Below, one piece after another: positions 1 through 64,000 of a DNA stretch of 64,000 bases. Position 1 is the first letter of the stretch; each line of letters begins with the position of its first letter. The notes beneath the pieces were generated by a model. The model had not been told where the DNA came from. It worked only from the letters and a program-made list of their open reading frames with translations, and did not search any database. The DNA comes from Caldilineaceae bacterium. Its GTDB lineage: Bacteria > Chloroflexota > Anaerolineae > Caldilineales > Caldilineaceae. The stretch lies in assembly GCA_022827195.1 (NCBI GenBank), contig JAJDTL010000030.1, positions 1-64,000 on the forward strand, read 5' to 3'. Position numbers and translations under genes: made by a program.

Positions 1-482
1 ACGCCCCCCTGTAGCCAAACCACCGTGCCCGCGCGATTCCAGCTCGCCGTCGACGCGCCATTAGTATCGACGCCACCGTACGTGCGCGGCTCCCGCCGTT
101 CGAATCACGAGTCACGAGTCACGAATCACGGCAGTTCCGGCCCTCCCCTGTGCAGGGGGACTCCCTCCGCAACGCCCCCCTGTAGCCAAACCACCGTGCC
201 CGCGCGATTCCAGCTCGCCGTCGACGCGCCATTAGTATCGACGCCACCGTGAGTGCGCGGCTCCCGCAGTTCGAATCACGAATCACGAGTCACGAATCAC
301 GAATCACGGCCGTCCCGGCCCTCCCCTGTGCGGGGGGACTCCCTCCGCAACGCCCCCCTGTAGCCATACCACCGTGCCCGCGCGATTCCAGCTTGCCGCC
401 GCGCCGCGGACACAGCGCCAGCCTCTGTGCGCGGCTCCCGCAGTTCGACTCACGACTCACGACTCACGAATCACGAATCGCG
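1..482. repeat. Composite tandem repeat array with heptamer tracts
   Basis: Two units and part of a third begin at 1, 172 and 350 (unit lengths 171 and 178). Each starts acgcccccctgtag, continues through a conserved CCACCGTGCC...CCAGCT segment and a GTGCGCGGCTCC box, and ends in a heptamer tract. The tracts are at 103-130 (4 copies of A[AG]TCACG), 274-308 (5 copies) and 448-482 (5 copies). The first two are followed by a near-perfect G/C hairpin at 152-170 and 330-348. The same module order recurs at 60.7-61.0 kb and, inverted, at 62.2-62.3 kb. No convincing gene lies here. The array continues beyond the left edge of the window. Confidence 0.85.
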
Positions 483-489
483 GCCAAGG

Positions 490-518
490 TTGACTTTCGA
501 TTCGCTTGTCTGTACACT
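490..518 (+). promoter_or_regulatory. Sigma70-type promoter for the Ig-like lipoprotein gene
   Basis: A TTGACT box (490-495), a 17-nt spacer and TACACT (513-518) fit a housekeeping promoter well. They lie about 115 nt upstream of the lipoprotein start codon. Transcription would begin near 525. Assignment is by consensus only. Confidence 0.5.
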
Positions 519-634
519 GAATTACGCTGAAGGAACTGCAGTGAAGCCAAGTCCGCAAGCTGTCGCCTTCCTGCCGAGAGGCGTCAGCTTCTTTCTGTCT
601 CTGAAACGGATTCTTCATCGAGGAGAACGAGCGC

Positions 635-1702
635 ATGTCAGGTAGAGGGCGCCGCCGAACTCTCTTACACTGGTTGGCAGCAACTTTCGCGGGAGTCGTG
701 CTGAGCGCCTGCATTATCGTGAATCCCCCCCCTGCGCCCACGCCCACGCCAATACCCACGCCTACCCCTACACGCCAGACAGCGATCGATGTCGTCAGGA
801 TCGTCGAGGGCGGCGACCCCGCCATTGTCGGTCAGACAGTTCGCGCCGTACTTGACCTGGATGAAGAATCTTACAGCGACCGCGGCCGCTGGCAGTGGGA
901 ACGCTCAAACGACGGCCTCACCGGCTGGATCAATGTTCCCGGCGCTCGGCTGACCGACTCCTCTCTGTTTACCCCGGGGTCAAACGATGAGGAAAAGTAC
1001 TTGCGCGCCTCGGTACCATTCCTAGACAGCGACGACGTTGCCAGCATCGGAGTCAGCCCAATCATCGGCCCCGTTGAAACGGCCGCCATAGACACCTCGA
1101 CAGTCGATTTCAGATTCGGCAATGACCCCGTCGTCGTGACCCGCGCGGTTCGTGCCTTCATTACCCTGTCGAGTTCTCAGTACAGCGATGCCGGGCGCTG
1201 GCGATGGGATAGGTCCGACAACGGTCTCAGAGGCTGGGTCGACGTCACCGACTACGATGCCTATGACCCATCGATCTATACGGCCGGTTCCGCCGATAAG
1301 GGCAAGTATCTGCGCGCCTCAATCGTCTATCTGGACAGCGACGATAACCACAGAAGAGGTCTCAGCCAGACTATCGGGCCCGTCATCGCTGTCGATACGG
1401 TAACTGGCGTCGCCGAGTTCCATCAGGGATCAAATCCGCCCAGGGTCGGCACCGAGATTCGCGTTCGCATCTCCCTTCCAGGCGACCAGTTCAGCAATGT
1501 CAGCATCTGGAAGTGGGAGCGCTCCGAGGACGGGCTCAGAAACTGGGAAGACATAACAAACTACGACTCTGGCAATTCATCAAGGCATACGCCTTCAGGC
1601 GACGACGACGGCCACTACCTGCGCGCTTCAGCTCTGTATGACGACAGCGATGACGAGCGCAAAAGGGCCTTGACCCCGACCATCGGACCCATCGTGAGGT
1701 AG
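635..1702 (+). CDS. Lipoprotein with three Ig-like repeats
   Basis: A predicted surface lipoprotein of 355 residues. The N-terminus has basic residues, a hydrophobic stretch and a lipobox (LSAC, Cys26). A Pro/Thr linker (about residues 31-46) follows, then three tandem domains of about 95-100 residues (about 52-150, 152-248, 250-355). Each repeat has the pattern G(R/I)W.WERS..GL..W, then YLRAS...DSDD and a closing IGP(V/I). Such repeats occur as Ig/cadherin-like extracellular modules in Chloroflexota and other bacteria; a binding or adhesion role is inferred. The start is supported by a GAGGAG ribosome site at about 619. The gene at 2377-3255 carries one copy of the same domain, so the two are probably functionally related. 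The ligand is unknown. Confidence 0.8.
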   Translation: MSGRGRRRTLLHWLAATFAGVVLSACIIVNPPPAPTPTPIPTPTPTRQTAIDVVRIVEGGDPAIVGQTVRAVLDLDEESYSDRGRWQWERSNDGLTGWINVPGARLTDSSLFTPGSNDEEKYLRASVPFLDSDDVASIGVSPIIGPVETAAIDTSTVDFRFGNDPVVVTRAVRAFITLSSSQYSDAGRWRWDRSDNGLRGWVDVTDYDAYDPSIYTAGSADKGKYLRASIVYLDSDDNHRRGLSQTIGPVIAVDTVTGVAEFHQGSNPPRVGTEIRVRISLPGDQFSNVSIWKWERSEDGLRNWEDITNYDSGNSSRHTPSGDDDGHYLRASALYDDSDDERKRALTPTIGPIVR

Positions 1703-2376
1703 GATCTCAGACACCGCCTGTTGACGAGTAGCCGACCTCTGTCCGGAACACGCCAAACCTCCCAGCTCTGACGACGCACAACCGGTCCCTATAGCTACAT
1801 CGCAGCCTGCTCTCTCCTCCTGGCTGCGAAGCTGCCTTCCTCTTCACGACCACGCCAAGATCTCTCGAAGTCCCGGCGCCTCCTGTGCCAAAGAACACGC
1901 CCAAACAGTTTCCTCTTCGCCTGGACCTCCCCAACATAGCCCTGCCTTTTCAATTCAAGACGTTGCACGCAGCGCTCGCTCCACCCGCCGCGCTACACCA
2001 GTCCCCCGCTCCACGCTCCAGCCTCAAAAGACTTGGAGTGCAACGACTCCTCTACGGTGGGGCAATTCATTGATGACGTTGACAGAACGTAGGCATCCAG
2101 TCGATATGGCAATATAGGCCGATCTTGCGCCGATCTCGGCAGGATTTTTCGCCCTCTACCAGAGTAATTTCCACAAATTCTGCTCTCTTCTCGCTTGCCT
2201 CAATTTGGAAAAGCCCGATTGGCGAATGGATTTACATTCCAATATGCAGCGACTATACTGAGAACTCGCTGGACGGAAACCTTTAGGAAGATTCGTGTCG
2301 AGGATCGAGGTTTTGGGATCCGCTCCAAGCCCGCAAATCGGAAAAGTAGAACCAATTGAGCTAGGAGGGTGATAGA
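1703..2376. other. Intergenic region without a convincing gene
   Basis: The short open frames on both strands here lack domain-like composition and good ribosome sites. The only feature I can support is the promoter at 2231-2259 serving the downstream gene. Confidence 0.6.
2231..2259 (+). promoter_or_regulatory. Sigma70-type promoter for the FnIII/Ig-like membrane protein
   Basis: TTTACA (2231-2236), a 17-nt spacer and TATACT (2254-2259) match the consensus closely. They lie 118 nt upstream of the 2377 start codon, nearly the same distance as in the promoter of the related gene at 635. Confidence 0.55.
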
Positions 2377-3255
2377 ATGGCGAACCTGCCGGTCAGAGGA
2401 GTAAATCGCGTACAAATGGTCCTAGGCATAGTCTTGCACATGTTCTTCCGCATCTGCGTAATCATGCTGCGCCTGTTCGTCAACAAAGTCACCCTTGCAA
2501 TCGTCGGCGCGTTGATCATAGCCGGCGCGATCTTTGCCGCGCTCAGGGTGGCGCCGCCTTCCAAGTCGATCGCCGGCGAGGTGGAGCAGCACTCGCTGGA
2601 GGAGCTGACCGTCCAGTTCTCGACCGCCCCCCTGCCTTTGTCGCTGCCGCTGCTGCACGTCTCTTCCTACGACATCCAGTGGCGGTCGATCGGCACCGGG
2701 GAGTCATGGACGACCGAGGGCGAGGTTTCGATTCTGGGCGTGACCGAAGGAACAGAAGCCGTGTCCTACACGGTCAAGGGTTTGGATCCAGACAGAGTCT
2801 ACCGATTCCGACTCCGCGGGAGAAATCTCCTCGGCGCCGGCCCCTGGTCGGACTGGTTCCCGTCCAACGGGCTTGTACCCGGTCCTGGTCCAACGCCCAC
2901 GCCTGAGCCGTCGCCGACCCCCACGCCCACGCCAACGCCGCAGACGCAGCCCAACGTCGCTCGGTTCATCGCCGGACTGCCCCCCACGGTCGGGCAGTCC
3001 ATCACCGTCGAACTTTCGCTGGCCATCGACACCTACAGCAACCTGGGAGACTGGCAGTGGGAGAGCTCCGCCGACGCACTCAGCGACTGGACCGACGTCG
3101 ACAACATTTCGGTTGAAGACACCTCCAACTACACGCCGGTCGAAGACGACGTGGGCTTGTTCCTGCGCGCCTATGCAACCTATATTGACAGCGAAGGCGT
3201 GCTGATGAGGGGCCTCAGCTCTACCATCGGCCCCGTACAAGCTGCTCCGGAGTAA
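2377..3255 (+). CDS. Membrane-anchored protein with FnIII-like and Ig-like domains
   Basis: A 292-residue protein with a strong ribosome site (AGGAGGGTGAT) just before its ATG. Residues of about 12-50 are very hydrophobic and form one or two membrane segments, so the rest is probably extracytoplasmic. Residues of about 70-165 resemble a fibronectin type III domain (pattern Y.IQWR...YTV.GL.P...Y.FR.R..N..G.GPWS). A Pro/Thr linker rich in PTPTP follows, then one Ig-like WQWE/YLRAYATYIDSEG domain matching the three repeats of the lipoprotein at 635. A surface binding role is inferred from the architecture. A stem-loop terminator follows the stop codon. Confidence 0.78.
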   Translation: MANLPVRGVNRVQMVLGIVLHMFFRICVIMLRLFVNKVTLAIVGALIIAGAIFAALRVAPPSKSIAGEVEQHSLEELTVQFSTAPLPLSLPLLHVSSYDIQWRSIGTGESWTTEGEVSILGVTEGTEAVSYTVKGLDPDRVYRFRLRGRNLLGAGPWSDWFPSNGLVPGPGPTPTPEPSPTPTPTPTPQTQPNVARFIAGLPPTVGQSITVELSLAIDTYSNLGDWQWESSADALSDWTDVDNISVEDTSNYTPVEDDVGLFLRAYATYIDSEGVLMRGLSSTIGPVQAAPE

Positions 3256-3296
3256 GCCCGTCTAACCGTCGCACACTTGAAGATGATCGAAATATC

Positions 3297-3346
3297 GGAC
3301 GGCGCAAAAACACCCTCGAGGTGGACAATGCGCCGTCCTCGCTTTT
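3297..3346 (+). terminator. Stem-loop terminator after the FnIII/Ig gene
   Basis: GGACGGCGC (3297-3305) pairs perfectly with GCGCCGTCC (3330-3338), enclosing a smaller CACC/GGTG hairpin. A short CTTTT run follows at 3342-3346. The position 40 nt after the stop codon suits a terminator; the weak T tract limits confidence. Confidence 0.5.
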
Positions 3347-3353
3347 GCGCCTG

Positions 3354-3382
3354 TTGCCACTGGCGGCTCGATGGTTTAAGAT
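3354..3382 (+). promoter_or_regulatory. Candidate promoter for the PhyH gene at 3464
   Basis: TTGCCA (3354-3359), a 17-nt spacer and TAAGAT (3377-3382) lie between the upstream terminator and the dioxygenase start codon. Consensus match only. Confidence 0.4.
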
Positions 3383-3463
3383 TCGGTCGGCTGCCCCTAA
3401 AGGAGACGGGAAAGCAGGCCCTGCAATCCGACCATCATCAGCAAAAAACCTACAGGACGAACG

Positions 3464-4258
3464 ATGACCGATCTCAATCTGCTTCAATACCTCTTTGATG
3501 TGCAGGGCTATCTTGTGGTGGAGAATGCCCTGAGCCGAGCAGAGGTCGCCCAGCTCAATCGACTGCTCGACGGGCAGCAGCTTCCCGAGCCCGGTCATAC
3601 CCAACGCTTTGGCAGCGCGCCTGACGGTTCCGGCTTTCTTGCATGGGGTCAGCCATTCGTCAACCTGTTGGACCATCCCCGCATCATGCCCATCCTGCGC
3701 TTCCGGCTGGGCGACTGCTTCCGCCTCGACCGCATTTATGGCATGTGCATGAGTCAAGGCATGGGACGGGGACGGCTGCACGCCGACTACGGCGCCACCG
3801 CCAACAATGCGCGCACGCAGCAGGGCGAGTACGTGCCCTTCCGCGACGATCAGATTTACAATGGATTTGTCGTTGTGACCTGGTGTCTGAGCGATTCAGG
3901 TCCTGGGATGGGGGGCTTCTGTTGCATTCCCGGTAGCCACAAGAGCAACTACAAGCTGCCGCAACAGATCGATGAAGCGCCCGACGAGGCGGCCTGCGTA
4001 ATCATCCCCGAGGCGCCCGCCGGCTCGGCAATCCTGTTCACCGAGGCACTCACGCACGGTACGGCTGCCTGGCAAGCCGTCCACCAGCGGCGTTCGCTAC
4101 TCTACAAATACTGTGTGTCGCACATGGCTTGGACTTCGCGCCGCGTCCAACCGCCCGCCGACTCCGCTCTCACGCCGCGCCAACAGATCCTATTCCGCGA
4201 CCCCGCCGACCCGCACACACACTTCCCTTCTCTCTTCGAGGAATCGCTGGCAGCCTGA
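3464..4258 (+). CDS. Phytanoyl-CoA dioxygenase (PhyH) family protein
   Basis: A predicted Fe(II)/2-oxoglutarate-dependent oxygenase of 264 residues, the usual size for bacterial PhyH proteins. The iron ligands are visible as H106-A-D108 (motif RLHADYG) and the distal His198 (TEALTHGT). The core motif GGFCCIPGSHK (about 150-160) is typical of the family. Such enzymes hydroxylate varied small organic substrates, and the actual substrate is unknown. It reads away from a second PhyH gene (4322-5170), which lies on the other strand only 63 nt beyond its stop codon. The start is supported by AGGACG about 5-10 nt upstream. Confidence 0.85.
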   Translation: MTDLNLLQYLFDVQGYLVVENALSRAEVAQLNRLLDGQQLPEPGHTQRFGSAPDGSGFLAWGQPFVNLLDHPRIMPILRFRLGDCFRLDRIYGMCMSQGMGRGRLHADYGATANNARTQQGEYVPFRDDQIYNGFVVVTWCLSDSGPGMGGFCCIPGSHKSNYKLPQQIDEAPDEAACVIIPEAPAGSAILFTEALTHGTAAWQAVHQRRSLLYKYCVSHMAWTSRRVQPPADSALTPRQQILFRDPADPHTHFPSLFEESLAA

Positions 4259-4321
4259 GAGGGCCTGCACTGCGACGGATCCCCAAGAGCAGCCTGAACG
4301 GCGGCCGCGTGCGATCCCGGC

Positions 4322-5170
4322 CTATCCCTCCTTCAACGCCTCCAGTTTGGACGGAGGGATCGTGTCGCCTTCTGGCCGCTCGATATGCTGCCAGTAGTTG
4401 TCCGGGTCCACACCGCGGGCGATGATCGCATCCTGCTTCTCAGGCTCAGACCCCCGCACATCTGGCGGAAAATAACGCAGAGTCAGGCCACAGCGCCGCC
4501 GGCGGGAAGGGTTCGGCTGCGAACCGTGCAACAGCATATCCGTGTGTAAGGAGATCTGCCCCGCCTTCAACTCGACCGAAACCGGTTGGCCGTACCGTTC
4601 CGGATTGTGGACATGCTGCTCCAACACACCTTCCTCCTCGTCGGTAACCCACTCAAACGGGATCCGCCCCAGCAGATGCGTGCCGGGAAAGAGCTTCATC
4701 GCCCCGTTCTCCACGTCTACGTCATCGATGGCGAGCCAGACCGTGACGACCTTGCTCGGCGTCAATGCCCAAAACGAGGCATCCTGGTGCCAGTAGACCG
4801 ACTTGGTATCGCCCGGCATCTTGGAGAAGTAGTGCGTCATTGTGCAGATGATATTCGGACCCAGTATGTCCTCAACATAGTCTAGAATCCGGTCCTCCAT
4901 GACCAGATCGTAGATGCCGCCGCAATGTGTATGCCAGCCGCTCATGGCGTAACTGTCCAAACCCGCATCCAGGGTCATCTTCAGCAGCCCGTCAAAATAG
5001 CGCCGGTTCGCATCCGCCTCGTCCGCCGAATACAGGTCGAATGGAAACACGTAGCCCTTTTCGTTGAACTGCGCGATATGACCTGGAGTTAGCTTCTTGG
5101 GACGTTTCGTCTCGGAAGGGAAAAACCTGAGATCCCGTTCCATGCCTGGAAGTGCATCGATCACTGCCAT
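4322..5170 (-). CDS. Phytanoyl-CoA dioxygenase (PhyH) family protein
   Basis: A second predicted Fe(II)/2-oxoglutarate oxygenase of 282 residues. The start at 5170 is chosen because an AAAGGAGAG ribosome site sits directly upstream; the frame stays open to 5266 but without a comparable site. The iron site is H128-Q-D130 (YWHQDASFW) with distal His215 (DMLLHGSQPN). The IDDVDVENGAMKLFPGTH core is classic for the family. It is probably co-transcribed with the upstream Gfo/Idh/MocA oxidoreductase at 5311-6327, an oxygenase-dehydrogenase pairing that recurs twice more in this window. The substrate is unknown. Confidence 0.87.
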   Translation of the reverse strand: MAVIDALPGMERDLRFFPSETKRPKKLTPGHIAQFNEKGYVFPFDLYSADEADANRRYFDGLLKMTLDAGLDSYAMSGWHTHCGGIYDLVMEDRILDYVEDILGPNIICTMTHYFSKMPGDTKSVYWHQDASFWALTPSKVVTVWLAIDDVDVENGAMKLFPGTHLLGRIPFEWVTDEEEGVLEQHVHNPERYGQPVSVELKAGQISLHTDMLLHGSQPNPSRRRRCGLTLRYFPPDVRGSEPEKQDAIIARGVDPDNYWQHIERPEGDTIPPSKLEALKEG

Positions 5171-5310
5171 GTAGTGCTCTCCTTTCCGATTTCGAGGAAA
5201 TCTGCCTGGGCTACTGCTACCCCCTGGAATTGAAACAGGCTGGCTCCGCCATCCCGCGCCTCGCAAGAATCCTAACTTTGAGGCGAGTACCTGTCAACCG
5301 TCTTCGTGAC

Positions 5311-6327
5311 CTATAGAAGGACAACCTCGCCGGTCCTCATCGACTCTGCAACCGCATCCAGCACACGCATCTGCGCAATGCTGTTTGCCGGCGAGATTCG
5401 ATGGGGCTGCCCGCTGTCCAGGCAACTGCAGAGGTGCTCCAGCTGGTGCGTAAACTGGTAAGTGGGTGGGAAATTGATCTCCTCAATGCCGTCGGCGCTG
5501 TGATGCTCCAGCGTCACCGGCAGGCTCTCGTTGTTCCAGGCCTTGTCAGCGCGCAGCAGCCCATCATACCCGCTGATCTCCACATATTGCGAAGCCCACG
5601 AATCGAACCCCACCGAAATTTGCGCGCTGCGACCGCCGGGGAAGATGAGCGAAATATAGGCCGCGTCCTCGACTTCGCCGCCCGGGACCTTGGCGGCAAA
5701 GACCCGTTCGGGTTCCTCGTCAAAAATGAACCGTGCGTGGTGGATGTTGTAGCAAGCCAGGTCGTAAATCGCGCCGCCTCCTTTGCTGCGGTTGAAACGC
5801 CAGTTGCTCTCAGGATCTAGCCGCCTCTCCGCCGGCACGTTGGTGCAGAAGGTGCTGCGGATATTCTGCAGTGGGCCTATGCCCCCCTGCTTGATGATCT
5901 CCTGCGCCATCAGATGCATCGGATGATGGCGAAACTTGAATGCTTCGGCTATCAGCACGCCGTTCGCCTCTGCAGCCGCCGCGAGCGCCTCCGCCTCCGG
6001 CGCGCTCTGTGTTAACGGCTTCTCACACAGAATCGCACGCACGCGGCGCGACTCCGCCAGCTGAATTCCGACCTGAGCGTGATACGCGCCCCAAACACAG
6101 ATCACGGCGATGTCGTACTTGTCGGCAGCCAGCATCTCCTCGATCGAAGAATACACATTGGGCACCTGGAACTGCTGCCTGAATCGTTCAAGGGCCTCCG
6201 GCGAAAGATCGCAGACCGCCACTAGCTCGGCCTTGTCTGTATTCGCACATGCCCTGGCATGACCCCGAGATATGCCGCCCGTCCCCACCAGCGCAACCCG
6301 ATATCTCTCTTGCGATTCAGATTCCAT
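5311..6327 (-). CDS. Gfo/Idh/MocA family oxidoreductase
   Basis: A predicted NAD(P)-dependent sugar or polyol dehydrogenase of 338 residues. The Rossmann motif VALVGTGGISRGHA lies near the N-terminus, the EKP catalytic-lysine motif (ILCEKPLT) near residue 100, and a C-terminal alpha/beta substrate domain follows. The start at 6327 (MESESQ) has an AAAGGAAGG site upstream, preferred over the open frame reaching 6363. The gene precedes a PhyH dioxygenase on the same strand and diverges from the M81 peptidase at 6531. The 203-nt divergent gap probably holds both promoters. The substrate is not predictable. Confidence 0.87.
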   Translation of the reverse strand: MESESQERYRVALVGTGGISRGHARACANTDKAELVAVCDLSPEALERFRQQFQVPNVYSSIEEMLAADKYDIAVICVWGAYHAQVGIQLAESRRVRAILCEKPLTQSAPEAEALAAAAEANGVLIAEAFKFRHHPMHLMAQEIIKQGGIGPLQNIRSTFCTNVPAERRLDPESNWRFNRSKGGGAIYDLACYNIHHARFIFDEEPERVFAAKVPGGEVEDAAYISLIFPGGRSAQISVGFDSWASQYVEISGYDGLLRADKAWNNESLPVTLEHHSADGIEEINFPPTYQFTHQLEHLCSCLDSGQPHRISPANSIAQMRVLDAVAESMRTGEVVLL

Positions 6328-6530
6328 GCTCTGCCTTCCTTTCAGAACGGCTATGAAAACCAACGCGCCGGGCTCTTCGCGGCCATCCCTCTGCTCAGGT
6401 TGTATAGTACCCTGCGCCCGCCAAATATGCTAACATTGCCGTCGAACTGTGACCCGCTCGATGTGCAGGCACAGCACTGTTTCAGGCCAATCGCGTGAAC
6501 CCAACATTCGATTAAGGAAAGGTTGATTCC

Positions 6531-7982
6531 ATGAAGGTTTTTGCTGGCGGAGTCGCAACCGAAACCAACACATTCTCACCAATGCCGACCGGCATGAGAG
6601 ACTATCTGGTTGTTCGTCCAGGCGATGAGGTCGAGCAAGGCACGATGACAGCCTTCGACCAATTCGAGTCCTGCACAATTGCTCGCGGCTGGGACTATGT
6701 CTTCGGCCTTTACGCTTGGGCACAGCCCGCAGGCGTAACAACCCGCGTCACCTACGAAAGCCTTCGAGATGAACTCCTCGAACGTCTGCAGGAGGCACTG
6801 CCCGTAGACATCGTCCTGCTTGGCCTGCACGGCGCCATGGTGGCCGACGGCTATGACGACTGCGAGACCGACATCATCGAGCGCGTCCGGCAGATCGTCG
6901 GCCCGGAGGTCAAGATCGGTGTCGAGCTCGACCTTCACTGCGACGTGACCCAGTCGATGATCGACACGGCCGATGCCATTGTGCTCTACAAAGAATATCC
7001 GCACACCGATGTCGCAAATCGCGCCGCCGATCTCTTCAAGATCGTCGCCGACGCCGCCGAAGGGAAGACCAAGCCGACGATGGCCCTCTTTGACTGCCGC
7101 ATGATCGGTCTCTATCTCACGCCAAACCAGCCGCTTCGCGGCCTGGTCGATGAACTGCTGATAATGGAAGGCAACGACGGGCTCCTTTCGGTTTCCCTTG
7201 TCCACTGCTTCCCCTGGGGCGACGTGCCCACCTGCGGCGCGCAGTCGCTGGCCATCACCGACGGCGACCCGGTGCAGGCCGCGCGCGTCGCCGAAGAAGT
7301 CGGCCGCAGATTCTTCGCTATGCGCCATGAGCTTGACCAGGTGCCCTGGTCAATCGACGAAGCCCTCGACCAGGCGCTGACCGCAACCAGCGGGCCGGTT
7401 GTGATCGCCGACCGCGCCGACAACGCCGGCGGCGGCGCCCCCAGCGACTCGACCTTCATGCTCAGGGCGATGCTGGGGCGCGGTATCGAGAACGCCGGCG
7501 TCGCGATGATCTGGGACCCGATCGCAGTTCAGACCGCCATCTCGGGCGGCGTCGGCGCCGATCTGGACATTCGCCTCGGCGGCAAGATGGGCAAGATGTC
7601 CGGCGATCCACTGGACCTGCGCGTGAAAGTCGCCGGCGTCGTTGAAGACATGTTCCAGGAATGGCCGCAGCAGGGCGATCCCATGCGCATTCCCTGCGGC
7701 GATTCCGTCTGCCTGCACTGCAACGGCGTCGACATCGTCGTCAGCAGCCGGCGCGTACAACCCTTCAGCCCGGACGTCTACACAAACTTCGGCATCGACG
7801 TCGCCAGCAAGAGAATTCTCGTCGTCAAATCTTCGCAGCACTTCTTCGCGGGCTATGCGCCGATCGCATCTGAGATCATCTACATGGCCGCGCCCGGTGC
7901 AGTCGCCCCCCGTTACACCGAGATTCCGTTCCAGCGCGTTGATCTTCACAAATACCCATGGGTCGACGACCCTTTCGCCTGA
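6531..7982 (+). CDS. M81 family metallopeptidase (MlrC-like)
   Basis: A 483-residue protein, full length for the family of MlrC, the last enzyme of microcystin breakdown. Family motifs seen include GGVATETNTFSP at the N-terminus, LLGLHGAMVADGYDDCE, a metal-binding GVELDLHCDVT and YKEYPHTDVANRA. The C-terminal half holds DRADNAGGGAPSDSTF and a late SSQHFFAGYAPIA segment. In environmental bacteria these proteins are widespread and probably cleave small peptides or amide compounds rather than microcystin. The start has AAGGAAAGG upstream. It stands alone, divergent from the Gfo gene. Confidence 0.88.
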   Translation: MKVFAGGVATETNTFSPMPTGMRDYLVVRPGDEVEQGTMTAFDQFESCTIARGWDYVFGLYAWAQPAGVTTRVTYESLRDELLERLQEALPVDIVLLGLHGAMVADGYDDCETDIIERVRQIVGPEVKIGVELDLHCDVTQSMIDTADAIVLYKEYPHTDVANRAADLFKIVADAAEGKTKPTMALFDCRMIGLYLTPNQPLRGLVDELLIMEGNDGLLSVSLVHCFPWGDVPTCGAQSLAITDGDPVQAARVAEEVGRRFFAMRHELDQVPWSIDEALDQALTATSGPVVIADRADNAGGGAPSDSTFMLRAMLGRGIENAGVAMIWDPIAVQTAISGGVGADLDIRLGGKMGKMSGDPLDLRVKVAGVVEDMFQEWPQQGDPMRIPCGDSVCLHCNGVDIVVSSRRVQPFSPDVYTNFGIDVASKRILVVKSSQHFFAGYAPIASEIIYMAAPGAVAPRYTEIPFQRVDLHKYPWVDDPFA

Positions 7983-8530
7983 CCTGAACTGCCCGTCCAA
8001 TGAGACCCGGAAGTTCCGCCCAGCGGCCGCGCAGTCGTAGTGCCCATGAGTCCAGGCCGCCCCTTGTCTGAGAATTCGCAGTCCGTCGGAGGATACATAG
8101 TAGAAGCCAACACGAACAGCCGATTTCGACCCAAGAAGCGAAATTGCCTGCGAAAGCCAGCCGCACGAGCTATCGTAGAACCATGACCGGCGTGACCAGC
8201 GCCGGCACCGGCATGATATACAGCATGACCTGCATCACGTCACCCAAACCCTGGCAACAACAGTCAGGCCTATCCGCAGCACGAAAGGCCAAAACGACCG
8301 ATCCAATGACGAAAAGTGATGAAGACAGCCAAATACCCGAGCAAATGGTTCTCAAATGTGCTACGCTGGTATCGGCAGCAAAAGCCGGCCAAGGCAACGA
8401 GAGACGAGACTCTGTAAGTCAGGAATGAAAAACGCAAAAACACTTTCAAGAGCGATTCGCTCTCCGCATATCCGCTGGCAGGAGACCGCCGAGCCTGCCG
8501 TCTCCTATCGTCGTAAAAATGGATGTGACC

Positions 8531-8564
8531 CGACTTGACCGGACTTCATCGGACCTGACCGGAC
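8531..8564. repeat. Period-10 array, consensus GACTTGACCG
   Basis: Three successive decamers plus four bases (CGACTTGACC, GGACTTCATC, GGACCTGACC, GGAC). The reverse complement of the same decamer forms the array at 55871-55913. Confidence 0.75.
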
Positions 8565-8997
8565 GCAACGCGGCCCTTCGTGTGAATTCGTGTCCTTCGT
8601 GGATCGCAACGCTATAACGAGCGCCGTCTGTCAGGACACTAGGCTACTCTGCCACGCCAATGCGAACAAGGGACTTAACCCTACAACCGCCATTCGCGCC
8701 CGCGGCCCTGCCGCAACGCGGCCCTTCGTGTGAATTCGTGTCCTTCGTGGATCGCAACGCTATAACGAGCGCCGTCTGTCAGGACACTTGGCTACTCTGC
8801 CATGCCAATGCGAACAAGGGACTTAACCCTACAACCGCCATTCGCGCCCGCGGCCCTTCGTGTGAATTCGTGTCATTCGTGGATCGCAAAGCTATAGCAA
8901 GCGCCGTCTGTCAGGACACTTGGCTACTCTGCCACGCCAATGCGAACAAGGGACTTAACCCTACAACCGCCATTCGCGCCCGCGGCCCTGCCGCAAC
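8565..8997. repeat. Three-copy tandem repeat of about 148 bp
   Basis: The common block starting CGGCCCTTCGTGTGAATTCG occurs at 8571, 8719 and 8851 (spacings 148 and 132). It carries near-identical text through 'CTATAACGAGCGCCGTCTGT' (one base changed in copy 3) to 'CCATTCGCGCCCGCGGCCC'. Copy 2 is 16 bp shorter at its end, consistent with slippage between the GCGGCCC boxes. Few substitutions separate the copies, so the expansion looks recent. Confidence 0.9.
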
Positions 8998-9143
8998 TGG
9001 ACATCTTGCGATCCATGAACACCGTCTGCCCATCCTGCCAATGTCCCCCAACCATGCCGACCGCACCGCCGCGCTCCCTGCCCAGCCTTGCCGCTCCCTT
9101 TATCCGTCCACTGTCCGCATTTCACAAAGAACCGCTTTTTGCG

Positions 9144-9210
9144 TACGTCTCAGATCGTCTCAGATCGTCTCAAATCGTCTCAGATCGTCTCAGATCGTCT
9201 GAGATCGTCC
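9144..9210. repeat. Period-10 array, consensus CAGATCGTCT
   Basis: At least six decamers in exact register (9151, 9161, 9171, 9181, 9191, 9201), with one A and a few terminal changes. A three-copy inverted version with similar flanks (GCG..TACGTCTC) lies at 56061-56090. Confidence 0.85.
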
Positions 9211-9602
9211 GAGCGCACCGCCGCCCACAGCCCGCAATTCCCGCAGAATTGCCGAAATGTTCGCCCGATTCTGCCTGCCAAACCGGCAAAAAGCGCGTCA
9301 CTTCGCGCCAAAACGCCTGTGAGAAAAAAGCCTCTCCTCGACATTTGGGAGTCGTTGACACTCCCAAATAGTGGTCAACAAATCTTGGCATCTACAGCGT
9401 CTCTTCGTTCTGTGCTAACTTCAGTTCGACTGTTTCTTTGCGCGCAGACCTCCGCGCGACCCGTAGCCGTCACCTGTGTCCATCACAAGAATCAGATGAA
9501 CTGTATTTCAGGTAAATGTCAACGAGCACTAGAAACTCAAAACTCAAGACTCAAAACCAACAAGACACCCCCTCCCGAAAGAAAAAAATACCGCGACTTT
9601 TA

Positions 9603-9636
9603 GGGACATTTGGGGACATTTGGGGACATATGTCCC
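9603..9636. repeat. Period-10 array ending in a 14-bp palindrome
   Basis: GGGACATTTG occurs twice, then GGGACATATGTCCC, a perfect 14-bp palindrome at 9623-9636. It could be a protein-binding site or another short tandem array; no flanking gene explains it. Confidence 0.7.
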
Positions 9637-10353
9637 ACTTTCACGCCAATAACGAAAGAACCTCGGTCCCGTGAGAAGAAGGATCCGGACGGCCGCAGTG
9701 TCAGAAATATGCACGCAATCGATGGCACAAACAGCCGGAAGGAGCAGGACTAATCTGGCAGGTCGAGAAAAGAAACTCTCGGTTTCATTCGGGAATCGGT
9801 TTGGATGGGGAAAACAGGACGGCTCGGCACAACGAGCCAAGAGACGGCATTGAGGTCTTCTGAATTGACGCTGGACAGAGCCAAGCCAATCGTCACGAAA
9901 CGAGTGATAAGAGGGCAACAGGATAGGCGCCCCATTCGGCTTCGTCCTCAAGTTGCGGTGTTTCAAAAGGTGGCTCCCCATCAACCACATTGGATGATGT
10001 GAGTTTGAAGCAATTTCAAGCAGGAATTTCATGACAGGAACGTTAGGGCGCAACTGGGGAGTCGAGACGCGTAATGTGCAGTCACCCTTACAGCACCAGT
10101 TGCGGACGCGGCATATGCTGACAATATCAGCAACATCTGCCGCCCTCACATGTCTTTGGGCAGGGACAGCAGCACACGCCGGGAAATGTGCGAACCAAAG
10201 CCAGCTTTGGTCATTCGTCCGGGCCTGAGAGGAACTGAAAGTGTTTACGGTACGTCTACCTAGTGACAGGTCCTCTTCTCTGGAGCGCATAGGCAATTCC
10301 GGCAACAAGCCTGCCTACCAGTTCCCTGAAGGATTCAGGGGAAGGAAAACCCT

Positions 10354-11112
10354 ATGAAGAACAGATTTCTTGTAATTGTGTGCGCCTTGGCACTCGCTCT
10401 TCTGCCGGCCACCTCCCTGTCCGCTTCCGCTGCAGAGGAGCTGTTGCCAGATCCGGAACCGACTCTTTCCGTTTTGGGTTTCGGCACTGCCTCCGCCGTA
10501 CCCGACAGCGTGCAAGTAAAAGTGCAGTTGGGCCAGGAGCCGTCCTTCGGCCCTGGTGCGCCTCAGTTTGAGATTCCAGATGCTGCCGGATTGGAGCGAG
10601 TGCGAAGCTATTTGATCGAGAACGGGGTTGCAGAGAGCTCGATTCAAGTGGAATTCTTCAGCCGCAACTTTCCTCTTGGCATGTTTATGCCTGGAAGCTC
10701 GATCTCATTCTCATACCCCGACCCGGACGGCCTGCGCGACTTTCTGCAAACAATGGTGGTCGAGTTGGCGGCGGAACGGGGGCCCGCAATTCAAGACGTG
10801 CAATTTGCCTATCTGGTCGATGACTGCGGCGTGATCGAGGAAGCGGCAATGAAGAACGCGCTTCAAAACGCAAAGAAGCGCGCAGAGACGCTCGCCGACC
10901 TGCTGCAGATGAGTGTCGGGCGTGTCATTTCTGTCGCCGAAGATAACTCGGCAAACGTTGCGGTCGGCGCCTCCGGCGGCTGCATTGCCCTTACGGGGCT
11001 CCGGTCCTTCGGCATCGAATCAGTGATGGGCATGATGAGCCCACTTACAAATTCAGCGGAGAAAGTAGAAGTCGGTATCCTTTTGAGGGCGACATTCGCT
11101 CTCGAACCGTGA
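10354..11112 (+). CDS. SIMPL domain-containing protein (DUF541)
   Basis: A secreted or periplasmic-type protein of 252 residues with a clear signal peptide (residues 1 to about 27, cleavage near SASA-AEE). The SIMPL/DUF541 hallmarks are the early VLGFGTASAVPDSVQVKVQLG strand region and the helix NAKKRAETLADLL followed by VGRVISVAED. The family is widespread in cell envelopes, and some members bind signalling partners or membranes, but the function is not settled. A hairpin (about 10322-10343) overlaps the ribosome site GGGGAAGGA, which could modulate translation. It is followed by the E2 gene after 36 nt. Confidence 0.85.
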   Translation: MKNRFLVIVCALALALLPATSLSASAAEELLPDPEPTLSVLGFGTASAVPDSVQVKVQLGQEPSFGPGAPQFEIPDAAGLERVRSYLIENGVAESSIQVEFFSRNFPLGMFMPGSSISFSYPDPDGLRDFLQTMVVELAAERGPAIQDVQFAYLVDDCGVIEEAAMKNALQNAKKRAETLADLLQMSVGRVISVAEDNSANVAVGASGGCIALTGLRSFGIESVMGMMSPLTNSAEKVEVGILLRATFALEP

Positions 11113-11148
11113 GACGGATCCAAGTCGTCGAATTGAAAGGTCAACTCC

Positions 11149-12483
11149 ATGGCACAGGCGGTCGTGATGCCCAAGCCCGGCAACAATGTCGAGAGTTGTG
11201 TCCTCGTCAGCTGGAAGAAGCGGATCGGGGAGCAGGTGGAGGCCGGAGATACGCTGTGTGAAATCGAGACCGAGAAGGCGGTGATGGCGGTCGACAGCGC
11301 CTTCTCGGGGTCAATGCTGGCCCAGTTCTTCGAAGAAGGTTCCGAAATCCCCGTCTTTACCCACATTGCCGCAATCGGCGAACCGGGCGAAAACGTCGAT
11401 GCCCTGCGGCCTGCCGGCGCGCCGCTTCAGTCCGCGTACCAGCCGTCGGCGCCACCCGAGTCCCAAACGCGAGAGAGTTCGAACAGCCCAACGCCTCTGT
11501 CGCGGGTAGAACACCCTGAGCCTGCCATCTCTCCGCGGGCCAGAAAACTGGCCGACCGGCACCTTGTGGACGTTTCTACGCTTACTGGCAGCGGGCCACA
11601 GGGCCGCATCATTGAGCGCGATGTGCTCGAAGCCGTCGAACGGCAACCGCTGATGACGCCCCTGGCCAAGCGGATGGTCGAACAGGGCGGTTACGATGCA
11701 CCGTCCCAGGGCACCGGCCCTCGCGGCCGCGTCCTGGCAGCCGACCTGGCCCCCGGCTCGCTTGAACCATCCCCGCAGCAGGAAGCGGAAAGCTACGAGA
11801 CCATTCCCGTTCAAGGTGTACGTCGCGTGATCGCCCAACGCCTTTTGGCTTCGCTGCAGACGACCGCGCAGTTTACCCTGACCCGGTCCGCCGACGCGGA
11901 GGCATTGCTGAAATATCGAGAGCGTTTGAAGGCGAGCGAAGAGCCGTTGGGTTTGCGCCAGGTCACCCTGGGCGACCTGGTCCATTTCACTGTTTCAAGA
12001 GTGCTGAAAGGCCATCTGGAATTGAACGCCCTCTTCAATGATGGTGTCGTCCACCGGTTCAACAGTGTCAACCTGGCGTTCGCTGTCGATTCGCGCCGCG
12101 GTCTGATGGCGCCTGTGATCTATGCCGCCGACAGCTTGAGCCTCAAACAGATCTCATCCGAATGCAAGCGACTCACTGCCGCATGTCACGAAGGCTCGGT
12201 TGCGCCGGCCGAGTTGGAAAACGGGACTTTCACCGTCACCAATCTCGGCAGCTTGGAGATCGAGAGTTTTACCCCTATTCTGAACCCGCCGCAAGTTGCC
12301 ATTTTGGGCGTCGGCGGCGTCTCATTGAAACCGGTCGACGAGGATGGCGAGGTGCAGTTCAGGAAGCAGTTGAGTCTCTCGCTTACCATCGATCACCAAG
12401 CCGTTGACGGCGCGCCCGCTGCCAGGTTCTTGCAGGACTTGGCGCGAGGACTGGCACAAATCGACCTGCTGCTGGCTGTGTGA
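11149..12483 (+). CDS. 2-oxoacid dehydrogenase E2 (dihydrolipoamide acyltransferase)
   Basis: The E2 core subunit of a 2-oxoacid dehydrogenase complex, which transfers acyl groups from lipoyl-lysine to CoA. The N-terminal lipoyl domain carries the lipoylated lysine K43 in [11 protein letters not shown]. Two E3-binding-type segments follow: residues about 127-161 ([11 protein letters not shown]...[12 protein letters not shown]) and 169-201 ([11 protein letters not shown]...[12 protein letters not shown]). The catalytic domain fills about 220-444, with H416 and D420 in [10 protein letters not shown]. Two binding segments in one E2 is unusual. The fused E1 follows immediately. The specific 2-oxoacid cannot be read from the sequence, and no E3 gene is nearby. 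Confidence 0.9.
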
Positions 12484-12529
12484 GCGGCAACCGCCGCCCG
12501 TCCGGCGGCCTCTGAGTTCGAGATCGTCT

Positions 12530-14989
12530 ATGACCAAGCTCATCCCCATAGACCCGGCCGAGGCGCGCCGAAGCTCGGTCGTCTCCGGGAGGGAGATCCC
12601 GGTCAACGCCTACAGGTCAAGTCCCGCGCGCGAGGCACAGACCTTTGGTCGCGACGGTCTGGTCCGCATCTATCGCGACATGGTCTACATTCGTGAATTC
12701 GAGACCATGCTCGACCGTATTAAGCGAGAAGGCGCCTATCAGGGCATCGCCTATGACCATCTTGGTCCCGCGCACCTCTCGATCGGACAGGAAGCGGCCG
12801 CAGTAGGCCAAAGCTATCACCTGCACCCGCACGACTTTATTTTCGGTTCGCACCGCAGCCACGGCGAAATCCTCGCCAAGAGCCTCTCCGCCATCGCCAA
12901 GCTCCCCGAAGGCAACTTGATGGGCGTGATGGAGAAATACATGGACGGCCGCACGCTGCGCGTCGTTGAGTCGTTCAGCCGCGGGGACGCCAAAGAGGTG
13001 GCCATCGACTACATCTTGTACGGCACCCTGGCCGAGATTTTCGGCCGCGAGACGGGCTTCAACAAGGGGATGGGCGGTTCGATGCACGCGTTCTTTTCCC
13101 CTTTCGGCGTGATGCCGAACAACGCAATCGTCGGCGGCTCCGCGGACATCGCCGTGGGGTCGGCCCTGTTTAAGCGCGTCAACCGCAAGCCGGGCCTCGT
13201 AGTCGCCAATATCGGCGATGCCGCGATGGGCTGCGGGCCGGTCTGGGAGGCCTTCATCTTCGCCTCCATGGATCAATACCGCACGCTCTGGAATAGCGAA
13301 CTGGGGGGCAACCCGCCCATCATCTTCAACTTCATGAACAACTTTTACGGCATGGGGGGGCAACCTCAGGGCGAGACAATGGGTTTTGGTATCCTCGCGC
13401 GCGTCGGCATGGGAGTCAACGCTGAGGCCATGCACGCCGAGCGGATCGACGGTTACAATCCGCTGGCCGTGGCCGACGCAGTTTCACGTAAACGGGGGAT
13501 CTTGGAGGCAGGTCGCGGTCCGGTAATGCTCGATACAGTGACCTATCGCTTCTCAGGTCACTCGCCGTCCGACGCCTCCGCCTATCGCGAGCGGTCGGAG
13601 ATCGATCAGTGGCGTAAACAGGACGCCCTGTTCAGATATGGCGAATACCTGGTCGAGAACCGGCATGCCGACTGGTCGCAGCTGGACGGTTTCCAGGCCG
13701 ACATCACCGAACGGCTGACACGCGTTCTGGCTGCCGCCGCATCGGAAGAGGTTTCGCCCCGCATCTGCACCGGCAACGGTGGAATCGGGGACCTGATGTT
13801 CTCCAATGAAACGCGCGACAGGATGGAAGAGGGCAAGCCGGAAGTGCAGCTCCCGCGCAACCAGAGTCGACTGGGTCAAACCCTCGCCAAGCAGCGCTTC
13901 GGTCTTGACGAACGGGGCGGCCGGCTCTCAGGGTTGCGGGCCGTTACCTACGCCGAAGCGCTCTTCGAGGCCATGATTCATCGCTTCTACGAAGACCCGA
14001 CCATGATCGCCTATGGTGAGGAAAACCGTGACTGGGGCGGCGCGTTCGGCGTCTATCGCGGTCTGACCGAGTGCCTCCCCTACCACCGGCTCTTCAACGC
14101 CCCGATCTCTGAGGGCGCGATCGTGGGGACAGCGGTCGGCTATGCCCTGAGCGGCGGAAGGGTTGTAGCCGAGCTGATGTACTGTGACTTTATGGGGCGC
14201 GCCGGCGATGAGATCTTCAATCAGATGGCCAAATGGCAGGCCATGTCGGCTGGCGTACTGCAAATGCCTCTGGTCCTGCGCGTCTCGGTCGGCGCCAAGT
14301 ACGGCGCGCAGCACTCACAAGACTGGAGCGCGATGGTTGCGCACGTGCCTGGTCTCAAAGTAATGTTCCCGGCCACGCCCTATGATGCCAAAGGCATGCT
14401 CAATCTGGCCCTGCGCGGCACCGACCCGGTCATCTTCTTCGAAAGTCAGCGGCTATACACGGAAACGGAAACCCTGGAACCGGGCGGAGTGCCCGTTGAC
14501 TACTACGAAGTGGAGTTGGGAGAGCCCGCTGTCCGGCGCGCCGGAAACGACCTGACAATCATTACCGTCGGAGCTACGCTCCACCGTGCTCTGGAGGCGG
14601 CTTCCGTGCTGGCGCGAGAGCACCGTCTTGAGGCCGAAGTGATCGACCTCCGCTTCCTCAATCCACTTAACTACGAGAAGATCATCGCATCGGTGCAAAA
14701 GACAGGGCGTGTCGTGCTTGCCTCCGACGCCTGTGAACGAGGCTCACTCCTGCACACGGTCGCCTCAAACATCAGCCAATTGGCCTTCGATGACCTCGAT
14801 GGTCCGGTCGCCGTTGTCGGCGCCCGCAACTGGATCACGCCCCCTGCGGAGATGGAAGCGGCCTTCTTCCCCCAGAAGGAGTGGATCATCGACACCATCC
14901 ACGAACGCATTATGCCCTTGGCCGGTCACACAGTGTCAACCGACCAGACAACGCGTGAGATCGTGCGCCGCAACCGGGAAGGAACGTAG
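12530..14989 (+). CDS. Fused E1 alpha-beta subunit of a 2-oxoacid dehydrogenase
   Basis: A thiamine-diphosphate E1 component of 819 residues with both subunits in one chain. The alpha half (about 1-430) contains the ThDP motif starting GDAAMG (229-234) and ending FNFMNN near 270, somewhat longer than the usual 30-residue spacing. The beta half (about 480-819) contains [28 protein letters not shown] and a C-terminal transketolase-type domain. The start at 12530 (MTKLIP) lies after the E2 stop; the same frame is open from 12404 but would overlap the E2 gene. With the E2 it forms most of a decarboxylating complex. Pyruvate, acetoin or branched-chain 2-oxoacids are all possible substrates. Confidence 0.9.
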
Positions 14990-15006
14990 GACCGCCAGGA
15001 GGAAGT

Positions 15007-17748
15007 CTAGGAAAAGTGCAACCTTATCGCGTCCTCGCCGCGAACGACTTCCATCTGCGTAGCGCCCAGGTCAACCTCGCAGTAGCGATTCTCGTAGTGC
15101 CTGAATCCCCCAATAGACTGCTCTTCCCCGTCCACGAGCAGCGGCCCGGTCCAGCCAAGAGCCAGCGTCTCTCCCCGTAGGGTCGCGCAGCGCACCGACA
15201 GCGGCCCGAACTCCACCTCCAGGGCATTCACCTTTCTTCGAAATTCGGCAAAGCTACCGTCCTCTTCCCTCCGCCCAAGGTGGCACAGCCAAATGTTCTC
15301 GCCGCCGGAAGATCTAAGTTCCCGATAGGCCTGCTGTCCCTGCTCTGTCAGACTCAGTCCATTTGCTGCTGCCAGGGCAATGTAGCCGTCACCTTTGCTG
15401 GCAAACGCCCATCGCTCTTCCAAGCGGTATTCGTCGAAGGCATAGGTCGGAAAGTGCCCGTGCGTAAAGGCCGGCATACCGTGTCGTTCATCGCATTTGT
15501 GAACGGCGATGAGCATGTCCCGCCACTGCACCACCCGGGGGAGAGTCGCATTGCCCCGCCAGCAGTTTGGACTGTGCGCTTCCTCTTCACTCATGCATGC
15601 TGGCTGATTAACAAAGACGACTGCGTCAGTCCCCAAAGTCGCCTGCCAGATGTGTTCCCGGCCCCCCGGCTCGCCGGGCCGGTAGTCCTGGGCCGAGCTG
15701 AGCATACCGTCGGCGCTCCGGAATGTGACTCTATTTACCTCCCGCGCCGTCTCATTCAGTTCACCCGCTCCTCCGTTCGCCGCCCTGGAACGCTCGCGGC
15801 TGATCAACGGGCCCTGAAAGTCACCGGCGATGGCTTCGATTATAGGGGGCAGGAAATAGATATCCGAGCATGCCAGGCTGACGCTGCCCATGACGTGCTC
15901 ATTGTAGACACCCATACCCCACAGCAGACGCGAGATGCCCGACGTAGCCGCGAGGCGCGCGCTGCGAATCGATAGGCTGTCAGCCCGCCCCTGCGTCGAA
16001 CCGTAGACGCCCCGATAGGAGTTCAACGCCATTCCGAAAAACATCTTGTCCAGGATGACAGCGGCCAGCTCCCGGACGTCGTCGTTCTCCGCCAGGTCAA
16101 CCAGGTGGACCAGCGCCACCACATTGGCTTCAATTTTTTCACACGAGTCCCACTCCAGGAAGCCGTAACTTCCCCGGCTCCGGCACCACGCGATCGCGCC
16201 GCGCTCCCCTTCCTCCCTATACTTTTGGCCGGACTGTCCGTCGGTGAAGCTTCGTTTAGGAAAGAGTTGGCCTGCAATAATCTGTGCAGCGAAGAGCAGA
16301 ATCTGCTGACTTTCGCCCCATTGCCCAGTCTCGTTGCCCCTACGACCTTCCAGCCAGAAGGGGAATCCGCACACACACTCTTCCAGCGTCATCTTCAACG
16401 CCTTAGGGAACGAGCTGTTGTCACCAAAGCGCGCCAGCATGCCCACCAGGCCCACCACGTTGCAGCCGCCCTCCGCGCTGCCCAGCATCAGGTCGGCAAC
16501 TGTTTGCTGAAGCACCTCCTCCCTGACCTGTGCCCATCGCTCAAGAGCCATCCTCGCAATCTCAGAGAACAACATGCCCTGCCGCCTGGTTGCGTCGAGC
16601 AGGGCCTCCACACGGCGCTGAGGATAGGTGCCCTGCTCTGCAGGTTGGTCCGAGAAAGCGTTTTTGACGACGTGCAGGCGCAGCTTGCGCCGGATCCGCA
16701 TACCCCCCAAAGTGTACTCCTCCGGACCAGGCATCACCTGGAGTTCGCAGGCCCCCTCTGGCGCCCGCAGCGCCGTTCCCAAATCAATCGTCGTCGTGCC
16801 CTCGCTGTCGGGAAAGGGCGAGCGGGCCATCATGTAGATGCGTCCCTCTGCCGTCTGCACCCGCATCTCCATATCTGACTTGGAACCGCCTTCGGGCCGG
16901 TCGACTTCGTCGGGCCAGGCAACGACGAGTTTGTCTTCCGCGGTGTAGACATAGCGGTCGAGCGAGGCCTTATGAAACAACTGCTCCAGCTCGCTGCGCC
17001 TCCCAAGCGGTTCAATGCTCGTCGGCAGACAGACTGTCAGACTCTCTCCGGGAACATCCGCCAGCGACATCCCGAATCGCTGGGGGTTCTGCCCGCGGGT
17101 TACCGTATCAAGCCGCGCCAGGACGCGGTTGTGTCCGGCCTCGAGATGGGCCTGAACCGCAATCGCACCTGGACGTCGGAACTGCTCATGCCTCATCAGC
17201 GGCCGTTCGTTTAGCCACACTTCCGCAGCACCAAACAGTTTGAAAACAAACTCCACCTGCTGCGCAGTCCCGCATTCCAGCTCGCAGTAGGCCCACGCCT
17301 GCGCGTAATGCCAGGTAGCATGGAACGCGCCCAAGTCGATCAGATGGTCCTCCAGACAGTGGTACGCTCGCCAGGTCAGCTCGTCCTCTCCGATCAGGAA
17401 CGTCTCTCTTTCCGCCGGCGCGCCGGTCGAATCGAGCCGCCAGCCATCGAATACGGGCGGATCGCTGGCGCCGGAGTTTCCCTCTGACCCCGCCGTTGCA
17501 CGAGGATAAAATGAGCACTTCTCTCTTGCGCTGTGAAGAAAGAGAGATTGCCCCCCGTTGTCAGGCCCGGAGCCAGCGTTCATCTTCCCGCCAGCCCAAG
17601 GAGCACTCTTGTTAAGTGATACCGCCACAGGACCGGCCAGCAGCCAGTGATCGATCGCCTTTTCGAGCAGCGGGTATTCCAACAGCCCCGGACTTCCGCC
17701 GCCTTCGCTAGCCCCGCCGGATTCCCTTTCTTGAGAAAAGTCTGACAT
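15007..17748 (-). CDS. Large hypothetical protein (913 residues)
   Basis: I do not recognise the family. No signal peptide or membrane segment is apparent. Residues of about 110-290 read like a beta-sandwich (repeated short strands, with LNERPLMRHEQ and LEAGHNRVLARLDTV resembling carbohydrate-binding modules of glycosidases). Residues of about 380-650 are rich in helices and aromatic residues, and the C-terminal 250 return to beta-rich sequence. This three-part build resembles polysaccharide lyases or glycosidases with an (alpha/alpha) toroid, but that is inference. It follows the ABC importer operon after a hairpin, so it may act on the imported compound. The stop codon lies 17 nt from the convergent E1 stop. 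Confidence 0.7.
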   Translation of the reverse strand: MSDFSQERESGGASEGGGSPGLLEYPLLEKAIDHWLLAGPVAVSLNKSAPWAGGKMNAGSGPDNGGQSLFLHSAREKCSFYPRATAGSEGNSGASDPPVFDGWRLDSTGAPAERETFLIGEDELTWRAYHCLEDHLIDLGAFHATWHYAQAWAYCELECGTAQQVEFVFKLFGAAEVWLNERPLMRHEQFRRPGAIAVQAHLEAGHNRVLARLDTVTRGQNPQRFGMSLADVPGESLTVCLPTSIEPLGRRSELEQLFHKASLDRYVYTAEDKLVVAWPDEVDRPEGGSKSDMEMRVQTAEGRIYMMARSPFPDSEGTTTIDLGTALRAPEGACELQVMPGPEEYTLGGMRIRRKLRLHVVKNAFSDQPAEQGTYPQRRVEALLDATRRQGMLFSEIARMALERWAQVREEVLQQTVADLMLGSAEGGCNVVGLVGMLARFGDNSSFPKALKMTLEECVCGFPFWLEGRRGNETGQWGESQQILLFAAQIIAGQLFPKRSFTDGQSGQKYREEGERGAIAWCRSRGSYGFLEWDSCEKIEANVVALVHLVDLAENDDVRELAAVILDKMFFGMALNSYRGVYGSTQGRADSLSIRSARLAATSGISRLLWGMGVYNEHVMGSVSLACSDIYFLPPIIEAIAGDFQGPLISRERSRAANGGAGELNETAREVNRVTFRSADGMLSSAQDYRPGEPGGREHIWQATLGTDAVVFVNQPACMSEEEAHSPNCWRGNATLPRVVQWRDMLIAVHKCDERHGMPAFTHGHFPTYAFDEYRLEERWAFASKGDGYIALAAANGLSLTEQGQQAYRELRSSGGENIWLCHLGRREEDGSFAEFRRKVNALEVEFGPLSVRCATLRGETLALGWTGPLLVDGEEQSIGGFRHYENRYCEVDLGATQMEVVRGEDAIRLHFS

Positions 17749-17769
17749 TGCCGGTCAAGCCCCCTACGA

Positions 17770-17805
17770 ACAGCGGGAGGCCCCTCGGGACCTCCCGCCC
17801 TGTTC
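17770..17805 (-). promoter_or_regulatory. Intercistronic GC hairpin after the binding-protein gene
   Basis: AACAG-CGGGAGG pairs with CCTCCCG-CC-CTGTT (one 2-nt bulge), 38 nt after the substrate-binding-protein stop. No T tract follows, so mRNA 3'-end stabilisation or attenuation before the 913-residue gene is more likely than full termination. Confidence 0.5.
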
Positions 17806-17842
17806 TGATTCACTTGGCGTCAAGTCACCACCAGCCTGGCGG

Positions 17843-19861
17843 CTAGCGGTCGAAGAACATCGTCTCCGGGCGATACACGTCGGCCATCGTGTTGTCCCAA
17901 CCCAGGAACATCTCGTCCGGCAGATTCTTAAGCGTCGGGTCCACAACACCAATGATCGGCGACATGGTCGTTGTGCCGATGTTCCAGAGCTCTTCGCGGG
18001 CCGTGGTTACGATGTCGACGACCAGTTGGATCTGCTTCTCCGGATCCGTCTCCGACTGCAGAGCCAGCCACCTCTCCTGATTCAGCGCAGCTCCTCCGGT
18101 CAGCTCCAGGCCTTCTTCACCGTTTGTCTCAAGCCACAGGCCGAAGAGTGGGAAAGTAGCAGCGTTCTTCTCGGGCACGAACCCACGCCGCGCCGTCAGG
18201 ATATACGGATGCGTCGGCGTCCCACCAATCGTCAGAGCGTCCCAGTCGATGGCCCGCATCCTTTCCCAGAATAGCCGGCTGTCGATGAAATTATTCGTGG
18301 CGTGGATGCCAACCTGTTGCAGATGGTCGACGACTAGCTCGGTATCGTCCGTCCAGCCATAGTGGACGAAGTTGATGAACAGTTCTTCCCCGTCCGGGCG
18401 CAGCCGCCAGCCGTCGGCATTGCGCTGGTCGAGCCCGATTTCGTCTAGCAGCGAGTTCGCCAGTTCCGGGTCATACTCGGCGTACAGTGTCGCCAGGTGC
18501 TCGGTGGCCTCACGCGTCGGCGTCCCCAGCGGCGGCATCGGCTGCGACGGACTGACTGTGCCGTAGTAGTTCAGCTGGTTGATCTCCTCACGGTTGATCG
18601 CGTAAGAGACTGCCTTGCGGAAGCGAATGTCCTGGTAGATCGCACGCTGCGCTTCATCCTCTGTATGCAAGTTGAAGGTGACGTTGAGCATCGTATCGCC
18701 GGGGAAGTAATACTTGACTACGCGTAGCTTCCCTTCCTCCTCGGCCTGCAGAAAGTCCGGCAGCAGCTTGAAGTTGAGCCAGGGAACATACTCTAGGTCT
18801 CCCGTCAGCGCCTGCAACTCCTGCACTTCCGTGCTGACCTGCGTGTGCAGGATGCGGTCGATGTAAGGAAGCTGCTGGCCCTCCTCGTCCACGGCCCAGA
18901 AGTAGGGGTTTCTCTCCCAGATCCAAGGCGGGGTTTCGGGGGCCACTTTTGTCGGAATGAAGCCCTGCAGATATGGCTTCTCGATCTGCCCCTCAACGTT
19001 GTGGGGGCCGACTTTGTGGCGGAACAGCTCCTGCCAGCTGTTGAAACCACCTTCGCTTACCAGCCCATCCACTTCGTCAGCATCGGCAAACTCAGGGTGG
19101 AACTGCTTCATGTAATGCTCGGGATGGCGGCAGAAATTGCCCCCCGACCAGTACGATGCCAGCCGGTCCATGAACCATGGCTTGGACGTGTCAGCGACAA
19201 ACTCAATCGTAAAGTTGTCGATGACATTGAATTCCATCAGACTTTCGTCGGAGTTCAAATAGACAGGTGGCTTGACAGCGACCAGCTCCTCGTTCTGCAG
19301 TACACTGTTCCAGTAAAAAGCCGCGTCTTCTGCGTCGTACGCCTCCCCGTCCGACCACTTAAGACCTTCCCGCAAATGCACCTTGAATTGGGAGGAGTCT
19401 TCGTTGATCTCGAACGACTCGGCGATGTTGGGCACAACTTCGCCAACGTCTCCGCGCAGGCCCCAGGCATAGAAAACCAGCACTTGGCCGGAGAAGTTGC
19501 CCAGGTTGTAGCCGTTAAATGGCGGAGGTCGAGTGCCCGCCGTGTTGATGTCGCCGCCGTACTTCCCGATCCCGTCGATCACAGGCAGGACCAGCGGGTT
19601 GATCGGCAACCGCTCGTCTACCGGCGGCAAGTCTCCGCTCGCAACCAGCTCGGCCAGCATCGGCGCTTCCTTGAACCCGCTTGCGCTCTCCATCGCAGCC
19701 GGCGCAGATTCTTCTGCAGCCGTGTCCGCCGGGGCTGCTGCCGGAGCCGCAGCGTCGCCACCCGCACAGGCGACGAGAACCGCACCGGCCGTGGCCACGC
19801 CGGATACGCGCAGAAACTCCCGTCTGGTAATGTCTCGCTTGGCGATGATCTTTGCCTTCAT
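17843..19861 (-). CDS. ABC importer substrate-binding lipoprotein (family 5)
   Basis: A 672-residue extracytoplasmic binding protein of the oligopeptide/dipeptide (SBP_bac_5) class. The N-terminus combines a twin-arginine motif (TRREFLRVSG) with a lipobox (VLVAC, Cys32), so it is probably Tat-exported and lipid-anchored. An Ala-rich linker (about 35-60) follows. The mature part shows family motifs such as FKVHLREGLKWSDGE and FRKAVSYAINREEINQL. The start has GAAGAGGAG upstream. It is the last transport gene of the operon (permease, permease, ATPase, ATPase, binding protein). Family 5 proteins bind peptides but also sugars, opines and other solutes; the ligand is unknown. Confidence 0.9.
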   Translation of the reverse strand: MKAKIIAKRDITRREFLRVSGVATAGAVLVACAGGDAAAPAAAPADTAAEESAPAAMESASGFKEAPMLAELVASGDLPPVDERLPINPLVLPVIDGIGKYGGDINTAGTRPPPFNGYNLGNFSGQVLVFYAWGLRGDVGEVVPNIAESFEINEDSSQFKVHLREGLKWSDGEAYDAEDAAFYWNSVLQNEELVAVKPPVYLNSDESLMEFNVIDNFTIEFVADTSKPWFMDRLASYWSGGNFCRHPEHYMKQFHPEFADADEVDGLVSEGGFNSWQELFRHKVGPHNVEGQIEKPYLQGFIPTKVAPETPPWIWERNPYFWAVDEEGQQLPYIDRILHTQVSTEVQELQALTGDLEYVPWLNFKLLPDFLQAEEEGKLRVVKYYFPGDTMLNVTFNLHTEDEAQRAIYQDIRFRKAVSYAINREEINQLNYYGTVSPSQPMPPLGTPTREATEHLATLYAEYDPELANSLLDEIGLDQRNADGWRLRPDGEELFINFVHYGWTDDTELVVDHLQQVGIHATNNFIDSRLFWERMRAIDWDALTIGGTPTHPYILTARRGFVPEKNAATFPLFGLWLETNGEEGLELTGGAALNQERWLALQSETDPEKQIQLVVDIVTTAREELWNIGTTTMSPIIGVVDPTLKNLPDEMFLGWDNTMADVYRPETMFFDR

Positions 19862-19937
19862 GGTCGCAACTCCTCTTCGGCTGGTGGCTGAATTCTGTCG
19901 ACAATTGTTTAGAAGGCATCACCTCCTTGGTTCGCCC

Positions 19938-20963
19938 TCAAGCAATCTGGGCCGATTCTACGCCTGTCAATTCGAGTTCCTCGGTCCTGTGGCAACTGAC
20001 GAAATGTCCCGCTTCCGTCTCCTGTAGACTCGGCTCCTCGCTCACACAAAGGTCGATCCGGTACGGACAGCGGGGGTGAAAGGCGCAGCCAGGCGGGGGA
20101 TCGGCCGGGTCCGCTACTTCGCCGCTCAGAATGATCCGTTCCTTTGTCGCCTCCGGATCCGACCGCGGAACGGCAGAGAGCAGCGCCTCCGTATAGGGAT
20201 GCTTCGGCCGCCGGAACAAGACCTCCGTCTCCGCCAACTCCACGATCTTGCCTACGTACATGACCGCCACACGGTCGCTGATGTGCTCCACAACGCTCAA
20301 GTCGTGCGAGATAAACAGAAACGTGAGCTGGAACGCCTCCTGCAAGTCCTGCAAAAGGTTCAGAATCTGCGCCTGGATCGACACGTCCAGGGCCGACACC
20401 GGCTCATCCGCCACGATCAGGCTCGGGTTCAATGCCAGTGCCCTGGCCAAGCCAATCCGCTGCCTCTGCCCGCCGCTGAACGCGTGCGGATAACGCTTCA
20501 AATACTGCTGCTTAAGTCCGACCTGACCTAGGAGTTGCCGAACACGGTCCTCCAGTTCCTTCCCTTTTGCGATTTCATTGACGATGAGCGGTTCGCCAAC
20601 GACGTCAAGCACGCGCATGCGCGGGTTGAGCGAGGAAAAGGGGTCCTGAAAGATCATCTGCATCGCCCTGCGGATCCCCAGTGACTTGAGCTCCCTTTCG
20701 GAGAGGGCTGCCAAATCAACGACTTGGCCGTTATTCCGGAACAGAATCTCACCGCTGTCGGGCCGCAGTGCCCGCACGATCAGGTTGCCGATCGTCGTCT
20801 TCCCGCAGCCACTCTCGCCCACCAGGCTGAATGTCTCCCCCGCCTTTATTGAAAAGCTGACCCCGTCAACCGCCTTTACATGCCCAATCACGCGCTTGAA
20901 TACGCCCCGCGTGACCGGAAAGTGTTTCTTGACGTCGTGGACTTCCAACAAGTATTCGCTCAT
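19938..20963 (-). CDS. ABC transporter ATP-binding protein (OppF/DppF type)
   Basis: One of two ATPase subunits of the importer, 341 residues. Walker A is [12 protein letters not shown], the signature is [15 protein letters not shown] and Walker B is [12 protein letters not shown]. The C-terminal oligopeptide-type extension contains the Cys-rich [15 protein letters not shown], which in relatives binds an iron-sulfur cluster. The start at 20963 (MSEYLLEV) is preferred because it lies 16 nt beyond the stop of the OppD-type gene, whereas the open frame to 21047 would overlap that gene. It energises uptake together with the preceding ATPase. Confidence 0.9.
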
Positions 20964-20979
20964 CTGGCCCGGCGCCGCC

Positions 20980-21999
20980 TTAGGCAGTCTCAATCCTTTC
21001 TTCGTGATAGAGAAAACAGGCCACCTGATGCTCCGGCTCGATATCAATTAGGGCCGGCGGTGCTCCTTCATCGCACAAGCCCTTGATCGCCTCAGGGCAG
21101 CGTGGATGGTAGGGGCAGCCCTGCAAACTGGCAAACGGATCTGGTACAACGCCCTTGATCGAATCGAGCCGCACCTTTTTGACGTCTCCCAGCTTAGGCA
21201 GCGAGCGTTGCAGCCCTACCGTATATGGGTGCTTTGGTTCGTGGAATATGGTCCTGACCGAAGCCTGCTCGACGACGCGACCCCAATACATCACCACAAC
21301 CGTATCGGCCATCTCCGCCACAACGCTCAGATCATGCGTGATGATCATGATCGCCATACCCAGCTGCTCCTGCGAGCGGTTCATGAGGTCCAGAATCTGG
21401 GCCTGGATCGTCACGTCCAGCGCAGTTGTAGGCTCGTCAGCGATAAGAAGATTGGGGTTGCAGGAGAGCGCCATCGCGATCATGGCGCGCTGCAGCATAC
21501 CGCCGCTCAGTCGGAATGGGTACTCGTCGACACGACGCAGCGGGTCCGGAATGCCGACACTGCTTAGCATTTCGACCGCAATCTCCCTCGCTTCCGCCTG
21601 GCTCACCTCCTGGTGCAGCTGAATAGCCTCCATGATCTGCTGCCCAACTGTGTGCACCATGCTGAATGAGCTCATTGGTTCCTGGAATATCATGGCAATC
21701 TCGGAACCGCGAATCGCCCGGATCTCGCTCCCGTCCTGGTCCAGCTTCACCAGATCAGTCCTTGTTTTGTCCTCCTGCCGCTGCCAAAGGATTTCGCCTC
21801 CTACCACTTTGCCCGGCGTCGGTTCAATCCGCAGAATCGACTGCGCCGTAATGCTCTTGCCGCAACCGCTCTCTCCCACAACGCCCAGAGTCTGCCCGGG
21901 GGCTAGGTCAATACTGACACCGTCAACCGCCCTGACGATTCCCTCGTCGGTGAAGAAATAGGTCTTTAGGTCTTTGACTTCGAGCAGCGAACCTGACAA
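20980..21999 (-). CDS. ABC transporter ATP-binding protein (OppD/DppD type)
   Basis: The second ATPase subunit of the importer, 339 residues. Walker [14 protein letters not shown], signature [15 protein letters not shown], Walker [13 protein letters not shown] and the C-terminal [16 protein letters not shown] extension are all intact. The start codon appears to be TTG, 7 nt after a GTAGG site; no ATG or GTG alternative precedes the conserved [11 protein letters not shown] start of the domain. It sits 21 nt after the permease gene. Confidence 0.9.
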
Positions 22000-22020
22000 A
22001 GTGACCCTACCCGACGCCTG

Positions 22021-23181
22021 CTAGTGGTAGGGGTCGGCCGCATCGCGCAAGCCGTCCCCCACGAAGTTGAAAGCGAGCACGGCAACGACAACCATCACTG
22101 CGGGCAGCAGCAGCCACGGCAATCGAACGATCGCCTGTACCTGCTGCGCATCCTTCAGCAACACCCCCCAACTGATCGCCGGCGAACGCAAACCGACGCC
22201 CAAAAAACTGAGCGTCGTCTCGCCGATAATCATGCCCGGCACGCTCAGTGTCGCTACCGCGATGATATGGCTCATGAAGGAAGGAACGAGGTGTCTGCGG
22301 ATGATCCAAGGTGTGTTGGCTCCCGAAAGGCGCGCGGCCTTGACAAAGGCCTCTTCGCGCACGGCCAAAAACTTACCCCGCACCACCCGCGCCATTCCAG
22401 TCCAACCCAGAATCGACAGAATCAGCGTAATGAAGAAGTAGACCCGAATTACCGACCAGTTCGCCGGCAATGCCGCGCTCAGCGCCATCCAAAGCGGCAG
22501 GCTGGGAAACGCACGCAATATCTCAATCAGACGCTGAACAACCGTGTCGGTTAACCCGCCGAAATAGCCTGATATGCCGCCAAAAATAATCCCCAGAAGG
22601 AAACTCAGGGCAACGCCCAGCAGGCCGATCGTTAAAGAGAGACGCGTGCCATAGATCAGACGAGACAGAAGATCGCGACCATGATTGTCGGTGCCTAGCA
22701 GGAAGAGGGGCGCGCCGGGGTCTGAGCCAAAGAGGTGGATGTCCGACCGTATGAAGTTCCACATCTCGTATGGGGCGCCCCGAACGAACATCCGTAAGGG
22801 ATAGATCTGTTCAACGATCGGTTCATATGTGCGCTTGAACTTGGCATCCAAGTGCTGCTCAGTTCCGTAGAGGAATGGCCGGAGGTGGAACTTGCCTTGA
22901 CTGTCGATAAATCGGAGCGGTTGCGGCGGCGCCTGGGCGAATTCTACGTAACGCTCGTGCGGAGAATGCGGGGCAATGAACTCGGAGAACAGTACAAGCG
23001 CATAGAGCAAGATGAGAACTGCCGCCGAAAACACGGCCAGCCTGTGCTTGCGAAACTTGCGCCATGTCAGCACAAGTGGAGGCGCCAGGTGATAAGCCTC
23101 CTCGACCTCGTCATCCAAATCTTCAAGTAGCTGACTTGCCAGCTCCTCAGCCTCGGACGCGTCCGGTTTCGCTGTTTCCAT
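22021..23181 (-). CDS. ABC transporter permease (OppC/DppC type)
   Basis: An inner-membrane permease of 386 residues. A 45-residue acidic cytoplasmic N-terminus precedes the first membrane segment. A long extracytoplasmic loop of about 120 residues follows (from about 80), then the core with five more segments. The EAA-type loop reads REEAFVKAARLSGANTPWIIRRH and the C-terminus ends FVGDGLRDAADPY, typical of OppC/DppC. The start at 23181 (METAK) is chosen over a TTG six codons upstream. The loop is longer than in the E. coli protein, as is common in Chloroflexota importers. Confidence 0.88.
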   Translation of the reverse strand: METAKPDASEAEELASQLLEDLDDEVEEAYHLAPPLVLTWRKFRKHRLAVFSAAVLILLYALVLFSEFIAPHSPHERYVEFAQAPPQPLRFIDSQGKFHLRPFLYGTEQHLDAKFKRTYEPIVEQIYPLRMFVRGAPYEMWNFIRSDIHLFGSDPGAPLFLLGTDNHGRDLLSRLIYGTRLSLTIGLLGVALSFLLGIIFGGISGYFGGLTDTVVQRLIEILRAFPSLPLWMALSAALPANWSVIRVYFFITLILSILGWTGMARVVRGKFLAVREEAFVKAARLSGANTPWIIRRHLVPSFMSHIIAVATLSVPGMIIGETTLSFLGVGLRSPAISWGVLLKDAQQVQAIVRLPWLLLPAVMVVVAVLAFNFVGDGLRDAADPYH

Positions 23182-23253
23182 CGCCCCGTGTCGCTCCAAT
23201 CCGTGATCTTGGGTATCCGCCGGCTTCAGTTTCTAAGACCTACTCTCGCGAAA

Positions 23254-24243
23254 TCAAGTAGCTCCTTCATATCTGATTCTGGGATCGATAATCGCCAAGA
23301 GAATGTCAGAGAGCAATGTGCCGATGACTGTCAGACTGGCCGCCAGCATAACGAACGAACCGGCCAGATACATATCCTCTTCAAGCAGCGCCTGTAGGAA
23401 AAGAGGCCCCGCGGTAGGCAGCGACAACACCACCGACACGATGGTTTCACCCGCGATCAGCGACGGCAGCACCCAGCCGACAGTCGAGATGAACGGGTTG
23501 AGAGCCAGGCGCACGGGGTAGCGCAGAACGAGCTTCCAGTACTGCAGTCCCTTTGCTCGGGCGGTCATCACGTATGGCTTCTGCAGCTCGTCCAGCAGAT
23601 TGGCGCGCATGACGCGAATCGTGCCTGCCGTCCCCGCGGTGCCAATGATGATTATGGGAATGGCCAGATGCTCCAACAGATCGACGAACTTGCCGAAGCT
23701 CCACGGTGCGCCTTCATATTCCTTCGAAAACAGGCCGCCTATGCCGGTGTCCAGATACTTGTGGGCAAGGTACATCAGGATGAGCGCCAGCAAGAAATTC
23801 GGAACAGCCAATCCGAGGAATCCGGTGAAGGTAAAGAAATAGTCGCCGAAAGAGTACTGCCTGACAGCCGAGTAGATCCCTATCGGGAACGCAACCACCC
23901 ACGTAAACATGAGCGACAGGAACGAAATCATCATCGAAAGGAGAAGCCGCGCGCCGATCAGGTCGCGGACCGGCTGATGCCAGGCCAGCGAATAGCCCAT
24001 GTCGCCCGTCACAAAGCGGGTCATCCACTTCCAATAGCGCACATACCAGGGCTGGTTGAGACCGTACTGCTGGCGCAAGTTCTCGATCACGTGGTCCGGA
24101 ACGTCGCCTGTTTCTGTCAGTTGAATGATGTAGGTCGTTACGTAATCGCCAGGGGGCAATTCGATGATAATGTAGGAGATCACCGAGATTACCGCGAGCG
24201 TCGGAATCATCAGCAGGAGACGTTTGACAATGAACAAGAGCAT
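23254..24243 (-). CDS. ABC transporter permease (OppB/DppB type)
   Basis: The first gene of the importer operon, 329 residues with six predicted membrane segments. The N-terminal anchor MLLFIVKRLLLMIPTL, the PPGDYV motif, the EAA loop (RANLLDELQKPYVMTARAKG) and the C-terminal DILLAIIDPRIRYE are typical of DppB. The ribosome site is weak (GGTTAG). The downstream order is the DppC-type permease, two ATPases and the binding protein. The operon is followed by the 913-residue gene. Confidence 0.88.
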   Translation of the reverse strand: MLLFIVKRLLLMIPTLAVISVISYIIIELPPGDYVTTYIIQLTETGDVPDHVIENLRQQYGLNQPWYVRYWKWMTRFVTGDMGYSLAWHQPVRDLIGARLLLSMMISFLSLMFTWVVAFPIGIYSAVRQYSFGDYFFTFTGFLGLAVPNFLLALILMYLAHKYLDTGIGGLFSKEYEGAPWSFGKFVDLLEHLAIPIIIIGTAGTAGTIRVMRANLLDELQKPYVMTARAKGLQYWKLVLRYPVRLALNPFISTVGWVLPSLIAGETIVSVVLSLPTAGPLFLQALLEEDMYLAGSFVMLAASLTVIGTLLSDILLAIIDPRIRYEGAT

Positions 24244-24955
24244 GGATTCTAACCCGCTGGTCTGTCAAAACACTCTCATCTGCCGCATCGCAACCGCTTG
24301 CGGCTTTCCCTTTTGCGCGGGGACATGACAGGTCGACATGCTGACGACTCGAGGATGTTGCCATTGCCGGCTCGCCGACACGGTGGGCGATGGCAATTTA
24401 CCGGTTGCCACGCATGCGGGCATTTACTTTATAGCAGGTTTGCCCCAATTCGCAAAGCCCTTTTTTGGGTTCCCAGCGCCGCTCGCTGCTTTGTCACCAC
24501 TCGCCCTGCCGCCTGCGCTTCTTGTGCAGTGACAACGATTCGGGCTTGCGCGACGAGGTGCAGGACATAACAAGGGCCCCGCCTGAGGCCCTCAAACTCC
24601 TGCAAATCCAATGCAATTCCGCTATTGAGAGCGACCGCGGATCGACCGTCAGGCCCAGGCGGGTACGACCGGACGGGACCACAAGGGAGAGATGAGGGGA
24701 GCGCGCGATCCTGCCCAGCAGATTGCCTCTGCACAAGAGTGTACGGCAGGAAACAGGAGGAATGAATCAGGGACAACTGAGCGCCGGCGGGGTTGGGTCG
24801 AGGCCTTCTGACCCGTCTCTGGTCGACCGCTGCACCGGCGGCAATCCCCTTTCCCACCAGCCTTCAGTCCAACTCAGAAACCAGCCGACTCGCGCCGGAG
24901 AAATCTTGCGATTCAGCCATTCCGGTAGGGGGTCTGCCTCAGGTAGGGCACCTGA
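24244..24955. other. Intergenic region between two transport operons
   Basis: No convincing gene. It separates the end of the dehydratase operon (stop at 24956) from the start of the importer operon (24243). A candidate promoter on the minus strand is listed separately. A modest AGGGCC/GGCCCT hairpin near 24573-24592 lacks a T tract. Confidence 0.55.
24428..24455 (-). promoter_or_regulatory. Candidate promoter for the complete ABC importer operon
   Basis: On the minus strand TTGCGA (24455-24450), a 16-nt spacer and TATAAA (24433-24428), preceded by TGC, lie about 185 nt upstream of the DppB-type start codon. Consensus match only. Confidence 0.4.
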
Positions 24956-26113
24956 TCAGTTCGTGCGTTCGGCCATCTCTGAGTCCATCGGCAAAATCCG
25001 GCGCGGACGTGGACTGTAGGGACGGCTCTCAAGCGCCTGCTCATCCAATTCGATGCCCAGCCCGGGCGTGTCCGGCAGGGTGATGAATCCGTCCTCGACG
25101 ATGAATGGCTGGTGCGCGATCTCCCGGCCTACCTTTTCGAAATTGACGAAGTACTCGGTGATCAGGAAGTTGGGCATGCCGGCCGAAGCGTGCAGCGTCG
25201 CAGCCAGGCCGACCGTTGTGCTGTTGTAGTTGTGGGGCGCAACGGCCACGTGGTAGGCCTCCGCCATTGCCCCAATCTCCCGAATTTCGAGGATGCCACC
25301 GCAGTTACAGACATCAGGATTGAGGATGTCTGCTGCGCGCCTTTCAAAGACCTCGCGAAACTCGTTCTTTGTGTAGAGCTCCTCTCCTGTTACGACAGGC
25401 AGGGCAATCGCCTGGCGCACTTCAGCGAGCGAGGAGAGATCGCGTGCCGAAACAGGCTCCTCAAACCAGAACGGCGCGTAGGGCTCCATCGCCTGGGCGA
25501 CGCGGATGGCGTGCATCGGGGCCAGTCGCCTGTGCACCTCAACCAGAATATCGACGCCGGATCCGACCGCCTCTCGCACGGCGCGCACGCGTTCGACCGC
25601 CTCCTCCGCTTCGCGCCTGTCGATGAATGCCCGCCAAGGACCCGGGAAAGGATCGAACTTCAGTGCGTTGAAACCTAGCCCGACAACCGCCTTCGCCCGC
25701 CTGGCCAGCTCCTCCGGCGCGTTGGCGCCCCCCCAGCCGTTGGCATAGACGCGCAGCCGCCGCCTTGTGCGCCCCCCGAGCAGATTGAAAACAGGCTGTC
25801 CGCTGGCTTTGCCAACAATGTCCCAGAGCGCCTGCTCCAGGCCGCTGACAGCACAGAAGAACTCCAGGCTGCCCCGCTTGCCCGCAAAGTCGGAGTAGGC
25901 GGAAAAGGTGAACTGTTTGATGTCGAAAGGTGAACGTCCGATCAGGTAACGGCCCAGCTCCTGGGTCTGCCGCTCGATAACGAGGTCCCGGTCCAACTGC
26001 GTGTATGCCTCGCCCCAACCGTGTATTCCTTCGTCCGTCTCGACCTTTACGAAGAGCCAGTGCTTCGACGCGCCGGGATCGACCAGGAATGTCTTGACAG
26101 CCTCGATTCTCAT
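24956..26113 (-). CDS. Mandelate racemase/muconate lactonizing enzyme family dehydratase
   Basis: An enolase-superfamily enzyme of 385 residues. The N-terminal capping domain precedes a beta-barrel with visible active-site residues: K152 in LKFDPFPG, E192 and H194 in LVEVHRRL, E218/E219 in FEEP, E244/E245 in GEELYT, and H294 in APHNYNST. The metal-ligand/His pair EVH parallels the D.H arrangement of sugar-acid dehydratases such as galactonate dehydratase, so acid-sugar dehydration is the likeliest reaction. The start at 26113 follows a GGGAGG site. It is the last gene of a run with PhyH, Gfo, sialidase-like and transporter genes. Confidence 0.85.
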   Translation of the reverse strand: MRIEAVKTFLVDPGASKHWLFVKVETDEGIHGWGEAYTQLDRDLVIERQTQELGRYLIGRSPFDIKQFTFSAYSDFAGKRGSLEFFCAVSGLEQALWDIVGKASGQPVFNLLGGRTRRRLRVYANGWGGANAPEELARRAKAVVGLGFNALKFDPFPGPWRAFIDRREAEEAVERVRAVREAVGSGVDILVEVHRRLAPMHAIRVAQAMEPYAPFWFEEPVSARDLSSLAEVRQAIALPVVTGEELYTKNEFREVFERRAADILNPDVCNCGGILEIREIGAMAEAYHVAVAPHNYNSTTVGLAATLHASAGMPNFLITEYFVNFEKVGREIAHQPFIVEDGFITLPDTPGLGIELDEQALESRPYSPRPRRILPMDSEMAERTN

Positions 26114-26271
26114 CACTCCCTCCCATTCTCTACACGTCGATTCTGCGCGAGTCCGAATCCTTCAGAAGTACGGAGGCCTTCAGCCAGGACACACGCCGGG
26201 CCCGCGCGCCCACGTGACCCCGGCGGCAGAGGCTCTGACCAAGCAGCGGCTCTTCCCGGCTGTCATGCTCC

Positions 26272-27126
26272 CTATAGGCTGCGATTGTCGATCGAATAGG
26301 CGTCGTTCTGGCCGCCGATCTGCCACACGCCGCGGAAGAGCGACCTCCGCTTTGGCGGCATCGCTTCGACTATCGCGTGGTCCAGGTTCATGCGATGCCA
26401 CTGGGCCCAGAGAGAGTTGTAGCAGTTGAACACCGCGCAACGGGGATTGTCAGGATTCGTCCAATCGTTTGCCGCATGGAGCAGGCTCTCGGTAAAGACG
26501 ACCGCCGACCCTGGCGGACAACTGTAGTCCTCCATCATCTCGCGGATATTGTTTTCCCACATTGATTCGCTGATGTTGGGTCTGTACGGGTCCGGTCCAC
26601 CGTAGTTGAAATGGGCCTTGTGTGACCCGCTCAGAAAAGATGTGCCCCCGTGGCCCGCTTTCACCTCCTCCAATTCCCACACAACGCGTGTCAGTCCGGC
26701 AAAGATTTTTCTGCCAGCCACCTGATAGCGCATTGCGTTCGCCTGCTGAGGAGGACGCACGACATGGGGCAACCCGCCGTCGCTCCGCTCCCGTTTGCTC
26801 CAACCCGGAGACCTGACAGTGATAAACGAGCTTTCGCAGCGAAAGGCGTAGTAGTCCTCCGACAGGAATCGCTCCTCCGCAAGGATTTCACTCAAGATGC
26901 CGACGATGGCCGGATGGTCCAGCAGTGTCTGGAGCGCTCCCTGATAGGAGCTGTCTGGATTGATGACCATGTGTTGACTCGGGTCCACCGCCGCAAAGGC
27001 CTCCGCTTTCATAGCAGCTATCTCGTCATCTGAAAGCACGCCCGGCAGCAAGATCCATCCTCGCAGGTCAAAGAAAAATTTCTGCTCCTCCGACATGGGG
27101 ATAGGAGCGTCATTTCCGCTTTTCAT
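26272..27126 (-). CDS. PhyH-like protein lacking the HxD aspartate
   Basis: A PhyH family fold of 284 residues, recognised by GHGGTSFLSGSHKAHFNY and the distal His217 (TESLLHAAND). The expected H-x-D iron motif reads H121-V-V (GLPHVVRPPQQ) with no acidic residue, unlike the three other PhyH proteins in this window. It may use a different facial ligand, bind metal weakly or be non-catalytic. The ribosome site GGAGAG precedes the ATG. It lies between a Gfo oxidoreductase and the enolase-superfamily dehydratase on the same strand. Confidence 0.8.
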   Translation of the reverse strand: MKSGNDAPIPMSEEQKFFFDLRGWILLPGVLSDDEIAAMKAEAFAAVDPSQHMVINPDSSYQGALQTLLDHPAIVGILSEILAEERFLSEDYYAFRCESSFITVRSPGWSKRERSDGGLPHVVRPPQQANAMRYQVAGRKIFAGLTRVVWELEEVKAGHGGTSFLSGSHKAHFNYGGPDPYRPNISESMWENNIREMMEDYSCPPGSAVVFTESLLHAANDWTNPDNPRCAVFNCYNSLWAQWHRMNLDHAIVEAMPPKRRSLFRGVWQIGGQNDAYSIDNRSL

Positions 27127-27333
27127 ACGTGCTCTCCATGCCTGATCGAATGAATCGGGGAGCCCATATTGGGCCCGCCCGGTGAGTCACCCCTCGTATT
27201 GGCCTTTCGTCCCAAACCTTTTGCAACCGAGAAGACGAAGCACAGGACGACATTCCACTGCCCCAAAATATTTGACGATGGGGTTGATGAAGGTTGCCGA
27301 ATCTGCCACTGAAGGGCAACCGTAACTCTACCT

Positions 27334-28497
27334 CTACACCTCGTGCCACGACATCGCTTCACCTCGCACCAGCGTGGCGCGTCGCTCGTAGCTGCCCGGC
27401 CACTCCACCGGCAACTCTCCGCTCTCGACCATCAATCTGAGGGGATTGACCTTTGTCTTAAGCGGCAGGTAAATGCGCTGCCGCCTGCGCGCCGATTCAA
27501 AGAGCGCCATCATCGCCTCCTGCACCGCCCTGCCGCGGTCCCCTCCGCTGATCGGCTGCTCGATGCGGCCCTCGACCCAGTCGACTGCCTCCTGGCACTG
27601 GCCAGACCAGCAGTCATGCCACGGCTCGTTTACTTCTGTCCAACCAGCACTCGTGTCGCTAAAGTAGCGCAGCGTTCCGATTTCATAGTTGTAGCGCGCC
27701 GAAAGCCCTTCCGGCATGTGCATCGGACCGTCCGACGGGATCTCCTCCTCCGGCCGGTAGGAAGTAGACAGCTCCATGATGCCGCGTTCACCGATCACGC
27801 GGCATCCCTGGGCCAGCCCCTCTACCAGTTCGCCCATAATCAGGATCGTCGCGCCGTTGTCACAGGCGGCCAGTCCCAGGCAGGCGTCCTCAGCCGGCAA
27901 ACCGCGTTCCAGCTGATCGGTAGTACGCTCGACCGTACCCATCACCCAACTGATCCTCGTCTCGTCCATCAAGAATAGGGCGAGCCGAATATTGTGGGAG
28001 TTCGTATTGAGCAGATTTCCCCCCGATTCAAGCTGGACCTGCAAGACGCGGCCTATGACGCCACTGCGGATCAACTCCCTTGCCTTTAGCCAGTTCGCAT
28101 GGTGCGGCCGCTGGTAGGCGATAGCGAGCTTGACGCCGTTTCGTTGGCAGGCGGCCAGCATGGCGTCAGCTTCACCAAGGTCAACCGCCATTGGCTTTTG
28201 GCAGATGATCGCCTTCGGTTTGCGGGCCGCGGCCGCGATGACCATTTCGGCGTGCTGCTGGTGCCAGGAGCAGACGTCAACAAAGTCGAGCTTCTCCTTG
28301 TCAAGCATCTCGCGGTAGTCGGCGTAGCGATGTTCTTCGCTAATCCCGAAGAACTCGCCATACTCCCGCAGCGCATCCGGGTTCGTGTCGGCAATGGCCG
28401 CGATTTCAGTAGGGCGTCCTGTCACGCCCAGCCAGGCACGCGCATGTACGCGGGCTATGATCCCGCACGCGATGATCCCTGTGCGATACTTTGACAT
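27334..28497 (-). CDS. Gfo/Idh/MocA family oxidoreductase
   Basis: A predicted NAD(P)-dependent dehydrogenase of 387 residues. The dinucleotide loop is divergent (GIIACGIIARVHA in place of GxGxxG/A). The catalytic-lysine motif is present as ICQKPMAVD, and the C-terminal substrate domain is normal in length. It lies between the sialidase-like gene and the PhyH-like gene, in the operon of the second transporter, so it probably oxidises an imported sugar or its derivative. The substrate is not predictable. Confidence 0.85.
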   Translation of the reverse strand: MSKYRTGIIACGIIARVHARAWLGVTGRPTEIAAIADTNPDALREYGEFFGISEEHRYADYREMLDKEKLDFVDVCSWHQQHAEMVIAAAARKPKAIICQKPMAVDLGEADAMLAACQRNGVKLAIAYQRPHHANWLKARELIRSGVIGRVLQVQLESGGNLLNTNSHNIRLALFLMDETRISWVMGTVERTTDQLERGLPAEDACLGLAACDNGATILIMGELVEGLAQGCRVIGERGIMELSTSYRPEEEIPSDGPMHMPEGLSARYNYEIGTLRYFSDTSAGWTEVNEPWHDCWSGQCQEAVDWVEGRIEQPISGGDRGRAVQEAMMALFESARRRQRIYLPLKTKVNPLRLMVESGELPVEWPGSYERRATLVRGEAMSWHEV

Positions 28498-28776
28498 TAG
28501 ATGTTTCCAGACAGACTCCCAGACTCCTAACCAAGAACGTCAGCGAGGGTATGAATAGCAACCTCTGAATGCCGGTGCGGCCCGCCTCACGCCTTCAATG
28601 CCAGACCAAAAGACCCGCAACGAAGCTCCTATGCCTCCGCCTTGTCAGCGCCAGCAAAAAGCAGGGAATCGGAGAGTTCGAGACTCTCAGTCTATTGTCG
28701 AAGGAGACGGCGCCGGTGACTGCGGAGACCGGCTCAAAGCGACCTGCAGTAGCTTGCCTTTGTAGCGAGTTCGGCA

Positions 28777-30057
28777 TCACCCAATCGGTACCTCTAGGTC
28801 AGCCAGCCATTCCGCTGTGATCCGTTTCCCCAGCAGGAAGAATTTGCGTTCAGGGTGCCAGAGCACATCGTTGCCGCCACGGTTGGTCATGCTGGGGTAG
28901 ACACCGATGTCGATCCGCTTGCGTGGGCCGATGCGCTCACCGTGGTTGTCCATCAGCAGTTTCGAGCGGCTAAACCAAAGCGGCTGCTGCGCGTCAGGTC
29001 GGAATTCGCCCAGTGCGATAAAGGCGGGCCGCCGGTGGACATCTGAATCTTCCGGCGAACTCCCCTCGAAGCGGCCATCGTTGTTGTGATGTAAGAGCAC
29101 GTAACGCCCGTCGGTCAATTGATACATGGGGCAGCAGCACAGGGGCTCAAGAATCGGGTCTCCAAAGTCTTGTCTCAGCAGAGGGGCCGCATGGCTCCAA
29201 GTCGCACCGTCGTCATCCGACGTGCTATACCAGATATAGCCGCTCATTGTGCGCATCACGCAGAACAGACGCTCGTCCGGCAGCCGTACGAGGCTCGGCT
29301 CCTGCGCGATGCTCAGCATCGGGTTAAGGTAGTGGCCCACCCGCAGCGCCCTTGGTCCCCAGGCGGAGTAACTGATCTCGACACCTTCCGGCCGCGGGTC
29401 ATCGTCGATGTTTTCGAAGCGCATGAACTCTGTGACCGCCTCTCGGCTCGTCCACGAACTGTTCATCGGCGGCGTTCGCACAGCCCGGCTGACCCAGCGC
29501 GTGAAGCCGGTGAACCACCGGCCCCTGAGATCTCGGATCGGCTTCTGCCAAACTATCCAATTCGACGGCACGGAATCGTCCGGATTGTCATACTGGCTGC
29601 GCTCCATCGGGATCGTGGCCGGTTCCGACCAGCTCGCGCCGGCATCGTCGCTGTACACGCAATCCATCGTGCCGGTGTGACAGGAAAACGGGTTCTCGCT
29701 GACATCGTCCATCCCATGATGCTGGCTGTAGATGACATAGATCCGCCCGGATCGGGACGTGATCGGGAATCCCCAGCTGGCCGGCGCGCCGTCTCCCGGT
29801 CGCGTCGGTCCGACCAGGCGGCGCGGCGCGGCCCAGGTTTTGCCTTCGTCCTCCGAGCGCGAGAAGACGATGCGATGATCGCTGGCGCCTTCGAAACTGC
29901 TCTGCGTCCAGACCGTCATCAGCGATCCGTCAGGGCCGTCGAACACCAGGAAGTGTTCGTTTCCCGTATCGAAAGTGGAGCCGTCCATACTGCCCGGCTT
30001 GTAGACAACATAGTCAGGCTCGCTGCGGAGAAGCTCGCGCTCAATGTCAGTGCTCAT
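28777..30057 (-). CDS. Sialidase-like (BNR/Asp-box) protein
   Basis: A beta-propeller protein of 426 residues with at least three Asp-box motifs: SRSEDEGKTW, YSDDAGASW and STSDDDGATW. Early residues include HFLVFDGPDGSLMTVW. The family includes exo-alpha-sialidases and other glycosidases acting on acidic sugars. No signal peptide is visible, so the protein is probably cytoplasmic and acts on imported material. The start at 30057 (MSTDIE) is chosen for the GGAG site 8 nt upstream. It lies 31 nt after the permease gene of the second ABC system. Actual glycosidase activity is unproven. Confidence 0.8.
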   Translation of the reverse strand: MSTDIERELLRSEPDYVVYKPGSMDGSTFDTGNEHFLVFDGPDGSLMTVWTQSSFEGASDHRIVFSRSEDEGKTWAAPRRLVGPTRPGDGAPASWGFPITSRSGRIYVIYSQHHGMDDVSENPFSCHTGTMDCVYSDDAGASWSEPATIPMERSQYDNPDDSVPSNWIVWQKPIRDLRGRWFTGFTRWVSRAVRTPPMNSSWTSREAVTEFMRFENIDDDPRPEGVEISYSAWGPRALRVGHYLNPMLSIAQEPSLVRLPDERLFCVMRTMSGYIWYSTSDDDGATWSHAAPLLRQDFGDPILEPLCCCPMYQLTDGRYVLLHHNNDGRFEGSSPEDSDVHRRPAFIALGEFRPDAQQPLWFSRSKLLMDNHGERIGPRKRIDIGVYPSMTNRGGNDVLWHPERKFFLLGKRITAEWLADLEVPIG

Positions 30058-30088
30058 CCTTTTCTCCAGTTCAGGCATCTTTGAAGTA

Positions 30089-30991
30089 TCAGCGACGCAG
30101 CGCCCGCGCCAACCCGTCTCCCACAAATCCGATCGAGGCGATCACGGCGATCAGGATAATCGCCGAAGGCGCCCACGCCCACGGCATCAGCTGAAGATAG
30201 GCAATGTTCGTGGCGAAATTGACCATACTGCCCCAACTTGGCGTAGGCTGAGGCACGCCAACACCAAGAAAACTGAGGCTGGCCTCAGCGAGAATAGCGC
30301 TGCGGATGCCGTACACCGCGTTCACAACCAGGAGGCCGACCGTGTTTACAAGGATATGTCTGGAAATGATGCGGCGTTCCTTGCAGCCGATTACCTCGGC
30401 CGCGATGATGAAGTCCCGCTCCCTCAGGGACAGCGCCTGGCCGCGCATCAGGCGGCTGAGAGGCGTCCAGGCAAAGACGCCGATGATGATCATCGCGTTC
30501 TGTGTGCTCGGTCCCAGTACCGCGGCAAGCGCGATCATCAGCATCAGCGTCGGAAAGGAAGCAAAGACCTCGGTCAGGCGTTGCAGCACCGCGTCGATCC
30601 AGCCGCCGTAATAGCCGGAGGCCAGTCCGATAGAGGCCCCCAGCGTCGTACTGATCAGCACGGCCACCGCGGCCACGGCCAGCGAGACGCGGCTGCCGTA
30701 GACCAGGCGGGAGAAAACGTCCATTCCCGCGACATCGGTACCAAGAAGATGCGCCAAACCGGGCGGCTGGCGCGCCTCGCTGAAATTGGGTTCAATCGGA
30801 CCGTAGGGCGCAATCAGCGGCGCGGCAAGCGCTGCCGTGATCACGATTACCAGGACAGCCAATCCAACGACGGCCCAAAAGTCCTGGCTGAAAAAAGCCC
30901 AGAATTCACGCAGCCGGTAACGCGTCCCATAGCGAAGCGCCTGGTCGCTTTGCCGATCATTCTTGATGTTGTTTGCCGCCGCCGCTCTCAC
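30089..30991 (-). CDS. ABC transporter permease (DppC type)
   Basis: An inner-membrane permease of about 300 residues with six predicted membrane segments. The EAA-type loop LRERDFIIAAEVIGCKERRIISRH and the terminal GFVGDGLARALRR mark the DppC type. The start is uncertain: a GTG at 30991 has AGGTAGG upstream, while a TTG at 31042 would overlap the DppB-type gene by 29 nt. It pairs with that permease and with the binding protein at 32077; no ATPase gene is in this cluster. Confidence 0.83.
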   Translation of the reverse strand: MRAAAANNIKNDRQSDQALRYGTRYRLREFWAFFSQDFWAVVGLAVLVIVITAALAAPLIAPYGPIEPNFSEARQPPGLAHLLGTDVAGMDVFSRLVYGSRVSLAVAAVAVLISTTLGASIGLASGYYGGWIDAVLQRLTEVFASFPTLMLMIALAAVLGPSTQNAMIIIGVFAWTPLSRLMRGQALSLRERDFIIAAEVIGCKERRIISRHILVNTVGLLVVNAVYGIRSAILAEASLSFLGVGVPQPTPSWGSMVNFATNIAYLQLMPWAWAPSAIILIAVIASIGFVGDGLARALRR

Positions 30992-31013
30992 CTCTCCACC
31001 TACCTCGCCGCTT

Positions 31014-31979
31014 CTACCCCTGTCGGATTCTGGGATCGGCAACTCCGTACAGGATGTCTGCGATCAGATTCGAAACAAGAACGGCAACGCCTGTAACCAG
31101 CGTTGCCGACATGATCACGGGGAAGTCTCGCTGCGAAACAGCCAGTGCAATACGCGAACCCATGCCCCCCCAGCCGAATACCGTCTCGATAAGAATAGCA
31201 CCGTTCACTACAATCGGCAGGCGCAGCGTGCTGATCGTTATGATCGGGATCATCGAGTTGCGCAGGATATGGCGGGCCAGAACCAGCCTCTCCGCCAAAC
31301 CCTTAGCGCGCGCTGTCCGCACATAGTCCTCACCGCAAACGTCGATCACGCTGTCTCGCACGTAGCGGATAATCTCGGCTGCGGTCAAAAACGCCAGAGT
31401 CGAGACGGGAAGGACGAAATAGGGGAGGCGATTGACCAGGTTGGCGGCATCCGCGCCCAACATGTCCCGGTTGCCGCCTGATGGCAGGATCGGCAAGCGC
31501 ACTGCCAAAAGGTATAGGGCCAAAAGGGCCAAAACAAACGACGGCGTTGCAATCACAAACATCGAGCCGAAGCTGACGACACGATCAAATCGGGAGAGCG
31601 GCCTGAAACCACTCCACGCGCCCAAAGTCACCGCCAGAACGAGTCCGATAATGAATGCCGGGACCGTGAACTCCAACGTCAACCCTACGGTGTGCGCGAG
31701 CGTATCCGATACGGGCCGGCTGTCGATCAGAGATGTGCCCAGGTTGCCCCGCAGCAGCTGCCCCATCCAGCGGGCGTAGCGAATCGGCAAGGGGTCGTCG
31801 AGACCGTACTTGGCGCGCAAGTCTGCCAGCTGCGCCGCCTTGGCAATCTCCCCGCCTTCGGCAAGCATCGCCGTTGCCGCGTCGCCCGGCGCCATGGCAA
31901 TGACGACGAAGCTGATTACCGTGATACCGAACAAGGTGGGTATAAAGATCAATACCCGTTGCAGGATGTAGCGCCACAT
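31014..31979 (-). CDS. ABC transporter permease (DppB type)
   Basis: An inner-membrane permease of 321 residues with six predicted segments. The MWRYILQRVLIFIPTLFGIT start, the MAPGDAA motif, the EAA loop with DYVRTARAKGLAERLV and the C-terminal DILYGVADPRIRQG are typical DppB features. The start codon has TTTAGGAT upstream. It is the second gene of the operon after the binding protein and is separated from it by a GC hairpin. Confidence 0.88.
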   Translation of the reverse strand: MWRYILQRVLIFIPTLFGITVISFVVIAMAPGDAATAMLAEGGEIAKAAQLADLRAKYGLDDPLPIRYARWMGQLLRGNLGTSLIDSRPVSDTLAHTVGLTLEFTVPAFIIGLVLAVTLGAWSGFRPLSRFDRVVSFGSMFVIATPSFVLALLALYLLAVRLPILPSGGNRDMLGADAANLVNRLPYFVLPVSTLAFLTAAEIIRYVRDSVIDVCGEDYVRTARAKGLAERLVLARHILRNSMIPIITISTLRLPIVVNGAILIETVFGWGGMGSRIALAVSQRDFPVIMSATLVTGVAVLVSNLIADILYGVADPRIRQG

Positions 31980-32019
31980 CCGTTGTCATCCTAAACGAGC
32001 AGGAGTTTGGAGGAAGGAA

Positions 32020-32052
32020 CTGCCGGGGCACATCTCCGACATGCCCCGACAG
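32020..32052 (-). promoter_or_regulatory. Intercistronic GC hairpin after the second binding-protein gene
   Basis: An 11-bp stem with one G-U pair (minus strand CTGTCGGGGCA with TGCCCCGGCAG) begins 24 nt after the binding-protein stop and 40 nt before the permease start. It has no T tract. Its place matches hairpins known to stabilise upstream binding-protein mRNA over permease mRNA. Confidence 0.55.
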
Positions 32053-32076
32053 CGCCGTGAAACCTGAGAAGAACGG

Positions 32077-33762
32077 CTATTTCAGGTCCCACAGCCAAGG
32101 CTGTGCGTAGGTCAGGTAGGCTTCGCTGATCGATGTCAGACCCGTGAAGTCGTTGTGTATGACGTTGGCCGCCATCAGTGCCTTTGTCGGCACATAGACC
32201 GCCTCGTCCTGCACAATGATCGACATCTCACGCCCGATCTCCACGTATCTCTCGTAATTGGTACCATACGTGATGAACGCCTCTTCGATCAAGGCATCCA
32301 CGTCAGGGTTGTTGTAACCGATGAAGCCGACCCCTTCCGCCGAATAGAGATAGTTCTGCATCTCCAGCGGCCCGTAAATGTGATATGGCCGGTGCGGATT
32401 CTCGAACAGGTCGAACTCCATATCGTTGATGGCTGCCGTGTACGAGGCGCCGTCCGGCTTTGTGTCGAACTCGAAGTTGACACCCAGGTCGGTGAACCAC
32501 TCCTGGTAGGCCAGCATCTCCGCTTCCGCGGTCGGGTTCGGCGCGCCGCTGGGCGTCGTGCGCAGGAACTTCACCGTGTCGTCGGGGTCCCAGCTGGACT
32601 GTGACAGAAGCGAACGGGCATGGTCCATGTCGAAGCTGTAGACCTCAGCCGACGGGTCGAGCAGATCCTCGAAGAAATCGGTGTAGAGCGGCGTGGCAAA
32701 GCCCTTGTAAATGTCGTTGCAGAGCGTCTCGCGGTCGATGGCGTAGCATACCGCCTTGCGGAAGAGGGGGTCCTGGTACTTCGGCTTGGTGAGATTGAAC
32801 TGCATACGATAGCCCTGGATATACTCCTTCCAGATGGCCGTATAGTTCGGCATCGCCTCAATCGCCGACGCCACTTCACCGTCTCGCACCCACGAATGAT
32901 GGAAGCGTTCTTGTGTGCCGAGCGCCACCAAATCGCCGATGTCGCCATAAACATAGATGATTCTGTCGAGCGGCGCCCTGCCCCGCCAGTAGCTGTCGTT
33001 GGGCACGAATTCGAACCACTTGTCGGTCTCCTGCCGTTCCATGATGTACGGTCCGGACCCTACCTTGGGCTCCAGCATTTCCGGAGACTGCTCCAGGTCA
33101 GCAGGAGCAATGCCGCCGTATATGTGTTGCGGAATCGGCGCCCACCAGCGATGCGCCATCGACAACACCAGCGTCGTGTCCGGTTTTGAAGTCTCGATTA
33201 TAAAGGTGCTGTCGTCGACCGCGCGTACACCGGCCAGTTCGTCGGTTTCGCCCGCCATCATTTCGGCGCTGCCCTTGATCAGCGACAACTCGCCCGCCGT
33301 AAGGTCACGGGAATCTGCGTGGAACGTCATGTTCATGCTGTAGACGACGTCCTGCGAGGTCAGCGGCGTGCCGTCGCTCCACTGCAACCCGGGTCGCAGG
33401 TTGAACTGGATCGTCTGTGTGTCTACAAACTCCCACGACTCTGCCAAGCCAGGCACCGGTTGGAGATTCTCGTCCAAATCAACGATCGGCTCCCACATGA
33501 TGCGGCTGGGCTGGCCGCTATTGGTCCAGAACCGGAAACCGGTCCAAAGAGTCTTCGGGGCGGAACCGTAGTTGTTGCCCTTGCCTTGGACGAAAACCAC
33601 AACCTTCTCCTCGGCCATTGGGGCTGCCTCGGCTTCGGCCTCCTGCTCCGGCGCCGGCGCAGCCGCAGGCACGCAGGCACTCAGCCCGGATAACACCACG
33701 CCCGAGCCCACCGTCACCATCCCCAACTTCAGAAAATCACGCCGACTGTAACGCCTGGACAT
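32077..33762 (-). CDS. ABC importer substrate-binding lipoprotein (family 5)
   Basis: A family 5 binding protein of 561 residues. The N-terminus has a twin-arginine motif (SRRDFLKLG) and a lipobox (LSAC, Cys30), then an Ala/Glu/Pro-rich linker. Mature-protein motifs include FNLRPGLQWSDGTPL and FRKAVCYAIDRETLCND. The start at 33762 is fixed by a very strong AAGGAGGAAG site. It heads an operon with two permeases, the sialidase-like protein, a Gfo oxidoreductase, a PhyH-like protein and an enolase-superfamily dehydratase, so its ligand is probably the substrate of those enzymes. Confidence 0.9.
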   Translation of the reverse strand: MSRRYSRRDFLKLGMVTVGSGVVLSGLSACVPAAAPAPEQEAEAEAAPMAEEKVVVFVQGKGNNYGSAPKTLWTGFRFWTNSGQPSRIMWEPIVDLDENLQPVPGLAESWEFVDTQTIQFNLRPGLQWSDGTPLTSQDVVYSMNMTFHADSRDLTAGELSLIKGSAEMMAGETDELAGVRAVDDSTFIIETSKPDTTLVLSMAHRWWAPIPQHIYGGIAPADLEQSPEMLEPKVGSGPYIMERQETDKWFEFVPNDSYWRGRAPLDRIIYVYGDIGDLVALGTQERFHHSWVRDGEVASAIEAMPNYTAIWKEYIQGYRMQFNLTKPKYQDPLFRKAVCYAIDRETLCNDIYKGFATPLYTDFFEDLLDPSAEVYSFDMDHARSLLSQSSWDPDDTVKFLRTTPSGAPNPTAEAEMLAYQEWFTDLGVNFEFDTKPDGASYTAAINDMEFDLFENPHRPYHIYGPLEMQNYLYSAEGVGFIGYNNPDVDALIEEAFITYGTNYERYVEIGREMSIIVQDEAVYVPTKALMAANVIHNDFTGLTSISEAYLTYAQPWLWDLK

Positions 33763-33830
33763 TGTCTTCCTCCTTGAGTTTTGTGAATATTCCAAATGGA
33801 AGCATGGACGATCCCCAACGTTGGTATGCT

Positions 33831-33860
33831 AGGTTAATCCAGCAGGGCGGCCCAAGTCAA
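33831..33860 (-). promoter_or_regulatory. Candidate promoter for the second transporter operon
   Basis: On the minus strand TTGACT (33860-33855), an 18-nt spacer and TAACCT (33836-33831) lie about 70 nt upstream of the binding-protein start codon, in the short gap before the metalloprotease stop. Confidence 0.42.
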
Positions 33861-33866
33861 GCGTCA

Positions 33867-35246
33867 CTATTCGGGCGGCCTTAGGGCCTCCACAAGGTCC
33901 CCGACACTGGTAAACCAGCGAACAGTGGTCAGAAAATGGGCCAGGTCATCGCTTTCCGCCCGCAGACGCTGCAGCTGCGGGCCTATCGGGCTGGAAGAGG
34001 CTGCGCCCGTCGCGTAGTTTCCGTAGAAGGCGAAATATGCCTGGTTCAGCACGCGCAACGGATAACCTTGCGCCACGAAGTACCGGCGCCGGGCCTCCAT
34101 GTAGGCTTCCGCGGTCTCGACAAGGCCGGCCTCCAGCAGATCGTCCACGCGCAGCCGGGTTTCCCTCATCTCCCTCCGGAAATCGAATCGGGAAGGGCGG
34201 CCAGGTCGTTCCCAGCGCTGCTGATCGGCTTCGAGCGCATTGGTCCACAGTTCAAATGTGTTACATGCGCAGTCCTCTTCAGCGGCCGTACCGGGTCCAG
34301 CCGGAGGCTGGGGAACTGCTTCGGGATAGTAGCGACGGGCCAGCCGTTCGCCGATCTCGTCGCCTAAGATGTCCGAGACCGTTTCGTTTATTGTGGTCAA
34401 CTCGTCGTTCGTGGCATAGCGCAGACCCAGCGGAAACAGGAATAGGTAGTGGTGCGTCCATTCGTGGGCAATTGTGCTGAGCACCCACGCGAGCGAAGAC
34501 TGCTCGACGACAATCGCGGGGTAGACCGCCATGCCTCCGATTCTGGAGATGTGAGCGCTGAGGTTGGAACTCTCTTCGATGGCACGTTCGCTTTCCGCCA
34601 ATGTCACTGGATCGAATTCAGTCTGCAATACGCGCGAGTGGATTGTCGCGATGCGTTCCCGCGGGCTGACGGTGAGCTTCAGCGGTGGCTCGATGAATGT
34701 GAAACTGACCGGGGGCCAGACGATGCCTCGCTGGTCAAGACCTGCATCGATCAGCTCCGCGCGCACCTGACGTTCCAGGATCGCCTCAACCAAAGGGCGC
34801 CTGGCCTCCTGCTGGCCGTGCAACGCCGCCAGTTCACGACGCGGCTCGGCCTGCGAAGCCGTGCCATCCTGCGGCGACAGCGCGACGATTTGACTGAGTT
34901 CAACTTCCAGATCCTCGATCCGCTGCCTCCGCTTCATGTAGGCGCGTACCAGTTCGACCTGTTCGTCTTCGCTGAGTCGGACCAGCCGGTTCTGTTCTCC
35001 CGCTCCGAACATCTGAACAAACGCGCGTAGCTCCCACGCAGCGAAGCTGAAGTCTGGAAGGGCAACCTCGGTCTTGATCGTAACCGCGCGCAACTGGAGC
35101 GAACTAGGCGCGCCCCCTCCTACGAGTAGCAGGGTTAGCAAAAGGGCAATAGCCTTCCAGGCGGTCCGGCGCAGGCCGCTCGGGGTCACTGTCGCTGCCA
35201 GGGCGACCAGGTGCACATTACCCGCAGCGAGTTTCTTCACAAACAC
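33867..35246 (-). CDS. Predicted thermolysin-motif zinc metalloprotease
   Basis: A 459-residue protein with a gluzincin zinc site: HEWTH at 261-265 and, 22 residues later, NETVSD at about 287-292 (E288). This spacing and the NExxSD pattern match thermolysin-like proteases. One hydrophobic helix (about 31-45) anchors the N-terminus, so the rest is probably extracytoplasmic. Residues of about 95-165 are charged and helical. I do not recognise the exact family. The start is GTG at 35246 after a GGGAG site; a second GTG two codons on is possible. It lies between MurJ and the transporter operon. Confidence 0.72.
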   Translation of the reverse strand: MFVKKLAAGNVHLVALAATVTPSGLRRTAWKAIALLLTLLLVGGGAPSSLQLRAVTIKTEVALPDFSFAAWELRAFVQMFGAGEQNRLVRLSEDEQVELVRAYMKRRQRIEDLEVELSQIVALSPQDGTASQAEPRRELAALHGQQEARRPLVEAILERQVRAELIDAGLDQRGIVWPPVSFTFIEPPLKLTVSPRERIATIHSRVLQTEFDPVTLAESERAIEESSNLSAHISRIGGMAVYPAIVVEQSSLAWVLSTIAHEWTHHYLFLFPLGLRYATNDELTTINETVSDILGDEIGERLARRYYPEAVPQPPAGPGTAAEEDCACNTFELWTNALEADQQRWERPGRPSRFDFRREMRETRLRVDDLLEAGLVETAEAYMEARRRYFVAQGYPLRVLNQAYFAFYGNYATGAASSSPIGPQLQRLRAESDDLAHFLTTVRWFTSVGDLVEALRPPE

Positions 35247-35320
35247 AGGCTCCCACGTTACGCGTAGCGTCCGTGAATCTCACTGTTCATCGCCTCGAAG
35301 CGGCGATGAGATCGAAGGTC

Positions 35321-37027
35321 TCATGAGTTAACGCCTTTCGACCGGAGGGATTTCTGCGCGACTTGCCACAACCGCCGCGCCTCCGGCTGACCTGCGAGAA
35401 GCAGCCCGCCAGCGTAGACAAGCGCCCCGCTCCCGCCGGCAACGCAGAGTGCGAGCAGATCGCTCGCCAGCGTAGGGGTACCTGGACTGCTGAGTAATGA
35501 CAGCAACGCGGCAGCGACCGCAGCCATTGCTCCCGCCGCAACCGTAATCGAGAGGATCGTACTTGCAGTCGGACCAAGCACACGCCTCAGCGTGTGGATC
35601 CGGCCCATGTCATCCTTCTCACCCAACACCTGTCGAGGTATCGCCCCGATAGTCCAGGCCAGGAAGGCAAGCATGACAAGCGCGTGCGCGGCCTGTTTGG
35701 CCGTGTCCGCCCAGACAAGGCCGAGGAATCCCCGTCCCTCCACCAGCGCCAACGCGACCACCCCGTAGACGAGCACGCTCAGGACCCCGACAAGAGCAGG
35801 CAAAAGTGTATTGTTGCGCGCGTAAAACGCGTAGTTCAGAGGGAAGTCGATGGCCGCGAAGAGCGCACCAAAGAGATAAACGCGCAGCGCCCTCACCACC
35901 TGCGCCGTGTCTGCCGCAGTGAACGCCCCGCGCTCAAACAGGAGCCGCACGGTCGGCTCCGCCAGAAGCCATAACCCTACCAGTACAGGAACGATGAGAA
36001 CGAGTACCATCCGCATCCCTTCGCCGAGAGTCCTGCGATAACCGCCCTCGTCTCCCTCGGCGAACAGCTGGCTAAGTCGGGGAAGAGCCGCCAGCGCGAT
36101 GGCGACGCTGACGATGCCCAGGGGGAGCTGCTGGAGGGTGGTCGCGTTGCGCATCCATGCGATGCTTTCGACGCCAGTTCCGCTGGCCAGACGCCTGTCC
36201 AGACCGACCTGGAATTGGGCGACTACCAGGCCGGCCGCAATCGGCAGATAAAGGCGGACGATGCGCCCCAGCGCCGGGTGGCTCCACTGCACGCTGAATC
36301 GCAGCCCGGCGCGGCGTACATCCCACGCCATCAGTCCGAACTGCACGATACCACCGGCCAGCACGCCGACCGCCAAGCTGGCGATGCCGATCCGCCCGGC
36401 CAGTAAGGGTGCCGCCACCACGATCCCGAGATTGTATACCGCGGTTGCAATGGCCGGCATACTGAAGCGCTGGAGCGAGTAGAGTACGGCGGTCAGTAGC
36501 CCGGCCATCGAAAAGAACCAGACGACCGGCGCGATCAGCCTGACCAGACGGGTCGTCAGAGGCAGCAGCGCCGGGTCAAACCTGTCGAATCCCCCTGCCA
36601 GGACGCCTGCCACTTGCGGCGCGAAGACCAACAGAATCAGAACGATCGCGGCCAGCGTCACTGAGGCCAGGCTGAGCAGCGCACCGAACAAACGCACCAG
36701 TTCAGGGCTGGGCCGGGGCCGCGCATCGCTGGCCCGATCCGGTCCCTTCCCACCGCCGCGGCCGGGCCTGGCATAGTCGCTGAGAACGGGAACGAGGGCC
36801 GCGCTCAACATGCCGCCGACAAGAAAGTCATAGAGCATCGTCGGCACGCTGCTGGCTACGGCAAAGGCGCTGACAAGGCCGGAAGCGCCAAAATAGCCTG
36901 CGATCACCATGTCTCGCACGAGACCGAGAAGGCGGCTGGCAATCGCGCCCAATGAGAGAAGAGAGGCGCTGCGAGCAAGCGCCGGTGAGGGATGGAGATC
37001 AGATGGCGAGGTGGTTCGGGGCGGCAC
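35321..37027 (-). CDS. murJ: Lipid II flippase MurJ
   Basis: A multi-pass membrane protein of 568 residues, the expected size for MurJ/MviN, which moves lipid II across the membrane for peptidoglycan synthesis. Family features include [20 protein letters not shown] near the N-terminus, [21 protein letters not shown], and [20 protein letters not shown] in the middle. About 14 membrane segments can be counted. A charged Gly/Arg-rich loop (about 87-108) interrupts the cytoplasmic side. The start is a GTG with only a weak ribosome site. It lies 110 nt downstream of trxB. Confidence 0.9.
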
Positions 37028-37137
37028 GGCGGATCTGCTCTCTCGTGCTATGTCGGAAACCTCCGAGTTCGAACAGATCCGTTCAATGCCCCCGATTCAT
37101 TCAACAAAGGCCGGGCCGGGAGAGTGAGCAGCTCTTC

Positions 37138-38232
37138 TCAGTCGGCGGCCATAAGCTCGGGCGCCCTTTCCGGGACGCCGGGGACAGGCCAGGCGCGCGG
37201 GTCCTCGTTCAGGTCTGGTAGGCCAACAGCCTCGAGCGAAGCCAGGAATTTCTCAGCCTGCATGGCTGCTGCGCAACCCTGTCCAACGCTGGTTGCAACC
37301 TGCTTGAAGACCTTGTCGGCGATTTCACCGGCAGCGAAAACACCTGGAATGTTCGTGCGCGTCATGGGATCGGCAATAAGGTGGCCGTCTTCGTCGAGGT
37401 CCAGTTTGCCGTGGTAGAGCTCGTTATTGGGAATGTGGCCGATGTAGACAAAGACACCGTCGGTATCGATGTGGCTCTGAGACCCGTTGAGGGTGTCCTG
37501 CGTCGTGACGCCGGAGACAACACCGTTCTCATTGCCGCTGATCGACGTGACGACTGTGTTCCAAACGAAGTCGATCTTGTCATGCGCGAACGCCCGGTCC
37601 TGCAAAATCTTGCTGGCGCGCAGCTCGTCTCGGCGGTGGATGATGCGCACATTTGTGGCGAACTTGGTCAGGAATAGCCCCTCTTCGAGCGCGCTGTCAC
37701 CTCCACCAACAACGACAAGCTCTTTGCCGCGGAAAAAGAAGCCGTCGCACGTCGCACAGTAGCTGACACCCTTGCCGGTATACTCCTGCTCTCCTGGGAC
37801 CTCCAGGAACCGCGGCCGGGCTCCTGTACAAAGGATCAAAGACTTTGTCTTGTACTCCTTGCTCTGCGCGGTCCGAACGGTGAATGGATGCTCGTCAACC
37901 ACGATTTCGCTGACGTGATCGTAGGAGACTGTGCAGCCGAATCGTTCGGCCTGTGCCTTGAACTTTTCGACCAGGTCCGGGCCGCTCAAGCCCTCTGGAA
38001 ACCCGGGATAGTTTTCGACTTCGTAGGTTATGCTGACCTGGCCGCCGTAGTCGTCGCCGGTGATCAGCAATGGTTCAAGGTTCGCACGCGCCGCGTACAG
38101 CCCCGCTGTCCATCCCGCCGGTCCGCTTCCGATTACGACTACATCGTGCAACTTTTCTTCAGGTCCGCTTCCGCCCTTGGCTGCTCCCGCGCCGCCTGGC
38201 ATCTGGGACCCATTCTGCTGCGCTTCACTCAT
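37138..38232 (-). CDS. trxB: Thioredoxin-disulfide reductase
   Basis: An FAD/NADPH enzyme of 364 residues that reduces thioredoxin. Visible are the FAD motif [14 protein letters not shown] (about 31-44), the redox pair C159-A-T-C162, the NADPH motif [12 protein letters not shown] and the C-terminal FAD motif with [10 protein letters not shown]. The catalytic core is normal. A 28-residue Gly/Ser-rich N-terminal extension precedes it. The start at 38232 is preferred for its AGGAG site 8 nt upstream; the open frame continues to 38289. It reads into murJ. Confidence 0.92.
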
Positions 38233-38464
38233 GATAGGACTCCTGAACTGGCGTCTTGGACCAACATTTTCTGTAGAAGGCGGTCCCATTTGCTGCTTAA
38301 ACTGCTGAAGTCACCCTTACGCACACCTGAACTTCATTTTCTGGCTCGACGTCGAAGTCTACGCCCCGCCCCCAAGAAAGCCTCCTAAACTGATTATCGC
38401 CTCTTATCACCAGATGGTCAGAAATCTGGCATCCAATTGACTCGAATTGGAGAGTGGGCGCCAG

Positions 38465-38848
38465 CTATTGCTGAATGATTTGGATTAGGTTTCCGCAGGT
38501 ATCCTTGAAAATAGCAATGGAGTAGTCGCCATAGTCGGTCGGCTCAACAGTGAACTCGACGCCCAAGCTGACGAGCCGTTCATACTCCCCCTGAATGTCA
38601 TCGACGGCAAACATAGTTGCGGGAATCCCCTGCGCAAAGATTGACCTTTGGAACTCCTGTGAGGCGGCGTTTGCGTTGGGTTCCAGGAGGAGCTCCGTTC
38701 CCTCCTGGTCTTCATGCGATACGACGGTGAGCCACCTGTACTCCCCAACCTCAATATTTGTCTTTTCGACAAAGCCAAGAATGTTTGTGTAAAAGTCCAG
38801 CGCCCGTGCCTGGTCTTCAACAACAACGCTTGTTACGAAAATTCTCAT
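38465..38848 (-). CDS. VOC superfamily (glyoxalase-like) protein
   Basis: A small metalloprotein fold of 127 residues with two beta-alpha-beta-beta-beta halves. The N-terminal half reads RALDFYTNILGFVEK and the C-terminal half ends KDTCGNLIQIIQQ, with the usual Glu/Gln metal-site positions near strand ends (TELLLEP). Members include glyoxalases, dioxygenases and antibiotic-binding proteins, so no specific reaction is assigned. The start has AAAGGAG upstream. It stands alone between lysJ and trxB. Confidence 0.85.
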   Translation of the reverse strand: MRIFVTSVVVEDQARALDFYTNILGFVEKTNIEVGEYRWLTVVSHEDQEGTELLLEPNANAASQEFQRSIFAQGIPATMFAVDDIQGEYERLVSLGVEFTVEPTDYGDYSIAIFKDTCGNLIQIIQQ

Positions 38849-38889
38849 CTTGCACTCCTTTACGTGCCTCTAAGATGCCCGGAAAAAGC

Positions 38890-40089
38890 TTAAGCGGGCA
38901 GGGTTGACGCGATTGCCTCCACTGCAAGGTCGATCTCGTCGTCTCGAATAATCAAAGGAGGCAGCAGCCGCAGGACGGTAGAGCCTGCCGGTAGGGCCAG
39001 CACGCCGTGCTCTTCCATCAGCGTCTTTAGAAAGGGAACCGCCTTGGTGCGCAAGTCGACGCCGATGATCAACCCTCGACCGCGAATTTCGCGCACGACT
39101 TTGCGTCCGCCGATAGCCGCCTCCAGCGCCTCCCGTAGACGGCAGCCGGCCCTCTCCGCCTGCTCGATCAATCCGTCGCGGTACACGCCCAGTGCCGCGA
39201 CGCCGGCCGCGCAGGCAAGGGGATTGCCGCCGAATGTGCTGCCGTGGGCACCCGAAAAAAGGCTCTCCTGCACCGTATCGCTGTAGACGACGGCGCCCAT
39301 CGGGAAGCCTCCCCCAAGCCCTTTGGCCAGTGCGATGATGTCCGGTTCCAGGTTGTAATGCTCGAAGCCGAACCAGCGGCCCGTGCGTCCGAAGCCGGTC
39401 TGGACTTCGTCGACAACCAGGAGCGCGCCGCGTTCGCGACAAACGCGCTGGGCCGCAGCCAGAAAGTCGGCGTCGCCAACGTGGACGCCGCCTTCAGCCT
39501 GGATGACCTCAAGCACGACCGCGGCCGTACGGTCGCTCACTGCCCCATCAAGCCCATCTGAACTGTTGAAATGAATGAAGTCTACGTCGGGAAGCAGCGG
39601 CTCAAATTTTCGCCGGTACTTCGGATTCCACGTAACCGACAGCGCGCCCACCGTACGCCCGTGAAAGCTGTTGCGCGCAGCCACTATCCCCGTCCGCCTC
39701 GTCGCAAGGCGCGCGAACTTGATTGCACCGTCGATCGCCTCCGCACCGCTATTGGCAAGGAACGCACGCGTCATGTGAGGCGGGGTAACCGCGATCAGCT
39801 CCTGCAGAAAGGCCCCGCGCATGTCATTGTGAAAAAAGTTCGGGCACGCATGCAGTCGGCTCGCCTGCTGTTGCAATGCCGCCGTCAGCGCCGGGTGATC
39901 GTAGCCGAGCATGGCCACGCCCTGCGAAGAGGTCATGTCCAGATAGCGCCGACCTTCGCTGTCGATCATCCAGCAGCCCTCGCCGGCAACCATCACCGTC
40001 TCCCCGCGTCGGGGCACTACGCCGGATTCGTATAGCTGCGTACTGTGTACGGCATGTTCTGTTTTTGCGGTCTGCTCTTTCAGGACCAT
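38890..40089 (-). CDS. lysJ: Class III aminotransferase, LysJ/ArgD type
   Basis: A PLP-dependent acetylornithine/[LysW]-aminoadipate semialdehyde aminotransferase of 399 residues. Motifs include [28 protein letters not shown], the [18 protein letters not shown] region and the PLP lysine in [16 protein letters not shown]. The adjacent gene is a LysZ-type kinase and there is no N-acetylglutamate kinase here, so the LysW-dependent lysine (and possibly arginine) pathway is the best fit. ArgD alone is the alternative. The gap to the kinase gene is 18 nt, consistent with an operon. Confidence 0.82.
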
Positions 40090-40107
40090 GATTTTCGACC
40101 AACCAGT

Positions 40108-40897
<790 letters not shown>

Positions 40898-40911
<14 letters not shown>

Positions 40912-41995
40912 TCCCGACAATCTCGCTGATCTTCTCCTCCACCGCGCCAACTTCACCGGTGTCGAGAGTTCCCAAATGATAGTCGCAGCGCCACTCGGCG
41001 CCTCCGGCCAGCTCCTTCACATTCCCCTGTTCTCGTTCGGCGGCCTTGCCTTCGGCTCCCGCGGTGGCGGGCAGGACCAGGCCCAGGGCGTCCTGGTCCG
41101 GGGTCCGGCTTATCCAGCGGACGCCCACCGGTAGCTGCTGGGGGCGGTGCCGCACGTAGTCCGCGCTGCCGTCGGGATGCACCTGCAATGTATGGGCCCA
41201 ACCGTCCGCGTCGGCCCCGTAGTCGATGCTGAAGACCAATTCGGGGTCGAAGGAAAGGGAAGCGTCTAGCAAGTGATGCCCTTCAGGTGCCTCGCCCAGT
41301 CGTCCGAGAAACTTCAAGTAGTCGGGACCCGGGCTGACGTGGCTGGGAATGCTCCGGCGTACGCGCACCGACTCAGGTGAGACCCGCGCGCTGTAGACGA
41401 GCCGCCCGCCGTCGACAGGCCGGTAATTTGCGTGGCCCATATACATGTACTCCATGGGCGTCTCTTTGCAATTACGGAAAGCGATGGAAACCTGGACTTC
41501 CTTTGCGCCGGTGTAGAGCTTTACCAACGGCCTCGCCGAATAGTTGTACTGAAAAGCAACCGTGTGCTGGTACTGGCCGCCCAAACCAATGTATTCACCA
41601 CCTTCATCGCTGCCAAGAACAAGCCAGGCCTGTTGAAACGGAGCATTCGGCAGCTCTCCGTGAAGCGCGTGCTCGTCCTCTGCAGAGGGAACGCCCATCG
41701 CCGTAAACCCGCAATGCAAAAGAAACCCTCCATACGTCCGCACATAGTCGGTTGTCGGGTTCGGCTGGCTGAACATCGACTTCATGGTCACGTTCCGTCC
41801 GCCAAAAGTAGCGGACCAGATCTGCTGTCCCTGAAAGGGCAGCATCACCAGCTCACTGGCGCCGTTTTCAAACAACACAGCCTCGACGCCGCTGTCAAAG
41901 CGAAATAGCGAGGCGCGCAGTCCCCCGCTTTCAAGGAATGTCCGCCTCTTTTCGGAAAAGAAGGGCCGCTGCAGATTCACTCTTGCCTGACTCAT
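40898..41995 (-). CDS. DUF4432 family (aldose 1-epimerase-like) protein
   Basis: A predicted galactose-mutarotase-like beta-sandwich protein of 365 residues. DUF4432-style features are LVMLPFQGQQIWSATF, GGFLLHCGFTAMG, EDEHALHGELPNA and MEYMYMGHANYRPVDG, with His and Glu residues in the mutarotase-like pocket. Its role is probably binding or epimerising a sugar or sugar acid. The start at 41995 (MSQARV) lacks a clear ribosome site; the open frame reaches 42142. It overlaps lysZ, an unexpected partner for an amino-acid biosynthesis gene. It diverges from the TrkA-type gene. Confidence 0.8.
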
Positions 41996-42112
41996 GAAAC
42001 GTGCACCGTTTCGGAGGATTCCCGGCTCGGCTGAAACTATAGCCGCCGGAAATCTGCGGCTGTCAATACCGGCGAATGGTATCACGATAAGGCGGGTTTG
42101 AAAAGGTGAAGG

Positions 42113-42144
42113 CAATGTGGCTATGCTATAATGCAGCCACATTG
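42113..42144 (+). promoter_or_regulatory. Promoter with a perfect inverted-repeat operator
   Basis: CAATGTGGCT (42113-42122) and AGCCACATTG (42135-42144) are perfect 10-bp inverted arms. They flank a 12-bp centre containing an extended -10 box, TGCTATAAT (42124-42132). A repressor dimer bound here would cover the promoter. It lies in the divergent gap between the DUF4432 gene and the TrkA-type gene. The alternative is an RNA hairpin. Confidence 0.6.
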
Positions 42145-42296
42145 ACGAGATTGGAAGTCTTGGCCGACCGCCTCATTCTTGAATGGAGGCTTGTGAAGAC
42201 GGCAGAGGCAGTGCTCAGTCTGCAAAGCGCAGTCAGACCCGATTTGCCTGGCGCGTACCCGACGGCTACTGTGTTCCCTCCGTCAAGGAGTTTGTA

Positions 42297-43085
42297 GTGT
42301 CGCTGGTCCGCTGGCTCGGCAGTCTCTTCCGGCGCGTCTCTCCACTTTCGGCACAACAGGCCGCGCCGTCCCATGATTCTGGCGCGAGCAAAGAAGGGAA
42401 CGGAAATGCCCCGCCTTCCCCCTTCACACGCAATCGCCGTAATTCGGAGTTTGTTGTTGTCGGATTGGGGCGCTTTGGCACGGCCGTAGCGACGACGCTC
42501 GTGGAGCACGGCTGCTCTGTACTGGCGATAGACTCGGACCACGACCGGGTACAAGCGCTCAGCGGGGAGTTGCCCCACGTAGTCCAGTTGGACGCGACCA
42601 ACATCGACGCGCTGCGCCAGGTCGGAGTGGAAACATTCGACACCGGCCTGGTCTGCATCGGCACCGATTTTGAGAACAATCTGCTTGCAACGGTACTCCT
42701 GCGCCAATTGGGCGTCCAACGGGTGATCACAAAGGCCCTGACTGTCACACAGCGCGAGATCCTGCTCAAGGTGGGCGCGCACGAGGTTATACTGCCCGAA
42801 CACGAGGCCGGTCGAAGGCTTGGCCGCAAAATGGCCATCGATCATCTGGTGGATTACCTTGAGGTGAGCAATGATGTCGGCGTCGTCGAGCTGCTGGCGC
42901 CGCCCAGCACGTGGGAACACTCACTGGAGGAACTCAGCTTGCGTCAACGTTACGAGCTGACGGTCATTGCCGTTCGCCGCGGGGATGATCTGATCGTCAG
43001 CCCCAGCGCAGGATTTCGAATCAAGGAAGAGGACATCATTGTAGTTTTGGGCCGGATGGAGGACGCGGAGCGCCTTCGTCAGTGA
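42297..43085 (+). CDS. TrkA/KtrA-type potassium uptake regulatory protein
   Basis: A cytoplasmic RCK-domain protein of 262 residues that gates Trk/Ktr potassium channels in response to nucleotides. The TrkA-N Rossmann motif is VVVGLGRFGTAVA (about 53-65) with the acidic IDSD at the end of the second strand. A TrkA-C domain follows (about 185-262). The GTG start at 42297 is fixed by AAGGAG exactly 6 nt upstream; frames opening earlier would give an unrelated tail. The first 50 residues are low-complexity. No channel gene is adjacent; hisD follows after 45 nt. Confidence 0.88.
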   Translation: MSLVRWLGSLFRRVSPLSAQQAAPSHDSGASKEGNGNAPPSPFTRNRRNSEFVVVGLGRFGTAVATTLVEHGCSVLAIDSDHDRVQALSGELPHVVQLDATNIDALRQVGVETFDTGLVCIGTDFENNLLATVLLRQLGVQRVITKALTVTQREILLKVGAHEVILPEHEAGRRLGRKMAIDHLVDYLEVSNDVGVVELLAPPSTWEHSLEELSLRQRYELTVIAVRRGDDLIVSPSAGFRIKEEDIIVVLGRMEDAERLRQ

Positions 43086-43130
43086 GCAGGCCGAGCAGCT
43101 CACCGATCGCTACCCGCCCAGGAATTATCC

Positions 43131-44492
43131 ATGACACGCGAATTCCCCATCCTCGATCCTGAATCCGCCCGGCGATCGATTCTTCGGCGACAGCCGTGGG
43201 ATTCCTTCGAAGTCCCGGACGAGATGTTGGACAGGAATGAACGCATATTCGGCGAGCGCATTGGACCGGATGAAGGCGTGCGCCGTATTCTAGCCGACGT
43301 ACGCACGAGGGGCGACGCCGCGGTACAGGATTGGACGTTGAAGCTGGATGGCGTACGCGTTGACGATCTGCGTGTTGATCCGGAATCCGTTCTGCGTTCT
43401 TCTGCCAAAGTCGGTCCCGAAGTCTATGACGCCCTTGTTCTGGCGGCCGAGCGGATCGAGCGATTTCACAGCAGGCAGCCCAACCAGAGCTGGATCCAGA
43501 ACGACGAAGAGGGCACCGTCGGCCAGCTGGTGAGGCCCATCAACCGTGTCGGCATCTACGTTCCGGGTGGCACAGCGCCCCTGCCCAGCACGCTTCTGAT
43601 GACGGCGATTCCAGCGCGTGTCGCCAATGTGCCTGAGATCATCGTCGTAACGCCGCCTCAGAAAGAGACAGGGCTGCCAAGCAGCGTTACGCTGGCTGCG
43701 GCCGCGGTGGCGCGCGTGGACGCAGTCTACACGGCCGGCGGCGCGCAGGCAGTCGCTGCCCTCGCCTTCGGCACAGAGAAAGTTCCGGCCGTTGACAAGA
43801 TTTGCGGCCCGGGCAGCCTGTTCGTCACGCTGGCGAAGCGGCAGCTGTTTGGCCTTGTCGGCATCGACGGATTGCCAGGTCCGACCGAGACGGTCATCGT
43901 CGCTGACGGCGGTGCCGATCCTGAGATGGCCGCGGCGGACTTGCTGGCGCAGGCCGAACACGACGTGCTGGCCAGCGCCGTGCTGCTGACGCCCAGCCGG
44001 GCGCTGGCAAAGAAGGTGCAGGCGGCCGTACATGCCCAGCTGGAGGAGCTGGAACGGGCGTCGATTGCCGGCGCAACGTTTGCCCGCAGCGCCGGTATTG
44101 TCGTCACCGAGACGCTGCCGCACGCCTTCGCACTGGCGAACGAATACGCGCCCGAGCACCTCTGTTTATTGGTCGAGGACCCGTGGCGCTGGGTCGATCA
44201 CGTGCAGAATGCGGGCGGGTTATTCCTCGGCGAACGCAGCTTTGAGGTGTTGGGTGATTACACCGCGGGGCCGAGCCACGTAATGCCGACCGGCGGGACG
44301 GCCCGCTTCGCCAGTCCCGTGAATGTGACCGACTTCAGCAAGTTGATCAGCATAATCGGACTCAACGAGAGCGCGTTGGAAAAGATAGGCCCGGCCGCGG
44401 AGACCCTCGCCCGAACGGAAGGTCTGGGAGGCCACGCCTCGGCCGTGCACAGACGCCTCAACACTCAATCGCTACGAGAGGACCAACTCTGA
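43131..44492 (+). CDS. hisD: Histidinol dehydrogenase
   Basis: This enzyme catalyses the last two NAD-dependent oxidations of histidine synthesis. At 453 residues it is slightly longer than the usual 430. Signatures include [49 protein letters not shown], the zinc-site [19 protein letters not shown] and [10 protein letters not shown], ending [13 protein letters not shown]. The ribosome site is modest (CCAGGA). The stop codon lies 2 nt before the hisC start codon, so the two are translationally linked. Confidence 0.94.
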
Positions 44493-44494
44493 AG

Positions 44495-45691
44495 ATGGAT
44501 GCCGCCAGGATGCAATCATTGCTCAATCCGTTGCTTGCCGGGCTGGAGGAGTATACTCCGATTCAGCCTTTCGAGGTTCTCAGCCGCAAGCTGGGAATCC
44601 CGGCCTCTGAAATCGTCAAGCTTGACGCCAACGAAAACCCCTACGGCCCGCATCCGGCGGTTGCCAAGGCGCTGGCCGATTACGCCTACTACCACATCTA
44701 CCCCGACCCGCAACAGACCGAACTGCGCGAGGCGCTCGCGGTCCACCTGGAAGACGAGCAACGGGGTGTCGGCGGCGGATCCGACGTGGCAGGCGGCGCG
44801 TCAAGAGCGAAAGTGCCGGTCGAGCAGATCCTGGCAACCCACGGCCTGGACGAGTTGCTCGACAATATCTGTCGCCTGTTTCTTGTTCCCGGCGACGCCG
44901 TTATCAACACGCCGCCCACATTCGGCATGTACAGCTTCGACGCCAAGCTGGTCGGCGGCAAGGTGATCGAGGTCTGGCGGAAGGATGGATTTCACGTAGA
45001 CGTCGATGCAATCTGTAATCTCTGCAATGCTGAAAGCCGCGCTCATGGGAAGGCAGCGCCCAAGCTGCTGTTCCTCACCTCACCTAATAACCCTACCGGA
45101 ACGTGGCTGCCGGACGACGACCTGTTGCGCCTGCTCGAACTACCGTTGATGGTCGTGCTGGATGAAGCGTATGTCGAGTTCGCCCTGGAGAAGAGCCGTT
45201 CGCCTTGGGTTCTGAAGCACGACAACCTGGTCGTCCTGCGGACCTTTTCCAAATCGGCCGGAATTGCCGGACTTAGGCTTGGTTACGGCATCATTCCCGA
45301 GTGGTTTATGCCCTATCTGTGGAGCTTCAAGCAGCCTTACAACGTAAATGTTGCCGCCACGGTGGCCGGTCTGGCCAGCCTGCGGTACGCCGACCAAATG
45401 ACGGCGATCGTACAGAAGATCAGGGCGGAACGGGACCGGCTCCAGAGCGCGCTACAGGACGTTCCCTATCTCTCACCCTACCCCTCGAACGCCAATTTCG
45501 TTCTGTGCTCGGTAGAGGGATTCCGCAGCAGAGAGGACGGTGACGCGGCCGCGCTAAAACTTGCGCTCGAAGAGCGCGGCATCCTCGTTCGTTACTATCA
45601 GAAGCCCGGCCTCCAAAACTGCATCCGCATCTCCGTGGGCCGTCCCGACCAAACGGACAGGTTGCTGGAAGAACTGCACCGGCTCTCCTGA
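44495..45691 (+). CDS. hisC: Histidinol-phosphate aminotransferase
   Basis: A PLP-dependent class I/II aminotransferase of 398 residues in histidine synthesis. It has [56 protein letters not shown] and the PLP lysine in [18 protein letters not shown] Gly/Ser-rich insert (about residues 90-108) lengthens the small domain by some 15 residues compared with typical HisC. It follows hisD with a 2-nt gap. A dual role on related amino acids is possible. Confidence 0.93.
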
Positions 45692-45852
45692 ACCACTGAC
45701 CGAAACCGGGCAAGTAGGACCGCTAAATCTGTTTCATTTCCATAGCGATGAGTACCTATTCTGGGGCAGGGCCGGCCGCGATTCCCGTCGCTGTGCTAGG
45801 ATAGCGCCACCCTTCTTCGATTTACAGGGGGCAGGACACATTCGGTCGAGGC

Positions 45853-46404
45853 TCATTTCTTTCCTGCCAAATTGAGCAACGCCTTCTCACCACTCGACAA
45901 AGACAACCTCTTGACCGCGCTGCGCGCCCGAAATCCCGCTTCCAGCTCGTATCCGTCGACCTCCTTCGATCCAGAATCGAACCTGCCAGCCTCTGCCTGA
46001 TAGATCAGCTGTAAGAAATCGGGGTAAGGGTAGGGATATCCATCGGGCTTGGAAGAGTGAATGTCGTAGTGGAACATGGCAAATAGGGCCGGTTCGCATC
46101 GGACGGTCCAGCCCGTTTCTTCCAGCAGCTCCCTCTCCAAGGCATCCAGCAGCCCTTCTCCGTCGGCTAGACGTCCGCCGGGAACGATGTGACAGCCGGC
46201 AGGGTCCCGGACAACCATGATGTCTGAGCCGCGTTGCAGCACTGCCCTGACTGAGGTAACCAGCTGCAAGGGTGGAGACGCCTTCCTCTCGAGGGCGTAC
46301 GTGGAGCGGGTCTGGACCAGCCTGAGTCCGCCTCCCGACCAGACAATCTCTTCTTCTGCCAGAGGAGTTCGGCCTTTGAGGAACTCGGCCAAAGGCTCAT
46401 TCAT
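45853..46404 (-). CDS. Nudix hydrolase
   Basis: A predicted nucleoside-diphosphate-linked hydrolase of 183 residues. The Nudix box is complete: GGRLADGEGLLDALERELLE followed by ETGW. An unusual N-terminal 45 residues precede the fold. The start at 46404 (MNEPLAEF) is preferred; a TTG eight codons upstream is also possible. It lies 30 nt after the exonuclease gene and is the last of a ten-gene same-strand run. The substrate is unknown. Confidence 0.86.
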   Translation of the reverse strand: MNEPLAEFLKGRTPLAEEEIVWSGGGLRLVQTRSTYALERKASPPLQLVTSVRAVLQRGSDIMVVRDPAGCHIVPGGRLADGEGLLDALERELLEETGWTVRCEPALFAMFHYDIHSSKPDGYPYPYPDFLQLIYQAEAGRFDSGSKEVDGYELEAGFRARSAVKRLSLSSGEKALLNLAGKK

Positions 46405-46434
46405 CTGCGTCTGCCGCGCGTCTAGCAAGGTACT

Positions 46435-46998
46435 TCAGCCGGACTGCCCTGAGCGCGCCATGTGCCGGAGAATCTGACTGGCCAGGCGGGCATCGGCCGC
46501 GGCGCGATGCGCGTTCTGGCTGGGGATCCCGCACTGCCGTCCCGCCTTTTGCAGGCCCTGCCACCTGGCGTTGCGAATGCCGAGCCGTTCGCCGTAGAAG
46601 CGGGCGTAGAGCTTCATCACGCAGAAGGCGTTCCCACCCATCGGCTGCCAATCGAGACCGTGACGCTCGTGCGACTGGCGCATCATGCGCAGGTCGAAAT
46701 CGGCGTTGAAGATGCCTACGGTGCGGCCGGCGAACAGGGCCTTCACATCGGGCCAGACTTCTTCCCAGGTTGGGGCGCCGCGCACCAACTCGTTGGTGAT
46801 GCCGTGCACGGCGATGACTTCGTAGGGGATGCGGGAAACAGGACGGACAAGGCTGTCCAGCAAGGTGTTTCCCTGCGCGTCGACGATGCCGACTTCGACG
46901 ATCTCGTCGGTGGCCCCGAGCCCGGTCGTCTCGGTGTCGAAAAAGAGTGGATTCCTCTCCAGGATCTCGCGCGCCCGTTGGGCTGCATTCCGGCTCAT
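46435..46998 (-). CDS. DnaQ-like 3'-5' exonuclease
   Basis: A DEDD-type exonuclease domain protein of 187 residues. Exo I is LFFDTETTGLG, Exo II is VGIFNADFDLRMM and Exo III is NAHRAAADARLASQIL, all with their acidic residues. The fold matches the epsilon/RNase T family, without a polymerase domain or C-terminal extension. The start at 46998 lies 10 nt after the Gfo stop codon; an open frame upstream to 47121 would overlap that gene. It probably acts in DNA repair or RNA processing. Confidence 0.87.
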   Translation of the reverse strand: MSRNAAQRAREILERNPLFFDTETTGLGATDEIVEVGIVDAQGNTLLDSLVRPVSRIPYEVIAVHGITNELVRGAPTWEEVWPDVKALFAGRTVGIFNADFDLRMMRQSHERHGLDWQPMGGNAFCVMKLYARFYGERLGIRNARWQGLQKAGRQCGIPSQNAHRAAADARLASQILRHMARSGQSG

Positions 46999-47008
46999 AT
47001 TGCTGGCT

Positions 47009-48067
47009 CTAAAGCGACAACTGGACCGGCTCGGCGCGGCGCGCGGACTCGTAGGCCGCCAGCGCGACCTCGAGCGCGGCCTGGCCGTCCTCGCCGCTGA
47101 TGAAGGGCTCGCGGTCTTCACGGATCATGGCGACGAAGTCGGCCACCAGCCCTTGGTCGCCGCTGCTGCCCCAGTTTACCCAGGATGTCTTGCCCGCCTC
47201 GTCAGAGCTGACCTGAAGGTTCTGCTCGAAGGCGTCGACGCTGATCAGACCCTTTTCTCCGAGGACATCAAGCTTCACGTCGCCCCAGGTGGGGTAGCTT
47301 GGCGGGCGCGACCAGCTTGTGTCGAGCGTGCCGAATACGCCGTTTGCGAGACGGAAACTGAGCAGGCCGGCGTCGTCGATGCCGAGCCCGGGATGGAGGA
47401 GCTCATAGCCAACCTCGGCGTAGACCTCCTCGACTTCGGTATCCCACAACCAGCGCAGCAGGTCGATCACGTGCACCGTATGGTCGAGGACTGCACCCCC
47501 GCCGGCAAGCTCAGGGTCTGCGAACCAGCCGCCCGGCATGGAGCCGTGGTTGGTACATTTGACGCTGTAGATTTCGCCCAGCAGTCCCGTGTCGAGCCGC
47601 TGCTTCAGCTCAATCACGGGCGGGGAGTAGCGCATGGGAAAGGCAATCTGCAGTTTGGTCCCGGTCTCGCGGCAACGATCGATCATCGCCAGGCCGTCTG
47701 CGGCGGTGGTGGCGATTGGTTTTTCGCAGAGGATGGCGCGCACCCGGCCGGCGGACTGCAACACGAGTGGGGCATGTGCCGCATTCTCCGAACAGATGAC
47801 CACGCCATCGAGATCCTCGTCCAGCAAGTTGCCGGGCTGCTCGAAGTAGGGAATACCGCACTGGCTCGAGAACTGCTGCCCGCGCTCCGGGTTGTCGTCG
47901 TAGATGCCGGCCAGCATTACGCCCGCCATGGGGGCAAGAAAATGGAGATAGCTGGCCGCGTGCATGTGCGCGAAGCTGAAGAGGCCAAGCCTGACATCGG
48001 CTGGGGAATCAATTGTAGTGTTTTGGAAAGAGTTTTGGTTGCCCGTACGGTTGGATCGTTCAGTCAT
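47009..48067 (-). CDS. Gfo/Idh/MocA family oxidoreductase with divergent NAD loop
   Basis: A predicted dehydrogenase of 352 residues. The usual GxGxxG/A loop is replaced by LGLFSFAHMHAASY, while the catalytic-lysine motif ILCEKPIATT and the substrate domain (GGGAVLDHTVHVIDLLRW) are conserved. It may bind the cofactor differently. It is one of three Gfo genes in this same-strand cluster and follows the next one by 70 nt. The substrate is unknown. Confidence 0.84.
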   Translation of the reverse strand: MTERSNRTGNQNSFQNTTIDSPADVRLGLFSFAHMHAASYLHFLAPMAGVMLAGIYDDNPERGQQFSSQCGIPYFEQPGNLLDEDLDGVVICSENAAHAPLVLQSAGRVRAILCEKPIATTAADGLAMIDRCRETGTKLQIAFPMRYSPPVIELKQRLDTGLLGEIYSVKCTNHGSMPGGWFADPELAGGGAVLDHTVHVIDLLRWLWDTEVEEVYAEVGYELLHPGLGIDDAGLLSFRLANGVFGTLDTSWSRPPSYPTWGDVKLDVLGEKGLISVDAFEQNLQVSSDEAGKTSWVNWGSSGDQGLVADFVAMIREDREPFISGEDGQAALEVALAAYESARRAEPVQLSL

Positions 48068-48137
48068 TCGATTCGATACCTCAATGGTTCGTGCTGCCGG
48101 CGCGTTCTTACAGGATTGCGGTGTACAAGCCGGTTAC

Positions 48138-49151
48138 TCATCCAATTGTCACCGGCTTGCCGTTCTCCAGACTCTCGATCGCGGCGCGCGAGATCTTGAC
48201 CGCCATGAGTCCGTCGTAAGGGGAGACCAGGAAGGGCTCATTTGCCTCGACACAGGTGACGAAGTGGGCCAGCTCGGCATAGTAGGGATCGTCCTGGGGG
48301 GCGGTGGGCGAGCTGCCGGAAGCCGTCAGCTTGCCGTCCCCGTTGGAGAGCGCGAGTTCGACCGGCGCGCGGGCGCGCGAGTCCCACTCGATTATGCCCC
48401 CGGAGCCGGCGATTTCGATGCGCAGGTTGAAGCGGCCGCGTGGGTAGGCCCAGCTGCCTTCGATGTGGCCGACAGCGCCGCTGGCGAACCGCAGGGTGAG
48501 CAGGGCGTGGTCGACTGGCTCCTTGCCGGCGAACATCATGCCGCGGGCGAAGACGCGTTCGATTTCGCCGAAGCACCAGCGCTGGTAGTCGATGTCGTGG
48601 ATGCAGAGGTCGAGCAGGACGCCCCCGCTCTGTGCGAAGTCGGCGTAGTAGCTGGTGATGGCCAGGCCTTTGCGCCAGGCCGAGCCGGCGTCGGGGTAGC
48701 TGCCGCTGCGGACGGTTCGGATCACGCCGGGAGCCCCGATTGCGCCGCTGTCCAACACCTCCTTGGCCTTGGCGAACTGGGGAAAGAAGCGCACGACCAT
48801 CGCGACGAAGAGGGGCGTGCCCGTTCGCTCGGCCGCTTCCACCATCCGCTCGCAGTCGGCGACAGAGCTGGCGAGGGGCTTTTCGCAGACGGTAGGCAGC
48901 CCGGCTTCGAGCGCGGCGATGACCGGCCCGGCGTGTGCTGTGCCGGGCGTGCAGACGTCGACATAGTCGACGGCGTCGAAGAGTTCGAGCAATGTGCCGA
49001 AGGCTCTGCCGCCGAAAACTTCGACCGCGCGCTGGGCTGCTTCTCCGGCGATGTCAAAGAAGCCGGCCAGTTCGATTCCCGGCATCTGCAGCCAGCGGTC
49101 GGCGTGCGTTCTAGAAATGCCGCCGGCCCCAACGATTCCTACACGTCGCAT
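48138..49151 (-). CDS. Gfo/Idh/MocA family oxidoreductase
   Basis: A predicted NAD(P)-dependent sugar dehydrogenase of 337 residues with an intact VGIVGAGGISRTHADRW loop, the TVCEKPLASS catalytic-lysine motif and GGVLLDLCIHDIDYQRW in the substrate domain. A TTGGAG ribosome site lies 9-14 nt upstream. The start ATG overlaps the stop of the HicB-like gene as TGATG, so the two are translationally coupled. The substrate is unknown. Confidence 0.88.
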   Translation of the reverse strand: MRRVGIVGAGGISRTHADRWLQMPGIELAGFFDIAGEAAQRAVEVFGGRAFGTLLELFDAVDYVDVCTPGTAHAGPVIAALEAGLPTVCEKPLASSVADCERMVEAAERTGTPLFVAMVVRFFPQFAKAKEVLDSGAIGAPGVIRTVRSGSYPDAGSAWRKGLAITSYYADFAQSGGVLLDLCIHDIDYQRWCFGEIERVFARGMMFAGKEPVDHALLTLRFASGAVGHIEGSWAYPRGRFNLRIEIAGSGGIIEWDSRARAPVELALSNGDGKLTASGSSPTAPQDDPYYAELAHFVTCVEANEPFLVSPYDGLMAVKISRAAIESLENGKPVTIG

Positions 49152-49486
49152 CAGGCTTTCTCCAAGACTCGGTTCATGGTGAATCCGGGGGCCGCTCCTG
49201 CACCCTCAACTGGGCGGCCTTTGGCACTAGATGGAACAGCTTTCACATCATGCAACTTCGAGCATTTTTTTGCATAGTCTCTGCCAGCCGTCGGAACTGG
49301 CAGCGGCCGCCCGTCACGTTCGTAAAGCGCAACCGTTTCTTCGGCAATGCGACAGAGTTCAGAAGAGACCTCTTGCTCGTCATCTCTGTGGCATCCGCCA
49401 TAGAACAGACCCGGGCAGCTGCCGACGTAGCATTGGTCTTCTTCCGACCATTCCACAATTTTGACGTATCGGGCGCTGTCTTTCAC
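49151..49486 (-). CDS. HicB-like small protein
   Basis: A 111-residue protein. Its first 60 residues resemble a HicB/UPF0150 partial RNase-H fold (VKIVEWSEEDQCYVGSCPGL), seen in antitoxins that pair with HicA. No HicA-like toxin gene is adjacent, and the C-terminal 50 residues are unlike the usual HTH or RHH DNA-binding domain. The start is GTG with a weak ribosome site. Its stop codon shares a base with the downstream Gfo start (TGATG). It may be a stray antitoxin or a domesticated regulatory or binding protein. Confidence 0.6.
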   Translation of the reverse strand: MKDSARYVKIVEWSEEDQCYVGSCPGLFYGGCHRDDEQEVSSELCRIAEETVALYERDGRPLPVPTAGRDYAKKCSKLHDVKAVPSSAKGRPVEGAGAAPGFTMNRVLEKA

Positions 49487-49554
49487 TTTCTGCCAGAGGA
49501 CCCATTCGAAATCCTGAATGCGAGGGCAGCGTACAGGGCGCTCAAATGTGGCGG

Positions 49555-50820
49555 CTAGGTCAATCCATAGTATTCGTCGATCTCCTGCTGGTAGCCGCGG
49601 ACTGCGCCCGAGAGCAGCTCATCCATGCTGACCGTGCGCTGCAGCAACGACGACTCGATCATGCCAAAAGCGGCGGCCAGGTCGCGCAGTCCCTCTTCGC
49701 CGTCGGTTTCCGGCTGACCGCCGCCTTCAATTGCGCGCAGCCAGTCGTATTGCTGGATGGCGAACGGGTCGGTCAGTCGGGTGGCGGCCGGCCCGACGAC
49801 AGGGAACAGCCTGTCGAGCAGCCCGGCCTCGGCTTCGTTCCAGAAGGTCTGCAGTAGATCGCGGCGGTTGCCGTCGTCATCAATGATCTCGCCGCCTTTG
49901 ATGCAGCCGCGACTGCCGTAGAAGACGGGCGCGCCGGGGATCGGCGTCTCCTCGCCGTGAGTTGCCCACGACCACATCAGCTGGGCGAGGGCGCCGTTCT
50001 CGCAGGTGACTGTGGCGAGGTAGGTGTCGTCAACGCCGGCTTCGACCGATTCGCCGGTTTCCGGGTCGCCGTAGAGGTGGCGGAGCGGCTCGAATGTGCG
50101 GACCGTCCCGCTGACCGCGGCGATTTCGCCGCAGACGTAGCGCACCCAGTGCATGACGTGCACGCCGATATCGATTGCGCCGCCGCCGGCACCCTCAAGT
50201 TTGCGATGGCGCCAGGGCGTCTCGGCCACGATCTTGTCGGGGGACCAGAGGCCGCCGATGCCGCCGAAGAGCGCGAGTTGGAGGTCGCCGATCGTGCCCT
50301 GTTCGATGGCCCAGGCCGCGGCGCGGGTCGCTTCGGCCTGGCGCACGTTTTCGAAGAGGCCGAGTGTAAGCCCATTTGCCTTCGCCATTTCCACGAGCAG
50401 GCGGGCCGCGGCTACCGAGATGGCCAGCGGCTTCTGCACGAGCAGGTGGAGGCCGGCATCGAAGGCGGCTGCGCCGATCTGGTGGTGCATCGAGAGGGTG
50501 GTGAAATCATTGACGGCATCGACCCCGCCGGCATTGATCATTTCGCGGTAGTCCCTGAATGCCGCGACTTCGGTGTCGGGCTGGAAATCGTCGAGATAGA
50601 TGTGCGGCGCGGCGAGCGGGTCGCCCGTTTCAGGGGGCAGGACGGCGGCGCGCGGGGGCGGGCCTTCACCCCGCTTGCGGAACATGAGCGCGTCGTCGCG
50701 GTTGCGGGCGCAGAGCGCGGTGATGCGGAAGTCGTCGCAGCCGGCCTCGCGCAGGAGGCGGTAGCCCTGCAGGTGGGCGTTAAGGATGCGGCCGCAGCCG
50801 ACGATGCCTATACGGATCAT
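49555..50820 (-). CDS. Gfo/Idh/MocA family oxidoreductase
   Basis: A predicted dehydrogenase of 421 residues, longer than its neighbours because of inserts around residues 45-75 and in the C-terminal domain. The loop is IGIVGCGRILNAHLQGY and the lysine motif is LLVQKPLAISV. GAIDIGVHVMHWVRYVCGE occupies the usual position before the active-site His. It lies 76 nt downstream of the PhyH gene on the same strand. The substrate is unknown. Confidence 0.86.
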   Translation of the reverse strand: MIRIGIVGCGRILNAHLQGYRLLREAGCDDFRITALCARNRDDALMFRKRGEGPPPRAAVLPPETGDPLAAPHIYLDDFQPDTEVAAFRDYREMINAGGVDAVNDFTTLSMHHQIGAAAFDAGLHLLVQKPLAISVAAARLLVEMAKANGLTLGLFENVRQAEATRAAAWAIEQGTIGDLQLALFGGIGGLWSPDKIVAETPWRHRKLEGAGGGAIDIGVHVMHWVRYVCGEIAAVSGTVRTFEPLRHLYGDPETGESVEAGVDDTYLATVTCENGALAQLMWSWATHGEETPIPGAPVFYGSRGCIKGGEIIDDDGNRRDLLQTFWNEAEAGLLDRLFPVVGPAATRLTDPFAIQQYDWLRAIEGGGQPETDGEEGLRDLAAAFGMIESSLLQRTVSMDELLSGAVRGYQQEIDEYYGLT

Positions 50821-50896
50821 TTGGGAAGGCTCCCGCTGAAAGCTGCGAACTCAAGATCGCGAGCTGTGAGAGATCGGGTCATCTGTGTTGTGCCGC

Positions 50897-51685
50897 TCAC
50901 GCGTTCGGATATACCTGCGGGAAGTAGCTGCCGCGCAGCTGTTCACCGTCCGCGACCTCGACGTACTGCTTCATGACATGTTCGCCGCTGGCGACGTAAC
51001 GGGTCTCGCCGGTCATGTAATGGAGGGCGATGGCGCGCCGCGGCCGGTCGCTGGTGTTGTTGTGGGAGCCGTGCCAGGTGAGCGAGTGGTGAAAGTGGAC
51101 TTCTCCCTTTCTCACCGGGCAGCTGGCCACGCGCAGCGGACGGCCTTCGTGCTCGGTCGGCATGGCGTTGATCGCCTCCAGCTGCTTCAGATACTCGATG
51201 TTGTCGCCCCACTTGTGGGAACCGCGCACCATCGACATGCAACCGTTGGCCTCGTCGGCGTCGTCGAGCGCGACCCAGGCCGTTACCTCGGTCATCGGTC
51301 GGATGATCGGCCAGAGGGGCGCGTCCTGGTGCCAGTGGGTCGTGCCGCCGGTCTGCGGCGGTTTGTACTGGATCTGGTCGTGCCAAATCCGCAATTCGCC
51401 GGCGCCGGTAAGCTGAGCGATGGCGGTGGTGATGTCGTCGCGGCTGATCAGCTGATGGAAGGGCCCACTGGCCTGCCAGATGTTAACGATCTGCCAGACG
51501 GCGCGGCTGTCGTCGCGGCTCATATTGCGCACGTGTACGGGCTGGGGAATGTCGGTGCGCTCCCTTTCGTCGATGACGCGCATGACCTCGGCGCGCAGCG
51601 TTTCGACCTCCCCGTCGGTCAGCAGCCGGCCGCCGTTGAGGAAGCCGTTGGCGTGAAACTGCTCTACCTGCGCTGTCGTTAGCAT
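50897..51685 (-). CDS. Phytanoyl-CoA dioxygenase (PhyH) family protein
   Basis: A predicted Fe(II)/2-oxoglutarate oxygenase of 262 residues. The iron ligands are H119-Q-D121 (THWHQDAPLW) and His205 (SLTWHGSHNN), with the core VALDDADEANGCMSMVRGSHK. The start at 51685 has an AAGGAG site 6 nt upstream. The same frame is open another 600 nt upstream, but there it only shadows the isomerase gene. It sits between the isomerase and a Gfo oxidoreductase, suggesting a catabolic pathway with successive hydroxylation and oxidation. Confidence 0.88.
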   Translation of the reverse strand: MLTTAQVEQFHANGFLNGGRLLTDGEVETLRAEVMRVIDERERTDIPQPVHVRNMSRDDSRAVWQIVNIWQASGPFHQLISRDDITTAIAQLTGAGELRIWHDQIQYKPPQTGGTTHWHQDAPLWPIIRPMTEVTAWVALDDADEANGCMSMVRGSHKWGDNIEYLKQLEAINAMPTEHEGRPLRVASCPVRKGEVHFHHSLTWHGSHNNTSDRPRRAIALHYMTGETRYVASGEHVMKQYVEVADGEQLRGSYFPQVYPNA

Positions 51686-51753
51686 GGTGTTCTCCTTGCG
51701 CTCCAGGGACTCGGACAGTTGGCCGTTCTCGGAGGTTGAATTGCAGCGGCGGG

Positions 51754-52551
51754 TCAGCGGGCGCCGCAGGCCTGCAGACTGGCCTGCATGTGGCCGCGAC
51801 TCTCGGCTGCGATGGTGCAGCACTGCTCGAGGCTGTATTCCCTGGCGCCGATGACCTCTAGATTGAGGGGACCGTCGTAGCCGTTCTCGTGCAGCACGCG
51901 GACGTAGCCGACGAGGTCGATGTCGCCGCGGCCGTTGGCCTGCGTTTCGGGTTTGCCCGGCCCCTGCTGGCGGCCTTTGCAATCGCGGATATGAACGTGT
52001 CTTACGCGGCTGATGACGGCGGCGATGGCCTCGACCGGATTCTCGTTGGCGCGATGGATATGGGAGGGGTCCATGTCGATGCCGAAGCTGGGCGAGTTGA
52101 TCGCCTCCATTGCGCGCAGGGTCGTTGGCGTGTCGAAGATGCTGGCGCCGACGTGGGCCTTGACGCACAGGGTGATGCCGTACTTCTCGGCCAGCAATGA
52201 GAGCGAGCCGAGCTCGTCGATCGTCTCGACGAGACTTTCCTCGTTGCCGGACTCCCCGCCGGGCCCGACGTTGACGATGGGGATGCCGCATTCGGCCGCG
52301 GCCTGCATTACCGGCTCCATGATCTCAATGTCGCGCCGCGGCTGTTCGATCGCGAGCAGCTCCAGGTCGTAGTCCTGCGCGAGACGTCTCACTTCGGCCA
52401 CCTGCTCTTGGCAGCGTTCGGGGTCGAGATGGTCGGCCATCTGGGGGATGGCGGCGAGCTCGATACCGTCGTAGCCGGCCAGGGCGATGCAGCGGAATGC
52501 GGTCTCCATTTCATATCCGCCAAAAAGTACTGAATTTGCGCCAAGTCTCAT
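51754..52551 (-). CDS. Sugar phosphate isomerase/epimerase (AP-endonuclease-like TIM barrel)
   Basis: A 265-residue TIM-barrel enzyme of the xylose-isomerase-like/IolE-IolI class. Typical segments are ALAGYDGIELAAIP near the N-terminus, LCVKAHVGASIFDT, FGIDMDPSHIHRANENP with metal-binding Asp and His, HVHIRDCKGR and the late GPLNLEVIGA with a metal-binding Glu. The ATG overlaps the sulfatase-like stop codon as ATGA, indicating translational coupling. It probably isomerises or epimerises a sugar or keto-sugar intermediate. Confidence 0.88.
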   Translation of the reverse strand: MRLGANSVLFGGYEMETAFRCIALAGYDGIELAAIPQMADHLDPERCQEQVAEVRRLAQDYDLELLAIEQPRRDIEIMEPVMQAAAECGIPIVNVGPGGESGNEESLVETIDELGSLSLLAEKYGITLCVKAHVGASIFDTPTTLRAMEAINSPSFGIDMDPSHIHRANENPVEAIAAVISRVRHVHIRDCKGRQQGPGKPETQANGRGDIDLVGYVRVLHENGYDGPLNLEVIGAREYSLEQCCTIAAESRGHMQASLQACGAR

Positions 52552-54044
52552 GAATTTCGCTCCGTTGTGAGGCGGCCGGTCGTGCCGGCCTGCGGGACTG
52601 CGCCGGGCGCGGCCCGATCTGCCGAGTCTGGTTCGTGGATTCCTGTAGCATTCGCCTGCGCACGCTGGCGCTGCAGCGCTTCCCGGCTTGGCCGGCCGAT
52701 GCGCAGATTGTCGTAGGCCTGTTGCGCGCTGGTGAAATAGTCGATGCCCTCGACGTCGTGCCAGCCGGGCTGATGGTGAATCGGGTTGGGCAGCCCGGTC
52801 GCCGCCTCGCGCCGGCTGATCCATGCGTCCATGCGGGCCGTGAGAGCGGCCACGACGTCCGGCTGCTCGGCGGCCAGATTGTGCTGCTCGCCGGGGTCTT
52901 CTGCCAGGTTGTAGAGCTCCACGGGCGGCTTGAAGTGGAAATCGGGCTCAAGCGCGCGGATCAGTTTCCACTGGGGCGTGCGCCAGCCGTGCTTGCGCAT
53001 CCAGGCGCACTCCGTGATGTAGATTTCACTCTCGTGCGAGGCGACGCGTCCTTCGATCATGGGCAGCAGCGAGCGCCCGTCAAAGTCGATGCCGGCGTCG
53101 ATGTCGGCGAGGTCGAGCAGGGTGGGCACGAGGTCTTTGTGCTGGTTGTAGCCGGGCACGCGTTTGCCGGCGGGCAGCCTGGGCGGGTAGCGCAGCATCA
53201 GCGGCACGTGCAGGTTGTTGTCGTAGAGGCCGTGGTGGTCGTACCAGTAGCCGTGTTCGTCGAGCTCCTCGCCGTGGTCGCCGTTGACCGCGACAATGGT
53301 CTCGTCAACGACGCCGAGTGCTTCGAGCGCGGTGAAGATCGACTGGATGGCGGCGTCCATGTAGGCAAGGGCGCCGTCGTACTGGGCGTTCACGTATTCC
53401 CTGTCGCTGATGCCGGGCGGCAACATGTCGATCAGTGTGTTCTTGAAGGGGTCGAAAGCAAGGACAGGTTCCATCGAACGGTTGGCTGGGTCGCACTCGT
53501 TGCCGTGGTAGAAAATGCGCTCGAAGGGCTGCGGCGGCAAATAGGGCGAGTGGGGGTCCATGTGACGCAGGAAAAGGAAAAAGGGCCTGCCGGCGGCCAC
53601 GAGGCGGTCGAGCGCGGGCAGTGCGAGCTGGTTCAGCCTCTGCGCCTTGGGCGCGCGACCTTCGGACCAGCAGCCCATCTGCGGGAAGTTGAGGTATTCG
53701 TCGAAGCCGCGACTGCTGGGCCGGCCGGAGAGGCCGACCGAGACGGTTCTGTAGCCTTGCTCGCGCAGGATTTCGGCGAGCGTTTTCACCTCGGAACGCA
53801 GGGGGCCCTTTGGACGGTGCGCAACCATCTGGGTCGTGAAGATGTCCATTCCGGTCAGCATCATGGCGTAGGCGCTGGTGGTCGGAATGTGGGGGCTGAA
53901 TGTGTTCTCAAAGAGCACGCCCTGGGATGCGAAGCGGTCGAGGCGGGGCGTGGTCAGCCGTCCGTAGCCGTAGCAGCTCATACGGCTGGCGCGCAGCGAA
54001 TCGATTCCGAGCAGGACGATGTCCGGCCTGTCCTTGCGTGCCAT
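52548..54044 (-). CDS. Sulfatase-like hydrolase with Thr at the nucleophile position
   Basis: An alkaline-phosphatase-superfamily enzyme of 498 residues. Metal-site motifs are present (VLLGIDSLRAS with D15, VNGDHGEE, YDHHGLYD). The formylglycine motif CxPxR is replaced by T55-T-S-A-Y, so it cannot be activated like classical sulfatases. A Thr nucleophile, as in phosphodiesterases and LtaS-like enzymes, is likelier. The C-terminal 50 residues are low-complexity. It is a tandem paralogue of the next upstream gene, 15 nt away. The substrate could be a phosphate, sulfate or phosphonate ester. Confidence 0.87.
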   Translation of the reverse strand: MARKDRPDIVLLGIDSLRASRMSCYGYGRLTTPRLDRFASQGVLFENTFSPHIPTTSAYAMMLTGMDIFTTQMVAHRPKGPLRSEVKTLAEILREQGYRTVSVGLSGRPSSRGFDEYLNFPQMGCWSEGRAPKAQRLNQLALPALDRLVAAGRPFFLFLRHMDPHSPYLPPQPFERIFYHGNECDPANRSMEPVLAFDPFKNTLIDMLPPGISDREYVNAQYDGALAYMDAAIQSIFTALEALGVVDETIVAVNGDHGEELDEHGYWYDHHGLYDNNLHVPLMLRYPPRLPAGKRVPGYNQHKDLVPTLLDLADIDAGIDFDGRSLLPMIEGRVASHESEIYITECAWMRKHGWRTPQWKLIRALEPDFHFKPPVELYNLAEDPGEQHNLAAEQPDVVAALTARMDAWISRREAATGLPNPIHHQPGWHDVEGIDYFTSAQQAYDNLRIGRPSREALQRQRAQANATGIHEPDSADRAAPGAVPQAGTTGRLTTERNS

Positions 54045-54059
54045 CCAGCGGTTCTCCGT

Positions 54060-55469
54060 TTACTCCTCTTCTTCGACCTTGCGCGACTCGGCCTGGAGCC
54101 GCCGGGCGGCGCTGGCGTCGCCGATGTGGAGCGAATCGTAGGCCTGCTGCGAGGTCTTGAATGCGCCGACGCCCTTGATGCCGTGCCAGTCGCCCTGGTG
54201 GTGAATCGGGTTAGGTAGCCCTGTCGCTGCCTCGCGCTGGCTGATCCAGGCGTCCATGCGCGCGGTTAGGGCATCGACAACGCCGGGCAGCTCTGTTGCC
54301 AGATTGTTGTTCTCGTCTGGGTCTTCGACGAGGTTGTAGAGCTCGACCGGCGGTTTGAAGTGGAAGTCGGGTTCGAGCGCGCGGATCAGCTTCCACTGCG
54401 GCGTGCGCCAGCCGTGCTTGCGCATCCAGGTGCACTCTGTAATGTAGATTTCGCTCTCGTGCGAGGCGACCTTGCCTTCGATCATGGGCAGAAGCGAGCG
54501 GCCGTCGAAGTCGATGCCGGCGTCGATCTGGGCCAACTCAAGCAGGGTCGGCACGAGGTCCTTGTGCTGGTTGTAGCCGGCGATGCGTTTGCCGGCGGGC
54601 AATTCAGGCGGGTAGCGCAGCATCAGCGGCACGTGAAGGACGACGTCGTAGATGCCGTGGTGATCGAACCAGCACTCGTGGTCGTAGAGCGTCTCGCCGT
54701 GGTCGCCGTTGATGGCGATGATGGTCTCGTCAAAGACGCCGTGGGCTTCGAGGGCGGTGAAAAGCGACTGGATGGCGGCGTCCATGTAGGCGATGGAGCC
54801 GTCGTATTGGGCAATGACGTAATCCTTGTCGGTGATGCCGGGCGGCAGCCAGGAGACAAGGAAGTCGCGGAAGGGCTTGAAGGCGACGACGGGCTCCATC
54901 GACTTGTTGGCCGGGTCGCATTCGTCGCCGTGGTAGAACATACGCTCGTAGGGCTCGGGCGGTAGGTAGGGCGCGTGCGGGTCCATGTGGCGCAGGAAGA
55001 GGAAGAAGGGCTTGTCGGCGGCGAGCAGGCGGTCGAGCGCGGGTAGGACTTGCTCGTTGAGGAGCTGCGCCTTGGGCAGACGGCCTTCTTCCCAGGAGCC
55101 CCAGGCCGGATAGCTGAGATATTCGTCGAAGCCGCGGCTGCTGGGGTTGCCGTCGAAGCCGACACAGACGGTGTGGTAGCCCTCGTCGCGCAGGATCTCT
55201 GCCAGTGTTTTCACTTCAGGGCGCAGGGGGCCCTGGTGGCGCAGGGCGACCACCTGGGTCGAGAAAACATCGAGGCCGGTCAGCATCGAGGCGTAGGCGC
55301 TGGTGGTTGGGATGTGAGCGCTGTAGGTGTTCTCGAATAGGACACCCTGGCTGGCGAAGCGGTCGAGGTAGGGGCTGGTGAGCCTGTCGTAGCCGTAGCA
55401 GCTCATGTGGTCGGCGAGCAGCGAGTCGATGCCGAAAAGGATGATGTTCGGTTTTGCATTCGGTGCCAT
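54060..55469 (-). CDS. Sulfatase-like hydrolase with Thr at the nucleophile position
   Basis: A paralogue (469 residues) of the adjacent hydrolase, with very similar sequence for most of its length. Metal-site motifs are ILFGIDSLLAD (D15), INGDHGET and FDHHGIYD. The catalytic position again reads T55-T-S-A-Y rather than CxPxR. The two differ mostly in the first third and at the tail, where this one ends in an acidic Glu run. An AAGGAAAG ribosome site precedes the ATG. It is the first gene of the ten-gene run. No signal peptide is visible, so it is probably cytoplasmic. Confidence 0.87.
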   Translation of the reverse strand: MAPNAKPNIILFGIDSLLADHMSCYGYDRLTSPYLDRFASQGVLFENTYSAHIPTTSAYASMLTGLDVFSTQVVALRHQGPLRPEVKTLAEILRDEGYHTVCVGFDGNPSSRGFDEYLSYPAWGSWEEGRLPKAQLLNEQVLPALDRLLAADKPFFLFLRHMDPHAPYLPPEPYERMFYHGDECDPANKSMEPVVAFKPFRDFLVSWLPPGITDKDYVIAQYDGSIAYMDAAIQSLFTALEAHGVFDETIIAINGDHGETLYDHECWFDHHGIYDVVLHVPLMLRYPPELPAGKRIAGYNQHKDLVPTLLELAQIDAGIDFDGRSLLPMIEGKVASHESEIYITECTWMRKHGWRTPQWKLIRALEPDFHFKPPVELYNLVEDPDENNNLATELPGVVDALTARMDAWISQREAATGLPNPIHHQGDWHGIKGVGAFKTSQQAYDSLHIGDASAARRLQAESRKVEEEE

Positions 55470-55870
55470 CGTGCTTTCCTTCTATGCTGGTGAACCGGAA
55501 AGGTCCTGCCGGTGCGGCGAGGGCGGTGGTGGGGACCCGGCATGCGGGCGTGGCGTACAGACCGCTTGCGGGCGCCGGGTCGGGTCGGAAATGGAAGTCT
55601 CGGAAGAAAATTGCAGGCTGGTGAAACGGTAACACATCGTGCAGTACGCGGCAAGAAAAAAGCCCGGTAGTTCAGTTGCTCCCCTAGCCTGTTTCCGCGG
55701 CCGGCTTGTTTGGCGTCGAGGGGGGTGATGAGGGCCGCCGCGGTCTGTCGAGCGATCAGGGCGAAGGGCCAATAGGAGGCCGAAATGGGCAATGCCGGCT
55801 GTGTCGTGCCGTTTGCAGCCGTGAAAAGTCGTAGGCGCCCGCGCAATGGCGTCTGGGATCGAATCATGTC

Positions 55871-55913
55871 GCGTCAAGTCCGGCCAAGTCCGGTATGGTC
55901 CCGTCAAGTCGGG
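55871..55913. repeat. Period-10 array, consensus CCGTCAAGTC
   Basis: Four decamers in register (GCGTCAAGTC, CGGCCAAGTC, CGGTATGGTC, CCGTCAAGTC), then GGG. The consensus is the reverse complement of the array at 8531-8564. Confidence 0.75.
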
Positions 55914-56060
55914 GCGGTGCCATTTTTTCCGGCAGTTTAGCATGGAATCAATGCCAGAAAAGGCGCCTCGAAACCGCAGGAACCAGGCGTCCGCGAAAGG
56001 GAGGTCCTCCGAAAAGGCAGGTTTGAAGGGCAAGGTGAGCATGGTCGCAATTGGACGCAT

Positions 56061-56090
56061 TGAGACGATCTGAGACGATCTGAGACGTAC
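56061..56090. repeat. Period-10 array, TGAGACGATC repeats
   Basis: Three decamers (TGAGACGATC twice, TGAGACGTAC). Read on the minus strand this is the same array and left flank as 9144-9210. Confidence 0.8.
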
Positions 56091-56714
56091 GAAAACGCAA
56101 AGGTTCCGTTTGTCGCATCTTGAATCAATCGTTGGCATCCGAGCGCGTCGGGAACAGATTCGACTGGCTTCACGGCAAGTTTTCTGCGTTTGAGGACGGC
56201 TCTATGTAGGACTCGCCATTTGCAAAGATTGGATCAAGCCGGACCGGTTTGGCGTCGTCGTCAGACGACGCGCAATGACGCGAATTGACGCGCCAATTTT
56301 CCTTTCTGATGTTCGAAGAGCGGATTCCTATCTGCCTCGTCGTTCTGGACATTCAAGCACTCCACGCCTTGCGCAGCGGCCCCGAATGCGTGACAGCGGC
56401 CTTGATTACCCATTCTATTCCAAAGAAAATTCGTTTGCATCGCGGCACCGGAAAACGGCTGGTGCCAAAGTAGCTCCTTCGCGGAAACAGTATATGCGAT
56501 TTGTGGGGCTTTTGCAGGGGCATCCCTGGAGATTGGCTGGCGGCGGCGCCGATTCACGATTTCAGGGAATTTACATGCGGCGTGAAACGGCGCAGCAATT
56601 GCTCTTTGCGTGCCGACTGATTACAATGGGCAGCACGCCATCGAAAGCACAGGCCCTATTGCGCCCGGTCTGCGTACTGCCGGGCGCACCCTACCTGCGA
56701 AGGACTCGTTACCC

Positions 56715-58019
56715 ATGCCTGAAATGTCCCGCGTGCAGTTTCGGCTGTTGCTGACACTGTTTGTCGTGAGCAGCCTGAACAGCGCGGCGATGATCTCCAG
56801 TTTTGTGCTGACGCCGATCATTTCGTATTCGCTGAGCGGCAGTATACCGCTGATCGGGCTGCCGAACGCGCTGTCGATGGCGGGGCGCGCGGGCGCGGGC
56901 TATCCGCTGGGGTGGCTGTTGGACAAGGCCGGGCGGCGGATCGGTTTGGCCGCGGGGCTCTCGTTCGTGATCTTTGGCATGCTGGTCTCGGCCTCGGCAA
57001 TTACGGCGGGCTCGTTGGGCTTCTTCCTGACCGGCGCGGTGCTGCTGGGGGTGGGCCGGGCGGCGCTGGAGCAGACGCGTTTCGCGGCGGCGGAGATCTT
57101 CCCCCTGTCGCAGCGTTCCAAGGTGATCGGCATCATCGTTTTCGCGGGGACCGTGGGCGCCGTCGGCGGACCGCTGCTTGTGGAGCCGGCCGTCAGCGCG
57201 GCGCGGGACCGGGGATTCAACGAGCATATCGGCCCGTTCTGGCTGGGCGCGGCGGTGATGGCGCTGGCGCTGGTGCTGCTGCTGGTGGCGCTGCGGCCGG
57301 ACCCGAAAGACCTTGCGGCGCAGCTGGGGCATGGGGCTGAAGACGGGACGGCGCACGGCGAAGGGGAGGAGGGTTCGCCGGGGAACCTGGCTAGGGGCGC
57401 AGAGAATAAGGGTTTCAACCGGGTGCTGGAACTGCTGAGATTGCCGGACGTGCAGCTCGCGATTGCGGCGATGGCGATCGGGCAGATGGTGATGACGCTG
57501 CTGATGGTTGTGACGCCGCTGCACATGAACAGGGCGGACTACGATGCGAAGGCAATTTCGTTTGTGCTGATGGCGCACACGCTGGGGATGTTCGGGCTGT
57601 CGGGGCTCAGCGGCTGGCTTGTAGCGCGCGTGGGCCGCGTGCCGATGATCTTCGCGGGGGCGCTGGTGCAGGTGCTGGCCGCGATCATGATGCCGCTGTC
57701 GACGGAGCTGCCGGTGTTGTATGCTTCGCTGTTTCTGCTGGGGTTGGGTTGGAATTTCAGCTACATTGCTGGTTCGGCGTTGCTTTCGGCTGCGCTGGCG
57801 GGGTCGCGGCAGCGTGGGCGCGTGCAGGGTGTGAGCGAGGCGTGCGTGGCCGTGGCGTCGGCCGTGGGCAGCCTGGGGACGGGGAATGTCTATTCGATCA
57901 GCGGCGTTGTGGCGGTCGCGGTGAGCGGCGTGCTGTTTTCAGGACTGCTTGCGGTCATGGCGCTGTGGCTGGGACGGACGCACCTGTTCGCGGTGGCGGC
58001 GAAGAGGGAGAGTGTTTAG
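56715..58019 (+). CDS. MFS transporter
   Basis: A major facilitator superfamily permease of 434 residues with 12 predicted membrane segments. The loop 2-3 motif is GYPLGWLLDKAGRRIG, the MFS signature A-motif with an intact D-x-x-G-R-R. A central cytoplasmic loop (about 205-240) is rich in Gly and charged residues. The start at 56715 (MPEMSRVQ) follows AAGGA by about 9 nt, preferred over a GTG at 56610. It stands alone, so its substrate is unknown; an export role (drug or metabolite) is as likely as import. Confidence 0.87.
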   Translation: MPEMSRVQFRLLLTLFVVSSLNSAAMISSFVLTPIISYSLSGSIPLIGLPNALSMAGRAGAGYPLGWLLDKAGRRIGLAAGLSFVIFGMLVSASAITAGSLGFFLTGAVLLGVGRAALEQTRFAAAEIFPLSQRSKVIGIIVFAGTVGAVGGPLLVEPAVSAARDRGFNEHIGPFWLGAAVMALALVLLLVALRPDPKDLAAQLGHGAEDGTAHGEGEEGSPGNLARGAENKGFNRVLELLRLPDVQLAIAAMAIGQMVMTLLMVVTPLHMNRADYDAKAISFVLMAHTLGMFGLSGLSGWLVARVGRVPMIFAGALVQVLAAIMMPLSTELPVLYASLFLLGLGWNFSYIAGSALLSAALAGSRQRGRVQGVSEACVAVASAVGSLGTGNVYSISGVVAVAVSGVLFSGLLAVMALWLGRTHLFAVAAKRESV

Positions 58020-58049
58020 TGATGGTCGGCGGGCTGTCTGAACTTTGAT

Positions 58050-58240
58050 TTGTCTGATTTGTCTGATGGGCAGGATCTAGGGCTGGCTTGCGGGTTGTAT
58101 GACTGTTGGATGGGGAGGGCTGTCTGAACAGTTAGATGGGGGTTTCCTCATTTACCTGAATCTGGGTTTTTGGAATCACAGTCTATCCACTAATCAGATG
58201 AATCATGGTTCAGACAACTGCGCCTCGCTCTCATTCCTCT
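58050..58240. repeat. Left direct repeat flanking the GxxExxY gene
   Basis: About 190 bp sharing with 58697-58887 the blocks TTGTCTGATTT..TC.GATGGGCAGGA, GGGGAGGGC..CTGAAC, TTTTTGGAATCAC.GTC and AATCAGATG.ATCATGGTTC. The order and spacing are the same, with roughly 30 percent divergence outside the blocks. Confidence 0.8.
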
Positions 58241-58256
58241 AAGTTTTCCACTGACG

Positions 58257-58664
58257 CTAGTCTCTATGGGAACCCGGCCTGAAGTCACGATTCAAGATTC
58301 TCTTGAATTGAAGGCTTCGCGCGCCGAAGTTTATTAGCAGCCCTACTTCAAGGTTGTATGCCTCCAGGTAGTTAACCGCCTGCGCCAAGTGAACGTCCTC
58401 CAACTGGAGGACGGCTTTCAGTTCGACGGCGACAACATTTCCAACCAGGAAATCGACTCGCCTTGAGCCAATCGTGCGGCCTTTGTATGAGACGGACATT
58501 TCGTGTTCACGACTGAAGGAGATTCCTTCGTCCGAAATTTCAAGTGCAAGCGCCCTCTGGTAGATGACCTCCTGGAAGCCATTGCCAAGAGCCGAATGCA
58601 CGGTCATCGCACACCCGATGATTTTCCCGGTTAGCTGTGAATGCTTGTATTCCTTTGTGGACAC
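58257..58664 (-). CDS. GxxExxY protein (predicted PD-(D/E)XK nuclease)
   Basis: A 135-residue member of the GxxExxY/PDDEXK_3 family. The signature G29-F-Q-E32-V-I-Y35 and the nuclease-like D71...E81-L-K83 (RVDFLVGNVVAVELKA) are intact. The start is GTG at 58664 with a poor ribosome site. It lies inside a pair of direct repeats of about 190 bp and in an accessory region, suggesting a mobile or repeat-borne unit. The family's cellular role is not established. Confidence 0.85.
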   Translation of the reverse strand: MSTKEYKHSQLTGKIIGCAMTVHSALGNGFQEVIYQRALALEISDEGISFSREHEMSVSYKGRTIGSRRVDFLVGNVVAVELKAVLQLEDVHLAQAVNYLEAYNLEVGLLINFGARSLQFKRILNRDFRPGSHRD

Positions 58665-58993
58665 CGATTGTCAACTGCAATTGTCGGAACAGTGAATTGT
58701 CTGATTTATCCGATGGGCAGGACTGTGAGCTAGCTTGGGAGAAGAGTGAAGGTGGGTCGGGGAGGGCAGACTGAACTGCTATATAGCGATTGACGCTATC
58801 GTCTGAACATGAGCTTTTGGAATCACGGTCCATCCTCAAATCAGATGTATCATGGTTCAGACAACTACCCCTCGTTCTCACTTCTCCAGTTCTTGGTTTG
58901 ACGATGGTTGCTTTAGGGGCGCGTGCTTAAGACGCCGGCCCAGAAGTGACGTCGCCTTGTTATTCCGATCTGTTAGCTGGGATACTGGCAGGG
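58665..58993. other. Intergenic region mostly filled by a repeat
   Basis: Holds the right-hand direct repeat (58697-58887). Nothing else is recognisable. Confidence 0.6.
58697..58887. repeat. Right direct repeat flanking the GxxExxY gene
   Basis: See 58050-58240. Both copies end with an ATCATGGTTCAGACAACT block followed by a CTCG(C/T)TCTCA segment. Confidence 0.8.
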
Positions 58994-59305
58994 TCAGTCG
59001 GGATGGGCCGGCGGCGTGGCCTGCGAGATGTGGCCTAGGACGGCAGCCCGCAGGAAGCCTATCTCACGGGTGAGATCGGCTATTTGCTTTGAATTTCGTT
59101 CGATCTGTTGTGAATTTCGTTCGATGAGTTGTGAATTGCGTTCGATTTGCTCTGCGTTGCGCTTGAGGATCTTCTGGGTGTCCTCAAGCCCGCCTTCGAA
59201 TCTGTCCAGGCGGTTGTCTGTGTGGATCTGGCGCTCCATAAGGCGGTCAAGCCAGAGTTCGATGCGCTGGACGCGTTTTTCGCTTTCGCTCGTTGGTTCG
59301 GTCAC
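58994..59305 (-). CDS. Small coiled-coil protein
   Basis: A 103-residue, highly charged protein predicted to form one long coiled coil. A seven-residue repeat (IERNSQ) recurs three to four times around residues 50-75. The GTG start at 59305 has AAAAAGGAA 7 nt upstream; the open frame extends to 59362. The tail (about 80-103) is less regular. It lies just downstream of the truncated MmeI-like gene on the same strand. No function is assigned. Confidence 0.6.
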   Translation of the reverse strand: MTEPTSESEKRVQRIELWLDRLMERQIHTDNRLDRFEGGLEDTQKILKRNAEQIERNSQLIERNSQQIERNSKQIADLTREIGFLRAAVLGHISQATPPAHPD

Positions 59306-59409
59306 GGGGGGTTCCTTTTTCTCTGTCTTAGTGTGCGTTATACCTGTTGGGTATCGCTCCAATCACGGGGCAGAAGCCGTCGCCTGTGCCCTAGCTGTCC
59401 AGGTGGATT

Positions 59410-60174
59410 CTAGCCCATCTGTGCCATTCTATTGAAAGTGCTCGACGCTGTCAAGACCATCCGTCCGCCGGTCGCCATTTTGCCGAACAGCTCGCTCGCC
59501 ATGGCCGCGAACTCGCGCGGCATTCCCCGGGCGTGCTCCAACATACGGGTGAACATCTCGTTGGGCAGGAGGCCGACGTCCTCGGCGAACATGCAGAAGA
59601 CGAGGCGGTTGACGAAGTGGGCGACTTCCTGGGGGGCGTGGCCGCGGTCGCGCAGGGCCTGGGCAAGAGCGGCGAATGAGGAGGCGGCGCGCTCGGTCAG
59701 CGACTGGCGGCTTTCGCCGGGCCGCAGCCGTTCGGGGTCGGACATGGCCCACTTGAGCTTGTCGCGAACCGCGCCGTCGGCCAGATCGTCGAGCGTGAAC
59801 TCGTGAACGACGCTCACACTGTTGGTCCAGTTGGTGTGGATGCGGAATCGCACCATGTCGGAGACGACGAGGAGGGGCGGGTTCTCGAGGGCGAGGGCGT
59901 ACTGGCGCAGCTGGTTGAAGGCGGCGTCGAGGTCCTTATGCGGCCCTTTGTATTCCCAGGCGAAGCAGTGGCGCTTCCATACGTCAGCCCAACCGCTGCC
60001 GCCGCTGTCCTTGCGCGCACCGCGCTCGAAGCAGTAGCGCTGGCCGGTGGGGTCGTCCTCGGCCGGCGTCGGCTCGTCGAGCAGGCGGCAGAGGTCGATG
60101 AAATGCTCCTGGGCGGCGGAGCGCTCTTTGAGCTCGGTGGCGCGCCACTTGGCGATGAAGTCGTGCTGGTTCAT
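59410..60174 (-). pseudogene. Truncated MmeI-like type IIG restriction-methylation gene
   Basis: The 254-residue product matches only the N-terminal nuclease and early helical part of large MmeI/YeeA-like enzymes, which are usually over 900 residues. The nuclease triad D64...E74-Y-K76 (GWADVWKRHCFAWEYKG) has the same spacing as in MmeI. The reading continues through VNRLVFCMFAEDVGLLP to MATGGRM, where the family should go on into the methyltransferase domain. Here it runs into unrelated residues and stops. No methyltransferase segment follows, so the gene is a remnant. Confidence 0.75.
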
Positions 60175-60222
60175 CTCTGGTCGGTTGCCGGTGGTCGGGA
60201 TCGGCGGTCCTTGAAGGGAGGG

Positions 60223-60555
60223 TCAACGGTGCGCAGATCGATCTTCCACGTGAGTCGATACAAATTCCCCAAAGCCCTCAACGACTTTCGCCAAGTCGCG
60301 TATCAGTCTTCTTGTTTCGGCCAGTCCCTGCGTGTTTTGCCGCTGCTGCTCGGCCATGCCTTCAATTAGCCGTCTGGTTTCGGCCAGTCCCTGCGTGTTC
60401 TGCCGCTGCTGCTCGGCAAGGCCTTCAATCAGCCGTCCTGTTTCGGCCAGTCCCTGCGTATTCTGCTGCTGCTGCTCGGCAGTGCGTTCCAGCAGCGCTT
60501 CAATTCGGTCTATTCGTCCTGTTCCGTTGGAACGGTCATCCGGTTGTGTCGCCAT
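60223..60555 (-). CDS. Small coiled-coil protein with three 23-residue repeats
   Basis: A 110-residue protein. Residues of about 25-90 contain three near-identical copies of AEQQRQNTQGLAETRRLIEG (23-residue period), consistent with a helical coiled-coil rod. The start has TAGGAG 10 nt upstream. It lies just upstream of the truncated MmeI-like gene. The DNA repeats (69-bp period) are almost identical, suggesting recent expansion. Function unknown; it could be an accessory of the lost restriction system. Confidence 0.65.
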   Translation of the reverse strand: MATQPDDRSNGTGRIDRIEALLERTAEQQQQNTQGLAETGRLIEGLAEQQRQNTQGLAETRRLIEGMAEQQRQNTQGLAETRRLIRDLAKVVEGFGEFVSTHVEDRSAHR

Positions 60556-60731
60556 TGTCGGGGGTCTCCTATCCTTCTAGCTTTACACGAGATAGTACAT
60601 ACGTGCCATTCTAGCAACTGTCGCACGCCTCGGTCAAGTCATCGTTGTGGGGTAGTTTCAGCCCAAATAATGGGGCACAGGTTCCCATTCCTCGGGTACC
60701 AACCGAGTCTATCCCACTCCTTGCTGCCCCC

Positions 60732-61033
60732 GGCCACCGACGACTGACAACAGGCCACTGGCAACAGGTCGCTGCCTTTGGACGGTCGGGCCGTTCCGGC
60801 CCTCCCTTGTGCGGGGGGACACCCCCCGCAACGCCCCCCTGTAGCGATGCCACCGTGCCTGCGCGTCCCCAGCTTGTGCGCCAGCGACCGGGAGATGAAT
60901 GCCACTATGTGTGCGCGGTTCCAGCTCGTCGCCGGTTCCGCCCACCGAGTTCCAACAGTACCTGACCACCGGCAACTGGCAACTGGCAACTGACCACTGG
61001 CCACCGGCCACTGACCACCGGGCACCGACCACT
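60732..61033. repeat. Composite repeat unit with heptamer tracts
   Basis: A heptamer tract (60732-60773, 6 copies like GGCCACT/GGCAACA) is followed by the GGCCCTCCC...ACGCCCCCCTGTAG module with a perfect-arm hairpin at 60811-60829. A CCACCGTGCC...CCAGCT segment and a GTGCGCGGTTCC box come next, then a second tract (60964-61033, 10 copies of G[GA]C[AC]AC[CT]). The order is the same as in units 1-482, but the heptamer sequence differs. Confidence 0.85.
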
Positions 61034-61554
61034 GCAGTCCCGCAAATCCGCTCCCGCCGTCCCCTGCAAGAGACTCCGAAACGTGCTATACTGCAAGGTT
61101 GAACCCGAACCCAACCCGGGGCTGTATCCGCACGCGCTGCATGCGCACAACTGCCTGTATACCTTTCACGGGCCGCCGACCATGTCGACCTGCTTTGAAC
61201 TGAACGTCCGAATCCTGCCCCCAGCGCACATCGCCCCGGGCGCAGCCGCCGCCAACCAGAAATGCGCAACCCTGCCGTCCGCCGCGCCGCCCACCCGCAG
61301 CAGTGGGAATCGCGCCATGCCGCCCATGCCTGCGCTGCCGCCACCCATCTCGGTATCCTGTCACGAAACACGTGAAACTGTCGCCGAATTGCGCGCTTTC
61401 TGCACCAAAACGACATTTTTTGCACACTTTCTGTCCAAAACCGACCGCGTACTGACCGCGACCGCATCCTGCTACGAGCGTCCATGCCAATATCCTGTCA
61501 CGAGTAGCGAAGAAAAACCTTTAAAACAGGCCTAAAGTGGCCAAAACAGCGCAT

Positions 61555-61587
61555 TCGATACCCTATCGATACCCTGTCGATACCCGA
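61555..61587. repeat. Period-11 array TCGATACCCTR
   Basis: Three consecutive 11-mers: TCGATACCCTA, TCGATACCCTG, TCGATACCCGA. Confidence 0.7.
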
Positions 61588-61707
61588 TTTCCGAAGAATT
61601 CCCTGCCGGTTTGCGTCACACCCGGACGCATTTGGGCCAATATCGGACAGATTCGGCCCAATTCTTGCGCACGTGCGCGGGGCTACCGACAAGGAGACCG
61701 ACGCCAC

Positions 61708-61743
61708 CTTTGACTTCGACCTTGACTTCGACCCTGATTTCGG
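61708..61743. repeat. Period-12 array CYTTGACTTCGA
   Basis: Three consecutive 12-mers: CTTTGACTTCGA, CCTTGACTTCGA, CCCTGATTTCGG. Confidence 0.65.
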
Positions 61744-62204
61744 TACCCGCAGGCGAGGAGGCCCGCGACGGGGCCCTCTACTCGCCCAATAAAGCCGGAC
61801 GCCGCCATCCTCGCCACCGTCGAATCCGTGGCCAACCCCCCGTTCGGCAGCGGAGGAATCAGGTAGACGTGACCTGGTCCCATGATGAAGTTCGGGCGCA
61901 GCTCGCCCATCGCGCCCGGCTGCCCAGCCAACAACGGCGCGAAAACCCTGCCTGACATCCCTTTCCCCAGGTTTGGGATACACCCTGGTGCGGTCGTTTT
62001 AGCCCACTCCTTGTGTGGGAATCGTCTGGTGGGAACTCATGTCGGCGGTGGCAGCGATCATGAACCGGCTGTGGCCGAGGGCAGGAACAAGGCCTGCCCC
62101 TACTGCGACCGCAGCACCGGCTGATCGGGGTACGGCGTGCCTGGCCGCCCGTTGCGCAGGGCTCCAACTGATCCTACAACTGACTGCTGGAGAGGTGTCA
62201 GGGG

Positions 62205-62293
62205 GGCGTTGCGGGGGGAGTCCCCCCGCACAAGGGAGGGCCGCAGGCCCGACCGTCAAACGGCCGTGGTCGGTTGCCAGTGGCCGGTGGCTG
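62205..62293. repeat. Inverted partial composite repeat
   Basis: Read on the minus strand this gives a heptamer tract (62293-62266, 4 copies) and then the GGCCCTCCC...GCAACGCCCCCCTG module. The hairpin at 62211-62229 has perfect 8-bp arms (GCGGGGGG-AGT-CCCCCCGC). Confidence 0.8.
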
Positions 62294-62364
62294 GGAACAG
62301 CGGGGAACGGTGGGTCGGTCGATACAAGGCCTGCCTCTATGCAGGTTTGCGTTTAACCTGTTAC

Positions 62365-63783
62365 CTATCGCCGCCATAACCCCGCCGCGGTCGGATGATC
62401 GTACGGTTTATCGCCGACGCTGGCCTGCAATCGGTGGAGCTCGGCCGTGAGGTTTTCGGCGACTTGGGCGTACTTGGGGTCGTGGTAGACGCTGTTGAGC
62501 TCATAGGGGTCGGTCTTGAGGTCGAAGAGCTCCCACTCGGGCTCTTTGCGGTCGTCAATGGCGCCCGGCTGGTCGAGGGCGTCGGCGTAGTAGTAGATGA
62601 GCTTGTAGCGCAGCGTGCGGACGCCGTAGTGGGCGTAGACGTGGTGGTCGGCGAGGTGCATCCAGTAGCGGTAGTACATCGAGGTCTGCCAGCCGACGGG
62701 CCTGTGGCCGGCCAGGATCGGGCGGAAGCTGCTGCCCTGGAACTGGTCGGGGATCTCGACGCCGGCGTAGTCGAGCAGGGTAGGCGTGAAATCGACGTTC
62801 AGGACCATGTCGTTGTTGACCCCGCCGGGCTGGACCGCACGCGGGTAGCGGATGAGCAACGGCATGCGCAGCGATTCCTCGTACATAAAGCGCTTGTCGT
62901 ACCAGCCGTGGTCGCCGAGGAAAAAGCCCTGGTCGGAGGTGTAGACGACGATCGTGTTGTCGGCGAGCCCCTCTTCGTCAAGGTAGTCGAGCAGGCGGCC
63001 GACGTTGTCGTCGATCGAGGCGACGCAGCGCAGGTAGTCCTTGATGTAGCGCTGGTACTTCCACCTCTTCTCCTGGGTGGGCGTCAACCGCCTGGGCGTC
63101 GGCTGTTTGAGGTCGGTGAGCGTCATGTCACGGTCAATGCGCATTGCCGCGGCGGCCGCGGCCGAAGCGCGGTTGCGGTAGTCGTCGTCGAAGGTTTCGG
63201 GGTACGGGATCTCCTCGTCCTCATACATGAGCGCGTGCTTGTCGTCCGGCTCCCAGGGGCGGTGGGGCGCCTTGTGGTGGCACATGAGGAAGAAGGGGCG
63301 TTCCGGGTCGCGCGCGCGCAGCCAGTCGAGCGAGAAGTCGGTGATGAGGTCGGTCGTATAGCCGGCGAAGGTCTTCCGCTGGCCCATTTCGATCATTTCC
63401 GGGTCGTGGTACAGGCCCTGGCCGGGCAGCACGTTCCAGTAGTCGAAGCCGGTCGGGTCGTTGACGCCGCCGTGGCCAAGGTGCCATTTGCCGATCATGG
63501 CGGTCTGGTATCCCGCCTCCTGCAGCAGCTTGGGCATGGTGACCTGGCGCCCGTCGAGTTTTGAGGCGAGCGTGGTGACGCCGTTAACGTGGTTGTAGGT
63601 GCCGGTGAGGATGACGGCGCGGCTGGGCGTGCAGATCGAGTTGGTGCAGAAACAGTTGTTGAAGCGCATGCCGCCCTCGGCGATGCGGTCAATGTGAGGG
63701 GTTGTGTTGATGCGGCTGCCGTAGCTGCCGATGGCGTGCGACGCGTGGTCGTCGGACATGATGAAGAGGATGTTGGGGCGCAT
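62365..63783 (-). CDS. Sulfatase, Cys-type
   Basis: A classical sulfatase of 472 residues. The formylglycine motif is C51-T-P-S-R55 ([13 protein letters not shown]). The first metal site is SDDH (D11, D12), and later motifs are MIGKWHLGH and [17 protein letters not shown]. No signal peptide is present, unlike exported sulfatases. It needs a formylglycine-generating or anaerobic maturase, not found here. The start at 63783 has a GAGAG site. It is unrelated in motif to the Thr-type pair at 52.5-55.5 kb. The substrate is a sulfate ester of unknown nature. Confidence 0.9.
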
Positions 63784-64000
63784 GGCTCTCTAGTTTCTAG
63801 TTTCTGGTTTTGAGTTATTAGTTGCTCGAAAGTCGTTGGGGGCGCTCTTGGGCCGGTGCGGTTATTTTACAGTTTTTGGTGGAAGGATTCCAGTCGGGCG
63901 GAGAGTTGATGGGCTTGCGATTGACGCCGGTTTCGGTTAGTTTGGGCTGAAGTCGCGCCCTGGCCGGCGGCGGAGGATTCCCCTGCCCAGCAGATTCAAT
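63784..64000. other. Right-edge intergenic sequence
   Basis: No gene or repeat that I can support before the end of the window. Confidence 0.5.

Follow-up and report, generated by a model that had tools for sequence, protein, structure and literature searches.

A hairpin core common to two putative MITE families, and its heptanucleotide tracts, in a genus of Caldilineaceae

The repeats analysed here are very probably best explained as two MITE families, X and Y, with one common internal cassette, a 62-nt core of two hairpins. As MITEs with a passenger microsatellite they belong to a known kind, and what sets them apart is that both families, with their unrelated ends, have in common a structured, strongly conserved core, which appears to be exchanged between them. 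MITEs are usually regarded as what is left of insertion sequences, with an inner part that can decay freely. In X and Y, by contrast, no part is better conserved than the interior; two families with different transposases have it in common, and it seems to follow the genome of the host. Like other MITEs, X and Y have terminal inverted repeats, an 8-bp duplication, apparently no transposase, and cognate autonomous elements in the genus, and X has an empty site in a relative. Unlike known MITEs, they have unrelated ends and share one structured internal cassette that seemingly evolves in concert. No description of such a shared cassette was found in the top-ranked matches of the open-licence literature, and one review makes no mention of IS66, Chloroflexota, tandem repeat, hairpin, chimera or heptamer (PMC10969869).

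The core in the window and across the genus

The window is the stretch of 64,000 nt at the start of contig C54 (positions 1–64000) of genome G000, a 5.2-Mb Caldilineaceae MAG (Chloroflexota). The sequence-only reading had placed a conserved block with hairpin arms at four places in the window; the block is present at all four, and each holds the 62-nt core. Two of the cores belong to a tandem array on the forward strand at the left end, with a period of 171–178 bp. Window position 1 is the contig end, where a further left-hand array copy is cut off, leaving at 1–120 a remnant core (1–11), an A-type tail and the start of an AATCACG tract (100–127). The array continues with the core of tandem copy 1 (121–182), an A-type tail of CCACCGTG modules (183–270), an AATCACG-type heptamer tract (271–305 or 271–308), the core of tandem copy 2 (299–360), a second A-type tail (361–443), and an AATCACG-type tract that closes the array (444–478). 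The partial unit earlier proposed at 350–482 is the tail and tract of the core at 299–360. Tandem arrays of this kind (170–230 bp) would arise by unequal recombination. Integron-like cassettes were considered for the arrays and judged unlikely on motif grounds, as the core is without the canonical boxes of such cassettes (RYYYAAC/GTTRRRY). An origin of the repeats as a tandem-array or assembly artefact is scarcely conceivable: many copies do lie at contig ends, the window start included, but two genomes that each consist of a single contig, G011 and G015, hold the same elements, which are also found at single sites flanked by target duplications.

The third core lies on the forward strand in a Y-family composite element of about 1.33 kb (60652–61985), which is A-tailed and has degraded inverted ends, the left one placed by eye. 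Within it, a GRCMACY-type heptamer tract (60739–60774) is followed by the core (60778–60841; 88.8 bits with the covariance model R1), an A-type tail of class y5/a3 (60842–60961), a second GRCMACY-type tract ending in ACTGCAGT (60962–61034), and a 3' part of about 950 bp (61035–61985) that is found in at least 12 places in G000 and ends in GGGTGTATCCCAAACC read inward. Downstream of the second tract, A-tailed elements carry a conserved CCGAAACGTGCTATACTGCAAGG (window 61060–61100; also L031, L035, L038, L046 and L056), which by eye looks promoter-like (TATACT). The fourth core (62199–62260; 90.7 bits with R1) is on the reverse strand, between a Y-type 3' tail of class y3 with a GTAGGGGCAGGC..GCCTGCCC hairpin (62005–62198, the outer end placed by eye) and a heptamer tract (about 62260–62294), beyond which no 5' element end was recognised. 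Y-type 3' tails (window approximately 62080–62106) contain GTAG and then a GGGGCAGGC..GCCTGCCC hairpin that is REP-like by eye. The hairpin arms are, as first read, perfect in the cores at 60.8 and 62.2 kb (stem 2 in both) and near-perfect at the left end, where each copy has one G-T pair and the first has an additional A-C mismatch, both in stem 2 of that first copy. The ends of the window's own copies are degraded, and no target duplication was seen at them.

No sign of a coding function was seen in the 1.33-kb element, with no Pfam match in the four ORFs searched out of its five of at least 120 aa; nor was a known RNA family recognised, as Rfam gave no match at gathering score within the window. 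Just 5' of the element lies a 63-bp tandem repeat (60302–60481) that, by eye, would encode a repeated glutamine-rich segment. Farther upstream, a reverse-strand ORF of 254 aa (59410–60174) matches an MmeI-type restriction enzyme in just two domains, the N-terminal one and the helicase spacer, and is apparently a remnant or the beginning of a longer gene.

The consensus of the core reads TTGGACGGTCGGGCC-loop-GGCCCTCCCTTGTGCGGGGGGA-loop-CCCCCCGCAACGCCCCCCT. Among 164 distinct copies, the columns of its 3' two thirds are at least 95% conserved, except four positions at loop 2, and its loops vary more than its stems. Diverged cores have GGGCG/CGCCC or GGCCG/CGGCC as stem 1, and in stem 2 a C-G pair replaces G-C at the top. 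Close copies, the arms of which hardly vary, were uninformative in the covariation test; diverged copies were informative. In their alignment, 97.2% of the cells are paired, 13 cells are double-changed (shuffled mean 1.7), and the covariation score is 0.086 compared with 0.029 when shuffled, with 0 of 500 shuffles reaching the observed value on either measure. Slid registers are lower on both; a slide of –3 yields four double-changed pairs versus three in the real register, but only 8 cells versus 13 and a lower score. Because kinship among sequences inflates such shuffles, this is good, but not final, evidence that diverged cores keep both hairpins through compensatory changes. Covariation cannot tell RNA from single-stranded DNA; as RNA, the core folds only modestly better than its shuffles (z from –0.75 to –2.6). 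An intrinsic terminator was rejected because, on inspection, the sequence has no T-run 3' of the hairpins on either strand.

Searches with R1, a covariance model of 62 positions, found 53 cores in G000 and at least one core in 16 of the 17 genomes of the genus. Copy numbers are 0 in G004, 3 in G007, 9 in both G002 and G016, 36–71 in six genomes including G000, and at least 150 in seven; high copy numbers are lower bounds, as the scans scored at most 150 candidates per genome in the genus and at most 117 in a second scan. In a one-gene tree, the low-copy genomes G002, G007 and G016 group together inside the genus, and the placement of G004 is unsupported. With related genomes ranging from no copy to at least 150, the genus offers a natural series. 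Outside it, the core is absent from 29 genomes of 16 other genera of the family Caldilineaceae (R1, stricter filters) and was not found by sequence search in 24 genomes from other families of the class. The core pattern occurs in at least 115 stretches of named genome records, and all 80 among the matches listed are from Caldilineaceae.

Families X and Y and their ends

X elements in genome G012 extend from GTAACTACTCAGCC to GGCTTAGTAGTTAC over approximately 308 bp, with a shorter class of about 287 bp, and have unrelated flanks. A target duplication of 8 bp (at most one mismatch) borders 22 of 35 elements, compared with 0.4% of mismatched pairings, and other lengths are near background; the duplication recurs in 20 of 28 elements of a sample chosen by flank. 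IS66-family transposases are encoded in 9 of the 17 genomes of the genus. Both ends of 13 IS66 loci are of the GTAACTACTAAGCC type, nine of them with exact 8-bp duplications.

Empty sites in related genomes, for which the sequence-only reading had proposed to look, were found. For example, at L302 (G005) an X-type element, GTAACTACTAAGCC...GGCTTAGTAGTTGC, stands between two copies of CCCTGTAC, whereas L317 (G006) has one similar target, lacks 429 bp, and is 93–95% identical to L302 on both sides. A first search gave 1290 candidate rows; among the 40 matches listed, nearly all were element-to-element, and L116/L066 was truly orthologous. A stricter search with 435 copies as queries, redundant loci among them, produced 590 flank pairs; in 84 of these the query had one core and the subject lacked any, and in 30 the query had two cores and the subject again lacked any. 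Junctions were inspected in 16 pairs, 14 of them with a close pair; L302/L317 is clean with a duplication, and the others are less sharp. Judged by sequence, X thus has the ends, the 8-bp duplication and the empty site of an IS66-derived MITE. Beside X elements at L106, L129 and L113, another element, which we take to be IS982-type, begins at or near the X end.

Y elements start with GGGTGCAGTCCAAAAnTGGGG and end with its complement. They measure approximately 390 bp in many G012 copies and also occur in longer A-tailed forms, such as that at 60652–61985. When both ends have at most three mismatches and lie 340–430 bp apart, 8 of 18 copies have an 8-bp duplication (control, 1/306); with crude ends, the duplication is seen in 12 of 101 (control, 4/10100). 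Matches to ISKra4-family transposases (NF033572) occur in 15 of the 17 genomes, in four of them above the cut-off. One ISKra4 element above the cut-off, L452, has GGGTGCAGTCCAAATTTGGGG ends, matches the beginning of Y at 20 of 21 letters, and carries a 7-of-8 duplication; its relatives L453, L455 and L480 have GGGTGCATCC ends and exact duplications. Most pairs obtained by pairing Y-like ends in sampled loci were chance-like, and an ORF at L198 resembled ISKra4. A Y presence/absence pair (L211 versus L385) differs by 354 bp, and its junction is not sharp. These features mark Y as a family with ISKra4-type ends, in which roughly half of the copies whose ends are well preserved have an 8-bp duplication. 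At eight places in G000 (contigs C22, C24, C33, C43, C46 and C52), the same 24-residue end of an ISKra4-type transposase is found, mostly at contig ends, and an ISKra4-type insertion sequence seems to break this assembly.

Both families look like non-autonomous derivatives of elements resident in the genus, and the IS66 and ISKra4 transposases would move X and Y, respectively, in trans. REPINs, which depend on RAYT transposases, are hairpin-forming intergenic repeats in many copies (PMC3116915). The elements described here are likewise multi-copy intergenic hairpins, but their ends match IS66 and ISKra4.

Conservation, exchange and possible role of the core

Conservation of the core was assessed in G012 elements chosen by their 3' flank rather than by the core, of which 40 of 143 and 40 of 164 candidates were scored and the 30 X and 30 Y with the best flank matches examined. 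The core is in place in 30 of 30 X and 30 of 30 Y elements. The 28 of these X elements used for distances differ pairwise by 0.010 on average in the core, a figure that falls to 0.0017 for its last two thirds. For the 5' part the mean is 0.116; for the 3' part it is 0.074, a value lowered by the selection on the 3' flank. The lowest non-overlapping block of core length elsewhere in X reaches 0.055.

In other comparisons, removal of contexts already seen reduced the copy sets from 294 to 233 and from 444 to 302, with 300 copies kept for core distances; a separate sample used 14 of 34 X and 5 of 43 Y elements. The core distance is 0.044 between families within a genome and 0.133 between genomes within a family, in a comparison where many copies had been fetched by the exact core pattern, loci of unassigned genome were left out, and 1961 of the 1984 same-genome X/Y pairs came from G012. 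In other genomes, the same-genome X–Y distance is 0.116 in G005 (20 pairs), 0.129 in G011 (2 pairs), and 0.081 in G009 (1 pair). These values are at, or not far below, those between genomes (0.133–0.142) and do not show homogenisation, a result that rests largely on G012. Core sequence thus appears to track genome more than family, mostly as seen in this one genome.

The loop and stem forms also vary by genome. GTTCC and its variants in loop 1 belong to G000 and occur elsewhere once, in bin G014; TGC is the commonest form in G012; TATTC occurs in G001, G003, G005, G006 and G014; and TTC is found in most genomes. GCAAGC-type stems are present in G005, G009, G010, G015 and G016. In flank-chosen G012 elements, the TGC/TTC polymorphism of the loop is common to X (22/8) and Y (13/17). 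Core distances in the same elements are greater for X–Y pairs (0.059) than for Y–Y (0.040) or X–X (0.021) pairs, which indicates that exchange is incomplete. Seven of the 302 copies are chimeras joined at the core (three x5-y3, three y5-x3 and one x5-a3; e.g., L103, L120 and L113). At the orthologous site L116/L066, where the genes on either side match, two tandem cores in G012 correspond to a single one in G000. We take these patterns to reflect recombination or conversion acting at the core; the process is incomplete, and G012 shows it most clearly. Such recombination or gene conversion would pass cores, together with the attached halves and their tracts, between X and Y.

Two other accounts of the conserved core deserve consideration. 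Purifying selection might act on the core alone, with no exchange between copies, if the hairpin worked as an RNA or bound a protein and its optimum differed among species. The compensatory changes in both stems, the retention of the core in all 60 flank-chosen elements, and the greater variability of the loops would all be expected. However, the forms of loop 1, which selection should leave free to vary, are genome-typical, and the chimeras and the shared TGC/TTC polymorphism suggest exchange; we regard selection alone as a possible but less favoured explanation. Alternatively, the core itself could be mobile or templated: a cassette that hitchhikes in unrelated MITEs by inserting into a slot or overwriting it, and not one homogenised through ordinary recombination. 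An unrelated pair of families with the same core, the sharp conservation edges at the core (0.055 versus 0.010), and 17 autonomous elements whose placed ends enclose no core would fit this account. These elements are the 13 IS66 loci and four distinct ISKra4 loci, in which a profile search found no core between the ends; L273, flagged by a regular expression but not by the profile search, was counted as having none. Against a mobile core, no empty slot was seen among the 60 flank-chosen elements, no duplication was noticed in passing at the core's own ends, and the chimeras also swap the halves beside the core, as homologous recombination would. It is an improbable alternative, albeit one that would add a new level of mobile module if the core did move on its own. 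The account of two MITE families with a common cassette and exchange at the core is preferred.

Usable gene calls on both sides, based on a GC3 guess rather than on annotation, were available for 197 of 300 copies. Of these copies, 83 lie between convergent genes, 18 between divergent genes, and 43 and 53 in the two tandem arrangements; for comparison, 177 coreless gaps, drawn from another mix of genomes, divide into 29 convergent, 49 divergent and 99 tandem (Fisher test, convergent versus divergent, 7e-10). That neither tandem arrangement is preferred speaks against a strand-specific role. The bias in gene context needs no more than avoidance of promoters; a two-way insulator fits too. The least certain part of this account is why the core is retained: its folded form may have a function, and our tentative guess, less likely than not, is that of an insulator or terminator that works in either orientation and so lets insertions be tolerated. 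If the core is an insulator or a binding site, it would illustrate how elements that lack autonomy come to be tolerated and build up to hundreds of copies. More speculatively, the 62-nt cassette might be a passenger shared by MITEs from unrelated transposase families, passing from one family to another at the hairpin and strongly constrained. It would then be a structural module, selfish or useful, on a level beneath the MITE, akin to a common 'chassis part' of mini-transposons.

Heptanucleotide tracts

A tract of at least three heptamers adjoins the core in 140 of 300 copies, compared with 6 of 291 stretches 200 bp farther out; two of the 302 copies, which have short upstream sequence, were left out of the count. 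The coupling of hairpin and heptamers noted in the sequence-only reading is thus no coincidence, and the modular order is borne out. The proposed fixed junction also holds, as the tract, where present, usually ends by eye in a GCAGTT or GCCGTT(CC) link before the core. No tract of three units accompanies the other 160 cores. In G000, periodicity at lag 7 is found in 21 of 41 copies; far controls show it once in 41, and shuffles never (0/41). By eye and uncounted, the heptamer type seems to go with the module.

Heptamers are not confined to the core. Eighteen period-7 runs were found in 160 kb of G000, and 16 of them lie away from the one core-bearing element listed there, which makes heptamers a genome-wide class. 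The same 160 kb has no runs of period 8 or 9 and one or two of periods 10–12; shorter periods give more runs but are more easily met by chance. After removal of duplicates and sub-periods, 114 distinct tracts of at least four units remained. Their heptamer types are not arbitrary: ACTG, in some rotation on either strand, occurs in 54 of these (5% expected), and ACT occurs in 80 (19% expected). Of the ACTG tracts, 24 of 54 end in CTGCAG and four start with it (control, 0/54). ACTG tracts thus tend to finish at CTGCAG, as in ACTGCAGT, as if bounded or seeded by it.

The heptamer data give a direct measure of change in 7-nt units. Variation among NNNACTG units is 0.132, 0.054, 0.140, 0.047, 0.004, 0.066 and 0.121 by phase, and this dependence on phase means that the variation is not uniform drift. 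Simple point-mutation drift, the explanation against which the sequence-only reading had weighed its own, therefore does not describe the tracts: unit variation is phase-dependent and lengths move in sevens. Neighbouring heptamers resemble each other no more closely than distant ones do (0.88 versus 0.80 differences), a result not predicted by simple stepwise slippage.

Changes in length are best seen between contig C144 of G014 and contig C10 of G000, which match over approximately 100 kb, with main blocks 91–99% identical. C144 is probably misbinned or recently acquired, because the sulfatase gene of G014 is only 80% identical to that of G000. Another G014 contig close to G000, C88 (L084), is, like C144 (L375–L383), probably misbinned or recently transferred. 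In the C144/C10 alignment, all eight indels in tracts are multiples of 7, five of them at tracts without a core, compared with 6 of 81 elsewhere; the longer of the two sequences served to recognise tracts, a choice that biases the count towards multiples of 7, and the 6 of 81 include some in shorter heptamer runs. Substitutions affect 26 of 432 tract columns versus 3552 of 96714 elsewhere. The two copies of one element present on both contigs, L032/L068, agree fully in core and tail, and their 5' tracts differ by 35 bp, or five units. Slippage by whole units is probably the simplest account of tract change, and tract length would change by slipped-strand replication.

The earlier proposal that tracts are generated or exchanged by a process stands in part: units change as wholes and modules are recombined at the core, as in the chimeras, but the hairpin does not appear to make or swap heptamers. 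A hairpin that drives the generation or exchange of the adjoining heptamers is highly improbable. It could explain the tracts beside 140 of 300 cores, the presence, by eye, of unlike tract types at one position in related 5' halves (L089 versus L099), and the CTGCAG ends of 24 of 54 ACTG tracts. It is at odds with the 16 of 18 period-7 runs located away from the listed core-bearing element, the five of eight whole-unit indels at coreless tracts, the 160 cores without a tract of three units, and the L032/L068 pair, whose tracts differ beside an identical core and tail. With whole-unit slippage as the preferred account, the heptamers are the ordinary part of these elements and the hairpin core is the odd part.

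STRR are known heptameric repeats, and the tracts resemble STRR-type repeats in their 7-nt period and unit-wise change in length. Hairpins within heptamer tracts also have a parallel in Nostoc, where Elhai et al. (2008) reportedly described SDR repeats of 21–27 nt that form hairpins, show compensatory changes, and often lie in heptamer tracts or minitransposons. The core described here differs from the SDR definition, being 62 nt long with two hairpins, placed at the tract edge within MITEs, and found in another phylum (Caldilineaceae). Published heptamers include TAACTGA repeats in Beggiatoaceae, Cyanobacteria and Bacteroidetes (PMC4679880) and GGGNATC repeats in Xanthomonas/Nostoc (PMC4692102). 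The former source relates that heptanucleotides formed the most abundant class in most genomes of an earlier survey and had been suggested to favour polymerase slippage; it makes no mention of Chloroflexota (PMC4679880). These repeats are also 7-nt intergenic direct repeats, and TAACTGA contains ACTG too, possibly by coincidence; the units described here form a looser family (ACCACTG, GCCACTG, GCAACTG, AATCACG and others). A tandem repeat inside a MITE is likewise known from BrickBuilt of Porphyromonas gingivalis, a single element with 23-nt units (PMC4596501), whereas the elements described here combine 7-nt units of a genome-wide class with a separate hairpin core. Other repeats in the window include 148/132-bp tandem repeats and short decamer arrays (CGTCTCAGAT, TGAGACGATC) at 8564–8989, 9146–9209, 9595–9629 and 56061–56087.
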